NCBI RefSeq assembly: GCF_018873765.1
Contig: NC_057922.1
Span: forward strand, 12,971,563 to 13,035,562
Direction: 5' to 3'
Source: Telopea speciosissima
Lineage: Eukaryota; Streptophyta; Magnoliopsida; Proteales; Proteaceae
DNA length: 64,000 nucleotides
Under the pieces are notes generated by a model that saw nothing but the letters and a program-made list of their open reading frames with translations, had not been told where the DNA came from and did no database searches. Positions 1 to 64,000 of this stretch are shown piece after piece. How positions within the stretch are numbered: the stretch's first letter is position 1; each line of letters opens with the position of its first letter. The translations under genes were made by a program, and so were the position numbers.

Positions 1-640
1 TATATACATGTAACTTGCTATTAGAATTTTGATTGAGAATGAAAAGATGAATTGAGTTGTTTAGGTTGAATCCTGTGTGCCTGGTCATGTACTCTCCTTC
101 CCCTTTCTTCCCTTCTCAGCGAGACTCGTTTTTCTCCTTCTGCTTTCCTTTCTCTTCTTCCTTTTCCCTTCCTACTTGAGAGTCTTAAACTCTGTTCCCA
201 TCCCCTGTTGCAGAGGTGCTAATAGCTTCACAAGATTGTGATCCGATCTTCCTTTCTATTTTCTTTTCTACTTGAGAATTTGCAACAAAGTTCCTCTCTT
301 TGGGGCAATCAAACTGTCAGGTCTGAAATTGAAAGCTTGTTTGTGCTGTGAGTTTTATTGTCAAGATCATATCTGACCTGAAACTTCCGCCAGGTTTGAT
401 TTCAGCCGTTTATTTTCAAACTCCAGCGTCCCTACTTGAAGGTTGGTTGTTTGGGGTTCATAGGGCCGGGGAATGCGAACCTTGTCCAAAAATTTCAGGT
501 CTAACTGAGAGTATTTGAAGGAGTTCTCTCCTTCATAGAGTCATTTTTTTCCGCCTCTGGTTTGCACTTGAGGTAGAGGTAGGAGACAATAAACCACCCT
601 AATGTAAGACTAGAATACTAGTCCCAAAATAACCCACAAA
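1..640. other. No gene recognised
   Basis: The stretch is pyrimidine-rich (long C/T runs around 100-180 and 240-290). Nothing in it translates into a recognisable protein. It could be the intron or leader upstream of the kinetochore gene that starts to be visible at 4606, or retroelement debris. Confidence 0.4.
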
Positions 641-764
641 TCAAAGTAACTCCAGAACCAGTAGCTCCCCAACTCGTATGGGACTGATACTGCTAACAAG
701 TATCAAAGTAGCTCCAGAACCAGTAGGTCCCCAACTCGTATGGGACTGATACTCCTAACAAGTA
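641..764. repeat. Tandem duplication, 62-bp unit, two copies
   Basis: The unit starting TCAAAGTA at 641 recurs at 703 with only a few changes. Both copies contain CCCCAACTCGTATGGGAC. This is a local tandem duplication inside repeat-like DNA, with no coding role visible. Confidence 0.85.
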
Positions 765-1879
765 AAGGTCCAATAGGGGTGATGAAGCCCTAGAAATCTC
801 AGCTTCGATTGATGGCTGAAGAGGGAGATACCAGCAGGTCACTAAAATAGAAGATAAACTCAGATTTAGTAACTTAGTGAGTAAAGACCAAACCAGCTGG
901 CAGAATGTAATCAAACTTGGATTGATTGGTTCTTGTACGGAGGAGAAGCACTGCTGAAAGTTTCACTCAATTCTGATGGGGGAGTTAAGAGATATGGGGA
1001 TAGCACAAAAATAGAAGGTTAGGCTCTGCAAGCCAAACCAGCCAGCAGACTGGGCTGGAATTGGGATCGAGTGGGCCTCTTGTGTGATTGATTCAACCCT
1101 CCAAAGTTCTACTGGATCAGGGCTCAGGCAGTCAGGCTTCAGCGGAAAGCTGGTTCGGTTGTTGCAGGCAGCAGGACAGAAAACAGGTCTGCAGGAGTGT
1201 GCTTTGATACTTCTCTGGTGATGATCAGCAACAGCAGTCAAGGACTTGATTGGAGAATATCTTCTGGACTTCAGCAGCAGTTGATTGCAATAGTTGCAAT
1301 CACAAATCACAGCAGGGAGTGGCTCGGTTGGGTGTAGAAGGCAGTGAAAAGAAGAGAGTAGGAAAATAGAAGGTAGGAGAAATAGAAAAGGGGGATAAGG
1401 AGATCTGGCTCTCTCAGCCAGGCCGTCTCAGCCCTAGAATTTTGGCTCTCAGCCAGGCCTACCAGTCCTTCATGTCACACACATGGACAAGAGAAAACTT
1501 GCTCAAAGCAATAATAATCAACTTCATTAAATTGTGGGGTGTGGCCTAAACAGCCTTACAATAAATAGAGGACAAGACTAGCACCTCAAGTAAAAGAAAA
1601 ATAGAAACTTAACATAATAAGTTGCAACATGAAAATAGAAACTACTCTAATTAACTAGGAGTGAAATAAAATAGAACTTCAAAATCTTCAAAATCTTCTT
1701 AAGTTCAAATCTCCTTGTGGGACCCACTTGGATGACTTAATTGTTGCAGCCGAAATCTCCAGCCTGTGGTCCCCATCAGTTCAACTGTTTAGCTTTAGAA
1801 GAATGACAAAATTGCCCTTCACTTAAGGACTTGAATCACAGTGTTTTGGCCTCTTCTTCATGTTTTGATCTACATCACA
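765..1879. other. Repeat-like DNA without a gene
   Basis: There is no convincing reading frame. The 1500-1640 part (an AT-rich leader with a short-exon-like purine tract) resembles decayed retroelement terminal sequence, but no matching second repeat or primer-binding site was found. Confidence 0.35.
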
Positions 1880-2165
1880 CCCCCTCGCGAACTATGATTT
1901 CAGTTTTATTTTTATCCCCTCACTTTCCATTTTACCCTTCCTTTTGATTCACTTTAACCCTATATAATAAATAATAATTCCCATAATGTCCTTGCTTTAG
2001 TCTATCAAGTTACCCTCCTCTGTTTGTTTAATTACAGCGCAGCCACTCCCCTTGATAAGTTCAATTTATTACAGAATTGCCATCGTTACCTTGTAGCTTG
2101 GTTATTTGATATCTGGGTGGGCCCATAGTGAACCCAATAGGGTATTTTGACTCGGGTTCCACATC
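1880..2165. repeat. Dispersed repeat, copy A
   Basis: This T/C-rich block shares its order of motifs with 2470-2770: a pyrimidine stretch, then an ATTGCCA- or TTGCCACTCCC-like word, then GGTGGGCCCA followed by GCGAACCCAA or GTGAACCCAA, ending in a CATCA word. The two are diverged copies of one repeat, probably a retroelement terminal fragment. Confidence 0.5.
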
Positions 2166-2469
2166 AGAGACAACACCTCAGCTTACTCCTACCGCCAGAT
2201 CAACAAGTTTAAGAATATTTGTTCTACTTCTGCAGTTGGGTATTGGGTCTGCAGTTGGTTGTGTTCAAGAGAACCAATTGGGTTAGGATTAAACTCCTAA
2301 GGTTTCAGCTCCATCGGATTTCTCTCTAAGGAGTTCTTCCACTTGTAACTAGCAAGAGTTGCCGCTGATTACAGGATGTCTATTGTGTCTTCCTTGCTGG
2401 TTTGGTTTAGAGAGGTTGAATACAGCCTCTTCTCTTCCTCTTCCTCTTCCTCTTCCCCTTTTACGATAT

Positions 2470-2770
2470 GATTTCTTTTAAGTTTATTTCCCTTTTTGCC
2501 CTCCCCCCCTTCTACTTTAGTCTCTTTTATCCATATTTTCATATTGTTTCCAAGTTTACCCCCACTCAATAATTCCAAACCCCTTTATATCCTTTCTCCT
2601 TTCCTTATCAAGTAAACCATCAGATTTCCAGATTGCCACTCCCTCTATGCAACCTTTGTTATATTTATTAGAACTGCCAGTTTCTCTCTACTTTGGCTAA
2701 TATACATTTTGGTGGGCCCACGGCCCCACAGCGAACCCAAATATGGTTTTCAACCCCAGGATCGCATCAA
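2470..2770. repeat. Dispersed repeat, copy B
   Basis: Diverged copy of the block at 1880-2165, sharing GGTGGGCCCA, the CGAACCCAA word and the terminal CATCA. It is preceded by a TCTTCC microsatellite (2430-2455). Confidence 0.5.
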
Positions 2771-4114
2771 TTACCCTAGGGAAAACAGCAATGGAAAAGG
2801 AGAAATTGCAAGATTCTTACTCCAACCCAATACTAAGATGCAATTTCTTTAACATCACGAATGAAGTTGTTTACAGCCCTATATATAGAGTTATAATCTA
2901 CCCTTCCCTAAAACAATACTAGACTTAAACTCTAAGAAAAAAATCTTAAATTAACTAGGAATTAATTGATGCAGATCAGGTCCTATGGTTGGGCATCAAA
3001 TTGGGTTCAATTCTGGCCCATATTCTGAGCCATCGAATTAGCATGTAGCTGGCCCATAATTTGGGTCAAATTCCGCCATCAATTTTGTCCAAAGAAGAGA
3101 TTGAGATTGCTGATTTAAGCGAAGATTATTTTCCAGATTTATTAGTTACTGATTTGCTGATTTGTAGGGGAATTAACAGATCTTGTGGGTGCCTCGAAGG
3201 ACAGCTATCGACCAGCCCGGGGGAGATGATGATCAGATTGTGTGGGCCCCATGGCCAACTAGCTGGGAAATAAAGATTAAGATTGAAGATTAATGGGCCA
3301 TGCGTGGAGGAGGATTTGACTACTTCTTTAGTCGTAGATTTTAGGGAAGAGTTGGTACTTGCGTATGGGTTTTATTAGCTTAGGGCTTCCAAACAATCAC
3401 TATTGGTCCTCATTTTTTTTGCAGAAAAGTTTTTAAAAATAATAACAGAAAAAATGAACAAAATTTTTTTTCCCGAAAAAAATAGATTTGGGGAAAAATG
3501 ATTTACTTTCAAATTTTCTTCAAATTTGAGGATGATTTGTAACAAATCTTGCAAGTTTGATGCAAGTAAGATGCTAATTGACGTCTCTGGCAAGTTTTCC
3601 GTCGAAACAAGGTGGCAAAAGCTCAAAAATCAGCTCACTACTGGTTTCCCTGTCGAGTTAACCAAGACAGTCGAGTTTCTGTTGAGATCTTTCCCCTTTT
3701 AAACATGGGTTTGGTCCGCATCTCGGTCGAACTGAGATCTCGACCGAGTCCGTGTAAGTTTGTATTTTGCCTCCCATCTCGACTAGCTAATTGAAAAAAC
3801 GAGTTTTAAGCGACGAGCTCTTGAACCATGCTTTGGCCAGACGTGGGATTTTCTTTAAGGGGTCCGTGATCTTATGGACTTCTGGAAATCAGCTACCCTT
3901 TTGGCAAGAGGAGCAAATTCTTAGTATTTGGGAGAGAAGCAATAGGATGCTTAGGAGATGGAAGAAATCTATTTAGGAGGTGGTTGAGTTGATTTTGTTG
4001 AGGACGGCAAGGTGGGCTGTTGCATTGGGAATATTTCGTGGAATTTCTGCTGGTTATGAATTTTTTTTTTTTCTTAAAATAAAATTGTGAATATGTGATC
4101 CTTAATCTGATTCA
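2771..4114. other. No gene recognised
   Basis: Only short frames without recognisable motifs are present. The 3' part (3790-4080) could be the degraded reverse-transcriptase end of the LINE remnant that follows, but no RT motif could be identified. Confidence 0.4.
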
Positions 4115-4515
4115 GCGCGTGAAAGCTCCATTAAGCTGAATGTGGATAGTAGCTCCTTATGAGACTGGGTCCAGCAGGTTTAGGGAGTGCATCTGGGAAT
4201 CATGAGGGGAAATGTTTTATACTTTTATTGCCCTTCTCAGGTCCTAATGGTAGATGTGACTCCATTACAATGGAACTGGAGGCAGTCATGGAAAGCCTGG
4301 AGATAGCTATTGATAGAGACTGGTTGTACACCATCATTGAAGGAGAATTTGAGGTAGTTATTAGCTGGCTTCACATTCAGACTTGTGGGTCTTAGAAATG
4401 CTTTTGCTCAATTAAGGCAAGAAGTCTCTGTTATGGGTGCAAGTTTTTCATTCCTAGAGGTTAATTGGCCACCTTCGGCCACCTTCTATTGTTGTTGATA
4501 CTATTTCCTTGTACT
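4115..4515 (+). mobile_element. LINE (L1-type) remnant, RNase H region
   Basis: Translated pieces in shifting frames match the RNase H domain at the end of plant LINE polyproteins. AAG-CTG-AATGTGGAT gives KLNVD near 4133; then GSASGNHEGKC, the segment TMELEAVMESLEIA (the ELxAxxxGL helix of RNase H) and EGEFEVVISWL. Next, around 4400-4470, comes a stretch reading RNAFAQLRQEVSVMGASFS and FLEVNWPP. Frameshifts and stops make it inactive. It lies in the intron just upstream of the CENP-O exon at 4606. Confidence 0.75.
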
Positions 4516-4605
4516 GCTACCTTCTTATTTAGTAATGAAATTTTATTTGTTGCCTATCAGGGGAAAAATATAGGTAATTATGGCTTTTACACCTTGTTTG
4601 TGCAG

Positions 4606-7600
4606 GTAATCTGTTGTTTGGAGGGTGCAAGGATTGGCATACAGTATGAGACATATTTTGCTGGTAATGTTTAAAAATCTCAGTTGTGGTTAGCTAGAAA
4701 TAGAAATGGTTTATCACGTTAGTTTATTATAGTGCAAAGTTTATAAAAGTAATTTATATATTTTACTTTTTTTGGGGTGGGGCTATCAAAAGCAAGCTTA
4801 GATGACTGCTTTATATAATTGCATGTATGTGAAAGGATGATTTATGGAATTTAGGGCATCTCATTTCCAACAGCCCTAGACGGAAGTTTCCCAAAAGAAA
4901 AAAGGAAAGTCCAAACTACCAAGTACTAAATTGCTTCATTTCTGTTCAATTTTGCCCACTGGGACGGAAATATAGTTTAAGAATTCAGTTTAGACCCTGA
5001 TCAAAACCGAAATATTTCGGATTTCGGTAAAATTTTGACTGCAATCTGGTATATTTCGGCTGCACATTTCAGTGACCATTTTGGTGGTCAAATGGCTATA
5101 TTTTGGCCCGAAACTTCAGGGAAACCCTAATTTAGCATCTCTAAATATATTTTGAACCTTTAGATTTTGAAACACACACCAAAAAATGGTAGTTTGGCTT
5201 CGGAGTTCGGATCCTAGGTTGTTAGTGAGTGCTATACCCCGCTGTATATATATATTTTCTAATATAGCCTATTGTACATATAATTTAGTACTAGAACGTA
5301 TAACATTCAATGAAAGCAATTGAAATATGTATTAAGAATAAAAAAGATGCAAATGTGGACCCCATCGTAGCTGCTTGGTGGACCATGTTGATATGGTCGC
5401 TAGGGGGCTGGGTATGAGAAAATTCTTTCCACAAACGATGACCCATTCTGTGACTGACCATCCATCATGTGAAGTGGGGAATGAAGTGTTGGGGATACGA
5501 TGTCATGTATTCTGTTGCTTGGTTTGTGGGTTGATTCCGAAGGGATTATATGGGTATTTCGGTAAAATTCCTGTATAGGGTTTTGCTATAAATATGTAAC
5601 GAGGGTTCCTTCTCTGTAACGAAATCTGAGAGAGGTGTGAGGACGAGCGGCTGTAACCCTATTCTCCATTAATAGTGAAACAGACCTCATCTCACCGTGG
5701 ACGTAGGCAATCTTTCTAAACCACGTAAATCCTTGTGTTCATTGTGTGATTGTTTGCAATTTCCATTCTTTTCTGCATCGTGTTAGGTTTTGTTTTTCAA
5801 CATGAAGAACTGATCATACCCACCATAGTCACATATTCAGCACATGAGCCCTTTGGAGCCAATGAAGGTGCATGCCATTTTCTTGTCTGTCCATATCGAC
5901 CATATCCACTACTCCAGACTCATTCCTCCAAGTGTGCCAGACAAGCTCATAACATCTATCTCCATGTCCAGGCTTTCATCTTCATATAGTTTGAACCTGC
6001 GACATGGGCCTATCGAGTAGCTTATACGTGTGGGGGCACGTGTAACATGTTCAACATCTTGTGCAGCACAACCGAAGTAGCTCTTGTGAATCAAATGGCT
6101 CCAGCTCCAGCTCCAACTCCAGCTCCACCTGGTTGTATTCCTCTAGGAGGGATGCATGTTTATCCTCATCATCACCACCATCGCCATCATCATCATCGTC
6201 ACTATCTTCATCATCTCTATAAGCAGACAGATCCACCTCCGTTTGGTCGTATTCCTCTCGGAGGGATGAATATCTATCCTCATCACCACCACCACTTTCA
6301 TCATCATCGTCATTATTGTTATCATCTCTACTAGCAGACAGGGATAGTGTGGCCACTGGAATTCGACCAGTCGATCTCCTCATCCCCACTATGTTTGGGC
6401 GTCTGAGTGAACTCGACCCTCTCGAGAAGCCATAAATTCGTTGACATTGGCACCGGTTTGATTAGCAATCTCGGGGTTGTGGTTACCACCAGGATGATCC
6501 AATACAAGGTCACTTCAATTCTTCACCCACTCGTAGAGGGGAAGCCTCATCATTTGAGTCCTCCTGGAAGACGTTGCTGAGCTCGATTCTTCACCCACTC
6601 GTAGAGGGGAGCCTCATCATGCGTATGTGCTGCATCTACAGTCTCATGTTGTAGTGCATATACACCAAGTGCTTGAGTTGTTTGTGACCCAATCGGTTTT
6701 GTCTCTTGGAGTGGATAAGTACAAATGCACTCCAGTTGCACTCGCATTCGGAGGTGGAACATGCGAGAGCACTTTAATTACTATCTTCCTCAAGTTAGGT
6801 GCATCAATCCCATATGACACTCACCATTCACCTGCATTAGAGCTTAAGATTGTTCTTGGTAAGTGGCTGTACTTGGTACATACTTATATGAATCGAATTA
6901 ATAAAGTAAGAAACTAAGTTAATGGGCCTCCCAGGAGCAGTAGTGTCCCGACCAGACTTGCGGCTGCATGGCCGAAAGTCTCATATGCATCCCTGAAGTT
7001 CTTTATTTATACCCATATCAAACATTGTTAAATACCAAATCGAGTAATTAAATTCATTAGAAATACTTAAGAAACTACTAGTCTCACCTCACTATTGCAC
7101 TTGGACTATATAACTGGATTTGACTTGAGCTTGGCTGCCACCTCTTGCACTGCATCTATCAGTTCTTAATTCATCTCAAGACTGCTTATATTGATACTTG
7201 GGATTGAGATAATAGGCTGGAAATGATATAAAAAATTGTCAATGCTTATAAAGATGTAAATAGAAAGTAATTTGACATAGGTAGCTTAAAAGTAAAACTC
7301 ACCAGCCTTGTGTGGTGGATGCATAAGTTGCTTCTCCTAGCGATCTTGTACAATCTGAAGGTAGCTCCTATCACTGCTGTCGCATGATCCTTCATCTGCT
7401 GTGCAACATACAAGTGTGGCAAGCTAGGCTTCTTCTCAGAGTTGACCATCCTCGACACCTTTACCATTGGCTCTAGTAGTATAATGACCTTCAGGTCATT
7501 GCTAAAACTGGTCGCTAGATATGGTTGCCTGCACTGCCCTGCCTGTGGCAAACTTGACTCCCCCCACCCAAGCCACTCCTAAAAGAATAATAAAGCTATT

Positions 7601-10600
7601 TCCTAATTTTTACCTAACTCATATTTTTTTCTTAATTAAATAAATTTTATAATTTTAAAAAAATAATAATACTCTTATTAACAAGAATTAAATATGGAAC
7701 AACACATTAATTATCGTTTTCAGTTGAAATGACAGAAATAATACTTTCAGACATTTGCATGATATTTCAGACCAAAACAGATTTTTCCTATTTTTCTTAA
7801 TTTCCTGGAATTTTAAATTATTTTTTCGAAAAATAAAAAAAAATAGTTTTCAAGCAGAAAAATAAAAGCGAATCTGTGAAGTCGTAGGGCCAATGATGTC
7901 TAATAATTTTCTTTTTCTCTTTTCTAACCCTTGTTTATCTCTCTCTCTCTCTCTCTAAGTGAACTGTTTTGTAATTTCACTCTCTCTCTCCCTCTTCCTT
8001 TCTTCGGCTCCCCCTCCGCCTCTGCTCTCCTTTCTCCTTCTCCATCTCCCTCTTCAGCTGGCTCCAGCTCCCCCTCTCCCTCTCTCTGCCCCTGCTTCCC
8101 GACCTCGCCCCATCCCATCCCCCACTCTGCAACCCAGCCCCATCCTTTGCAAAACCTTTTCCCGCCCCCACCTCCTCCCTTCAATAATGTGAATATAAAA
8201 TGTTCGAATTGAACTTCATTCGTTGAATCAATGGTTTGAAGTATCGGTCCGTTTCGTATCGGTCGATACCGATACAATACATACCAATACATATCTTTTT
8301 TCTAGAAAATAGTATGTCTCGATTGGTATCGTATTGTCGGCCGATACGGACCAATACAGACTGATATTTACGAGACATACATTAAAGGTTTTGTGAGATT
8401 ATCAATACGTATCGGTATGTATCAGCTGATATGACTCTATACAGACCGATACAGCTCGATCTATACTGGTACGGTTGATACCAACCGATACATGTTGATA
8501 CGACCATTGAACTTTGTTTTTGAGATCAGAGATTGAAGGAGATTTCACAAAAAAAAGGATATTTCATAGAAAAAGGTAGGTTTCGGAGTAACTTAATCTT
8601 TGTGTTTAAATCATGGTTTTTAATCCTATCTTTTGCTATAAATCGATAGATTTAGGTAAAACTAAGTTAGTTGATTTATCAAACTTGATCATTTGCTAGG
8701 ATTTGTACTCAAATCGATGAAAGTGTCTTGTCTCGTTATACGATGTTCTCCATTTTATTGTTTATGCATGATACATGTTATATATTGCTTATTTACATTG
8801 TTTTTTTGCTCCAAAAGTGTATTTCCATATCCACCTGAGTCTCCCCATACTCTGTCTAGCCAGATGATCTATCATGCCATTTGCTGATCTTAGCTTCCGT
8901 TAAAATGATCAGGTGACTTGAGATGCAAAAACTTCATCTGTTTTTATGATGTTGAAAAACCTCTATGATCTATCCTCAGATGAAGTGATCCAAGAAATAA
9001 CAGCTGTCAAGCCACCTCCACCCAAACATTAGTAAAAACCTCTCTCATTGTGAAGTCCAAACTCATGTAAAAGGATAGCAGTTACTGCTCTTGTAGAATC
9101 CCTGTCTCACTGGACCCAAGTATATTCTATTGATCCCGAAGTAGACCTGGTAACTCCAACCCCCGAAAGACCAGGGTCTCCCAAGGAACAACCATTAATG
9201 TTAAGCTTTATAAACCCCAATGGCTTGGAGCATCCATCTCACTTCCTGCCTAACCTTTCTTCAAGAAAAATGATGTTTTCCTGTTTTTTTGAGCAGTCTT
9301 CTTCCTTAAGAAAAAGAAGTTTCATGTTGAAGAAGAGAGGAACTCACAGTATTATTACTACTGCCATATGTCTTCTTAAATGCTTTCTGTGCTCTGCTTC
9401 TGCTTGTTTCACTCTTTTTACCATGAAGTCTAACCATTTATTTACACCAAGAAACAATGGTTAGGTGATATTTTTTAGGTTTCTGCGGTTGCAGTTAATG
9501 GCCCAGTGTCTTAAAGTGGTTAATCACCAACACAGTGGAATGACTGTATAAATTGACCAATCATTAATCCCTTCTTCAGATGGTTCAGGGATGACCTATC
9601 TGTGGAATAACTGTATAACTTGACCACTTAGTTTTTTTTTTTTTTGCAGGAGAACCTTGTGAGTTATACCATTGTGTGCTTGAAAGCAAGTCTTTTCTTG
9701 AAAAGATGACTGTCATTGAACACACAGTACCTTTCTTCCTACCAATACGAGAAGCAGAAAATGATCTTCTCTCTTCCAATGCGATGGTAAGGTTGGTTGC
9801 TCACATTTGTTGTAGTACTGCTTCCCATCCCTTCCCTGGCCAAAAAAAGCGCTGGTTCCACAGGATTCTTCATATAGATCTTTGTGACATTCCTTAAAAT
9901 CTTATTCAGCTGATCCTGAATGAGTTGCTTTCAGAAATTCATTGATTACGTTGGAGAACTTTTGCAGGCTTATGTGGACCGACGAGAACAGGTATACTGT
10001 TATTAATAAATCTTTTAAGAGTTGGATTAGTTTTGTGTTTCCTTTTTTTTAAAAAAAAAAAAAAAATCTTTCAGGAATATTCCTGAAGTTTGTGATTGTA
10101 GATCTGAATGTCAGTGAAAAGAATTACAAGGACATGTAAAGTCTATGGGCGATTTTACTTGCCATCCTTATCGAGGATATCTTTTATAGAAACTCAATGT
10201 GTTTAGAGAATTTGTCAGATCTACGATGATACATTTAGATATGCATGAAGCAAGGTCTTATGTGGTGCAAATTGCTTGCTTGTGGGAGCATCCTGCAATC
10301 ACTGTTTAAAAATACTAATTGCATCTTTGCCAAGACAAATCTTCTATTATGTCATACTTCTATGAACTTGTCTTTGGAAGCTCACGCCACAGAATTTTTG
10401 GGGTCTGTCTCGAGCAAGGTTCGAGATTTTGGTTTCGACCTTGGGATTTATTTCGGGTTTTGACCAAAATTCGACCGAAACTCTGCATTTTTCGGTTGTC
10501 CATTTCGTTTGGCCATATTGGTAGTCAAATGGCCATATTTTGGACTGAAACTTCAAGGAAACCCTTATTAAGCATCTCGAAAAATACTGAAACCTTTAGA

Positions 10601-13600
10601 TTGTAAAAACACACCCAAAATGGTAGTTTGATTTTGTACACTAGGTTGGTAGTGTTCGCCGTACACAGAATTTCTTTTTGTGTGCTTTGGATGGAACAAT
10701 AAGTTCTTTTAGCTTAAGTTAAGATAGAAACTCTACAAGAACTTAAAGTGAGTCCAGTGAAATGGCCTAATTTAATCAGTTCCAATTAGGACAGAATTAA
10801 CTCGTTTGATCACTTAAAAGTAAGGTAAGAATACATTTTGAGATTAGATTGCATAATAAACCACCTATGGTTCGAAGCATTTTGTTGGACTAGGTAATAT
10901 GGTGCTCAATGAAATCTTTAAGTATGATTTGGATTAGGGGTGGCAATCTCGACATGACCTTCTAATCTGACAAATGTAATCTGTAAGAACCAAGGTTCGA
11001 GGTCTCGGTATCTCACCTGGTTTCAGTCTGCCCAAAAACCGAGTTGTCTCGGTAACTTGGCAAGATCTTGGCCGAGTTGGTGCATTTTTATGTCAAATCT
11101 TGGCCCTTGGTTTCGGTGGCCATATGACCTAATTAGGCCATGAAACTTGCAGGACAGCCTATTTTCGGCCCTATAAACATGGTGGAACCCTTAGTTTTTT
11201 TAAAAATCGCACTCAAAATGGTAGTTTGACTTAGGACCCTAGGTTGGAAGATCTCGGCCGAGTTGGTGCATTTTTATGTCAAATCTTGGCCCTTGGTTTC
11301 GGTGGCCTTATGACCTAATTAGGCCATGAAACTTGCAGGACAGCCTATTTTCGGCCCTATAAACATGGTGGAACCCTTAGTTTTTTTAAAAATCGCACTC
11401 AAAATGGTAGTTTGTCTTAGGACCCTAGGTTGGTAGTGTGTGCTGTATACCTATATATACTAATAAGACCTATTCCACACAATCTTTAGTATTAGAACAC
11501 ACATAATTCAAGTAGAACAACTTAAATAAGCAATATGAATGAAAAGACATCAAATTATGAGCCCTTTCATAAATCATAGTATCATACAGCTAACATTGTT
11601 TGTTATATAGAGTCAAATATATTTTGAGTCAACATTTAACAATACAGGCCAACAACTAACAAGTCACCCCTATCCCTATATGCTCATCCTAATATTGAAC
11701 GAGTGCCGGGTCTTCAAGTTCAAATCTCCTCCAAGGAAGGTTGTTGGGCAACAAGTCTCCTCCAAATGTTTTTCTTGAGCATCAAATCCATATGTTCCAA
11801 GTTTTTTTTTGGTAAGATTTGGAGCAAATAAGTGATTTGGAGCTGTTTTCTTCACAAACTGGTGAAACCAGTCGAGTTCACCGAGAATGGGTCGAAATTT
11901 CGACCGAGAAAAGTTGAACATGGTATTTATATAATTGACTTTGTCACATTTCGGTCAGATACTGAAATTTCGGCCTAGATTTTGGCGAGATACCAAAATT
12001 TCGGCTCACCAAAATCTCGGCCGAGAAAATGTATTCTTCTTATTTTGCACCCTATCTTGTCTCGACCAGGGTCAAAACCGAGAAAATTGCCGAGATCTCG
12101 CGAGACCTTGAACACTGGTAAGAACCTTGTCTGAATTTGTGCTTTTTGGTTCTGGTTGATTTCATGTTTATACCAAGGAATTCATTTTTGTGTTGAACCC
12201 AGCAAACCCAAAATTTATTCATATAATCCATTTATTACATTTTAATTATTTTTATTAGGATTTCTCCCTCCAGTTTTATCACTTTTGTGTTATTTCATAT
12301 GTTTCAAGTCATTTCATGTCTCGTTTCAGGTTTTGTTGTGCTTGGGGGTATCAGAACTTGGGCTGAACTATTGCCCAAACTAAAACCACCCGTTTTAATC
12401 CAAAACTAACCGACCATTTGGTTTATTGGTCTGGTTTCGGTTTTGGGCATAAGGAAAATCCAAATTTTTGTTCAGTCTCTGTCTGGCCAATTAAACCAAC
12501 AAGCCAATCAGAACCAGCCAATTATGATTGAATAGGACCGAGACTGATAGGCCCTGACTGGTTGCCTCATTATTAACCGGGTTTGAAACACTCTTCCATC
12601 TCTCCCTCTCATTTATAGACCCTTCCTTTCCTTATCTTCTTAAATTTTCAATGTGGGACTAAAAGAAAGAGGCATTCCCTTGGTCCTTTTTCCTACGTTG
12701 GAGCTAAAGGTTAGTTTTTTTAGTTCATATTAGAAACTTATGTGAGGGATTAGAGAATATGATGCTTATAATAAGGCTAGGCAGCCCCAGCCCACTTACA
12801 ATATTAGTGGTTTCGGTCTTGGGCCTGATAATTGTACAATAGACTGAGATTGATAACAACCGATAAAACCAAAACCGGTTTTGGTCTTAGGTCCTAGGAC
12901 TGTTAAGCTCATCAGTCCATTTTTTTTTTCTTGTGCCAAATGGGTGGACCCATTGGGTCAGCCCAATGGAAATTGATTGGACCGACCAATTTGACACTCC
13001 CTAGTTGTGCTTACTTGAATATGACCCAATTATTAAAATGTGTGATGGCATGTTCATTTTATGTTGTTTGAACAGAAAAAAAAGTGATCATGTTCATCTT
13101 GACAACCTTAAACTGACACTACACCCCCCCCAATCCCTGGCTAGATTGTTTTCCCTACCTTCTCTTAACACAGTTCAATGATTTTACTCAGTCTTTACTT
13201 GCACTTATTTCCCAGTTTCATATGTTCTTCCAGCTGGCTAAAAATGCTTTAACAGATCTTAATTCTTGTTCCAATCTCATGTAGGTTCGCCTTATCAAGG
13301 AGTTGTATGGAAATCAGATTAGGGACCTTTACCATACCCTTTCTTATCATATAATTGAATTTTTGCTGGATGATAATGATTGGTAAGTGCTCACTGTCTC
13401 ACTTGATTTTCATGTATCTGGTATTTCATTTAGTTTTATTAGTTTCTTATGTCTGGGATTGTACAAAGGAAAAATTTAGAATTATGATTTGCACTGGTCT
13501 TCTCATATTTAGCTCATAACTCCTAAATTCATTTCATTTCATGTTACGTAATACATATCATAGTTTATTGTGAAAGGTTTGTTCTATGTCTTCATGGCAA

Positions 13601-16081
13601 TTACATATATTAAGAATTACTATTTCTCTGATTCATCAGAAATAGGATAGTAAATCTATTGACTCAAACTACTCTAGGACAATCTGGCATCACATTAAAT
13701 CCTTTAGTCATTTATGTGAGAATCATATCAATCATGACAAATGAACAAACTATTTAGTCCGTGGACTTGAACTATTTTTTAATCCAAATAAGTCCAAAAG
13801 TTCGGTGGAATTGAAATGTCTTTAATTCCAGACGCACAAGAATTAAAATCCGGACTTAAAGCAGCTTGTAAGTCCATTGTAGTTTATAAATAAGTCCTCC
13901 AACCAAAGAGGAGGCATCACTTATATCTTGTATTTTTCTAAGTGCCTTGTTCTGAGCTTCCTGTGAGTTCTTCTAGAGCTGTCTGGTAATTCTGTGAATT
14001 CTCTCTGAGTTCTTCGTAATACTCCCAAGTTTCGATTTATGATAGTTTATGTTATTCTAGTAGTTACCTATCTTTTATATGTTCTTGTATTTAAGTTAAT
14101 AAGCATTGGAATAGCATACATTGTGTGTTCGATATCCTAGGTATATTTTTTACTTTGTATATAATTGAATGAATGAAAATTTTCTCTACAGTTAAGCTAT
14201 TGTATTGTGGATCATAATTTTCTTGAAGGTGGATTCCTAAGTAAGTTATTTCCTCTGCTCCTCCTCCATCTTCTCTTTTTTTTCTTCTTTTCCATACACA
14301 ATTTTCTTGAAGGTGGATTCCTAAGTGAATTATTTCTTCTCCTTCTTCATCTTTTCTTTTTCGCTTTTACTTTCCATTTCCTATTTCTGTTATGGAAGTT
14401 GTTTAAGCCCTGTGATGACCAGCCTTCGCCACCATTTTTCTACACTAAACTCTCACCTAAACACTGCCCTAACCATCTTCTGTAAGCCCTGTGATGACCA
14501 GCCTTCGCCACCATTTTTCTACACTAAACTCTCACCTAAACACTGCCCTAACCATCTTCTGTCAACTTTTTCTACACTAAACTCTCACCTAAACACTGCC
14601 CTAACCATCTTCTGTCAACTCTCATCTTTGTCCTTTCATCAACCATCAAACGTAGCTCTAATTTCACGTAAACTTTAATTTTCCCTTTGCTGTTTCTACC
14701 TTCCATAGCTAAAACAGCAAGTTCTTTTCTTTCATAAAACCCTAGTGTTAGATGGGACTTGAACCCTAGTTCCTTGCATTTGATGTAAAATTAATGTTCT
14801 AAATATACTTTATGAACATGAAAGTACATCAAAAGTCTTCGGCTTGGTGGTAGTTGCTTTACTCGAATGGATTCTTGTAAGCAACTTTTCATATTTGCCA
14901 AGCTATCCATGCCTTAAGCTGAAGATTGACATGTTGCCATACTTTGTGTGCGCGTACTTGTTATGAGACTCCCTGTTCATTTTATTTCTTTGTACAGAAA
15001 AATAAGGATAGACATCTCTACCATAAGTGATGTCCTTGTAACACACAGTACTGGTTAATTGTTATCCTAAAAGCATTTGTTTCCTCGTGCAGCAGGGTGA
15101 CAGTCAGTGTTAGATATGCAGACCTTGTCTCTGTACTCCCAACTCGGGTCAGAGTCTTAGCATGGCCTGTTCATCCATCTAAAAAGATTTCAACAGCAGC
15201 AACGATGACATCAATACCAGCACAACAATTACCACCAACGCAAACAACAATGAACAGAAAAGGAGTTGGAATGCTTGGGTCGCAGTCAGGCCCAGCTCGG
15301 TTATCTTATGCTGAGGATGCATTACGAACTATGAGCTTACCAGAAGGTTCTAGCTTTTTTGAATTCGAAACTTTTAAGTTAGGAAGTGTCTGAATGACGG
15401 ATCTTTGCCCCCTCTAGTTCCCTGCCAGACCCAGTTCCCCCAGTGCCTCTAATAAAGGGGGGGGGTGGAGGTGATAATTTTCCCTGAATGACACCGCTAT
15501 AGGTGTAATTAGAACTGGTACCTTCTTTTAATTGCCCCTTTTTTATTCCTAAAAGTTCTTTAAGGCAGGGGTATGAAAAGATTTTCAAAAATAATTTAAA
15601 AGTGACATATCATGTCATTATCAAAAGTTTCATTGTCATGCACATTTGAGTATACATGTGAAATGACAGTATTAATTATTTGACACCTTGAGGGGTGTCA
15701 ATAAGAAAATCCCTCAAGTTATTATGCCAAGTGTAAAATGCAAACTGCATTTTGGTGTACTAAACATTCAGGTGGGGAGAGACACCATCAATTGGTACTG
15801 CATCTGGTAGATCTCCCTTGCTGCAAGACATGATTAATAGTGGACCATGTGATCTGTGACTTGGACAGTATATACTGTGTTGAAACCCATTGCATGTTTG
15901 ATTCCTCTAGTAAAAAATATGTCGAGTTAAAAATAATTTTCTTTATCTTTTTATAAATGTTTTGGTAACCATTTTCGGGTTCCTTCTTGTTTCCCCATCC
16001 CAACTTACAGCGTATGCTGAGATTGTGTTGAACCTGCCCCAAGCTGTTCAACAAATATTTCCACATACTGGGTCCACATAG
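4606..16081 (+). CDS. CENPO: Centromere protein O (CENP-O), 3' six exons; 5' exons not visible
   Basis: CENP-O is a constitutive centromere-network subunit of the inner kinetochore, needed for chromosome segregation. Six exons join in a continuous frame: 4606-4663, 9650-9786, 9935-9991, 13285-13382, 15093-15346 and 16011-16081 (224 codons plus TAG). All introns are GT-AG, and phases agree at every junction. Readable blocks in order are VICCLEGARIGIQYE, ELYHCVLESKSFLEKM, HTVPFFLPIREAENDLL, KFIDYVGELLQAYVDRRE, LIKELYGNQIRDLYH, CRVTVSVRYADLVSVLPTR, RLSYAEDALRTMSLPE and AYAEIVLNLPQAVQQIF. The basis is the family pattern: a PPF/PFF-proline block, then a helical segment, then a YADL...LPT strand near the C-terminus. 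By analogy with other plant CENP-O proteins, roughly 100-150 N-terminal residues (coiled coil) are missing. They lie upstream of the window or were missed. The 5-kb first visible intron and the 3.3-kb third intron are filled with repeats. The acceptor at 15093 is a CAGCAG tandem site. Confidence 0.85.
4985..5345. repeat. TTTCGG-word repeat, fragment 1
   Basis: Contains ATTTCGG words and then a tail shared with two other loci: GTCAAATGG...ATATTTTGG, AAACTTCAGGGAAACCC, ACCTTTAGATT, AAAATGGTAGTTTG, TAGGTTG. The same order occurs at 10395-10680 and, more diverged, at 11080-11560. It is a truncated copy of the element at 10992-12117. Confidence 0.7.
5487..5802 (+). mobile_element. Copia-type solo LTR with 5-bp target duplication
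   Basis: A 316-bp unit begins TGTTGGGGATACG and ends TTTTTCAACA, so it has the TG...CA ends of an LTR. It is flanked on both sides by TGAAG (5482-5486 and 5803-5807). Inside are a TATA-like CTATAAATATG at about 5587 and a CGTGGACGTAGGCAA box typical of the R/U5 part of copia LTRs. No internal region or partner LTR is adjacent, so this is a solo LTR left by LTR-LTR recombination, inside a CENP-O intron. Confidence 0.9.
5909..7560 (-). mobile_element. Decayed hAT-like transposase remnant
   Basis: On the minus strand, 7551-7246 reads LLEPMVKVSRMVNSEKKPSL then HLYVAQQMKDHA and FRLYKIARR. This resembles the hAT transposase stretch before the dimerisation region (PLVKVLRLVD-EKPxMGYLYEAM). Further on, 6762-6550 reads DEAPLYEWVKNRAQQRL, like the hAT C-terminus. 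An acidic tail follows (6389-6051), made of a 114-bp direct duplication (6131 and 6245) encoding long Asp runs. Stops separate the pieces, so no intact enzyme remains. No terminal inverted repeats were found. The family assignment rests on short similarity. Confidence 0.55.
6131..6330. repeat. 114-bp direct duplication with (CAT/CAC)n tracts
   Basis: GGTTGTATTCCTCT at 6131 recurs as GGTCGTATTCCTCT at 6245. Each copy is followed by GGAGGGATG and a run of CATCAC triplets. On the minus strand the triplets read as poly-Asp in the tail of the hAT-like remnant. Confidence 0.8.
7561..8216. other. AT-rich DNA and a CT-rich tract, no gene
   Basis: An AT-rich stretch is followed (7938-8190) by a strongly pyrimidine-rich tract built on CT and CCCTCTC words. 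The frames seen on both strands are low-complexity artefacts. It lies within a CENP-O intron. Confidence 0.6.
8226..8510. repeat. GATACCG-word element
   Basis: Dense degenerate repeats of GTATCGGT and GATACCGATAC words in both orientations. It starts TCAATGGT (8226) and ends ACCATTGA (8510), an 8-bp inverted match. The octamer TTGAACTT occurs at 8209 and at 8507, a possible but uncertain target duplication. Confidence 0.6.
8511..9649. other. CENP-O intron, no recognisable feature
   Basis: Unique-looking AT-rich intronic DNA with no long or motif-bearing frame. A poly-T tract of about 14 bases (9632-9645) precedes the exon acceptor at 9649. Confidence 0.6.
10395..10680. repeat. TTTCGG-word repeat, fragment 2
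   Basis: Starts CAAGGTTCGAGATTTTGG, close to the left end of the full element at 10992. It carries the shared tail GTCAAATGGCCATATTTTGG, AAACTTCAAGGAAACCC, ACCTTTAGATT, CAAAATGGTAGTTTG. It lies about 310 bp upstream of the complete copy. Confidence 0.7.
10992..12117. mobile_element. 1.13-kb TTTCGG-word element with 9-bp target duplication
   Basis: The unit is flanked by perfect GTAAGAACC on both sides (10983-10991 and 12118-12126). Its left end reads AAGGTTCGAGGTCTCGG. The reverse complement of the right end reads CAGTGTTCAAGGTCTCGC, so the termini are imperfect inverted repeats. The body consists of GGTTTCGG, CTCGGCCGAG and AAATTTCGG words with no coding frame. A 9-bp duplication is what Mutator-like transposons produce, so a non-autonomous Mutator-type origin is the best guess. 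It sits in the 3.3-kb CENP-O intron. Confidence 0.75.
11071..11442. repeat. 186-bp tandem duplication inside the TTTCGG element
   Basis: The block starting GCCGAGTTGGTGCATTTT at 11071 is repeated at 11257 almost identically (for example GGCCATATGACC versus GGCCTTATGACC). It is far better conserved than the element's relatives, so it is a recent internal duplication. Confidence 0.92.
12330..13005. repeat. GGTTTCGGTTTTGG-word repeats
   Basis: Two clusters (about 12340-12600 and 12780-13005) of GGTTTTGG, CCAAAACC and GGACCGA words. The second ends TTGACACTCCCTA, like the TTGACACCCCT end of the element at 30318-30860. No target duplication was found, so the boundaries are uncertain. Confidence 0.45.
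14213..14620. repeat. Nested tandem repeats in CENP-O intron
   Basis: TTTTCTTGAAGGTGGATTCC occurs at about 14218 and 14303. Further on, a 79-bp unit (14404, 14483) holding GACCAGCCTTCGCCACC and CACCTAAACACTGCCC is followed by a shortened third copy (from about 14566) lacking the first part of the unit. The long frame across it arises from the repeat and is not a gene. Confidence 0.85.
15380..15720. repeat. Dispersed repeat R1, copy in last CENP-O intron
   Basis: Shares an ordered set of words with 23790-24165 and 58790-59090: GTCTGAATGA, TAGGTGTA, TTCTTTTAATTGC, ATTCCTAAAAG, GGGTATGAAAAG, GACATATCAT, ATGTCAATAAGAAAATCCC-type ends. A G-run palindrome (15403-15480, CTCTAGTTCCC...GGAGGTGATAATTTTC) is inserted in it and has a relative at 60770-60935. 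Confidence 0.6.
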
Positions 16082-17259
16082 AGTTGGCGTTTATGTGGAA
16101 GATTTGAATCTCGTACAAGGCTACCAATGGAAGGAGCAGTGGAGTTACTTCAGGTTCCATAAGTTAAATCTTAAATGGTAACCAGCTTCAAAACTTTACT
16201 TTCAATGAGAACATCCACCCAGAAAGTTCTGCTGGGTATGTTTTTTTTTTTTTCTAGTGAGGATACTGGGTATGTTCCCTTTACCTTCATCCCTGTGGAC
16301 TAGTTGTAAAATTTATGTAGAGAGCTCTAAAGAGTAGGAGGACAGGGGAATTGAAGATGATTTTTCAGGGTCATTTTCCAAAGGCCCTAGTGCCAGTTAA
16401 CTGTATGGGATATACGCATCAGGAAAAGAGTTATGTTTCTCACTTCTCAGATCTGTCTTGCAGTTATTCTTTTTCTGCTGAAATATCTGTCTTGCAGTGT
16501 GATGATTGAGAGTTAATCCGGCAACTTTCTTTGGTTTAAATCCTCGCAGCTACTTGATTCAATCTACTGAACTTAGTTACGAATCGAAATTTGAATGTGC
16601 AGCCAAGACCTGTTGCTAAACACGTCAGGCCGCTGCAACTGAGACAACTTGGCACTAGCAAAAAATGGGTGTTACTACTAGGTAAACTGCTTTTCATTGT
16701 CCTGTTTTGACATTTCATTTGCCACGAGGTCTTTGTTATCTTGCCTTGGAAAGGGCCAGGATTTTGATCCGTTGGCCCTAACGGTGGGTAAACAAGAAGC
16801 CGGAATGTATGCTGAGGTTTCTCCTTAGAAAACAAACCTTTAACCCATTAATACAACCTTGAATTAGGGAAAGGTAAGCTAACAAACAAGTAAAACGGTT
16901 GGTCCAAAAGCAAATTTATTGGAAAAACATTATTGTTGGGGAAAAAAAAACTGGTCACAGCACGCAGCCCAAATATCTGCCATGTAGTAGTCCTGAATTA
17001 AAATTTTGGTGGGCATGTTCTGTTCATCTTTTATTAGGTTGGAAAGTTCTAGCTAATTAAGGCCATTTCTTCAAAAGTTCAACCTGCAAATATAGAGTTA
17101 TGGTTATGAAAAGTTATATTACAACTTTGGCAGTTTTTGGATAATTTGGTTTCGATTGTTGCATAACGAAGTCATAGAACCGTACATCACCCCAAAAATA
17201 CTACTCCGTAACAACGAAAGGAGGCTAACAGCTAAGTCCCATGGATCCAAGTCACTAAG
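16082..17259. other. Intergenic region downstream of CENP-O
   Basis: This should begin with the CENP-O 3' untranslated region. No further gene was recognised. Confidence 0.5.
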
Positions 17260-17369
17260 GCAGTGTTTGGTATGCATTCTCAGTCAATTTTGCTTGTTTG
17301 GACGAAAAAAATAATTGATTTTATTGTCCGAGAATACGAAATCAACTTAGAAAGCATACCAAACACTGC
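17260..17369. mobile_element. 110-bp MITE with 16-bp perfect terminal inverted repeats
   Basis: Starts GCAGTGTTTGGTATGC and ends GCATACCAAACACTGC, an exact inverted pair; the interior is AT-rich and partly palindromic. GTGTTTGG termini are common in plant hAT-derived MITEs. No clear target duplication was found. A related left end (GGCTGTGTTTGATATAC) occurs at 45721. Confidence 0.85.
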
Positions 17370-18154
17370 ATTGGATATCCCACTCGGTAGCTAACAAGGA
17401 ACACATGTCTGCTTGATTGCTTACCATGAAGGGTTGAGGACTTGCACTGGTCACGAATAGTATGATATCTCTCACAAGCATCGGAATTGGTCCAGGAATT
17501 GCACTTGAGCACCATCTTCCCCATCGAACCAATAGACCCAATGAGCTTCTGAGACATCTAGAGGTAGCCTGCCATGAGGTGGAGCGAAGATTACGAATGT
17601 CTATCTAAATGTGAGCAGTAAAAAGACACTCAAAGAAAAGGTAGTTCCGGGATTTCAACCCAATCTAACAAAAGCAACAGAAAAGGTGAAAGCTGTACCT
17701 TTCTTTTGATGAGCTGATCCGTTGTTTAGAGGTGTCAACCAACGTCTCCAGTAGAAAAAAAAAAATGCCTAGAAATGTTTGCCTTCCCTATTATCTCCAT
17801 ACTTCACACATGGGACCTACTCCCCCAAACTCTTGTACCCCACTGTCTCTACTATATCTAAATGCCTTAAATGGGGCAAAAAGATTAAATAAGACAATAA
17901 GTATAGAAATATGAAAGTAGTCATATGAGAAGATCTAGGTTCATCTGGAGAGGCCAAGTTAAAAACTTACAAACCGTAGAGGGAAACCCGACAGTTAGGT
18001 CTAATTTCAGTATAAGGGAAAAGATCGTTAACTGGTTGCGCGGTTCCTGCGCTAGACAGTAGACACTATACCTACCATGTGAAATTAATGCTTAACCCCC
18101 AGTGAACTTTAAAAATTCCTATTCTACCATATACTCCTGCACGCATAGTTTTTC

Positions 18155-18335
18155 GCTATCGGTATCGATATTGGGTGATTTTGCTAGTCACAGATCCTGA
18201 TACCGCATTGATTCCATATCAGTGAAATGGTACGTACAAGGGGTAAGATAGTCAAACCCCCCCTTTTTTTTTAAAAGGAAATTCAAGTGCACATTTGTTC
18301 GATACGGGCTGATCTGTTTTGATATCGTATTAGTC
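18155..18335. repeat. GATACCG-word repeat, second locus
   Basis: Short cluster of TATCGGTATCGATA and GATACGGGCTGAT words like those at 8226-8510, interrupted by a C run. Boundaries are unclear. Confidence 0.5.
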
Positions 18336-18394
18336 TTGCAGGTGATTGACCCCACACTGGTGCAGCACGATTAGACATCAAACTCTCTCCCTTT

Positions 18395-18840
18395 CAATAA
18401 TATAACAAGGAGAAAAGTTCTCTACCGAGGACTATAACGCCCATGTTCAGACATAGAGGGGGCCAAAATGACCGACCTACCCCCACAAAAGGTGGAAATC
18501 CCACCCCTATGATGGACCTAGATCCTCTCCAAAGCGTCATCCCCCTCCAACAGTTGAGAGCATCTGGGCACGCACCTTGAGTGCCTCCAACTGTTGGACA
18601 TGCTGGAGGGGCTGGCGTGGAGAGGATTTCTTTCCCCATGATACCCCATGTGCGCAGGGGTTTCTTGAACATTGACCCATATAAATATGGATCGATGTTC
18701 TCTGAGCCGTAGCGCAAACTAACTCAAACACATGGGAACGGCATTTCCACCATTCAGGGAGGCGGGGTGATCATTTCACCAATCCCATGTGTCCGGGTGC
18801 AACCTGTACCCCCGATACATAGAACATTTTCCCTTTTATG
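18395..18840. repeat. Composite of two foldback repeats
   Basis: Outer ends GGAGAAAAGTTCTCT (18409) and AGAACATTTTCCC (18832) resemble the GGG...CCC foldback family. An inner palindrome (about 18527-18632) pairs AGATCCTCTCC with GGAGAGGAT-type ends and CCTCCAACAGTTG with CAACTGTTGGA-type arms, like 28521-28632. One seems nested in the other. No target duplication was recognised. Confidence 0.55.
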
Positions 18841-18972
18841 TATATAACAAAGTCACCATGATCAGCGCATACAAGTGGTTATTTCAGACAAGAAACCCTT
18901 ACACGCACTGCTAACGTGTAATGATTGGAGTTGTGGTTTTGCGATTCTAATCAGTAATTGTCAGAGAATATG

Positions 18973-18999
<27 letters not shown>
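18973..18999. repeat. (CT)n microsatellite
   Basis: An uninterrupted CT run of about 13 units between CENP-O and the first peroxidase gene. Confidence 0.95.
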
Positions 19000-19003
<4 letters not shown>

Positions 19004-19214
19004 TCTCGTTCATATGATTGGGGTTGTGGTTCCCTATAACCTAATCCCCTGTGGACTTTTTATATAGTCGTGTGTGAACTCGCTCTTGATCCATTTCATT
19101 CATGCATCTGTTATATCTATCTAAATGATGGCGAGTGCTAGAGATGTTGGCCATGTGATCTTATCTTTTATATATTCGCTCGCTCTCATGGATTGATTCT
19201 TCTTTTTGTATTAT

Positions 19215-19470
19215 TTTCTTAAAGAATTAACAATGCAACAGAACAATGCCAAATCAGAGCTGAACTTCCATTATTCTGATGATGAAGAAACTACAAAACC
19301 CTAACTACGTACATATTCCCTTAGTTAACACCCTATACATAGGGTCTTGCACGTTATAATATAGAGAGGAATCCTAATCTTTTAAAAGTACAAAACTACC
19401 CATCAATAATGGGGAAAAATGACCAGTATTTCCTGGATTAAATTAAGATCAAGCTTGACCAATTACACTT
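19215..19470. mobile_element. Retroelement LTR-like fragment
   Basis: Shares ordered words with 47355-47700: GAATTAACAA-GCAACAGAACA, ACAAAACC, AACACCCTATA, TTATAATATA or TTACAATATA, TTAAAAGTA or CTCAAAAGTA, GATCAAGC. Both look like diverged LTR pieces in the minus orientation. No ends or target duplications are seen. Confidence 0.5.
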
Positions 19471-19943
19471 ACCCATATTGACTTTTTAGGGTATTGGTCG
19501 GCAAATCCTAACTTGGCTTCAAAAATAAAGAAGACATCTGTTTATGACATCCACCTAGTTTACCTGCTCTTGTTTACTGATTTTGTCTTCTTAGTTTTCT
19601 GTTAAAAATTGTTTTTGGACCACGATGGCTCTAAGATCCTCTGCAATGTTGATCAAATCTCCCTTCCTACTTTCCCCCCTCCCCCACACCCCCAAAAAAA
19701 AAACAGAAATATAAAAAGTTTGGGGGTTATAATAAATTATCTCAACCTATCTTGATAAATTCAGAAAGCATATGATTTTAATATTTCTCCTGGCAGCTAT
19801 CATAAACTAATTAATTAATTTCTTCTTTAACTAATATATGTTTCTAGAATATAAAAACTCCACATTTCAAGCTCTTACCACCTTATTCCATTTCTTTAAA
19901 TGTTTTTCAAATCTGTTCTAGACAGTTGACCCCAATTTCAAAT

Positions 19944-20007
19944 GATTCTTGACAGATAAGCAAAACCCATCTCCCATTGTCTTCACCTTTACATGTATAA
20001 ATATAAA
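19944..20007 (+). promoter_or_regulatory. Core promoter of peroxidase 1
   Basis: A TATA box (TATAAATATAAA, 19996-20007) lies about 62 bp before the start codon. About 36 bp upstream is GATTCTTGACAGATAAG (19944-19960), identical to the block in front of the second peroxidase (24652-24668). Shared spacing and sequence mark it as a conserved promoter piece; the binding factor is unknown. AGATAAG resembles a GATA-type site. Confidence 0.7.
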
Positions 20008-20068
20008 CCAGTAAAAATAAAAAGAAAAAACAAAAGCAGAAGCAGCAATACTAGCAATAACAAAAGTT

Positions 20069-22001
20069 ATGGAGCATAGAAATTCTTTTCTTTTATCATT
20101 TCTTCTTCTTCTTCTTCCTCTGCTACTAAACTCAGCTTCTGCTCAGCTTAAGCAGAATTTCTACCAAAACATATGCCCCAATGTAGAAAATTATGTTCGA
20201 AGTGCCGTTGAAAAAAAATTCAATGAAACATTTGTGACAGCCCCTGGCACTCTCAGACTCTTCTTCCATGATTGTTTTGTTCGGGTTTGTGGTTTCTTTT
20301 GAACTCTGTTTTCAATTTAATTGATTCAAATTTTTATTATATAGTTGTGTTTGTGATGATCAAGAATTGATCTGGTGGTTGGTGGCAGGGGTGTGATGCT
20401 TCTGTTCTTCTTGCCTCATCTGGTAACAATGCAGAGAAGGATAGCCCCCTCGATCAATCACTTGCCGGAGATGGTTTCGACACCGTGATCAAAGCCAAGG
20501 CTGCAGTTGATAATGACTCTAAGTGCAAGAATAAGGTCTCATGTGCTGATATATTGGCCTTGGCCGCTAGAGATGTGATAGTGCTGGTAAACTAATGTTT
20601 CTCTCTTTCCCCAAAAGGGCCAACTTAACCTATAGAGTATAGATTAGGACAAAGTTTTCCTCTACCCATAGAGGACGGTTCATAAAACCCCTCCTAGGGT
20701 TTTTGTATGTTCCAAAATACCCTCCTAATACTCATTCCCATTCCTCGGTGAATGAGATTATTCCCTAAATGATTTTGAACTTGGTATTTTGATTGTCTCT
20801 CAAGGTGACCAAAAAGCCAATAACTATTTTTAAACGATTGCCGTTAAAGAGTGGGCGTGCACCTAAGTCCCTATAAGTCTTATATTAGGCTATTCACATC
20901 CAATGTGAGATTATTACTTCCACCTTCCGCGTAGAACCCCACAATTTCCCCTCCATGTGGGAGCAATCAAGATCTTCTCTGAGTTCATCCTCGGAGGCAC
21001 ATCAGGTTGCCACGCCCTGGCTCTTACCACAATCTTGGCCTTGCCACAACCTGTTTCTAATGTCCCTTGTTAGGGACTTGGTAGAACTCATCTATAATAG
21101 CTTGCTTTTAAGGATAAGCTCTACCCATGTCCCTAACACGTACAAAACCTACTCTCTCCCTAGTCCCTTATCTTTGGAGTGCAACCAAACATTTCCTAAG
21201 GAGATATCTTAGAAGAGAATAACTAATTAATCTCAATATATGCAATTATATAAACATTTGAATCCAAAACAAGAATAACTGATTTGATGATTTTTAAAAT
21301 TTTTGATATAGACAGGTGGGCCTTCGTACACAGTTGAATTGGGTAGACTTGATGGGAGAGTGTCCACCAACACCAGTGTTCACAGCAACATTCCTTTACC
21401 TACTTTCAATTTAGATAAGCTCATTTCCATGTTCACTGCACATGGTCTATCACAGACGGATTTGGTAGCATTATCAGGTAATTAAATACTAAATTGGACT
21501 TCTGTTCCTCTTCTTATCTATCTCAATTACACAACACTATCTCACTCTGTTTAAGGTCATGTTCTAAGTTGTTACACTATATGAATTGTTACAGGAGCAC
21601 ACACAATTGGTTCTGCTCACTGTGCCAGGTTTGCTAAACGGATTAATGGATTCAGCAGAACAAGCTCAGTTGATCCAACTCTAAATTCAACTTATGCTCA
21701 GCAACTCCAACAGGAATGCCCAAAAAATGTAGACCCAAGAGTTGCTATTAACATGGATCCTAACACACCTCGAATTTTCGACAATACTTACTACAAGAAC
21801 CTTCAACAAGGGATGGGGTTATTCACATCTGATCAAGTCTTGTTCACAGATTCAAGAACAACAAAACTTGTGAATCTATTTGCGTCGAATGTTACAGCTT
21901 TCCAACAGGCTTTCATTACTGCAATTACAAATCTTGGAAGGGTTGGAGTGAAGACAGGATCACAAGGTGAAATTCGGCGAGATTGCTCTGCTGTGAACTA
22001 G
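20069..22001 (+). CDS. Class III (secretory) peroxidase, copy 1
   Basis: Haem peroxidase of the cell wall or apoplast that uses hydrogen peroxide to oxidise phenolics. Four exons (20069-20284, 20389-20586, 21312-21477, 21595-22001) give 328 residues, the usual length for the family, with the classic three-intron structure. A signal peptide of about 26 residues ends ...NSASA before QLKQNFY. Distal haem site: [18 protein letters not shown] (catalytic Arg and His; the split RGCDAS codons fall at intron 1). [13 protein letters not shown] and [15 protein letters not shown] follow, then the proximal His in [10 protein letters not shown]. The eight conserved Cys are present, ending with RRDCSAVN. 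The [12 protein letters not shown] form resembles the Arabidopsis PRX16/45/73 group, but that placement is by memory. The second copy lies 4.7 kb downstream on the same strand. Confidence 0.95.
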
Positions 22002-22176
22002 AGGAGACGCTACTATTATTTATTCCTTACAGGCTATAGCTTCTATTAATTTTAATCTCTTGTAGTAATTCATTTTTTTGGGATCATAGATGTAATTGTA
22101 TATCTGATTCTTTGGGGGGTTGCCTCTAAAGTTCACAAATAAGGTACACTACAGTACTGCTTTATATATTTTTGTA

Positions 22177-22314
22177 GGGCTCATGTTCTCTGTGTCACAG
22201 CGCAGGCTGCGCCCAAACACATGGGCCTGCCACTTAGGGGGGCAGGGTGGTCATTGCACCCACCCCCATGTGTCTGGGTGCAGCCTGCGCTCCCAGCACA
22301 GATAACATTCTCCC
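22177..22314. mobile_element. GGG...CCC foldback element with perfect 9-bp target duplication
   Basis: This 138-bp hairpin-forming unit has arms carrying CACAGCGCAGGCTGCGCCCA and TGGGTGCAGCCTGCGCTCCC. It is flanked by ATTTTTGTA on both sides (22168-22176 and 22315-22323). It lies 175 bp past the peroxidase 1 stop, so it may be in the 3' untranslated region. The equivalent position after peroxidase 2 holds a relative (27206-27334). Confidence 0.9.
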
Positions 22315-22323
22315 ATTTTTGTA

Positions 22324-23789
22324 ATACAAGTTTATTTATATACTGAGAGAATCCATTGATCAGGAATATAATATTTTCCTTGTTTGGAGATAAGCCTCTG
22401 ATCCTAAGGACATTGCAAGAATAAGAATGGGTGTAGAACTAAAAATGTGAGCATGAAAATAACAGATTTACCTACAAGATTTTCCCTTTAATGATTGGAC
22501 AAATAAAAGTGATAGTAATATAGAAATAAGTGTGGCCCAATGGATCCCTTGTTGGTCACTTGTGGGTCCCTGTCTGGCCCTAGTAGGTCCTTGTCTGCCC
22601 CCAATGTGGGGTCTAGCACCGAAAGAAATAAAATCTTTAACAAAAAAAATAAATAAAAAATCTAGGTTTGATTCCCTTAACCCCATCCACGATTAAATCC
22701 AAAACGAATAAATAAAACTAAACTTAATTGATGAGGTCAAATCTTTGAAGTTGTCTTCACTCTCTCTCAAATTTTTTTTTCCACTCTATTTTTGTCATAA
22801 ATTAGAAATTAAACATAGCTCAGTTAATTTTTATTATAATATGGAATTAAACTAAAATATTTCTTCCTCCCTTTCCACTTTAATATAGGAGTCAGTTGGG
22901 GAAAAAGGAGTTGAAATCCCTTTTGGATCTTGTTCAAGGTCACAATATTTGTGAATTTTGTTTTCATCATCATTTTGCTGATTGGAATAAAACAAACTTT
23001 TTTCCACCTGCTTGCGAGTTAATGGATAAACACAATGAACAAATATACACAAAATCACTAACCCAAATAATGAAATCAAGCAAACTACAAAATGAAAACA
23101 CCAGTTTTTATTGTTTTCAAGGTGAAAGAAAAAACCACAGGAGTTCGTCTAAACAAAAATTTCCGCTATGATAAATAATGGGATAACAGATCTTCTATCT
23201 AACTAGTGTTAGAGGGTCACAAATATCAAAAATAATAATCCTTCTTGAATCGTAGAACAACTCACCAAAAAGGATCGATTCACAAGAATTTCATACTCTC
23301 ACCTCAATATCCGATGTGACAGAGTATGGGAGAAACCGTAGTACATTCCCTTCTTCTCGACGTGAATTTCCTCTAATGAGGACTCAAGAAACCAAAAAGA
23401 TAATATCACATCTGCTAACTTGGGGACCTTAGATGCTTTCATATACTAGTTGAGCCTCTCTACCTAAGAGCTTAAGCTTTTGTACTGGAAACTTTTTTGA
23501 ATTGAATTTGGGGATACTAGAACTTGAGATTCGAATTTAGGTATTAATACTAATCCTATCATGTCTTTAATTTGGGTTTCAAACAATGTTGTTAAGAAGA
23601 TTGGGGTTGAATGGTTCAAGGAAAAAAGGTTGGTGGTCTTCCTGTTAGGCATTCCAAACTTAAAATGAAAGCACTATATTTTGGTTTTAATTGTATCATG
23701 CATGATCCAAATGTTTTGCAGTAAAAACTAGGTAAACGAAAAAATTTCCAGTAAATCTTAATTTTATATTAATTTTACTTATGTGTGGG
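22324..23789. other. Intergenic, no gene
   Basis: Unannotated spacer between the two peroxidases. It contains several LTR-like words (23280-23470) but no coding frame with recognisable motifs. Confidence 0.5.
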
Positions 23790-24165
23790 AGTGTCTGAAT
23801 GATAGGTGTATTTAGAACTTGACATTTTCTTTTAATTGCATTTTTTCCTATTCTCAAAAGGATCTTAAGATAGGGGTATAAAAGGGTTTTAAAAAATAAG
23901 TTGAAAATGACATATCATTATGTCTTTATCAAAAGGGGTTGTACATTTTTCGAATATGCATGTGAAATAAAACTATTACCCTCATAAAAAACATTTGTTT
24001 TTCTAAACAGTATAAAGAAGCCCACCTTTAAAGAAAGGTAAAATGATATTGTACATTGGAAGACAGCAAGGACATCTCAAAAAAGGAAGAAAAAGAAAAC
24101 CTTTTCCGTAAAATCACAAATTATTTGATACCTTGGGGATGTCAATAAGAAAATCCCTGTTTCTT
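23790..24165. repeat. Dispersed repeat R1, intergenic copy
   Basis: Same ordered words as 15380-15720: GTCTGAATGA, TAGGTGTATTTAGAACTTG, TTCTTTTAATTGCA, GGGTATAAAAGGG, GACATATCATTATG and the final GATGTCAATAAGAAAATCCC. It lies between the tandem peroxidase genes. Confidence 0.6.
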
Positions 24166-24651
24166 TTGCATAATTTATACTAGGAAAAAAAAACAGTCCA
24201 AAGATACTCTGTATGATTGTGGGCCTTGTGGCTAATTGGATTGCCAGTCTGACACTTCCTTAAAGCAATAATTTCAAATCTTCATCTAATTTAAAGATTA
24301 TCAACCCCTCTTGGTCCACCCAATTAATTAAGGTTCAAGAAGAAAAGAAAGACTACCTTTAGTGACATCTTGTTCTGGCAGTTTTTCTACGGTTCTACTT
24401 CATTGCTTTTGTCATCTTCTAATAAAAAAAGTAGTTTCTCCACCTCAGAGATTCTCTGCATCTCCACCTCATAAAGGCTATAATTTATTCTATAATATGT
24501 TTGGTACAAATGTGTAGTAATAGGGAATAGAAAAATATGAATTATGAATCCATCAAACTAAAAAGTTAAAAATCCCCAATTCCCCCCCCCCCCTCCCCCA
24601 ACAGATATCCTTAATCCTTCTTGTCTTCCTGACACTAGTCCAATTATTCAA

Positions 24652-24718
24652 GATTCTTGACAGATAAGTAAAGATAACTACAACCCACCTTCCATTCCAT
24701 TTCATTTTATGTATAAAT
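24652..24718 (+). promoter_or_regulatory. Core promoter of peroxidase 2
   Basis: A TATA box (TATAAAT, 24712-24718) lies about 74 bp before the start codon. It is preceded by the 17-bp block GATTCTTGACAGATAAG identical to that of peroxidase 1, 43 bp upstream. Survival of this block while the surrounding spacer has diverged suggests function. Confidence 0.7.
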
Positions 24719-24732
24719 CACTTCAAATATCC

Positions 24733-24782
24733 ACTGGAGAAACAGAGTAGCTAAGAAACTGGAGAAACAGAGTAGCTAAGAA
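24733..24782. repeat. Perfect 25-bp tandem duplication in peroxidase 2 leader
   Basis: ACTGGAGAAACAGAGTAGCT (first 20 bases of the unit) at 24733 recurs at 24758 without change, just before the start codon. Peroxidase 1 has no such duplication, so it arose after the gene duplication. Confidence 0.9.
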
Positions 24783-24791
24783 ACTTACTTC

Positions 24792-27050
24792 ATGGAGCAT
24801 AAGATTTCTTTTCTTTTATCTTTTCTTCTACTGGGTCTACTACTAAACCCAGCAACTTCTCAGCTTCAGAGAAATTTCTACAGGAATACATGCCCCAATG
24901 TTGAACAATATGTTAGAAGTGCAGTTCAACAGAAGTTACAGCAAACTTTTGTGACAGCACCTGGCACTCTGAGACTCTTCTTCCATGATTGTTTTGTCCA
25001 GGTTAATTAATTAGTTGCTTTAATACCCAATTTTTAGTTATTGTGTTATAGATTTTTTTTTCAGTTTTGATGGTGATGAGAAAGAATTTGGGTTTGTAAT
25101 TTGTGGTGTTATTAGGGGTGTGATGCTTCTGTACTTCTTTCTTCACCTACTAATAATGCTGAGAAGGATCACCCAGATGATATTTCACTTGCTGGTGATG
25201 GTTTTGACACAGTGATCAAAGCTAAGGCTGCTGTTGATAGGGATCCAAGATGCAAGAATAAGGTTTCATGTGCTGATATATTGGCCTTGGCCGCAAGAGA
25301 TGTGATAGCTTTGGTAAGCAAAAGGGTTGATCACTTTCATTACTTGAAAAGATTTTTTTATTGACATCCTTAAGATGTCAAATAATTTATAATTTTTTTT
25401 TTTTTAATGTGGATAAATCTTGTCATTCGATATGTTTACTCGAGAAAATGTGCAAACAATAACAATTTTTGATAATGACGTCATGATAAGTCATTTTTAA
25501 ATTATTTTTGAAAACTGTTTATTGATGTTTTTAAAATTTTAATACAGACAGGTGGCCCATCTTACTTAGTTGAATTGGGGAGACGTGATGGAAGAATCTC
25601 TACCATGAGCAATGTTCAAAACCATCTTCCTCATCCTAATTTCAATTTGAACCAGCTGAATACCATGTTCACCTCGAATGGTCTCACGATGACAGATATG
25701 ATTGCGCTATCGGGTACTTCTAACCATCTTACTCTCCTTTGTCACTTTATTTTTGATGAATCATTTCATCTGGAAATTATTGGCTTTTCTAGTTCAGCTC
25801 AACTCAACCACAAACAACTCAGTCTTATCCCAACAAAATACAATCAGCTAGATGGATCCTTGTTCTATCACCTCAATTCGTGGTCATACTTGATACAAAT
25901 TCTAAGCTACATATGTCATCTTTGCTCGCCACTTCTTCTAGAGTCATTTTAGGCATACCAAATAGCTTAGGAGCTGTTTTCAGTTGAAACTGAAATTCAT
26001 TTAATTCTTGTTTTTTTAATGAGCACATGGTTAATTTGATGGGCAAAACAGTAATGTCATGTTCAAAATAAAACATTGCCTTTCTTCTTCTATTCATGAT
26101 CTCACCACCACCATGCCACCGCCACCTCCACCTCCCCACCATCATCACCACCCCCAGTGCCACCACCGCCACCTCTCTGCCATCATTGCCACCCCCACCA
26201 CCACCAACATACCTCCACTGCCACCATGCCACCACCACCACCTCCTTCCTAGCCTGCCCCGCCCCCTCCTCGCCATCACCACCACCACCACTCCTTCTTG
26301 GCCAGTCCCCTCCACCGCCACTACCCTCTCCCAAAGAAATATAGAGAATCTATTCTTAGAAATTAAATTACGAAATGGATTTTTTATTCTTGAAATATTT
26401 AAGATTGATGCAACCAAAACAATTTCAATTTCTTGACCAAAAATCTATATGTTGACTATTTTGTGGAAATCAATCCGAAATTGAAATAAAAATCATATCA
26501 AATCTGGCCTTAGTTCCTTCAATCTAAATCAAATCATTCCTCGGTACTATTGAAGATCGAACCATTTCATATGTAAACAATATAATAACTGGTTCTTCTA
26601 CCTCAATTCAAATACACTGAACCTTATTCCAACTCAATTACAGGAGCACACACAATCGGCTTCTCTCATTGCAACAGAATTTCTAATCGGATTTACGGAT
26701 TCAGTCGCACCCGTCAAGTAGATCCAACACTGAACCCAACTTATGCTCAGCAACTTCAACAGATGTGCCCAAGAAATGTAGACCCAAGAGTTGCCATTAA
26801 CATGGATCCTACCACACCTAGGACTTTTGATAATGCCTACTTCAAGAACCTCCAACGAGGAATGGGTTTGTTTACCTCTGATCAAGTATTGTTCTCAGAT
26901 TCAAGATCCAGGAATTTTGTGAATTTCTTTGCATCAAACAATACAGCTTTCCAACAATTTTTTGTTAATGCCATTACAAAGCTCGGAAGGGTTGGTGTTA
27001 AGACCGGAATACAGGGCGAAATTCGGCGTGATTGCAGTGCTGTGAACTAG
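24792..27050 (+). CDS. Class III (secretory) peroxidase, copy 2
   Basis: Tandem paralogue of the gene at 20069. Four exons (24792-25001, 25116-25313, 25548-25713, 26644-27050) give 326 residues; exons 2, 3 and 4 are exactly as long as in copy 1 (198, 166 and 407 bases). The signal peptide ends before QLQRNFY. Distal site [18 protein letters not shown] keeps Arg and His. [15 protein letters not shown] and the proximal His in [10 protein letters not shown] are present, and the C-terminus is RRDCSAVN. All catalytic residues are intact, so it should be active. Intron 3 has grown to 930 bp by insertion of a (CCA)n-bearing repeat (26010-26340), against 117 bp in copy 1. An unspliced frame runs from exon 3 into this intron and is not meaningful. 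Confidence 0.95.
25355..25530. repeat. Dispersed repeat R1, inverted copy in peroxidase 2 intron 2
   Basis: Reads in reverse relative to 23790-24165: TTATTGACATCCTTAAGATG at the start, then AAATAATTT, and GATAATGACGTCATGATAAG-like words towards the end. Diverged, with uncertain boundaries. Confidence 0.45.
26010..26340. repeat. Dispersed repeat Q with CCA/CCG tract, in peroxidase 2 intron 3
   Basis: TTAATGAGCACATGGTTAAT and TTGATGGGCAAAA, then ATGTTCAAAATAAAACA, TTCTTCTTCT and a long (CCA)n-like tract. The same order occurs at 48870-49050. The large frames on both strands here come from the triplet repeat. Confidence 0.75.
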
Positions 27051-27205
27051 AGGAAATTAAAGCAGTTTGTTGTTGTTAGCCATCCATGAAGATCGAGTTA
27101 CTTTGTGTGTACATTCAGTTGTTGATTGATGTATCTAATTCTTTTGAAGGGTTGTTTCCAAAATTCAGTAATAAACTATAGTGGCTGGTTTTATAATATA
27201 TATAT

Positions 27206-27334
27206 GGGCCCACGTTCTCTATTCGGGAGCGTATCTGGGCGGGATAGTGGCGGCGTTTGGGTCATTCAGAGGGGTGGCGGGCCGGTCATTTCACTCACCC
27301 CATGTGTCTGGGCGTAGACAGAGAACTTCACCCC
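27206..27334. mobile_element. GGG...CCC foldback element after peroxidase 2
   Basis: Starts GGGCCCACGTTCTCT and ends AGAGAACTTCACCCC, with diverged arms. The flanking 9-mers TATATATAT and TTAGTATAT match at 6 of 9. It sits at the position homologous to the element at 22177 after peroxidase 1; flanking words on both sides also match between the two loci. Confidence 0.75.
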
Positions 27335-28520
27335 TTAGTATATTTATATATTTTCCATCTTGGCAAGAATCCTTTGAGCATCGATATTAATGTTTCTCCC
27401 CTATTTGGTAACAAGTCTAGTGCCCATTTCATATAGCAAGAGCATGAAAAGGTGCAGTAGCAAAAATCTTTAGAGTAAAAAAAATGAATAGGGGGAGGTT
27501 TTGATGCACGGTGGCATGAGAAGGGTGGGGATTACGATGCGTCTAATAGGGGGATTTGTCTTCTCGAAGGACTACTTGTGAGAGGGGGGAAAGGTTCGTG
27601 CACGGGACCTTTTGCCAAATGAATTGATTAAAAAACTAGCTACCAAAAGCATAGAAATGGGACTTCTAAAATCATTCCCTTAGATGCAAGCAAGTGTTCT
27701 GGATCTTGCAATCGCTTGGTTGCACTGTTAGTACTAAAAGGGTTTTAGTAAAATCCTATGCCAAATTATGTATAAATCTCTAGAACACAGTGGGATAAGT
27801 AAAAGAAAAGATATAAGAGATGTACCTTACACCTATGTATCCTGATGAAGAACGATTACGAATCTACGACTAAGCTCAAGAATAATAAATAACAACCCAC
27901 GTCAGTCTATGTATTTTAATTCCCATCAATGACTGACCCGATAATTAATCAAGCTCACATATCGACTTTGGAAAATATCTAAGATAGTAAGATGCACTTC
28001 TACTAGTTCAACTTCCAGTCACTATGGTCTAAAAAACCATTCCCTTAGAAATATGCAATTAGATAATGTAATTCGGATGAGCAATTTCAATTTTTGTAGC
28101 ATTCCTTTTATTTATTTTTTATTGAGTGGAAGAACGTTCCGCCCTTTACTCAAACATAGCCCCCCCCCCCCATATGACTGCCACACCCTCTTATAAAATG
28201 AAAAATCCCCTAATCGATGCCCCTACGCATCCCCTCATGGGCCTCCATCCACACTTGTGCAGGGCCATGTGACTAGCAGCATTTTTCTTCCCCTTTATTG
28301 TTTGAATCATGTGAGATTAACATATTTTTTGGGAAGGTAATTAATGTAGATTGTGGATAAAGGACATAAGGGTGGCAATGAGGTGGGTACGGGTAGGTTT
28401 AGCTAGTGAGATATACTCCGTAATCGAACCTTAGAACAGCCCACTTATTATTGTCCAATGGGCTACCAGATCCACATTCAAAATTTGCCAGCTTTTCGAG
28501 GTTTTGGTTTGGTTAAGAAA
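27335..28520. other. Intergenic, no gene
   Basis: No coding signal. The first 90 bases still resemble the downstream flank of peroxidase 1, after which similarity is lost. Confidence 0.5.
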
Positions 28521-28632
28521 GAGATCCTCTCCAGCACGCCAGCCCTTCCAATGTCCATTCAACGGTTGGAGACATTCCGGGTGCATGTCCGGATGCCTCC
28601 AGCCGTTGGATACACGCTGGAGGGGATCCGGG
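28521..28632. repeat. Foldback repeat, CTCCAGC / CCGTTGGA arms
   Basis: GAGATCCTCTCCAGCACG at the left pairs with CGCTGGAGGGGATCC at the right; inside, CAACGGTTGGAGACATCC-like and CCAGCCGTTGGA words pair too. Relatives lie at 18527-18632 and 52241-52412. Confidence 0.7.
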
Positions 28633-30307
28633 TCCGTTTGGTTAAGCTAAGTTTGATGAGGGCTACATTTCCTAATGAACCGGCACATTTGTAAAAAGGG
28701 CCAATTAAAGAAGGGCTTAGGGATTTTAGTGGCTTGTACATGGGCTTGTCAATAGTATTTTCGTCCATGGGTATATGGGCCTTGTTGGTAACCCATAACG
28801 GAAAACCCAAAAAAAAAAAAGTCACATCAAATTCAACTAATCTGATCTCCATCACCTAGGCAATTAAATTGAAAGTTAAGAATTTTAAAGTATTTAAGTT
28901 AGCATGATTGCGCAGCAATTTTTATGGGATATTAAAGTTCAAAAAAGGACCTGATTGGGGTGCACCCAAGGCTGGACCCACCTTTCACTAGCTTCCCCAT
29001 AAGGGTCCAAAAAAATACCTGATTGGGGTATGTGACTCGATGACTATGACTTTCCCTCTCTTCACAAAGTCCCTATTCTTTTTAGAAACACTTTCTAAAG
29101 CCCTTTTCAACTCTCCAACAGAAGACACCACATACACTGTTCTTGATCAGCACTTCAGTAGAATCATCCAGTTATGACCCTATAAAAGTTTATTCGGTTC
29201 ATCCACTATAGTCACTAAAAAAATTGAAATTTTCTATCAATTCTTTAATTTAATTAATTTTTTTTCTTCTTGAGTTACCTAATAAAGTAGTTTTCTATCT
29301 CTCTTTCTCTTCCATGGTTTTTTAAAATACATATATTAATCTTTAAGAACATGATTTAATTATTTTTTATTTCATCTTTAAAATTTAAATCTACTTCCTA
29401 AGTACATATTGAGATGATCTAACTAGAAATCAATAAAATATTAATGCTATATTATTTTTTAATACTTATATTTAATTTTAAATTATATAGGGACATCCTT
29501 ATCCTATGATACACTCGAAATTCTCTCATTATTTTAATACGAACCTAAGATAAATTAATACATACATTAAATATGTTATAAAATAGGTCAAGCCACATCA
29601 TGCACATACATCAAATACCAATGGCTATGTAGATGTTGGAATGAAAGCTAGACATTACAGAGAGTCGGGGTTAATATAGTATTAATAATTATGTAATACA
29701 TATTTAGGTCAACTTAGTATGCATTTAGGAGGTAGATTTAAAAGTGAAAATGTGTCATAAAGGGTAATCTAAATATTTTACGGACCACCAGATAAGGAGA
29801 CCTATAGGTTTTCTTCCCCATTGTTTATGCCTAGTAAAATATAATACTTCACTATTTACTATATGACTTTATACGGATTAGTCCAAATGATAAAGTATGC
29901 AAGCATCTTATTGATACAATTACAGTTTAAAATGCGTAGAGGAAGTAGTTAAAATTACAAAAGCAGATAATTTATTTTTTATATTTATCTTCAGTTGATG
30001 TCATTTTAATAATTTTACTAAAACTTCGAATCAGAGCTTGAGCAACTTCCTTGCTTATTTTGAACTACAATTTGGCCATTGAGATGAATGTAGAGTCCGG
30101 ACAAACCCACATATTACCAAATGGTAAATAGTGAAGCGTTTTTCTTCAGTAGGCATAGTGACGCTTAGAAGGACCCTAACTCATATCATATATGTATCTT
30201 TTCTTCTCTTCAGGTATTTTCTTTCATCAAAAAAAAAAGGAAAAACTGTTCTTCACCCGTTCCCACCTTGTATACAAGAAACCTGAGTATGATGTTTCCC
30301 GATATCT
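28633..30307. other. AT-rich intergenic DNA
   Basis: Very AT-rich, with many short stops in all frames. No gene, RNA or bounded repeat was recognised. Confidence 0.6.
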
Positions 30308-30317
30308 ATCTAGGATT

Positions 30318-30860
30318 AGGGGTGTCAATAAAGCCCGGCTGGCCCGAACCCGCCCTGAGCCTGGCCCGGACCTGACCCTGATTTTTCAACCCTGAGGGTG
30401 GGTTTGGGTTTAGTTATAGTCTGGCCCTAGCAGGGTCAGGTTGGGTCAGGGTTTAGATCCCAGGCTTAGCCTAGCCTGGCCCAACCCAACCCGACCCTAT
30501 ATTAATTATAAGTATATAATATTGCATATATATATATTTTTGGTCTAATATTTATTTATATATATAGCCTAATAAAAAAATTAAAAAGCAAAAGACAAAA
30601 AAAGCCCTAAAGGCACATGGGATTACAGACAAAATCAGGGTCAGGGTCAGGGTCAAGATAGGGTCCATCAGGGCCAATCCGACCCTATTAGGGTCAATCA
30701 GGGCCGGGTCGGATCAGGAAAAACCCTGGCAGGGTCGGGACTGGGTTGAGGGTTTCTTGGCCCTGGCAAGGTCGGATCGGGTCAGGATTTAGGTTAAGGC
30801 CTCTAGGGTTGGGTTAGGGTTTAGGGCAGGCCTGGCCCAACCCGACCCATTGACACCCCT
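30318..30860. mobile_element. GGGTCAGG-word element with 11-bp TIR and 10-bp target duplication
   Basis: The 543-bp unit starts AGGGGTGTCAA and ends TTGACACCCCT, a perfect inverted pair. It is flanked by ATCTAGGATT on both sides (30308-30317 and 30861-30870). The interior is degenerate words: GGCCCAACCCGACCC, GGGTCAGGGTCAGGG, CCTGGCCC, with the left half mostly in one orientation and the right half in the other. No coding frame. A 9-10 bp duplication points to a Mutator-type non-autonomous element. Confidence 0.85.
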
Positions 30861-30870
30861 ATCTAGGATT

Positions 30871-32208
30871 GCTAATTCATCACAAGTCAAGTTTATTTTG
30901 CAATAAGTGTTGATCTTTCGTGGGCTCCTCTGGTCCCTTGTGGGTCACCCGTTAGTGGGCTAAATTCTAGTGAAAAAACAAAGACTTGCTCAAGTCGTTG
31001 GAGAGAGAGAGAGAGAGAGAGAGAGAAGCATCCGGACAACGTGGGAAGAAGATATCATTGTAAAATAGAAACTCGAAGTACTTAAACTTTTCCTCGGATC
31101 CAAAAGAATAGCTATATAGCTCTTGATGAAGGGGCCCTCCCTTTCATGTATGGAGATTCCTTTGGTCTTTCTAATCCCAATCTCCTCTCCTGTTTTTTTA
31201 ATTTTTTTTTTTATTACTTCCCCAAGCCTCACCGAATCTGATTCATTGAATGTGGGAATTGAACTGGAAGCAACATCATCAGATTATATCTTCTCTTCTT
31301 CAAATATAAGAAAGAAATAAAAAAAAAAAATAAATAAAAAAAAAAAAAAGATCCAAAAGAATATTCTCCTCTTCAATTCTTATGTTCCATATAATCAATT
31401 CCCTCTTATCAAAACTCATATCTCCACATCTCAAGAAACCCACTTACATCACTTCATGATCAAACATAGTACTATAGTCTATAGTTGGCTAGAGTTATAA
31501 GGTAAAAGATTAATTTCCTTCACTTTCCACAGTCAATTACTTGTTTAACCAATCCTTCTCCTCCTCCTCCTCCTCCTCCTCATCATCTCTATCACCATCA
31601 TACCTAGCAAATTCTATCTCTATCTCCTCCACTTGGGATATGGGCTAACCACACGTTTTGCTTTCTTGTCGGAAAGGGTTTGGTAAGCAACAATCTAATT
31701 ACGACATTTGGAAATGAAAATGACAAAATTAATACATTAAGGTTGGCATATGACTATATGGGCTCACTCACCACACATTCACATTGATATGTTAAGAACT
31801 TTACTTCTCTTTAATTGATAAGGGACTGCCCTGTTGACTTGACCAAAGATATTGAGACAGCTGCAAGTGTTAAGAGTTTTTGTGATAAATCTTGAATGAT
31901 GTCCATTGAGTCATGGTTTTGATTTGTCATTTCTGGGTTAAGCTAAATGAAAACGACAATTATTGGTATTTAATTCCGATTCTTAGTTAGTACATCAACT
32001 CAAAACTAGAACTTATCTAATCTAAACCCATAAAGGAATTTTGAAGTGGGCATCATGTCAAGATATTAAGAAAACAAACAGAAAAAGCCAAAAACACCAA
32101 GTACATTACTATTAGTTTTTTTTTTTTTAATTTAAAATTTCTGCTTAGAACCCATATTAAGGTTTTCTTATATTTACTTTTGCCCTTTTTCTCATTTGGT
32201 TGTTTACT
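30871..32208. other. Intergenic, microsatellites only
   Basis: Contains a (GA)n run (31003-31026), an A-rich tract (31316-31350) and a (CTC)n run (31556-31580). No gene was recognised. Confidence 0.6.
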
Positions 32209-32470
32209 ATCAAGTATAAGAGTCACAAGAGGCTACTTCACTTTGAACCAATTGATTTTAAGATGAAATCTTAATATGGTATCAGAGCGGATACGTTGGA
32301 TCTTGTTCCATCCATAAAGACAAAACTTAGAAGAGACCTGCACGTAAGGGGGAATATTGAGATTATAATACCACATCGACTATGGGTACTCCGACTGTCA
32401 AGTGTAAGAACTACAAGACTGAGGGCACCCCCCAGTTTGAATCAATTGGTTTTAAGATGAAAGCTTAATA
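32209..32470 (+). mobile_element. TRIM (miniature LTR retrotransposon) remnant
   Basis: A primer-binding site TGGTATCAGAGC (32277-32288, complementary to initiator tRNA-Met) follows a partial 5' LTR containing ATCAAGTATAAGAGTCACAA and TTGATTTTAAGATGAAATC. A polypurine-like AAGGGGGAAT (about 32346) precedes a second LTR starting TGAGATTATAATACCACATC and containing GTCAAGTGTAAGAACTACAA and TTGGTTTTAAGATGAAAGC. The internal region is under 100 bp, too small for any protein, which defines a TRIM. The 5' LTR is truncated. Confidence 0.85.
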
Positions 32471-34401
32471 TTTACATTCACCAATGGTGAAAAAGGTATT
32501 ACTTCTCCATGGGTGATCATTGTCATGGGTTGGATATGAAAAATTAGAGGGTATTTCAGACATTCGTTCTCTTCATCTCATATCATTCCTCCTTACCACA
32601 CCCGTCATATCTATCTCCCTTTGTCACAATGACAACATTTTGCACATCATTTCCACATCATGATCATATTTTTCTCCCTCCCTTGTCATCGACAAATTAA
32701 AAGGTTTGGGGAGGAGATAAGAAAAATTATGCTACTTGTTGAAATGCTCCAAAAATCTGACATATATAGTCATCCAAAGATATTAACCATTTAAGAGTAA
32801 GATGACTACAACCACAAATGGATTTACATAGACCACAAAAAATCTATCACTTAGAGAACATGAGAACTAATGCCCCAATTGTGGACTTACATAGAGCATA
32901 GAATATAAACCAATAATAGAACTAATGTACTCTATATCTGCCAAAAAAATTGGTCTTATATACAGACCAAAAGAAATTCCATATACAAAGCAAGGGTTCA
33001 ATAAAAACAAAACTCAAGAAGATTTTACAAATTTTAAGTTCAAATTTTATAGATCAAAACAAGAAGCTCTTTTTCATAAGCAAGGAGACATAAGCAAGGA
33101 GACATATGTAAGTACATAACATGACTTTCATTACAACTTTAGGGTGAAGATTTTAACTCAAGTACGCATAAGAAGAACTTAGAAATAAGTTTTTAAACAG
33201 AAATAAATGTGAAGTAGAGAACAACAAGAAAGATCAAAAGGAAACTAAAAATTAGAGTAATTCCCTTAAAAATAACACAAAAAGTAAACTATCCTAAGAA
33301 GCAAATACTAATTAAACATTAGGTATAATTGGTTGAGATCCCAACATTAATCCTTTTCAACATTATATCTTATTTTTTCCCTTTATGTTCATGTTATGTT
33401 TTATGTGAGGTGACATTCTTTTTCTCCTTGTAGGGTTTTTCAAGAACTTCTTTCGGCTCTGAAAAAAATCAAGTGGGAAGGCGTGGCGGGCCTTCTAGTT
33501 ATTCGCAGATGATTCTCTATTTTGTCTTTTTTTTTTTTTTTTTTTTTAGGCTGTTTGGTTTGGTCCTCAGGGCCTTTGGTGATGGTCAGTAAGTGTGCTT
33601 TTGTATCCTCGGGTTGGGGTAAGGCGGGTATGTCTCCTCCTTGTATTATTTCTCTTGATTTAGTTTGATTATTATTAAAATGGTAGGGGCCAACTCGGAT
33701 CCCAAATAATATTTGGGATTAAAAAAATAAAAGTACTTTACTTAATCCTTTATCTTCATTTTGCTTCTTTTCCTTTCGTCACGATGCCATTTTGGGGAGA
33801 ATCTCCCACAACACGCCAATGACAATACAAAGAATGATATCATTCACATGAAACCCACATGGAGACAAGTGAGAAAAAAAAAAAAAAAAATCCAAATGAA
33901 AATTGTTTTCCCTTTCAAAATAATTTGAGTTGTTACTTTGATAATTAAAACCCTATTTACAGGTAATTTTGTAATTTACTAAAATTTTTGCCCATTGGTC
34001 CTACTTATCTACAAAACTTGGCTTTTCTATATTAGGTCCGTGTAGGAAGTTCTTTCTATTTGGCATATACACCAAAAAGAAGCCCTTCAAGTGTGAATTG
34101 GTGTTGTGCTTTATGTGTAGTGTTAGGCTTTAGAGGATTGTGGGGCCGGGTTGGTTTGGGGGTTTGATAATACGAAGATGATGATGGTGACTCTTGTGAT
34201 GGAGACCAAGTGGGACCCACCTTTTTTACGGCTGTGTCTTATTCGGCACAACGCGTGCTTATTGCCAATCCAATCTATTTCCGACTACTAAAGTAGAAGA
34301 AAGAAGATGCCCCTGCGTCAGCCTTTTTTTGTCTTTATCCTTTACATGGCATTCAGCAAAGAAACTCCTATTCCCCAAAATATCCCTGGTATTAATATTA
34401 T
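32471..34401. other. Intergenic, no gene
   Basis: AT-rich spacer with poly-T and poly-A tracts (33524-33548, 33872-33889). No motif-bearing frame. Confidence 0.6.
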
Positions 34402-34535
34402 GGGAGAATATTCTCGATGGTACAGCGCATGCTATGCCCAGGCACATGGGCAGCCTATACAGGGGCAGGGTGGTCATTGCACCCACCCCCATGTGCCTGG
34501 CACAGCCTGTGCTGCGGCATAGAAAACAGCGCCCC
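34402..34535. mobile_element. GGG...CCC foldback element with perfect 9-bp target duplication
   Basis: 134 bp, starting GGGAGAATATTCTCG and ending AAAACAGCGCCCC. It is flanked by TAATATTAT on both sides (34393-34401 and 34536-34544). Arms pair CAGCGCATGCTATGCCCAGG with CCTGGCACAGCCTGTGCTG. Same family as 22177-22314. Confidence 0.9.
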
Positions 34536-34557
34536 TAATATTATGTATCCGAATCAG

Positions 34558-34685
34558 CTACCCACATGGGGAAGGGTGGGGACAGATCCGATCCCTCCAT
34601 GGGGCATGGGTCCCACACCCTAGAGGTGAGTCCCATACCCCCATGGAAGGTTCAGATCTGTCCCCACCCGTCTCCATGTGGGTAG
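34558..34685. repeat. Foldback repeat with about 30-bp arms
   Basis: CTACCCACATGGGGAAGGGT at the left pairs with ACCCGTCTCCATGTGGGTAG at the right, and GGGGACAGATC pairs with GATCTGTCCCC. It begins only 13 bp beyond the target duplication of the preceding element. No target duplication of its own was found. Confidence 0.85.
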
Positions 34686-34929
34686 TAGATTTGAACTCTA
34701 ATATTATTTACATTATATAGTTCCTGTACTTAATGATTGATTATTATGATCATTCTTTAGAGACAAATCACCACTTTGTTCTTAATCAAATGGTGATTAG
34801 TTAACACTAGAAGTGTCATATTACTGTAAATATGAATAAGAGAATAAAATTGTTAACCACTAGTCCCTCTAGCTAAAGCTGCTTAAAGTAAGAGAATAAT
34901 ACGAAGTGTAGTTGACAAGTTGAGAGTAA

Positions 34930-35170
34930 GTTCAACCATAGTTCAAAATCTCGTTGAAATTTGAGAAATTTTATCCAGGTCGAAACGAGATGCTATGTTA
35001 AAATGAAAAAATACAATATTTCAATAATTTTGAAATTTTCGATATAAAAAATGCACTGTTTTTCGTCAAAATTTCGGTTATTTTGTTTTGGTATTTCAGA
35101 ATTTTACACCCAAAACAGGGTCAAATGAAACTCATAGAAGAAATACAATATTTTGACGAAATTTCAAAAT
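34930..35170. repeat. AAATTTCGG-word repeat
   Basis: Degenerate words such as TTGAAATTT, TTTCGATAT, AAAATTTCGG and GACGAAATTTC in both orientations. It resembles a decayed member of the TTTCGG class. Boundaries are unclear. Confidence 0.5.
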
Positions 35171-35827
35171 AGTTGAAAAAGTCATAAACACCCCACCCAT
35201 ATTTAATGTCTCGAAACTCTAACCCTCTCACATGTACGACTTACACAATCGTGTATGAACACTGTTTCCTATTTGTTATACTAAAAAAGTGTTAAAAAAA
35301 AATAAATTACATCTTAGTTTTCACCAACTTTGATAATGACAAGAATTTTCCTTTAAATTCATAGATTTCTAGTTCAAGCCCCAAGGCAATAATTTACCCT
35401 AAAAACTCCTTGAAAGAAATAAGAATGTCATGAGGATGAGACACAAAGCTTGACTACTACTTTTTCTCTTTCTAATATATCCAATTTGCATGTATGTGTT
35501 TCCCACTTAATCAACAATGAGATTGCAATGCCCTTTCTTTTAAAGATGCCTCCTTACCTCTATGTGGATTGAATATTCACTTTGTTAGTAATAATAAATA
35601 CTTGAACTCAAGAACTGATTCCTCTAGAAAGGTGTGATGGGGAGCACCATTCTTAAAGTCAAACTACCACAAGTGGTCGAGCCCACCAATATAAAACTGC
35701 GGCTGAAGTTTTCCACCACCCACGGTGGAGGAGAATCCTTTCATCGCAGAGTGTTGGGTTTTATGGGGAGCAGTGAATGGTAGTTTCGATCATTCATTGA
35801 CTAGGAGGAAGAGGATAATGATGATTT
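35171..35827. other. Intergenic, no gene
   Basis: AT-rich spacer with no recognisable frame or repeat boundary. Confidence 0.5.
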
Positions 35828-36057
35828 TGTAGAAAACAAGAAACTAAAATGATACCAAAAAACGAATAGAATTCTTAAATTAAAATTTACGTGATTTGAC
35901 AATATTACTTACGTCCACAGTGAGATGAAATTTATTTCATTATCAAATCTTTCTTACTACAAATATATAGTGAAAACATATACAAACAGTTTATTGAAAT
36001 ACCGATATAACCTTTTAAATGCAAGTGATGGAATACAAAACATTATAACCCACAACA
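35828..36057 (-). mobile_element. Probable copia solo LTR, minus orientation
   Basis: Read on the minus strand it starts TGTTGTGGGTTATAATG and ends TTGTTTTCTACA. It contains CTCACTGTGGACGTAAG and CACGTAAATTTT, the same box order as the solo LTR at 5487-5802. Flanking 5-mers do not match, so the ends or the target duplication have decayed. Confidence 0.65.
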
Positions 36058-36489
36058 AACTGTTAGATATATGATTTTCCTTCACCACCACGGGTAGGCA
36101 AAAACTTATTCTCCTAAAACTTCCAATCCAACTTAATTAATTCAAGAATTTTTTTTTAATGATTTAATCAAGATTACCATAACTTAGGACTTCATTTAAT
36201 AATTTTTTTTTGTTGTACCTTTGATGTAACAGATGAACTTCATCATTAGTTTAATAACTTCTATTAACATTGCTAAGCAAGATTACTAAACTAATAAAAT
36301 GAGTTAATTAATGAGGTCGGTCGAATAAAAACACCTCAAAATTCAAAATGGTAGCATGATCAAATCAGAAGGGATTTTAATTCAATAAATAATGGATCAT
36401 ATGATTGAAATGGACAACATGAATTGATATTTGCCACCATAAGGATCGTATCTATCCAATGGCTCAAATTGGCCAGAACAATGGATCAG

Positions 36490-36644
36490 GATCATCTCCA
36501 GAGAGCAGGGAACGCCCAAGGCACTGCCAGCTATTGGGCTGTGCTGCACACATCCCTAGGCATATGTCGAGATGTGTGCGATACAGCTCAACCGTTGGAT
36601 GCCCCCTGATAGCACCCTGGGCACACGCCTCTCTGGAGATGAGC
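36490..36644. repeat. Foldback repeat, CATCTCCAGAGAG arms
   Basis: GATCATCTCCAGAGAGCAGG at the left pairs with CTCTCTGGAGATGAG at the right. Interior words (TGTGCTGCACACATC, GATGTGTGCGATACAGC) also pair. A frame exists on both strands because the unit is palindromic. Confidence 0.75.
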
Positions 36645-38999
36645 AAAATTCCAGAATAATAGTCCATGTGGCAAAATCAGATGAGCCCCCCCATAAGGAA
36701 AAAAAAAACTTCATTTGTCTTATTAAAAGTTTAAAAGGACCACAAAAAAGTTACTATTTTATATGATATTGTTTCAGTGGCAGTTGTTCTTAAACTTAAA
36801 CTATGTGTTATGTATCTTGTTTATGTAGTGTTGGAACCAATAATAGAGGGTAAGTAGAGATTCACATGAGAGACATGATGACAGAGAGAGATTTAGGTTC
36901 CTAGTTAACTCAGTGACGCAGTTTAAATTGTCACAATGTGAACTTGTGAACCAGAAGAATTGGTTTATTGAACTAAGTTTAAATGCATTTGGAATCTCAA
37001 CCAATCAATCCATGACACATGTGCAGATAAGGTATTTTGGTATAGTACAAAAGAAATGGAAAAGAGAGAGGCTTTGAAAAGGACTTAGATTCTCAAGAAA
37101 AACTTTTAAAACAATCACCTGTCAAATTTAGCACAATCACTTGAGAAATGACAGCCTTGCTTCCAAGAGAAAAGGAACTTTATAAAGAAGAATCAATATT
37201 AAATAAATTAATAATAATTGTAATTCTTATTGTGAAATGATGGATTTTAAAAAAAATAAAAAATAAAAAAATGGTTTTTTTTTTTTCTTTCTTATTTAAT
37301 TTTGCTTTTACCCTAGTAGGGAGGTTCAGATTCTCCACTACCCCATGTTACCCTAGCTTATGTGATACGATTGCAAGTAGACCACAAACAGGTACAAGAC
37401 AAAAAAAGGCATGCCCACAGATAAACTAATATTAAGTCTTTAAAATAAGACCTTAAGGCATGTGGGTTTGTGTGGTTTGGATTTCCCTGGATGAGAACTG
37501 GGGCCTTGGCTGAAACTTAGGACTTTTTTAATTACTTTGGGACAGGTAATGCTATGGTCAGTTAGCTTTTGGAGGAAAGCGATTTGTGAGAACTGGGAAG
37601 TTTCCTTGTCATCCTTTTTCTCTCTCTTAACTTTTGAAATACAACATTGGATAATGTAAATCTTAATCTTAATTGCTTCTTATTACTCTACATGATGTGG
37701 GTTTTTATTGATAATTTGGTTTTGTTTTTCTTCTTTAATGGATAAACCAATAAACTAATGAGAGCTGATTTGATTGCTTCTTTTATGATTTTATAACCAA
37801 ATCTGGAGATGGGGTCTGGCAGGACAGGTAGGAAAATCAAATTGGTTGCTTTTTTTTATTTACTCAGAAAGTAATATCTGAGTAGTTAGTTTCAAGCTTA
37901 AATCAAATGGGTACCTTTCAATTTGATCCCAATGAGGTCAAGAGAGTCTCATCTAAGTAAGTTTTGTAGCTTTACCAACTCCAATCAGGGGTTGAGTTTT
38001 TAGAGGTAATTTTCTCTTTCTGAAGAAATTTCAATTTGACATGTGAGTTGAGGTCAGGATTTATGTGATTATTTAATATTTTAACACAGCTGGATATGGG
38101 TTCTGAAGTACAGTTAGAATAATCTAATGGGTATCTTTGAATTTCCAGTAATAAGCAAAAGAAAAAACACAAGGAGAAAGACAGATTGATCTTTGTTTTG
38201 ATGGAGAAGCCCCCAGCTTAGAACCTTTCGTATCAAGAAGTTCTGAAATAGTTGTCTGGAATATCTTGTTCACAGTCTTACATGGGCTTACGTAGAGGAG
38301 TGAGAATTGTTTTTATTTTTTGTTTGCTTTTCTTTTGGGTCACCTCTTTGATCCTCCTCCCCAAGTACAATACAATACTATACTATTAACAAATACACCC
38401 AAACACAGACAGACACACTCATACTATTAGGCTTTCTCCACCTTTTCTTGCCTCCTTCACAGCCTGTTAAGCTTGAATTATTATTATTTCCTTTGGGGGA
38501 GAAGAGAATCCTTTGTTGTTCCTGTGAGGAAAGTAAGAATGGTTCTTTTCTTGGCAATTGATTGGTGTATATCTTTCTAAATTCTCCAAATCTGTCACCA
38601 TCCCCTGCTTTGGATGAGGCCTTAATGGGTAGAATTATCTGATGAGGGAGAAACTGATAGTGTTTGCAGCTCTGGGTTGTTTGGGGGCTTGGCTCATGGA
38701 TGATAGGAACTGTGGAAGGGAGGAGGATGCTACATGAACAACCAAAGAGACTTCTTGGATCCCACCTTTGTGTTTTGCAGGTGAAAGAAATATTCCTTCG
38801 TCAAATGCCATTAGTTTTCAGCTCTGTTTGATTGTATGTTGAGTAACCCTCAATTTGATTTATTGGTTCTTTTTGATTCCTAAAGAGTTCAGGTTTTCCG
38901 GTAGGTTATATGTTACTTGGGGTAACTAGACACTAAAATTCTTGAGTTGGAAGAGATGCCAAATCATGAATTGCTGTTGAAACTTATAAAAGAGAAGCC
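36645..38999. other. Intergenic, no gene recognised
   Basis: AT-rich. The last part (about 38150 onward) could hold the distal promoter or leader exons of the gene at 40384, but no TATA box or start could be assigned with confidence. Confidence 0.45.
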
Positions 39000-39419
39000 A
39001 ACCCCTTCAAGTATCAAATACAATTTTGTTAGTGACATTCTTGTGCCTCTTCTATGATCCTTCAACTAGCTTTGATTTTGTTCTGATTTCCTCGATCTCT
39101 GTCTCAATTTTTATGCTTCTCCTTCAGTAAAACTTCAATGGTGCATGGTCTCTTTCTGTTGATAGAACTATTGTCCTATTTTGGAGGAGAGAATAGGGGA
39201 AGAGCTCAAGGGTAATCGATGTTCATCCCTGTGGAAGTAATTGCCACTGAGAAGAGAAACATGAAGAATTCTTCCAACCCAAGGTCCTGAACTTACTACT
39301 AAAATAGTTGCTGCTCTGTATGAAATCATCTCTGTTGAGCTGAACACTTCTCACACTGCTTACTTACATTTCCAAAACTTCCTAGTGAAGAGCATAATTC
39401 TTTCATGAGTCAAGAGCAG
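39000..39419 (+). other. Probable non-coding leader exon of the DUF863-like gene
   Basis: A good donor (GAGCAG followed by GTAGGT) lies at 39419/39420. A good acceptor (ATCATTTCAG) ends at 40380/40381, three bases before the ATG at 40384. This suggests a 5' untranslated exon ending at 39419; its start is not known. Confidence 0.4.
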
Positions 39420-40383
39420 GTAGGTTCTCGAAGTTTTAATCCCTTTTTCTTAATTTATTGGAACAAATTTCTTTTACAGTATCTATTTTCTTGTTCCTAT
39501 GAACTCCCTAGCTTTCTTGGTTAAATGATATAGTAGAGTTCCAGTTTCTTTTCCCCTAATTCAATCATATCCTTTTTGAGTTCTGATTTGGTACTATTAC
39601 CCTTCTTGTTACCTTCAAAGCTTTCAGAGTTTTTAAAATTTCTTGCTCATTAGACTCCAGTAGAGTTACTGGGAAAATAATGGACCTTTGACCCAGTTTT
39701 TCTTGAACCAAATGGACCATTTCAAGATAGTGAAAAATGTAGGTTTCAAGTGTAGGAAGATTGTTTTTTCTGGATAGGGATACTAAAGATATGAAGCTTT
39801 CTGGGTGAATTTCTGTGTTCATGAAGAAAATGGAGATGGATGCTGAACAATAGTTCCTTGGCTTATTTCTTTATTTTTTTTTATTGAGTCACCCAGTATT
39901 TCCTCCTCTTGCTGGCTGTTTTTGGTTTTGTTCCCAGAGGTGTTGTTTGATTTACTGGGTAATTGGAGAATGTGACATCATCTTTTTATTAATTTCCTTG
40001 TTTGGTGCAAAGATGCAGCATTCAGTTAATGGCTTGTTGTCCAGCTAATAGCTCAACTGGATTGTTCTCTCTATCTCTACTTCAGTGGGAAAAGAAAAGC
40101 AGAGCACTTATCTGGCATAAAATGCCTTATTTTTTTTATTCAATTTCAAATATTTTAATGAGCCCAATCAAGAACATGTCTGATTTTTATTTTATTTTAC
40201 CTTTTGTTGTAATCCAGATCATATTTAATGAAGAAATAGTCAACATGTTAGCAATTGTGAATAAATTGTAGATGTGGAACCTCTATAACAAGAATGTCAT
40301 AAATTTATTTGCTTGGCACATGTTATATTGTAGATTCTATTAAAAGTTCTAGTGAAGTAGTTAATCTTTTTATCATTTCAGGC

Positions 40384-41483
40384 ATGGGAACAGAACTCCA
40401 GTACACAGTTAATCCCTTAGCCAGCATACCAAAGAGTACCAACCAAAATGCTGTAAATACTAAAGATTCTTGGGAGTTTTTCCAGAAGATATTGTTGAAG
40501 AAAAACATAGAAAAGTCTGGTTTTGACAAGTTTCAAGACTCCATGGATAGACTGTTTGAAGAATTCAACAGAGAATCTGTGAAGAAGACAATGCTGAGGC
40601 ATGAGGAGATCTTTAAAGAGCAGGTGAACTCCATGGATATTCTTGGTTTCATACTTGCTTTCTTTTATAGAAATTCTGATTTAAAATGGTCAGACTTTTA
40701 AGGAAGAAGCTCTATGGGTCTATCTCTTGACCCTTGATGATCTACCTGCACCACCCACCACTTTGCTCTGTGATTTCCTCTTCTTCAGTGGCCATCTTAC
40801 TGTTTTACTAATTAAGTAACTTGACAATGCAGGTAAGGGAACTCCACCGGCTATACAAAGTTCAGAAGATGCTTATGGCTGAGCATAGAAATAAGGAGCC
40901 AAAGCTCCATCAACTTGTCAATCAGCATCACCAAGCAACCCAAGGTGGTCCTGACTTCACAGAGATGGATAACCAAATTGGGTTTTGGAGCCCAGGGACT
41001 AGCTCACAAAATAACCATTCACCTTTTGAAAACTGGCAACATTGTGTGAGAGATGATCCAAGTTCACAGGAACCTAGTGGTAGCTTTTCTGGCAATGCTC
41101 TCAGAATTCCTAGGGGCTTTGATCTTGAAAGACCTGCTGAAGAAAACCTCTCAACTGATGCTGCCAGTGCTATTGAAGACCAGACAGGACTTAGCTTCCT
41201 AAGGCCATCTAAAGATAAGATGAGTATTAACAACTCACATGATCCAAGATTCTACCAAGATGAGGAGGATAGTGATGTAGAGCTAACATTAAGTATTGGA
41301 TGTGGATCTAGCAGTAGGAAATCAAGGAGCCACCACCACCCAAATCAATCTATGCCAATCAGATCAGATCAAGAACAGGATCACAGTGATCAGGCTAAAA
41401 GCAATGCACACTCAACATTCAATCGGGAAAGCTTGCAGCAACAACCATGGCTTTTTCAGTATCTTAGTTTGAACAGAACATGA
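40384..41483 (+). CDS. DUF863-like plant protein, two exons
   Basis: Two coding exons (40384-40623, 40833-41483) give 296 residues. The junction joins EEIFKEQ to VRELHRLYKVQKMLMAE, a charged helix characteristic of plant DUF863-type proteins (EIFxxQVxELHRLYxxQKxLM). Exon 1 encodes an acidic-basic helical region (DRLFEEFNRESVKKTML). The C-terminal half is Ser/Gln/His-rich and probably disordered; it holds DVELTLSIGCGSSSRKS, where LTLSI resembles an EAR-type LxLxL repressor motif. The start is the first ATG after a splice acceptor, so the leader is probably spliced. Function is not established. It is shorter than the long DUF863 members, and an unrelated family sharing this helix is possible. 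Confidence 0.85.
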
Positions 41484-43502
41484 ACTTTTAATTGTATTTA
41501 CTTTGTTTTTTTTTCCTTCCAGTGTTACTGAAGCTCTAAAGTACAACACTGGTCCCATAGTAATCCATTCACCAGTGCGAGAGCCGGTTGGTTGCAGGAC
41601 AATTAATAGTGAAGAAAGTCTTTTCTATGTCTTTTGGATTTGTTAAACCTGATGCCTCAAACAGATCAGCCCCACAAGTCTTATCTTTTTGCCAACTTTG
41701 ATTGAAGAAAAGATGAATCTTGATGCCTAAACTTGATCATTTCCATGTTTTCCTTCTCCTTCACTGGTGCTTGTTTGGATTTCCTTTATCAGATGTAAAT
41801 ATTTGATTTCATGTATTCTTCCCCTTGGATTGTGTGCACTTCTTAAGTGCACCATGTGAGTTTATTGATTATATGAAGTCCAGAAAATGGGTATGGGGTA
41901 TTCAAATCCCAGCAGACACTCAGAACTAGAAACAGAAATAGAAACAAGAACTTAAAAGTAGAACCATCTTATCTATTCCTTTTTTTACTCCCAAATGATT
42001 AATTCAATGCCAGAACAATCTGACCTACTGCATTCTTCTGAGTGTTCAGTAAGCGAAAGGTTTAAAGAAAGGACAAAGAAAAAGGTTAAGGCACATTGAC
42101 TAGGAAAACATTTGTTTTCAGTCATGGTTTTCTAAACCAAACCAATTGTTTTGGTCAAGGTTGATCACAAAACACATCAACTATAATTTAAACCAATCTT
42201 TTGGTTCTGTCAGCCCTATTAATTCAAGTGGGTGTAGTTTGTCCATGACTTTAGTAGACCAGGTAGGTCATTCCAGTATTGAATGGCTTTTGTGCAGACC
42301 AGTCCTTGGTCAACCAGCCCACCAAGCTGGCCAGTACCTCTTTTTTGGATCAATCCATCTGGTTCTTTGGCTTATAAACTATGAAGTACTCATAAAGTGG
42401 TGCCAAGACCAACCTGTTTTTATCAAAGAACATGGAACACTTTTCAGAATCCACATTTTATGAATAGCATGTACAGAAAAATTGTATTCTTATACTAGAA
42501 GTACTGCAATACAAAAGGGAAGATATTGGATGGATTATTAGGGATTTCAAACTTTGTGTGTGTCAGCTGCTCTGGCACACTACAGATTCAGGGACCACAT
42601 ATGTAGAAAACAAATTAAAAAATGGTAAAGTTGATCTTGGAGATGGTTGTCAAAAAGGTGTTAGATTGGAGGCAAGGGCAAAAACTAAAAAATAAAAATA
42701 GTAAATAAATAAAAACTGGCCTTGGGATTTCTTTGCACTTGTTTTATGTTCACATCTATTACTAAATATTGCCAGGTATTCTATAATCTAAAAAAGAAAA
42801 TATATTCTAATTTTCTAGCTATGATTTTGGGCTCATAAGGAACAATCTGATGGGCTCTTGGTTACTTCAAGATCCAACTTGGATTAGGGACAAAAATCTG
42901 GAAGAAGTTAGGACATCAATTTCCTGAACCATAGAAAATATCCTAGAATTGAAGCTATAGACTCCTTACAAGGAGGAGAATGATAGATATCTGATGCTTC
43001 CATGGTTGAGGCTGAGAAATTTCAACAATATTTACACTATCATGAGAGCTTTTGGAGGCCCAAGATCCATCTGTTAATATCTCGACATGATTGAGGGGAG
43101 GCAAGAAAGGATGGAGGATGTTGGGGTAGTAGGTTTCAGGGCTTGAGTAGTTGATTTGAGGGATGCAATTCTTCTTTCAACTGAATGGTTGAAGGCCTCG
43201 TCTGTACGAATCAAGCTAGGCTTCACTTAGTTGGGAGGAAGGAGACTTTCACTCCTTAAAGTGAAAACCTTAGAACTCATTGACATCGAGTCCCAAAGGG
43301 TAGGCTAGCCAACAAGAAATTGCATGATTACAGTTAAGGAAAGCATGACTTAATCAATTCTGCTTTTTTCTTGATGTAGAGAAGGTTTTTGAAGAATTCT
43401 TGGATAGGCTGCCCAGGAGAAGTCCGTCCAACCATGAACTTTGGAATGAGCACCATATTCTTCCAGAGATGGACCCAGAAAAGTCATCATGAAAAGAAGA
43501 TT
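41484..43502. other. Downstream flank and intergenic DNA
   Basis: The first 400 bp probably carry the 3' untranslated region of the DUF863-like gene. No other gene was recognised. Confidence 0.5.
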
Positions 43503-43763
43503 CTACTTGGTTGAGGCAATTCGTCGAACAACAAAGTTACCATCTTTCGTGAGGTGAACAGTACCAATGGCCGGAGCCTCTGTGGTGGCAAGGATGGAAT
43601 GAATAACAGGAAACTTCCATTTATTAGAGCTACAGTTAATGTGGTCAGCCACTTTCTGAATTTTGTTGCTCTGTGGTTCACTAGGTATCTTTCCCTCTGT
43701 TTGGATGGGGACACAGAGCTCTACAGAGGCGCCATCTCCAAGCTTCCCCCGGAGGCCCTTCAC
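43503..43763 (-). pseudogene. Unassigned coding-like fragment
   Basis: An 86-codon minus frame of balanced composition reads GKLGDGASVELCVPIQTEGK, VADHINCSSNKWKFPVIHS and EAPAIGTVHLTKDGNFVVRR. It looks like real protein, unlike the low-complexity frames nearby. No family was recognised, and no splice sites extend it convincingly. It may be a captured gene fragment or retroelement piece. Confidence 0.3.
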
Positions 43764-44074
43764 TAATAATAGATCGTTCCAGAAAACTCATTGTCACAGT
43801 CACACGAGTACTCCACCCCTCTCCCAATGCAACAAGGGAAAACCCCGGTTACAGACGTTACTCGAAGCCTCCCCCACCCTCTCCCCTCCTGTGTAATGAT
43901 TCATTCATGGGGACCCGAACCTCTTACCTGTGACTGAAGCACATACATAGGAAATATCGTACCCGTATTTATTAACTATGGTTCTTCTACGTTGTCGGAT
44001 CCTCTATTTTTTTCATGCCCTACAATTAGCTGAAAATTGGGACATCTGAGATTGTTGTTTAACAACAACTAGGG

Positions 44075-44103
44075 CTTTCTACCAAAACAAAAAAAAAAAA
44101 CAC
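44075..44103 (+). mobile_element. 29-bp poly-A stub, probable earlier or later LINE insertion
   Basis: A 29-bp piece, CTTTCTACCAAAAC followed by A-rich sequence, lies between two AACAACTAGGG copies (44064-44074, 44104-44114). Its ACCAAAA-poly-A end resembles the 3' end of the LINE next to it. It fits an extremely 5'-truncated LINE insertion at the same target. Confidence 0.5.
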
Positions 44104-44114
44104 AACAACTAGGG

Positions 44115-44732
44115 GCTGTGAGGTGAAGGGTCTGATCCTGTTGCGAAAATGTTGCCTGATACACTTGCTGATTCGGTGATGGTTTCTTTACCTCAAAGCA
44201 TTGATGGAAAGAAAGGAGATTCGCCTCACTCAGAACCCGTTGTTGGGAGGGGTGAGGTATGTATGGATGTTTCGCTTACATCAAATCGATTTGCGGCTTT
44301 GGAACCTGTGGGGAAGTCTGAGTGTGTTTTGGGAGGTGAGGCTGATGTTCCCACTCTTAGAGAACATGATAGAAGTCCGGGTCAGAGCGGCCCGTTGCGA
44401 TGCTTCACATCTCCCAAGTCCTCATGATGAAGTTCGGTGCGTGGAATATCAGGGGGATGAATGCCCCTGGTATACGACGGGCAGTCTTGGATTGGGCTTC
44501 TTGTAATCATTTGGCTTTCTTTGATTTTTTCGAGACTCGTGTGCGTTCTTGTAATTTTAATGGTTGTTATGCGATGTTCTGTAATTGTTGGAAATGTGGC
44601 CTCAGCAAGGCGAGGTCACTCCCCACGACACTCTCTTTTGTTGCAGAATGATGCTAGGGGGAAGAAATATCTAAGATTGTAATTCTACACTGGTAACTTA
44701 TAATATACAAGCTCCCTTTTAACCAAAAAAAA
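44115..44732 (+). mobile_element. 5'-truncated LINE (L1-type) insertion with poly-A and 11-bp target duplication
   Basis: The first part encodes an ORF1-like C-terminus (TSNRFAALEPVG). Next comes the start of an endonuclease domain, MMKFGAWNIRGMNAPGIRRA, then FFETRVRSCNFN (the WNIRG and ETxV motifs of L1 endonucleases). The frame breaks within about 80 codons and runs directly into a 3' end with ACCAAAAAAAAAA. AACAACTAGGG flanks it (44104-44114 and 44733-44743). Internal deletion plus target duplication shows a retrotransposed, dead copy. Confidence 0.85.
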
Positions 44733-44738
44733 AACAAC

Positions 44739-44984
44739 TAGGGTTGTAAACGGATTGGATTCGGCTCGGATGGTGCTATATCCGCATCCGCATCCAATTA
44801 GCTATCGGATGGATTTGGATAGTGCTAAATGGATACGAATTGGATATTTTATCCGTTTACATGTAAATATAGCTTTTCGGATAGCTATAGCTTATCCACA
44901 TCCGCATCCATTTAGCTTTCAAACGGATTCGGATAGTGCTAAACGGATACGGAAACGGATTTCGGCTATTCATTTACACCCCTA
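44739..44984. mobile_element. CGGATTCGGAT-word element
   Basis: Starts TAGGGTTGTAAACGG and ends CATTTACACCCCTA, imperfect inverted ends. The interior is words such as GCATCCGCATCC, GGATAGTGCTAAA and CGGATACGGAAACGG. The sequence just left of the adjacent LINE pair (ACAACAAC, 44062-44069) equals that to the right of this element (44985-44992), a possible 8-bp target duplication. Confidence 0.7.
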
Positions 44985-45049
44985 ACAACAACCCCACCTT
45001 CCCAGTTCAGTTTTTTTTTATTACGATGTGGATTTCAGGGAAACCGAAC

Positions 45050-45385
45050 CAATAAGGGTTTTTTGGTTTCGGCTTGGATTTGGTTTTGTCTTGGGTTCAA
45101 TTCGTTTTGTGCTATTGGTTTCAATTTAGTTCGATTCGGTTTGGAACCAAAATATAGGCTGGTTTTGAGTAGGGATTAAGTAGAGTTTTTAGGGTTTGGA
45201 GGTTGGTTTTAGTATTCAGTTGGTTTGGTCCTATCGATGGCCCGACAATATAGCTCGAACTGAAACCAAAACTGAATTGTGCTCTAACCCGTAAGCCAAA
45301 ACGATAAGACCTTGGTTCAGTTAGGATCAGACTCAAGTGGGTCGAGCTGGTTTTATCGTTTCGGTTTAGGTTTTGACACCCTTAC
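45050..45385. repeat. GGTTTGGTTTCGG-word repeat
   Basis: Words such as GGTTTCGGCTTGG, TTCGATTCGG and CCAAAACCG occur throughout, ending TTTTGACACCCTTA, which is like the TTGACACCCCT terminus at 30850-30860. The left end is unclear. A poly-C/poly-A run follows (45390-45420). Confidence 0.55.
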
Positions 45386-45489
45386 TAACCCCCCCCCCCC
45401 AAAAAAAAAAAAAAAATAAAATAAAAGATGCGAGGTTGTGGAGTTAACTCAATGTCTATTCATTTAAACAATTTATTTGTAATTAATAA

Positions 45490-45650
45490 TAGGGAGAGGG
45501 TTGGGCACACCGACCACTTTCTGTAAGCCAACAACATGCATGCATCAATCACAGAGCTAGACATAGGAGGGCAAGGGGTCTTTTCAAAAAGGGGAGGAGA
45601 AAGGGTGACATTGGGCACCCCGGTAGTGTGCCCAACCTTTATTACCCTTT
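45490..45650. repeat. Foldback repeat, GGTTGGGCACAC arms
   Basis: GGTTGGGCACAC (45499-45510) pairs exactly with GTGTGCCCAACC (45626-45637), and flanking TAATAGGG... pairs loosely with ...CCTTTATTA. The interior is not coding. Confidence 0.8.
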
Positions 45651-46496
45651 GAAAGAAATAAATATGATAACAACGTTATGGACAAAATTAACTACTAGAA
45701 CATCCTTTCCCAACTCTTAGGCTGTGTTTGATATACATCTTGGAATGCATTAATTCTAGGTCAATTTTGCATTTTCGAACGATAAAAATAACTATTTTTA
45801 GAAGTCATATATGGTGACGAATGCTGTTATCCTGGTTTTTATTTTGTCACGTGGAAGAGTGATGTGGTGAAATCGATAGGGCTGAAACTTCACATGTGAG
45901 TAAGTGACCATGAGGTATTCTGATATACAAAATTTAGGAAATTTATCCTCTCAAGTGCGGTGACAGTTCACCATACTCAATAGTCCAACTGGCCACCTAC
46001 CACTTGAGAGGATAAAAAGACACCACTGCCCATGTTTTTATGGTTGGATTCTTAACTTTAGTGCATTTGAGAGAATGAAAATCCCAAAATTAAACATCGC
46101 ATTTAAGTTGCCATGTGGAAGAAATGATACATAATTACAAAACTAAAATGTAACGAACATGGTGATAGATAACAAGTTAATTAACCTTCCTCACCTTCAT
46201 GGGATGAACATGAACCCTCCTCAATGGAAACATAATTAATAGACTTATTTAATTAAAAGAAAATCCTAGCAAACACCTTCAATTCCCATGGCAACGCTTT
46301 AATGATTAAAAAAAGTTAAAAATCAATCATAATTACAATTCTAGAGTGGTCACATTTTTTTTTACACACGCAAGCTCACCTAATAGGCCTAAACAGATTA
46401 TGATTCTCCTCCACTACTTCCCTGTACGTTTTTAGTGCCTACAGTTAAATTTGTCTTCCCACTACTAATTCATCTTAACATGAACCAAATCCTCCT
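45651..46496. other. Upstream flank of the small secreted protein gene
   Basis: Includes a half-copy of the GTGTTTG-type MITE end near 45721. No other gene is seen; presumed promoter region of the gene at 46603. Confidence 0.5.
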
Positions 46497-46506
46497 CTAT
46501 ATAAAT
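46497..46506 (+). promoter_or_regulatory. TATA box of the small secreted protein gene
   Basis: CTATATAAAT lies about 97 bp before the start codon, a normal distance for a plant TATA promoter with a leader of about 70 bases. Confidence 0.7.
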
Positions 46507-46602
46507 ACCCATCTTCAAAGTTCAAACCCTAATATTGCAGTGTGGCTCTTTTTGGGTTTTATATAATAATATTGCAGGTGTTAGTTGTTGGGTCTATCGA
46601 TC

Positions 46603-46968
46603 ATGAAGAACTTAGTCGTACTCCTAATCGCGGTGGTGATCTTGGCATCTCTGGAAGCTGATGCCACAACAGCTGATCAGGCACATGGAACCAAGAACGA
46701 GTATCAGCAGCAAGTTGCACGCAAAGTAAACATTGGTTCTGGCAAGTTAAGAGGGGCGGAAACTGGTGCAAACCATGTCATGTCTGTGAATCCTTTAGTT
46801 AGTTCTCAGGTAGCAGCTGGAACAGCTAAAACCAGTGAGGCTAGCAGCAGCAGCAGCGGCGGCGACGACACGAACCCGAACTATGGCAGTTTTGGTCATC
46901 CTACAGGTTCCGGGACTGACAATCACCATGTTTATACTGATGATCGTGTTCCTCAGTATCACCATTAA
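46603..46968 (+). CDS. Small secreted protein precursor, unknown function
   Basis: A single exon of 121 residues. The chosen start, MKNLVVLLIAVVILA, opens a signal peptide with likely cleavage after ...SLEADA. Six upstream in-frame codons (from 46585) lack an ATG. The mature part is hydrophilic with no cysteine. It has a Ser/Gly run (SSSSSGGDD) and a polar tail, NYGSFGHPTGSGTDNHHVY, ending PQYHH. A short conserved-looking tail after a variable middle is typical of secreted peptide precursors, but no named peptide family could be matched. A TATA box at 46497 and clean stop context support expression. Confidence 0.75.
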   Translation: MKNLVVLLIAVVILASLEADATTADQAHGTKNEYQQQVARKVNIGSGKLRGAETGANHVMSVNPLVSSQVAAGTAKTSEASSSSSGGDDTNPNYGSFGHPTGSGTDNHHVYTDDRVPQYHH

Positions 46969-47354
46969 TTAAGATCATCGATCAAATTAAAGAAGGGAAG
47001 TGTATTTAATGTAATTTAATTAGGGTTTGCTTATTATAAATATAAATATATCAATAAGGTGGAATGAAGAACAGTGCATATAGGGGCGCATGTTTGATTC
47101 CCAGAATGAAGCTACCTCTCTCATGGTTTCAACCTATATATCAAGGTGGTTGGTATTGTGTTGTATGTTATAGCCTGTTCTGCGTGTACTTAGTGTAACG
47201 GGCTCATCAGGCCTTACTCATGCCCAACTATGATAGTATAGCTTGTGTTTTCAATCTCTATCACATGGGTTGTTATACATATTTAATAATTCCTCGTTTT
47301 CCTTTTAATTAGAAATACCTAGTTGCTACCTAGGTTCACCGGCCCTTAATGATC
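46969..47354. other. Downstream flank, no gene
   Basis: Probable 3' untranslated region of the secreted-protein gene, then spacer. Confidence 0.5.
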
Positions 47355-47700
47355 ATGTTAGGAATTAACAACGCAACAGAACACAAATTTACGTGGTTTA
47401 CTTAAGATGGGCTAGCTACATCCACGATTGAGCCATAACCTAAGCTTTATGCTATCCTATTCTAACAAATGAATTACAAAACCTTCACACTCTCACCTCC
47501 TTACGAGATAACACTAACACCCTATATATAATGTTTTGCTATATTACAATATAAAGAAACCTTATTAATCCTCAAAAGTATAAAATTAGCTCCTAATATA
47601 AACGACTTAAAAAATTCGATCAAGCCTCCCACCCCTTATTCACTCCGTTGTTGATGGGAAAGAATCAATAGTACTTTCTGGATTAAGTTGAGATTAGGCT
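47355..47700. mobile_element. Retroelement LTR-like fragment
   Basis: Shares GGAATTAACAACGCAACAGA, ACAAAACCTTCAC, AACACCCTATATA and ACAATATAAAGAAACC-type words in order with 19215-19470. It includes ACGTGGTTTAC, a word seen in plant LTRs. No intact ends were seen. Confidence 0.5.
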
Positions 47701-48869
47701 TTATAAAAAATAAGAACATATTCTACAACATTTGCGTTGAAGTGTTTGTTGCCCTAAAAGCTAGCTTTTCCAGGAAAAAGTGTAAAGCCAGGCAGTGCAT
47801 GGGAAGGAACCACGCTTTATATGTCAATTAGAGAAACTAGGGGCTAAACCTACCTAGCTAGTGATTGTCGTCTCAACAAAGGACAAATCGATATATTACT
47901 TACAGGTCGCCATCGATCGTACTAGGTTTGAATTAAGGATCAGGAAAAGTTGAGTTGGAATCTTTTTTCACATACGCTTTTTTCTAGGCCAATTTGGATC
48001 CTCTATTGCCGAGTTACTGGTCCGGTTCTAGATTGTATAGACACAGCAAGACATGAAATGATCACCTTATTGCCTCTATCCGAGCACCTTAGAAAATACG
48101 GAGAATTGATGGGGTCGGCGAGAGTTCCAGGGTATTTGGCGAAACTTAGTTTAAACTGATCGAGGGTTTAAAAAAAATCAAAGAATATATCCATTAATGA
48201 TCCATCGATACCATCATCAGTTCTTGCCTTTGATGATGCTGGAAAAAGGCAACTTTATCCTTGCTTCCCAAATTGTTGTGTCTGGGTCTGGGTCTGGGTC
48301 TGGGTAGTAGTGGATCTGATTTGAGGATATCTAAAAATAACTGGTTTCATTGCTGTTGCTGGAACAAAGTTTAGTTTAATTTGGAACATATCTCCTCCAA
48401 AGAGAAGATACGTGATTATTAGTTCTTGGAATTATGAGTCTCCGGATTAAAATTTTGAGGAGACATTAAGGAGACTGAAATTAAGATTCCATTACCTTTC
48501 TTTACTCAGGTGAGACATGTGTATCAAGAAAGAGACGTATGTGGAAAGTAGATTAATTTCCACTTAATTACATGGAGAGGATATGGATTCTTAAAGATAA
48601 TGCTTTATGTGGAAAGTGGTAATTCAATCACGTACAATAGGAAGAACCTATTAGTTATTACTAGTGAGTGTGATAATTGGTTGGTTAGGTCTAAATAGTT
48701 TGATTTAGGCGTGATCTGGTATGATTTCTATTTCAATATCATGGGGTGATTTTTATTTCGAAAATCATTTGATTTGATTTTTGTACCTTAATTCAATGAA
48801 GATAGAATTTTTGAAAGACGTGAGGAGATATTTCAATTTTAAAATTGAAAATTGATTTCACTCTTGTTC
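47701..48869. other. Intergenic, no gene
   Basis: Only a four-unit GGGTCT microsatellite (48279-48305) stands out. Confidence 0.5.
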
Positions 48870-49060
48870 TTTAATGAGCACATGGTTAATTTGATGGGCA
48901 AAATAATAATTTCATGTTAAAAATAAAACACCATCCCGTTCTTCTTCTTCTTCTTCTCCTTATGATCTCACCACCACCATGCTACCACTTTCATTGCCAC
49001 CACCAACTGATCCCGCCACCACCACCACCACCACCACTAACACCCTTGTCTACTAGGACT
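48870..49060. repeat. Dispersed repeat Q with CCA tract, second copy
   Basis: TTAATGAGCACATGGTTAAT, TTGATGGGCAAAAT and AAAATAAAACACC, then TTCTTCTTCTTC and CCACCACCACC follow the same order as 26010-26340 in the peroxidase intron. The first 60 bases are nearly identical. Confidence 0.8.
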
Positions 49061-49477
49061 TACATGAGACCACCTACATGGGTTGCCAACATTGTAAGCA
49101 ATAATTGCTTATACTCTAAAAACTTGTTAATAAATAATTAAGAAAAAATATTATTGTAACTAAAGTGGTGAATTAAGAAGTTGTGTCCTTAGTTTTTTGT
49201 TTTTTAAAGATAAGGAAAATTTTTAAGACAAAGGACAGTTTAAAGAATGTTACAACTACTTAGTTTAGTGTAGTAAACAAGCTATTCCCTTTAAGATAAC
49301 ACAAATATTTTTTTTTATACCCAAAAAAAAAAAAAACACAAATATTTGTTTTCAATGATGATAAATCCTGTCATTTCACATAAACATTACATTAAATATT
49401 ACATTAAATAACTTTTAACTTCTTAAGAACCCTTTTGAACCCCTGTGTTGAATTTGCATTAAATAACTTTTGAAATT

Positions 49478-49640
49478 AAGACAAGAAGGGGTAAATAAAA
49501 GGTTACAACTTATTAGTTCACCACTTTGGTGAGTTTGGTCACACCAAATTGCATCCTATAAATAAACTGTGCAACTTCTTGTCACCAAAGTGGTGAACTA
49601 TGAATTTGTAACTTTCTTTTAATTACCCATTGTCTTATTC
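49478..49640. repeat. Foldback repeat, GTTCACCACTTTGGTGA arms
   Basis: TTAGTTCACCACTTTGGTGA at the left (to 49532) pairs with TCACCAAAGTGGTGAACTA at the right (from 49582). Weaker pairing extends outwards (GACAAGAAGGGG with CCCATTGTCTT). The right flank carries R1-like words (TTCTTTTAATTAC). Confidence 0.75.
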
Positions 49641-50607
49641 TCAAAATTTTATTTTATGCAATATTTAGTGTAGGATAAAAAAGAGTTTTCAAAACATTTA
49701 AAATTATTTAATACAATATTTTTTGGTAAATGATACTTAACTTACCACTTTTGTTATTATAAGAATCTAATGCGAGTCTAAACTAGTAGAAATAATCTAA
49801 TAACAAACTCACACAAAAAATAGGGTGCATTCTCAACTGTGAAACAAGTCAAATATTAAATATTCATTTACAATACCTTTCGTTGACAATCCATTCAATC
49901 ATTCCTAAGTAGTTTACACTACCTACAGTCACTGAGTTACCCAATTTACCCAAAAATTAAAAAAAAGCCTACAGTTATCCCATCCATATAATTTCTTATA
50001 AACTATTAATTGTAGGATTTCAATGGGTCCTCTATGTTACATCCTTTTGGTAGTGCATGGCAATTAGTAACAAAGAATGTTTGGTTAGACCAGTTATCAC
50101 TACTATCACCACCACTACCACATTTCAATTCAATTCAATTCAATTCGGTGAATTAAGATATTTCTTTCCTCTTTGGTGATGTGCTAATTATTATGAATCA
50201 TGTCCATATATTATTAATTATTGGTATGGATATATTTATTTGATTAATAAGCCCCTTTTTAATTATGGGAAAGATGTTCATAATGACTATAGCCTATATA
50301 TGTTGCGCACCAATGCATTGACCTATACCCGGTTTAACCAACTTCACACATTTTCCCAATATATATATATAGATATAGGACTATTGATTTATAGAGAAAT
50401 GATACTACTAATAAAGGCCCCTCTTGCTTGTACGGTTGTACACGTGGGCTTTAACATTTTGAAAATTAATTATTTATGATCGCAGTGATTAGATGTTTGA
50501 TGCCCAAGCCTTGTTTGCCTCCTATGGAGATTTCTGCAATTAATTGTCGAGGATATAAAGATTCTTCAATCTAGATTTGTTTTGACTTTTTTCTATAATA
50601 ATATGTA
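49641..50607. other. AT-rich intergenic DNA
   Basis: No coding motif. A short (AT)n run at 50360-50370 and a (TTCAA)n run at 50123-50143. Confidence 0.55.
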
Positions 50608-50741
50608 GGGAGAATGTTCTCTGTGCCACAGCGCAGGCTATGTCCAGATATACGGACAGTTTGTGCAGAGTAATGTGGTTATTGTGCTTATCCCCAAGTG
50701 CCTGGGCGCAGCTTGCGCTGCAGCACAGAGAACATCGCCCC
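50608..50741. mobile_element. GGG...CCC foldback element
   Basis: 134 bp, GGGAGAATGTTCTCTGTGCC to GAGAACATCGCCC; arms pair CACAGCGCAGGCTATGTCC with GGGCGCAGCTTGCGCTG. Flanking 9-mers TAATATGTA and TATTATATA match at 7 of 9. Confidence 0.85.
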
Positions 50742-50815
50742 TATTATATAAGGCTAATAATATCTTGACCTATTTTATTTCTAAATAGATGGTTATTTAC
50801 TTTTAATATTGTATA

Positions 50816-50952
50816 GGGGTGCTGTTTTTTGTATCGCAATGCAGGCTGCACCTAAATACATGGGGATGGTTGCAATGATCATCCTGCCCCCCTAAGTAGT
50901 AGGCCCCTGTGCCCAGGCATACCTTGCGTTACGGCATAAAGAACATTCTCCC
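50816..50952. mobile_element. GGG...CCC foldback element, second of a close pair
   Basis: 137 bp in the opposite orientation, GGGGTGCTGTTTTTTG to AAAGAACATTCTCCC. Flanking 9-mers TATTGTATA and TATTATATA match at 8 of 9. Only 74 bp separate it from the preceding element. Confidence 0.85.
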
Positions 50953-52032
50953 TATTATATAACAGTTGCTGTCCCAAGAGGGATTAACATTACAATCATG
51001 ACCATCAGCATATGTGTAATGCACTTCGAAGCTACTGGTCTTAATTAAAAAATAGATTAAGTTTTGTAATGTAAATGTAATAAAGTGCTCTCTCTCTCTC
51101 TCTTTCTAACATTTTAAAAAATAGGGTTGTTTTTCTGCCACAAAGGTCATCTCAAGCTATGGAGCCCACCCAAGATTATCTCCTCAAATATGTTTTTGGC
51201 AAAATTAGATCCCACCCCCACACTGTTGCCATAATATCTAGACAAGAAGAGTGCTCACCATCATCGTCCTAAGAATTATAATTTAATATGGGCGCTATTG
51301 TTTCGTTTTGTATATATAATCATCATTTTTGCATTTGTTATTGACATTCATCAAGATTTGCACGGCTTAAAAGTTAAATTATAAAAAAGGGAAAAGATCT
51401 GTACTTGGTGGTGTTTTCTATGCCCCCACTTTTATAAGTACTATGAAGTGATGCATCTGCCCCCTAGGTAGATACCCAAAGGTGTTTTTCCATTGGTCCA
51501 AACACTTGTGTAAAGAGGGACTACACAAGCATTTGAACCAACTCTATGATTGATGTATATTGTTAGTTAACCGAAAATTGGCAGCATGCTAACCTCTCCC
51601 TATATATATATATGACTACCTATTACCTTTTTGATAAATGGAAGCGATGATTTTGATCGGTCTAGTCATGTTTCAAATTTCAAAGGCAAAAAATTTTATA
51701 TATTATATTTTAATCCCATTTGGCTCTTTCACCCGACCCGAGCCACTCAAATTTTGAAACCAAATCCGAAAACCCTAGTTCCTCTTTCTTGCACGGCGAC
51801 GAACGGCTATATAGAGCCATGGATTAATCATTCACATTGCCTTCAATTAAAATTTCAAAAATTGGAGGATGAAAATATCTTTTTGTCAAACCTCAGGGAT
51901 GGTATGTATAAATTTCCCTTTTTTTTTTCTTTTTTTTTTTTTTTTTGGGTAAGAACCATCTTGGGTTAAGATTGAAGGATGGAGGCACTTTCGTCAAATT
52001 GGGAAAAAAACCAAAGTAGAGAATCGGAAGGG
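50953..52032. other. Intergenic, no gene recognised
   Basis: A 112-codon frame at 51631-51969 starts in AT-rich DNA and ends in a poly-T tract. It has no recognisable motif and is not called as a gene. Confidence 0.45.
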
Positions 52033-52120
52033 CTCTATTCCTTTATGGCCTTGTCCTTGCGGAAAGCTCATAATGGCTCTGTTCCTCTATGGCCTGGTCC
52101 TTGCGGAAAGCTCATAATGA
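52033..52120. repeat. 44-bp tandem duplication, two copies
   Basis: CTCTATTCCTTTATGGCC at 52033 recurs as CTCTGTTCCTCTATGGCC at 52077. Both copies are followed by TTGCGGAAAGCTCATAATG. Confidence 0.9.
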
Positions 52121-52240
52121 CCTTGCATTCGAGAGATGACAATGGTCGCCTACTGAGGTTATCAGCAAGCCCATGTTGAATTCTGTTTAGCCATTGTGTA
52201 CGATAGAATAGTCAAACTCCTCTCCGTGGTTGTTGGATTC

Positions 52241-52412
52241 GGATCTCCTCCAACCGTGGTGGGAGCTGGAGGATCCAATCCAGCAAAAACAGGGGTGTTC
52301 GGATCATTTCACAATCAGGCCCCCCTATGAAATGACCCCACCCCCCCTCCCCCGCGGTTTTTGCTGGGCTGGATCCTCCAGCTCCCGCGACGGTTGGAGG
52401 AGAGCTAGGTCC
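52241..52412. repeat. Foldback repeat with about 50-bp arms
   Basis: CTCCTCCAACCGTGGTGGGA, AGCTGGAGGATCC and CCAGCAAAAAC at the left (52241-52290) pair with GTTTTTGCTGG, GGATCCTCCAGCT and CGGTTGGAGGAG at the right (52357-52412). The loop has C-runs. Same word family as 28521-28632 but with longer arms. Confidence 0.85.
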
Positions 52413-52865
52413 AGTGGAGCCTTGTACAACTATCACGTGTTCACTTAATACAGTAGCCCAAGTCCAAGTCTAGCCCAAGCCTGTGACAAAAAAATGTCAA
52501 GCAAAAAAGAAGACCCAACGGATTTAGCCTCACCCATGCCCAGCCGGCGTGCTCGTGTGTGAAAAAACACCATGCGCTCAACCTTCGAGTATCCCTTTCG
52601 ATTATTTGGACAGTCATCTCCGATTTACACCGTCGCATGTATTTCTTTTAACACATAACCTTAAAATATAGTAAATACTATAACTGTGAAGGGTTTACTT
52701 GAAGATTTATTTCCACTCCCTGAGTTATAACCACACATAATTTGCACTAATACAAGCTTTTATACATACAGTTGCAATATACAAGTGGATGAGAATAATA
52801 TTGTTGCTTTAGTTCAATGAAAAAAGCAAATATTTGATTATACATTGTCTGCAGAGTGTATGTAA

Positions 52866-55800
52866 TTAGTAGTCATCGTCTTCGTCCCTTGGTCCAGTGA
52901 ATCTCCTGATAACGGCAGCAACAGCACCAAGAAACATAAAAAGCACAAGAACCTCAAACCCTCCTCCAACTCCAATTGCAACGCTGGGACCTGGTACAAA
53001 GAATGAAAATGGAGCCCACCCATATCCACCATAGAACGGCACACCGTATCCATACCCACCAACAAGAGGTGGAGCCACTGGTGGATTGATATAAATGTTT
53101 GTCCTGTGCAATTAACAGCTTTGATTCAAATTAGATACATTTGTGAGGCCTATGTTAGTTGCTCCAGAAATGACCTTTCATTTGTGATTAATGAGTGTCA
53201 CCCAGAGGTATAGCAGGTATATACCAATTAAGGACTAATCAAACATTCAAGAGCTATGACAAGAACCAAACTAGGAGTAAATTCAAACATGCTTTGTTGG
53301 ATAATAGATTTTGTATATGATACAAAAAAGGTTTAATGATACTAGGTGTTTATATCACAGATGCAATAGTCAATGGAGAGAACCAACAAAGCCACTCTTC
53401 AGATTTTGCTACTGTTCTGGGTCGAGATTATTTTGTGTTACAAGCTTGCCACTATCGTCCATCTGGGCGCTTGCAGTTGTATATACTACATACCAAATGA
53501 TGTTTATGAAATATATCCAGCTAGGATTTTAGGACTGAACTTGTCTTTCCATCAAAACTAGGGTTATCCCTAATGATCCTCCCATCATGAAGCAGGATTA
53601 AACATCTAGCTATGTGTAACATAATTTCTCATGTAGGCAGCAATTCCTCACCTACTGCCAACTAATCCGAATCACAGCTTAATCACACATGGTTGGGGAT
53701 GGCATTTAAATCTTGATTAGTAAATGAAGTTCAGATTTACTACTTAACTCTCACAGTGATTGCTCAAGCCAGCATTGTACGATAGACATAATGTTAATAT
53801 CAAATAAAAGCAATGCCTGGATTGGCAAGCAATAGCACGACCTAATAATTTCAGGGGTAATACCAAGAAACATGAAGAGGTGGGAGAAATTGTAACTCAA
53901 CATTCCCAAAAACTATGATCCTCTAAGATTATTTGCCACCAAAGATATAAGTCCATCTCCAATGAGATTAAATCTCCCAATGAAAACTAAAGAACCTCCC
54001 ACACCAAAGTAATTCTGCATCAGGTGGTACTGGGACACACTCCTGTATAGTTTTAAGGCACAGCTGACTATATATTACAGAAATTTCAACACAAGTAGGA
54101 ATTGTGAAAGAGTATAAAACCCTACTATAACAGGGTTTCTCTTTTAATTTAATCAGTTATCATAGTCTTGTATATAGACTATAGAGCTCTAATATTAGGA
54201 CTTGTAGGAAGCCGTATGGAGCACCACCAATACTCATATGGTGCAGAACCATGGTGCATGGTAGAAAATAACTAACTCCAAAGAGCATGACATTTGAGCC
54301 TCTAGGCTAGGCAAGGCAGCAGCAGACTGGCATGCTTCAGCAAGATCAGGTTGATGAGGTTTAACCATGAAAAATCAATAAATTAATATATTCCAGATTC
54401 AGATTGCCAAAGGAAGTCAGTAAATAGTTGTTCATCGACCAAGAGAGAACTGGTTTGTTCCTGCACTTAACCAAAACATAATTTGCTACCCCTGTTTTTG
54501 GACTGTCTAATGAATAGACTGACATCAGTTTGGAAGGTTAACCTAATTCATTACGCACCCAAAATGAAGGAGAAAGACTTAGTAGTTCCTTATTCCAATT
54601 TTAGTTCAGCATGATTGACTAATTTGGGTACAAAAACAAGCTAGTTGTTTCTCTATTAAATCAGGTCACACTCAGAAAGTCAATTGTTTCTGGAGTTAAC
54701 TGGAAATGGAGAAATTGTGGAAAATTAAATATTTCAAAATTTTGATCTTACTACTAATTCAATGATTTATCCCAACAAAACGTTGATAATATGAGAGAAG
54801 ATCCAGTTAATCCATTTTGTTTCCTCTTGCATGGCATCTGGAAACCACAGCAACCTTTACCTTTAACTGTAAATATTCCATAGAAAAATGGAAACTACTG
54901 ACATCTATGATCTGCTTTCTACTACCACATTACAATGAAAGAAGATAGCTTAATGAACTGCTACCATGCAGAACCTGCGAACTCAAACCCAATCCTAGAA
55001 TGTTTACATTCTCAATTTTCGTTCCTTTGGATCCACATATAGGTATGCTTTCATTTTTCAACACTGCCAAAACTGATTGATCCAATCATTAATTGGATAG
55101 ATTATGAGTATATGTTTGCCATTTGTATAAGAAAAAGTTCTGGGTCAGGTGCATTCTTCTGATCTTGAAATTAAGGGAAAGCTTTGAATCTCTTTTTGAG
55201 CAAGATAAAGCCTTAATAACTTAATCTTTTACGGGAAAAAGGACTCTGTCTGGCACCGTGGCTCCTGCGCCCAGACATAGACCGGCCCATCCTCCATGAA
55301 AGGCTAAAATCCCACACCTGTTGATGCTTTCGCACGCAGTCCCATTGGCCCCTGGCTTTGGGGCAGGAGCCATACTCCCAGACAGAGAACTCTTCCCCAT
55401 CTTGTAATTTGGCAATTCCACTCTTATATGAGTTCTTCCCAAAAGTATGGTTTAGATAGATTTTGATTGCCAATGGTTTATATTTTGAAATTTCTCCCTT
55501 AGGTATTATTAACCACATTAGCCTTCTTCCAATCTGGAGTAGAAGTTTCGAATTTAACTACATAATTGACACAGTAAAAGAATGGAAATGGATGGAGTCT
55601 TCATACTTTCATCTGATTTGACATAAAATCCATGATAAACCAATAACTCTGATTTAATTCTAGAACCTCAGGACCTTCATTTATTTCAATTCTTACTTTT
55701 CTATAATCCCTTTCTCATAGAAAGCTATGGTAGGTTACCTTGAATTGTTCCCCCTTGGTGCCGAAGACCGAGGAGCTGACCGGAATGCCTGGCCACCGAC

Positions 55801-56184
55801 TCTACCGCCTGTCTTTGCCGCCGATGCTTCGTCAACTGCTCCAAGCGCCAACACACCAGCTGCAAGTGTAACAATTGCTAGCTTCGCCAACCTCATCTCA
55901 TTTTTCCTGTGAAAACGCATAGAACAAATTAAGCTCTAACAGTAGTAACTGAAAATGATATCAGAATTTCAAACTAAACACAACAAATTCCCAATGGAAC
56001 TGTGAGTTAGGTCTTCCAAAAAAAGTGGGTTTCTGAGTTCATACCTTGATGGGTCATGGTGGTCATCTGTGGAGGATCGACATGAGATCACTGCTAATGA
56101 ATTCAACTTCTTGTTTTGGAATTTGTGATTTGAAGTTAGAGCATTTATGACGAAGCCCTGTTGAGAGTAAGCAGCAATCGCCAT
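52866..56184 (-). CDS. Probable plastid-targeted small membrane protein (DUF1517-like N-terminal type)
   Basis: Three exons on the minus strand (56184-56045, 55906-55739, 53103-52866) give 181 residues in frame, with GT-AG introns of 138 bp and 2.6 kb. Residues 1-50 (MAIAAYSQQGFVINAL...) are Ser-rich and basic like a chloroplast transit peptide. Next comes LAKLAIVTLAAGVLALG ending DEASA before AKTGG, which resembles a thylakoid-transfer signal or a membrane anchor. Then TGGRVGGQAFRS, as at the start of DUF1517 proteins; a Gly/Tyr/Pro-rich part (VGGYGYGVPFYGGYG); and a second membrane segment, FEVLVLFMFLGAVAAVI. It ends RDEDDDY. A longer in-frame start at 56295 would add 37 residues with a Ser run. 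I prefer 56184, which opens a normal transit peptide. A foldback element (55233-55398) sits in intron 2. The family link is tentative. Confidence 0.8.
55233..55398. mobile_element. GGG...CCC foldback element in an intron
   Basis: 166 bp, GGGAAAAAGGACTCTGTCTGG to CAGACAGAGAACTCTTCCCC; GGCTCCTGCGCCCAGAC pairs with GGGGCAGGAGCC-type words. Flanking 9-mers ATCTTTTAC and ATCTTGTAA match at 7 of 9. Lies in intron 2 of the minus-strand plastid-protein gene. Confidence 0.8.
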
Positions 56185-58053
56185 GAGTTCTTGCTTTTGA
56201 CTGGTAGAACTGGATTTTATTTTAATTTGTATATGGGGTTCTGTCTTTTTGATATTGGAAGAACTAGAACTAGAACTAGAGCTGATAGTCTCCACAAGTC
56301 CACATTGTCTCTATGCAAGAGCTCTGCATAAGCAGTACGGCTTTATCTTTTCATGATGTGAGCTTGCCACGTGTCAATAAACCAATGGGTTTAAGAAAAT
56401 TCTGGAGGAACACAATATCTTGTCCCTCATTGTTTCTCTGTGTATCATCTAAGGGTCTAAGCCCAACTACAGTAAAAGCACAAGCCCACTCAGAGCCCAG
56501 GGCAGTTATATTTAAGGCTGGGGTTTTTGTTGGATCTGCTACTATGCATTATGGATTCAGTTTGGAGAATTAAATACAACTCCCTCTTCAGTTCCTTGGT
56601 GTCTTTCCAATAGAGTGTAGACTCTTAGGAGGTCATGGGTTCGATTCTCCTATCTTCACCTTGTCCCATAAGGTACTTTCTTTCCTCTGCCCCCCTCCAA
56701 AAAAATAACCTTAAGTGAGTTGGATTGCTACCAAGTTATGTGACCCTTGCCCTAACTAACGTAAGGTCCAATGAGGGCACATGTGAGGGCATCCAACATG
56801 GATGAGATTTTTTACTGCATAGAAGGTCCCTTCACAAACACATAAGAAAGTTATTGAAATGCGTCTCATATTGGGGATAAAGCACTTTTAAGGTTTTTTT
56901 ATTTTTATTTATTTTTTCTATTTGAGGATAAAGCACTTTCAAAGTTGGGTCTCAAACCCTTAGTCATAAACACAAAGAGGGAGAGGAGACTGAGGAGAGA
57001 GAGAGAGAGAGAGAGAGAGAGCTCCTCCAGAGACAAAAGAGAGAATGAGTTAATTCATGTATCCTACCATTCTCCTTCCTTACAATTATCCTAATTGGAT
57101 ATTATTTCAATCACATTGAATCATTAGGTTTGATTTCAATCATAGCTATATTTCTTAGCTAACAATACCTTGCTAAAAAATCGATCATTTCTTATCAACC
57201 CTATATTGTCTAATCAAATCCAATTCTCTCTAAAAATGTTCCTCAAAAAATTAGATTCGTGCGGATTCTTCCCTCTACTAACGAAGAGATCTTGGCGGAA
57301 TTGTCACCTATGAAATTGAGCACAATTTGAGGTTTTATCTAGTATAGAATGCAATGAAAATATTACATTCACAATGGAATAATCACAATACATACACTAC
57401 TAGATAATTATAACAAATATCTCCCAAAACAGCAGTCAATTATGAACTAGTCCTTTCCCGTAACAATATCGCATGATGACTATAGAGCATGTATTTAATT
57501 ACTGTTAGACCCAATTGTATCAAAATTCCTGTTTATAGATTATGTAATTCTGATTGAACTAATAAAACATTTCCAAAAGAAAAATGTTTGATGAAATAAA
57601 TATGGATAAAACAATACTAATTGTAAGTAATGTACGAAAATACCACCAAAACCGGATTTGTGTCCAATCAACTATATGCATTCTATTTTGGCTATTTCTT
57701 TTGACTAGGGTCAAACACTGAGTATCCATTACACTAATATATAACCATGGTGACATCAACCGTTGGTGCACCAAAATTCACAATGCGTGACCGCATCAAT
57801 AATGACCTCTCAAGTCAAGGGACTAACATACACTCTAGATGAGAATTTCATTTCAAATCAACCAACAATAGCATATGCAAAATTTTCATATGATCCAATT
57901 CAATATACACTCGCACTTGTGTCCTAAAATCTTCATTCCTATGAACACACAGTGTGACGATCATATGAACAGGGGTGTCTAGTCTCATTCCTAGTAGTAA
58001 AAGATTTTGAAGTTAAAACCTAAAGGCAACCAAAGTTTAAGTGTGTGTGTATT
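56185..58053. other. Promoter side of the plastid-protein gene, then spacer
   Basis: The first few hundred bases must contain the minus-strand promoter. Beyond that are an AG microsatellite (56996-57020) and AT-rich DNA with no recognisable gene. Confidence 0.5.
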
Positions 58054-58223
58054 GGGAAAGAGTTTTTTGTCCGGGAGCGTAGTCCTTGTGTCAGTGTGGG
58101 GGCCAATGGGAACGTGTGAGAAAGCATCAATCGGGTGGAATTTCTGCCTTTTATGGGGGTCATTTATGCACCATCATGTGTTTGGGCACAAAAACTACAC
58201 TCCTAGATAGAGTCATTTTTCCC
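58054..58223. mobile_element. GGG...CCC foldback element, diverged
   Basis: 170 bp, GGGAAAGAGTTTTTTGTCCGG to GTCATTTTTCCC, with interior words (GGGGCCAATGGGAACGTGTG, AAAGCATCAATCGGGTGG) shared with 55233-55398. Flanking 9-mers match at only 6 of 9. Confidence 0.7.
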
Positions 58224-58335
58224 ATATATATTTCTGAGAAAAAGCAAAAGCTCTTTGAGCCTAAGGAGTACATTGCACCTCCTCACATGAATTATTTTAT
58301 TATTTTTTAAAGAAAGAAAAAGAATGTTAAAATAA

Positions 58336-58519
58336 GGGCAAGAGATCACTGTCTGGTCATGTAGCCCCTACACCAGCATACGTTGGGGCCAATGAGAGAG
58401 CACACACACAAGGGTATTAACATGGATGAGACTTTTATTTCACAGGAGGCATGATGGTAATTTCGCACACTCTTGTGTCTAGCCCAAGATCCATGCGACC
58501 AGGCATCATTCTCTTTCCC
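58336..58519. mobile_element. GGG...CCC foldback element with perfect 9-bp target duplication
   Basis: 184 bp, GGGCAAGAGATCACTGTCTGG to CATTCTCTTTCCC. TTAAAATAA flanks it on both sides (58327-58335 and 58520-58528). The interior GGGGCCAATGAGAGAGCACAC word is shared with the neighbouring copies, showing one subfamily in 55-60 kb. Confidence 0.9.
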
Positions 58520-58789
58520 TTAAAATAATTTATGGGAGAGGATGTAGAGTACCTTCCTTGCAAACAATCGCTTGGTCGATTGATTGGTGGCTTACCGGTT
58601 AGAGTGATGCCACCCCCTCAGGAGGTAGTTGTAGGTATCTGTTGGCTTGTCTTATTAGCCTTCCCTTTGTAGCTTAGATTATGATAGATCAAACAAAAAA
58701 GAGAGAGAAAGTTCCCTGCTTTGCTTGCTTGCTCGCTCAGAGTACCCTCTCCATGTATGTATATTGGGAGTGTGTAAATAGCACCTCTA

Positions 58790-59090
58790 TAAACTATAAG
58801 TGTATGTAGAACTTGACATATTCTTGTAATTGCTCTTTGTCTTATTCCCAAAATTCTTTATGAAAATGGTATAAAAGGGTTCTTCAAAAATAATTTCATT
58901 ATAGCATTGTCAAAATTTGTCATTGTTATATATATTTTTTTCGAACAACAATATTTACCTTCATTAAAAAAAATTGTAAATATACTAAAAGGGCCAAAAA
59001 AAAATAAGAATACAAATTATATATTATTCTTTTAAGCAAATACAAATTATTTAACATCATGAACGGTGACAATAAGAAATTCTTTTGCAA
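58790..59090. repeat. Dispersed repeat R1, fourth copy
   Basis: AAGTGTATGTAGAACTTGAC, TTGTAATTGCTCTTTGTC, GGTATAAAAGGG, TTGTCAAAATTTGTCATTG and AATAAGAAATTC repeat the word order of 23790-24165. Confidence 0.6.
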
Positions 59091-60023
59091 TATACTTATG
59101 CCCAGACATAGTCGCACACGAAGTGATTGACGCACCCCTCTGAAAAGATAGTAAGAACTTGGGATACATCGATCATTTTGCACATGGCTGTGTCCGAAAT
59201 TAGGTACACGTCGCACGATACCACAAGTTAGTGTTCCTTTTCCCTATTAAAATTCTATATCTCCAACCACCGACAGTGGAGTAGTGGAATTAGTGTAACT
59301 TTGGCCCAAAACTTGCACAAGTACTCCACCAAAAAAACCACCATGTTCGAAAGATCGATGTTTCAAAAGTTGAAACTTACAACTATTTCCCTCTCCCTAG
59401 TCCCTCCTGCAAAGCTGCACAACTGAAAAGACTTTGGTACGTTTCTGCGGCTAGAGTGACAGAGTCACAGAACTGAACCGTGTACGACACACTTTACATT
59501 TTTCGGTCAGACATTATTGCCCTTTCGCAATCTCCATTCATCTCTATGCTAGAAACGAAAGGGGTAGCTGAGATGCTATTTTGAAGTAAATAATCCATGG
59601 AACCCGCTTCAACACATTCTTCAATCAATCGAAGCCGTTAATTCATTCAATCTTCGTGATACCTGTCAAATAGATCGGATCGTTTGATTCACAATTCGAT
59701 ATTTGGAGCAGGTATGGAATCGGCTCAGATCTTGGATCGCCCGATCCAATCCGATTCCCTCTTTAAAACACAATTCCATCCATTTTTTGAAGTAATTTTT
59801 ATACTTTCATATTTTCCATTTCTTGGAGTCATTTTCATTAACCTTACATTGAAATATTTACTATTTTTATATTTTCTAATAAGTTAATAGGTGATCTCTT
59901 GCCATTTGTCTAACTTTTACTAACCAGCATAATTTTTAGACATTCTAAGTATACTACTTTTGGTTTCATTTTGTACAATATTCTACATGAAAAAAATTGT
60001 TTTCAGATTTTTTCAAATATAAT
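59091..60023. other. Intergenic, no gene
   Basis: Holds a damaged foldback-like piece (about 59099-59243, ending TTCCTTTTCCC) and AT-rich DNA. No gene was recognised. Confidence 0.45.
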
Positions 60024-60188
60024 GGGAAAAAGAATGTTGTTCGGTCGTGTTTCTGCACCTAGACATGGGAGCGCACGAATTGACTGTACCACCCCTTGTA
60101 AAATCAAAAAGCCATCCATGTTGATCTCATTGGCCCCGAACTAGTGCTAGGGGCCAAGGGCTACACGACCAAGCAGCGATCTCTTGCC
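60024..60188. mobile_element. GGG...CC foldback element, diverged
   Basis: 165 bp, GGGAAAAAGAATGTTGTTCGG to GCAGCGATCTCTTGCC; TTCGGTCGTGTTTCTGC pairs with ACACGACCAAGCAGCGA-type words. Flanks are both AT-only and cannot be judged as a target duplication. Confidence 0.7.
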
Positions 60189-60394
60189 ATATATACATTC
60201 AATTTTTTTTTCAACTTTTTTTTTGACTGAATCTCTGGTTAATACCGTGGATCAGTATCATGGAATCGGCCCAATTCTAACCAATTCACCTGATTAGAAT
60301 CGAATTCAAAATGGAATTTAGTTGGGCTGATTCGTACAAAAAAAATAAGAAGAAAAAGAACTCTGTTCAGAAGAGTGGCCTACGTCGAATCTTA

Positions 60395-60758
60395 GGAAAA
60401 TTACATAATTAGCTACTTTTGGGTTTTCATTTACAAAACTGTCCGCCCTATGTTTGAGTTAACAGAAATAGATAAAAATAAGTTTAGTTTTACAAAACTA
60501 GACAAAATAGTGACTCTCCTTCATCCTTCGTCTTCCTTGGCAGTTCCCCTGGGTGGGGTTGCAGGGAATGGAGGATGCTTGGGCGAGAAGGCAATGGCAG
60601 GGGTAAAAATCTCTAAAAAAGTAAGTGTGGGAGGGAGAGACACTATTTTGTCCAGTTTTGTAAACCTTAACTTGTTTTTGTCTATTTTTGTTAATTCAAA
60701 CATAAGATGGACAATTTTGTAAATAAAAACTCCAAAGTAGCTAATCATGTAATGTTCC
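60395..60758. repeat. 364-bp palindromic element with about 120-bp arms
   Basis: Left arm 60395-60518 and right arm 60635-60758 are near-complementary over their whole length, for example TTACATAATTAGCTACTTT against AAAGTAGCTAATCATGTAA. As a result both strands encode nearly the same peptide start (MFELTEIDKNKFSFTKLDK on plus, MFELTKIDKNKLRFTKLDK on minus). The 116-bp loop is GC-richer. No clear target duplication. It can form a long hairpin RNA. Confidence 0.88.
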
Positions 60759-60769
60759 TTCAAATTTTT

Positions 60770-60935
60770 GTCCCCTCCAGTTCCTTACCTAGTCTAATTC
60801 CCACAGTTCCTTTAATAAGGGGGGCGCAATGACCACCCTATCCCTGCCTGAACACTCTACCCGGGTGGGTCCAACCCCCCCCCTTTATTATAGGCACTGG
60901 GGAACTGGAGGTGATAATTTTCTGGCCTACACCAG
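60770..60935. repeat. Foldback repeat, CCCCTCCAGTTCC arms
   Basis: CCCCTCCAGTTCC at the left pairs with GGGGAACTGGAGG at the right, and CCTTTAATAAGGGGGG with CCCCCCCTTTATTATAGG. A related, shorter piece is at 15403-15480 and shares the trailing GGAGGTGATAATTTTC. Confidence 0.8.
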
Positions 60936-62861
60936 TGCTCTGATCATGTGTCTTATCTCTATCCTTCCTCTGTGACAAGACATCCATGCCATTGTTTTGG
61001 GGGATGACAGAAAACGACACATGGAGTGTTGGCGTTGGCTGCGCTCCCAATCAAAGAACCACTTCCCCACACACACCCTCCCCCCCACCCCCCCCCCAAA
61101 AAAAAAAAAACCCTTCCAATTTCAAGCCCTCATATTTAGAACATGGATGGAAGAAAATCTCTAATTCGACAAAAAAATATTTTGAACCTGAAGAGGTAAT
61201 ACAAACCCTCCTATTTCAAGCTCTCATATTCGAACGTGGATTATGGAAGCTTATCAATAACTTGATCCCAAAATAATTTGAACATAAAATATGAAAGCAT
61301 ATACCTAATTCGACCCCAAACAATTGAAAATGTTTTGTCACCACTGGGTTTTGCAGCTTTTGCCAAACAAAACTTGAATCAAGGCCATAAATGTTTGGAC
61401 CGAGTTTTCCTTCATTCCATTCAAGTCCGTTCACCACGGGTAAGTTCAGGTGTGAATGGGGTATTGGGAGGGTATTTTAGGAAACATACTAAAACTCTAT
61501 AGGGCTTAGTAAACCCTAGGATAGTGTGGTGAACATTCATGACCGGTGAAGGAAAACTTTCTCCTAAATGTCTTAATTAATTTTGGACAACAGAACAGAC
61601 CACCATGATATGCATGTGGGATGAAATCTCACACCAAACCAATGGGAACACAAGAATGGGAGGCTGTAAGGGAGGAGAAAGAGTGTCATGGATGTGATAG
61701 TGTGAGAGGGACCTTTTCCCACTCCAAGCACGCTGGCCTGGACCAATGGTTGGTGGCATAGGGAGTGGCAGGGTGGTCCTTTCCAGGGGAGTGGGAGAGA
61801 GACAACCACAACCTGGGCACCCTGGTGTCATGTCCAGACTATTCCCATTTCTTTTAATGCTAGAATCTTTTACATAATTGAGGGGGGAGGGATGTAGCCA
61901 TGTTTATCAGCATCTCTCACGCCAAGCAATAGGTGCTTGGGAGGGAGTGTTTACAATGTGTATATAAAGACCCAGATGCATGGTCACTGAGGAGAGAGTG
62001 TCTGAAATTGTGAGTGTATCAAAGATATTGAGTTTTGGTAAAAAAAAAATCTTATATTCCTTAGAACCAGAAAAAACTCAGATGTCAGATTACAATGTTT
62101 CATCAGCCACAGAGTGTAATTTGACCAAACTGTCATATCTATCATCGACGACACCTTCCTATCTAAGGATTCAGCTACAATATTAATCTCCCTATAAATA
62201 TATTGAAAATTACATTCAATAAAATAAGTGGCTAAATGAATAATATATCCTCAATCATAGGTTGAACACATAGATGAACATTGGTGTTTAATCCTATGAT
62301 ATAAGAGCTTAGGCCTTTACAGCCCTTCTCCATCAAAAGCCTCTCAAAACTCTCTGAGATTGCTTCCAACTTATAGGTTTAGATATTGCATAACAAACCT
62401 AACATATATGATCCCTAATTAGAATACCCAATCCCTCTTACTGGTTTTTCTTCTTTCTAATCGAAGGGAAAATACAACTCACATTCAATTAAATTGCTAT
62501 GTGGATTTATTGCGTGGTATATGCAGCAGGTACAGAATGATTTACTTTTTTCCCACTAAACAATAGATAATAGAGGTTCTAAGAGGATTATTAGTGTAAT
62601 GGAACTCTTCCGGTTGTCAATAGGGAATATTAATACTGACTACAAAAACTTCATGCAGAAATTCCAAATGAGTCCCCAGTCTTCAGGACTTATTAATCAA
62701 ATAAAGACAAGATTTCCTCTTCAAAAGCTTGATTGCTTGAGGGTTCATTTCAATCAACCCTCTCTCTCTCTCTCTATCTCTAAAATTTCTTCAATTTGTT
62801 CTTTGTCTTTTAGGATCTAAAACAAGGTAGTAAGAGTTACTGAGTTACAAATTTGAAGGGA
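60936..62861. other. Intergenic; 3' flank of the SPL gene at the end
   Basis: Contains a poly-C/poly-A run (61080-61112) and a weak palindrome around 61690-61840. No gene. The last few hundred bases are presumably the 3' untranslated region of the minus-strand SPL gene. Confidence 0.5.
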
Positions 62862-63681
62862 TCAGAGCAACTCAACTTCAAACATGGCTTGACCTAAGTG
62901 CAGTAGATTCTGCATATCCTCTGGATGCTGGTTCTGCTCTGCCACACCTCCTGTGGACTGTGACGCTTCATTGGAGCTTGAGATGAACAGATTGTTATAA
63001 GATGAAAGGCTATTCTCTCTCTGAAATAAAGCTGTAGAAGAAGAGGAATAGGATGAGTTGTTATTATTATTGAAGATGAAAGATCTTTGATGAGTAGCTG
63101 CAGCAGCAGCAGCATCAGCAACACTGTAAGAGATCTGATTCTGATTCTCTTCTCCTCCAAGAGACAAGGCAGGACCATTGGTTACTGTCTCTTTAACACT
63201 AGAAGTTGAGTCACCAGTAAAGGTTCTTTCTTTGTTGCTGTTGATGTTTCCTGTGATGGAAGAATTCTCCTTTATTACTGATCCAGAAATTGATGAACCC
63301 ATCTGTGGAAATGCTGTTGATTTGCAAAGAAGAATATTAAAAGACAATTTTCTTAATTAAGAAGGATGAGTAGAACATGCCTTTTCAGGAATTTTTTTTT
63401 TTTTTTTTTTCTAGTCAGATCCAAGAATCTTGGTGGTGTTGCACCAATGGAAGTGAAAAATCAGAGTTAAGAAAAACAAAAAAAAAAAAGGGGGCAAAAA
63501 GGAAGGACATGGAAGAAGAGAGAGAGTGAAGATCAGAATAATACCATTTTCAGCAGGTTTAGCAGTTACTGACGATGTATCTGACGAACCGATTTGGGGC
63601 TTTCTTCTACGCCGATTGTGATCTGCCAAGCGTTTTCTACAGCTTCTTTTAGCTTCATCAAACTCTGACAACACATGGAAT
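62862..63681 (-). CDS. SPL: SBP-box (SPL) transcription factor, exons 2 and 3 only; 5' part outside the window
   Basis: Plant-specific nuclear DNA-binding factor recognising GTAC-core sites. Exon 2 (63681-63545) encodes the second half of the SBP domain, [20 protein letters not shown] then [10 protein letters not shown]: the His and Cys of the second zinc knuckle plus the bipartite nuclear signal. It starts at the conserved SBP intron position. Exon 3 (63313-62862) joins in frame as [14 protein letters not shown] and adds about 150 residues, rich in Ser/Asn ([15 protein letters not shown]), ending [16 protein letters not shown]. The first exon, with the first zinc knuckle, must lie beyond base 64000; 63682-64000 is intron. 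No miR156-like site was seen in exon 3 or the following 250 bp, unlike most SPL genes. The exact SPL clade was not determined. Confidence 0.92.
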
Positions 63682-64000
63682 CTGTCCACCCAAGAGAGAG
63701 AGAGAGAGTACTTAATGAAGACCCATTTGAAGCTCAAGCCCAAGTGCTTCAACCATAAAAATTTTCCAGAAATTTCGAGCAAAGGAAATCAATTTTATGA
63801 AACTATAAGTTCCAAGTTCTAAATCCTAGTGCAGAATTTGAAAAAAAAAAAAAAAAATAGAGGGAGAGAAAGAGAGAGAATCTGTAATTTTGTGTGTTTC
63901 TGCAAGTGGCTAAATCATAAAGATCATCTTCTAATTATAACTAAAATCTTAGCAAAATAAAAGAAAGCTTCCGTTTTAAGCTGTAAGTAGATCAATTTTA

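Follow-up and report, generated by a model that had tools for sequence, protein, structure and literature searches.

A short, probably non-autonomous hAT transposon in Telopea speciosissima, its transposase-bearing relatives, and the word tracts behind their tips

Elements and ends in the window

We analyzed a window of 64,000 nucleotides (the whole stretch of DNA under study, C7:12971563-13035562) from Telopea speciosissima and searched the assembly to which it belongs, comprising 822.9 Mb in 1287 contigs. Peroxidase-domain (PF00141) exons were identified at 21.6, 25.5, and 26.6 kb of the window. The window holds 61 listed open reading frames (ORFs) of at least 90 aa; 29 ORF pieces scanned with Pfam gave 3 peroxidase matches and 1 glycine-rich match below the cut-off, and no transposase domain was identified among these 29 pieces. 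Rfam returned nothing at gathering score between positions 29000 and 32000. Within this interval lies the element under study, E1, which spans 30317-30861 (545 bp) and for which the first-pass annotation had reported perfect inverted ends of 11 bp. The inverted ends are present and are longer, with a perfect terminal inverted repeat (TIR) of 13 bp, TAGGGGTGTCAAT, at 30317-30329 and 30849-30861; short TIRs of this T/CA-G-rich kind are a feature of the hAT superfamily. E1 and its flanks are made up as follows.

30309..30316, no strand: left target-site duplication TCTAGGAT (flank comparison; length of 8 from genome copies)
30317..30329, plus strand: left TIR TAGGGGTGTCAAT, tail-type end of E1 (inverted-repeat search)
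30330..30496, no strand: tail subterminal word tract, GC-rich, starting AAAGCCCGGCTGGCCCGAACC (composition and words)
30497..30631, no strand: AT-rich core of E1 without words (composition and words)
30632..30848, no strand: head subterminal word tract with CAGGGTCAGGGTCAGG and GGGTYRGG words (composition and words; alignment to locus L090)
30849..30861, minus strand: right TIR TAGGGGTGTCAAT, head-type end of E1 (inverted-repeat search)
30862..30869, no strand: right target-site duplication TCTAGGAT (flank comparison)

The interior of E1 consists of 2 GC-rich word tracts flanking an AT-rich core, whose GC content, in 45-base steps, is 0.53-0.67 on either flank and falls to 0.09-0.40 across 30497-30631. 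The earlier description of a tract made only of words fails at this core, which is AT-rich and free of them. Six of the 7 window copies of GGGTCAGG fall inside the E1 tract, which makes up 0.85% of the bases, as do 14 of the 19 GGGTYRGG words, with 5 elsewhere; every other 545-bp piece of the window, scanned in steps of 45, held at most 1 GGGTYRGG. The longest stop-to-stop piece of E1 is 74 aa. As single-stranded DNA, E1 showed folding far above that of shuffled sequences (z -7.55), and 5 of the 13 G-quadruplex motifs of the window lie within it (30334-30859), on both strands.

Further elements and ends of a related kind were identified elsewhere in the window, as listed here.

44739..44984, plus strand: E2, a shorter hAT-like element with TIR TAGGGTTGTAAA / TAGGGGTGTAAA and AAACGGAT and CGGAT words (end scan, words)
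44985..44992, no strand: right target duplication ACAACAAC of E2 (matching a left copy at 44062-44069 and again at 44102-44109)
12335..12342, no strand: left target duplication GTTGTGCT of E3 (exact repeat)
12343..13003, plus strand: E3, decayed, with the same end type (TGGGGGTATCA / TAGGGAGTGTCA) and GGTTTTGG-type words (loose-end scan)
13004..13011, no strand: right target duplication GTTGTGCT of E3 (exact repeat)
45373..45384, minus strand: orphan end TAAGGGTGTCAA beside GGTTT-type words (tip search)

Ends similar to those of E1 had been proposed at 3 other places, and 2 of these belong to elements, 44739-44984 being E2 and 12990-13003 the right end of E3. For the third, at 45370-45383, no left partner of the end at 45384 was found. 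When the window was scanned for loose ends, E1 and E3 were the sole hits with an 8-bp duplication, against 0.03 per shuffle, in a scan that excluded two-letter repeats such as that of E2. The first 62 bp of E2 matched L093, a transposase locus, at its 3' end with 72.6% identity (E 8e-7). We rejected a reading of E2 as an element without a clean duplication, since 2 insertions in its left end have displaced ACAACAAC: copies of ACAACAACTAGGG stand at 44062 and 44102, with a shortened one before 44739 and poly-A between them.

These insertions, at 44075-44101 and 44115-44733, have poly-A tails, and each is flanked by (ACA)ACAACTAGGG copies. Translation of the larger gives WNIRGMN... in one frame and LLQNDARGKKYLRL-stop in another, and we take it to be like a LINE missing most of its middle; Pfam was silent on the pieces scanned from the E2 insertions. 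E2 also carries a 63-bp direct repeat of 86% identity (44775-44837 and 44890-44951). A candidate element of a second kind was observed at 10991-12117, with ends CAAGGTTCGAGGTCTCG / CAGTGTTCAAGGTCTCG, an 8-bp repeat GTAAGAAC, TCGGCCGA words, and, at 11057-11433, a tandem duplication of 186 bp; 5 of 60 shuffles reached the end score of this candidate, which is 10.

Target-site duplications and copies of the tip across the genome

The tip of E1, TAGGGGTGTCAA, occurs 6558 times exactly in the genome (3217 + 3341), against 87 occurrences (43 + 44) of the reversed-letter control. We sampled the first 100 of these 6558 sites, all on C1 between 0.30 and 9.13 Mb and therefore not random, and identified 16 inward-facing pairs of 248-2062 bp. 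E1 itself reads TAGGGG...CCCCTA, with the first T and the last A being part of the element and not of the duplication. With flanks unfiltered, 10-15 of the 16 pairs matched at each of the 8 positions outside the T...A, 7 and 8 of 16 at the next base to either side, and 0-6 (mean 2.6) farther out; from this profile the duplication is 8 bp. An 8-bp duplication is that of the hAT superfamily, and E1 has it in 8 of 8 positions, as do 6 of the 16 pairs, with 6 more at 7 of 8 (12 of 16 at 7-8) and the others at 5, 3, 2, and 2 of 8.

A perfect duplication of 10 bp had been claimed for E1. The direct repeats are real, with 12 flanking bases identical in all, but their duplicated part is the 8-bp TCTAGGAT, and the 2 extra bases were read because an A and a T are favored just outside the target, where they fall together with the element's own last A and first T. 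The target consensus, taken in both orientations from 32 elements picked for a duplication of 7-8, is nTnnnnAn flanked by A on the left and T on the right (flanking A/T 0.50; T2/A7 0.55, a single figure for both orientations). An 8-bp nTnnnnAn target is described for Hermes (PMC10368747), and the set as a whole shows this preference, with the TCTAGGAT of E1 carrying the A and lacking the T.

A flanking repeat readable as 10 bp would also suit a Mutator-like element (MULE) with a 9-10-bp duplication and short ends, the more so as MULE duplications are given as 8-10 bp, with subterminal tandem repeats in some members (PMC5225508), and 8 bp alone is compatible with a MULE. However, the genome copies fix the duplication at 8, grapevine MULE duplications, where found, are reported as 9 nt (PMC2528002), the target consensus is nTnnnnAn, and E1-type ends enclose a transposase whose domains are BED, hAT RNase-H, and hAT dimerization. 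A 9-bp (8-10) duplication together with a MULE transposase was not found at the E1-type copies examined, and for these copies both the 10-bp duplication and MULE membership, which we consider highly improbable, were rejected on the 8-bp profile and the hAT transposase between the ends.

Among the unpaired tips of the sample, 68 in number with 1 (L026) omitted for an anchor off its expected place, 22 of 67 had a decayed partner and a duplication at a score of at least 16/20, against 0.7 when duplications were dealt anew; for the other 45 of 67, no partner at this score was found within the 1.5-2.6 kb searched. Two couples of sites (L046/L048 and L047/L049) have shared flanks and look like mutual duplicates, and none of them is among the 22 partnered tips. 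The pairing of ends and the presence of target duplications at other loci run counter to the outcome by which the first-pass annotation would have been refuted.

A set of 36 elements, leaving out the 3 pairs at 3, 2, and 2 of 8 as well as E2 and E3, fell into 17 groups (blastn, 100 aligned bases, single linkage), the largest having 10 members, including E1, and 9 members. In the comparison of ends (n = 35, L078 being too short), the sign of C minus G over the first 24 inner bases was opposite at the 2 ends in 30 of 35, so that a head can be told from a tail in most elements. The 2 ends of an element had 14.0 6-mers in common in direct orientation, compared with 6.95 when partners were exchanged (sd 0.91, maximum of 1000 shuffles 10.3), and sharing was weaker in inverted orientation (8.6); with 1 element per cluster, the figures were 9.6 and 5.4 (sd 0.87, maximum 7.7 of 300). 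Each word set is thus a property of its element, common to the 2 ends.

The 25-mer of the E1 head, TAGGGGTGTCAATGGGTCGGGTTGG, has 467 exact copies in the genome and the pattern of its tail, TAGGGGTGTCAAKAAAGCCCG, has 257, with controls at 0 for both. With its 545 bp, its lack of coding, and these 467 heads and 257 tails of the same type, E1 fits the MITE class, an assignment made with L010 as the sole end-to-end relative of E1 seen in the sample. This nearest relative is 87% identical to E1 end to end and has its own duplication, CTTTCATC. We weighed whether E1 might be some unrelated tract of GC-rich repeats whose ends match by coincidence, since simple words readily yield inverted matches and 32 inverted pairs lie inside the tract. 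Against a chance origin stand the head and tail copies with their empty controls, and the end-to-end relative with a duplication of its own. Further, when the window was scanned for hAT-like ends beside an 8-bp repeat, E1 scored 19/19 and the best of 20 shuffles 16, and an end-blind scan gave E1 a TIR score of 13, which none of 60 shuffles equaled, the largest score among them being 12. Chance was ruled out by the shuffles, the tip counts, and the head and tail copies, and we assign it a negligible probability.

Two E1-type elements of the sample, of 1.7 and 2.1 kb (L013 and L022), have a common interior with similar frames (SDIPNWSKLALQFSS...), perhaps captured host sequence, and reading frames are also present in a mid-sized relative (L024).

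Transposase-bearing relatives and their words

A genome search with the hAT dimerization domain (PF05699) scored at least 150 matches among 1799 candidates. Over the stretch compared (C1, and C2 to 72.46 Mb, as covered by the first 100 of the 467 heads), 6 of the 29 PF05699 matches listed had an E1-type head 0.86-1.06 kb downstream and pointing inward, with 0.05 expected within 3 kb; tail positions were those of the first 100 of 257 only. The first-pass annotation had suggested looking for an autonomous partner with the same ends, and a transposase-bearing one was found in L088, the one of these 6 that was read whole, an element of 5478 bp with both tips at 12/12, a duplication ACTATCAC at 8/8, and zf-BED (4.8e-9), hAT-like_RNase-H (2.6e-28), and Dimer_Tnp_hAT (3.7e-31) domains spread over split frames. 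L090, which was read at its head end only (tip 12/12), carries all 3 domains in one open frame of 731 aa. L088 therefore combines the BED, RNase-H-fold, and dimerization domains of a hAT transposase with the ends of E1, and L090 does so for the head. E1 could be aligned with L088 at both ends and with L090 at the head; its head tract is 75% identical to the 3' end of L090 over 259 columns. The best solved-structure match of L090 was the transposase of Hermes type, from the house fly (E 3.1e-12, in the C-terminal stretch 584-683 only).

We read 18 PF05699 loci at least at the 3' flank, a nonrandom choice in which 1 locus was taken for its E1-type head, 8 on C1/C2 for having no listed head nearby, and the rest mainly for long frames. 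The 3 vocabularies, defined after the sequences were seen, and the diverged BED-type finger accompanying each are as follows.

Lineage A (L090): words GGGTCAGG; finger CKYCHKEFGCASEHGTSSLKRHLDRC
Lineage B (L106): words CCGAAACC; finger CNRCRQIYKADSTTNGTGTLRRHILHC
E2 type (L093): words ATTCGGAT; finger CKHCKRIFNGSSSMGTTHLHSHTKTC

A recognized vocabulary was present in 11 of the 18 loci, and the lineage agreed with the word set in 11 of 11, 3 of these agreements being the reference lineages themselves; in all 11, the dimerization domain was nearest to the reference of the same vocabulary. Seven loci had 9-15 GGGTYRGG and no CCGAAACC-type words, 2 had 27 and 11 CCGAAACC-type words with 0 GGGTYRGG, and 2 had 14 and 11 CGGAT with 0 GGGTYRGG. 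Stray words were limited to 1 CGGAT in each of 3 other loci and 2 CCGAAACC-type words in L100. Exact 12/12 tips were identified in lineage A (L088, L090, L102, and L103) and lineage B (L095 and L101), and weaker ones in L100 (10/12), L093 of the E2 type (9/12), and L089 (a decayed 8/12 end at 151), while L094 and L098 were typed as lineage A by words alone, having no tip of 9/12 or better. In the remaining 7 loci (L091, L092, L096, L097, L099, L104, and L105), no recognized tip or vocabulary was found in the ~1.0-1.5 kb of 3' flank; by identity in the dimerization domain, L096 (71%) and L097 (81%) compare with the reference of lineage B, L092 (70%) with that of the E2 type, and L104 (71%) with that of lineage A, and L104 has 5 GGGTYRGG with no end seen.

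Lineages A and B have an identical 12-bp tip and transposases 39% identical over 470 columns; between lineage A and the E2 type, transposase identity is 38% across 641 columns. The fingers of lineage B and the E2 type differ from the A finger; the BED match of lineage B lies under the Pfam cut-off (18.4 vs 20.6 bits), and the finger of L093 was identified by pattern and by alignment to the A finger, Pfam not having called it. The first-pass observation that one terminal type frames several vocabularies stands, with different words behind identical 12-bp ends, and its meaning has changed: one tip type precedes several vocabularies because several hAT lineages, each having a transposase and words of its own, share the tip.

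End recognition and comparison with known hAT systems

The hAT superfamily, its MITE-like members, tips common to unlike interiors, and subterminal repeats are already known. Within the open-access literature, a scope that leaves repeat databases such as Repbase outside, we found no account of a genome in which several lineages combine one identical tip with matched words and BED fingers, and no such transposon was among the titles listed for the tip sequence.

Very probably, E1 belongs to the hAT transposons as a short, MITE-like, non-autonomous member that a larger relative's transposase moved, with words that most likely act as docking sites for BED fingers, each lineage having its own words and its own finger. 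E1 would have been inserted at TCTAGGAT by cut-and-paste, the transposase coming from a relative of large size that has both of the same ends, probably one of the L088/L090 type. The 12-13-bp tips, common to several hAT lineages of this genome, would be the cleavage ends, and the GGGTCAGG/GGGTYRGG words found over the outermost ~200 bp at both ends are subterminal repeats and most likely docking sites for the BED finger of L088/L090-type transposases. With own words and an own finger in each lineage, a single tip type would come to stand before several vocabularies. These roles are assigned by analogy with Hermes, in which BED domains are reported to bind subterminal repeats and other parts of the transposase to hold the tip (PMC10368747), and with maize Ac, whose transposase is reported to bind subterminal AAACGG repeats (PMC3260210). 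On this analogy, the BED finger of lineage A probably binds the words of E1, the tip would be the cutting site, and the words may decide which transposase moves which element. Counting against this account are the 7 loci in which neither a recognized tip nor a vocabulary was seen, the 4 of 16 pairs with poor duplications, and the weaker sharing of words in inverted orientation.

The words might instead have no role in recognition, being GC-rich tracts spread by slippage or copying within the ends and marking descent only. Their direct orientation at both ends and the tandem CCCTGA runs present in L088 suit this alternative, and common descent alone would also give the matching of words to lineages. 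The repetition of words in E1 is likewise just modestly above that of its own GC-rich parts when shuffled, the counts of its commonest 6-, 7-, and 8-mers being matched in 64, 45, and 15 of 300 shuffles. However, in the 5.5 kb of L088, none of the 20 GGGTYRGG words is more than 350 bp away from an end, and L089 keeps the A words with a transposase only 62% identical to that of L090 and a finger segment nearly unchanged (24 of 26 residues of the A finger). The binding of subterminal repeats by the Hermes BED domains (PMC10368747) and of AAACGG by the Ac transposase (PMC3260210), as these sources describe it, points the same way, and we regard words marking descent only as unlikely.

The words might also only tune efficiency, with any transposase that recognizes TAGGGGTGTCAA able to move E1. 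The exact 12-bp tip common to lineages A and B is consistent with such cross-mobilization, as is the report that some Ds1 elements without the hexamers still move with Ac (PMC3260210). The head and tail words, however, travel together within elements, as expected if one transposase has to read both, which is an indirect argument; we consider cross-mobilization rather unlikely. A modular system, in which a nearly constant tip serves as the common cut site and rapidly diverging subterminal words have changed in step with the BED-type finger of each transposase to give several mutually insulated systems, with at least 3 lineages, is a realistic possibility that we put forward tentatively.

A hAT transposase has to pick out the ends of its own elements from thousands of similar ones. 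Should words and BED fingers diverge in step under a fixed tip, one genome would yield many matched pairs from which rules of BED-DNA recognition could be read, and the words and fingers of the lineages would form a natural code table. This would also explain why differing short word tracts recur behind one tip. For annotators, an odd GC-rich word tract becomes a recognizable element, ordinary as a kind but part of a good natural collection for testing how a hAT transposase locates its ends.

Among known systems, Hermes resembles the Telopea elements in its 8-bp nTnnnnAn targets and in having the transposase that, among solved structures, best matches the E1-type one (C-terminal stretch). Unlike Hermes, which is one element with one repeat set, several lineages here have one tip with differing words and fingers. 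Maize Ac/Ds is described with C/TAGGGATGAAA tips in Ac, 8-bp duplications, and transposase-binding short repeats in the outer ~200 bp, and its non-autonomous members Ds1 and Ds-l4 with tips in common and little else (PMC3260210). E1 is like Ac/Ds in its short tips, 8-bp duplication, and subterminal repeats and in having a tip common to unlike interiors, and E2 in its AAACGG hexamers (5 of the 13 in the window). E1 is set apart from Ac/Ds by its ends and words, with the tip TAGGGGTGTCAA, GGGTYRGG words, and no AAACGG; E2, despite its 5 hexamers, has TAGGGTTGTAAA/TAGGGGTGTAAA tips, and neither element has the combination of Ac/Ds proper.

Rice Dart/nDart1, with nDart1 counted among the actively moving MITEs (PMC12595863), is given in a single table row with an 8-bp duplication, tgctagta, and with a 19-bp tip, gcccatttggccacctcta (PMC2956540). 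As far as these entries go, the likeness lies in the 8-bp duplication and in a tip start, TAGAGGTGGCC, close to TAGGGGTGTC, and the difference from E1 in a longer tip; on the subterminal sequence of nDart1, nothing relevant was found in the open-access literature. BniHAT-1 and BniHAT-2 of Brassica nigra are reported as elements of 673 and 666 bp with tips of 25 and 12 bp, an 8-bp duplication, and an AT content of 70% and 75% (PMC7385995). E1, at 545 bp, is likewise a short element and has the short tips and 8-bp duplication in common with them and, unlike these AT-rich elements, has a GC content of 0.59 in the outer 150 bp of each end.
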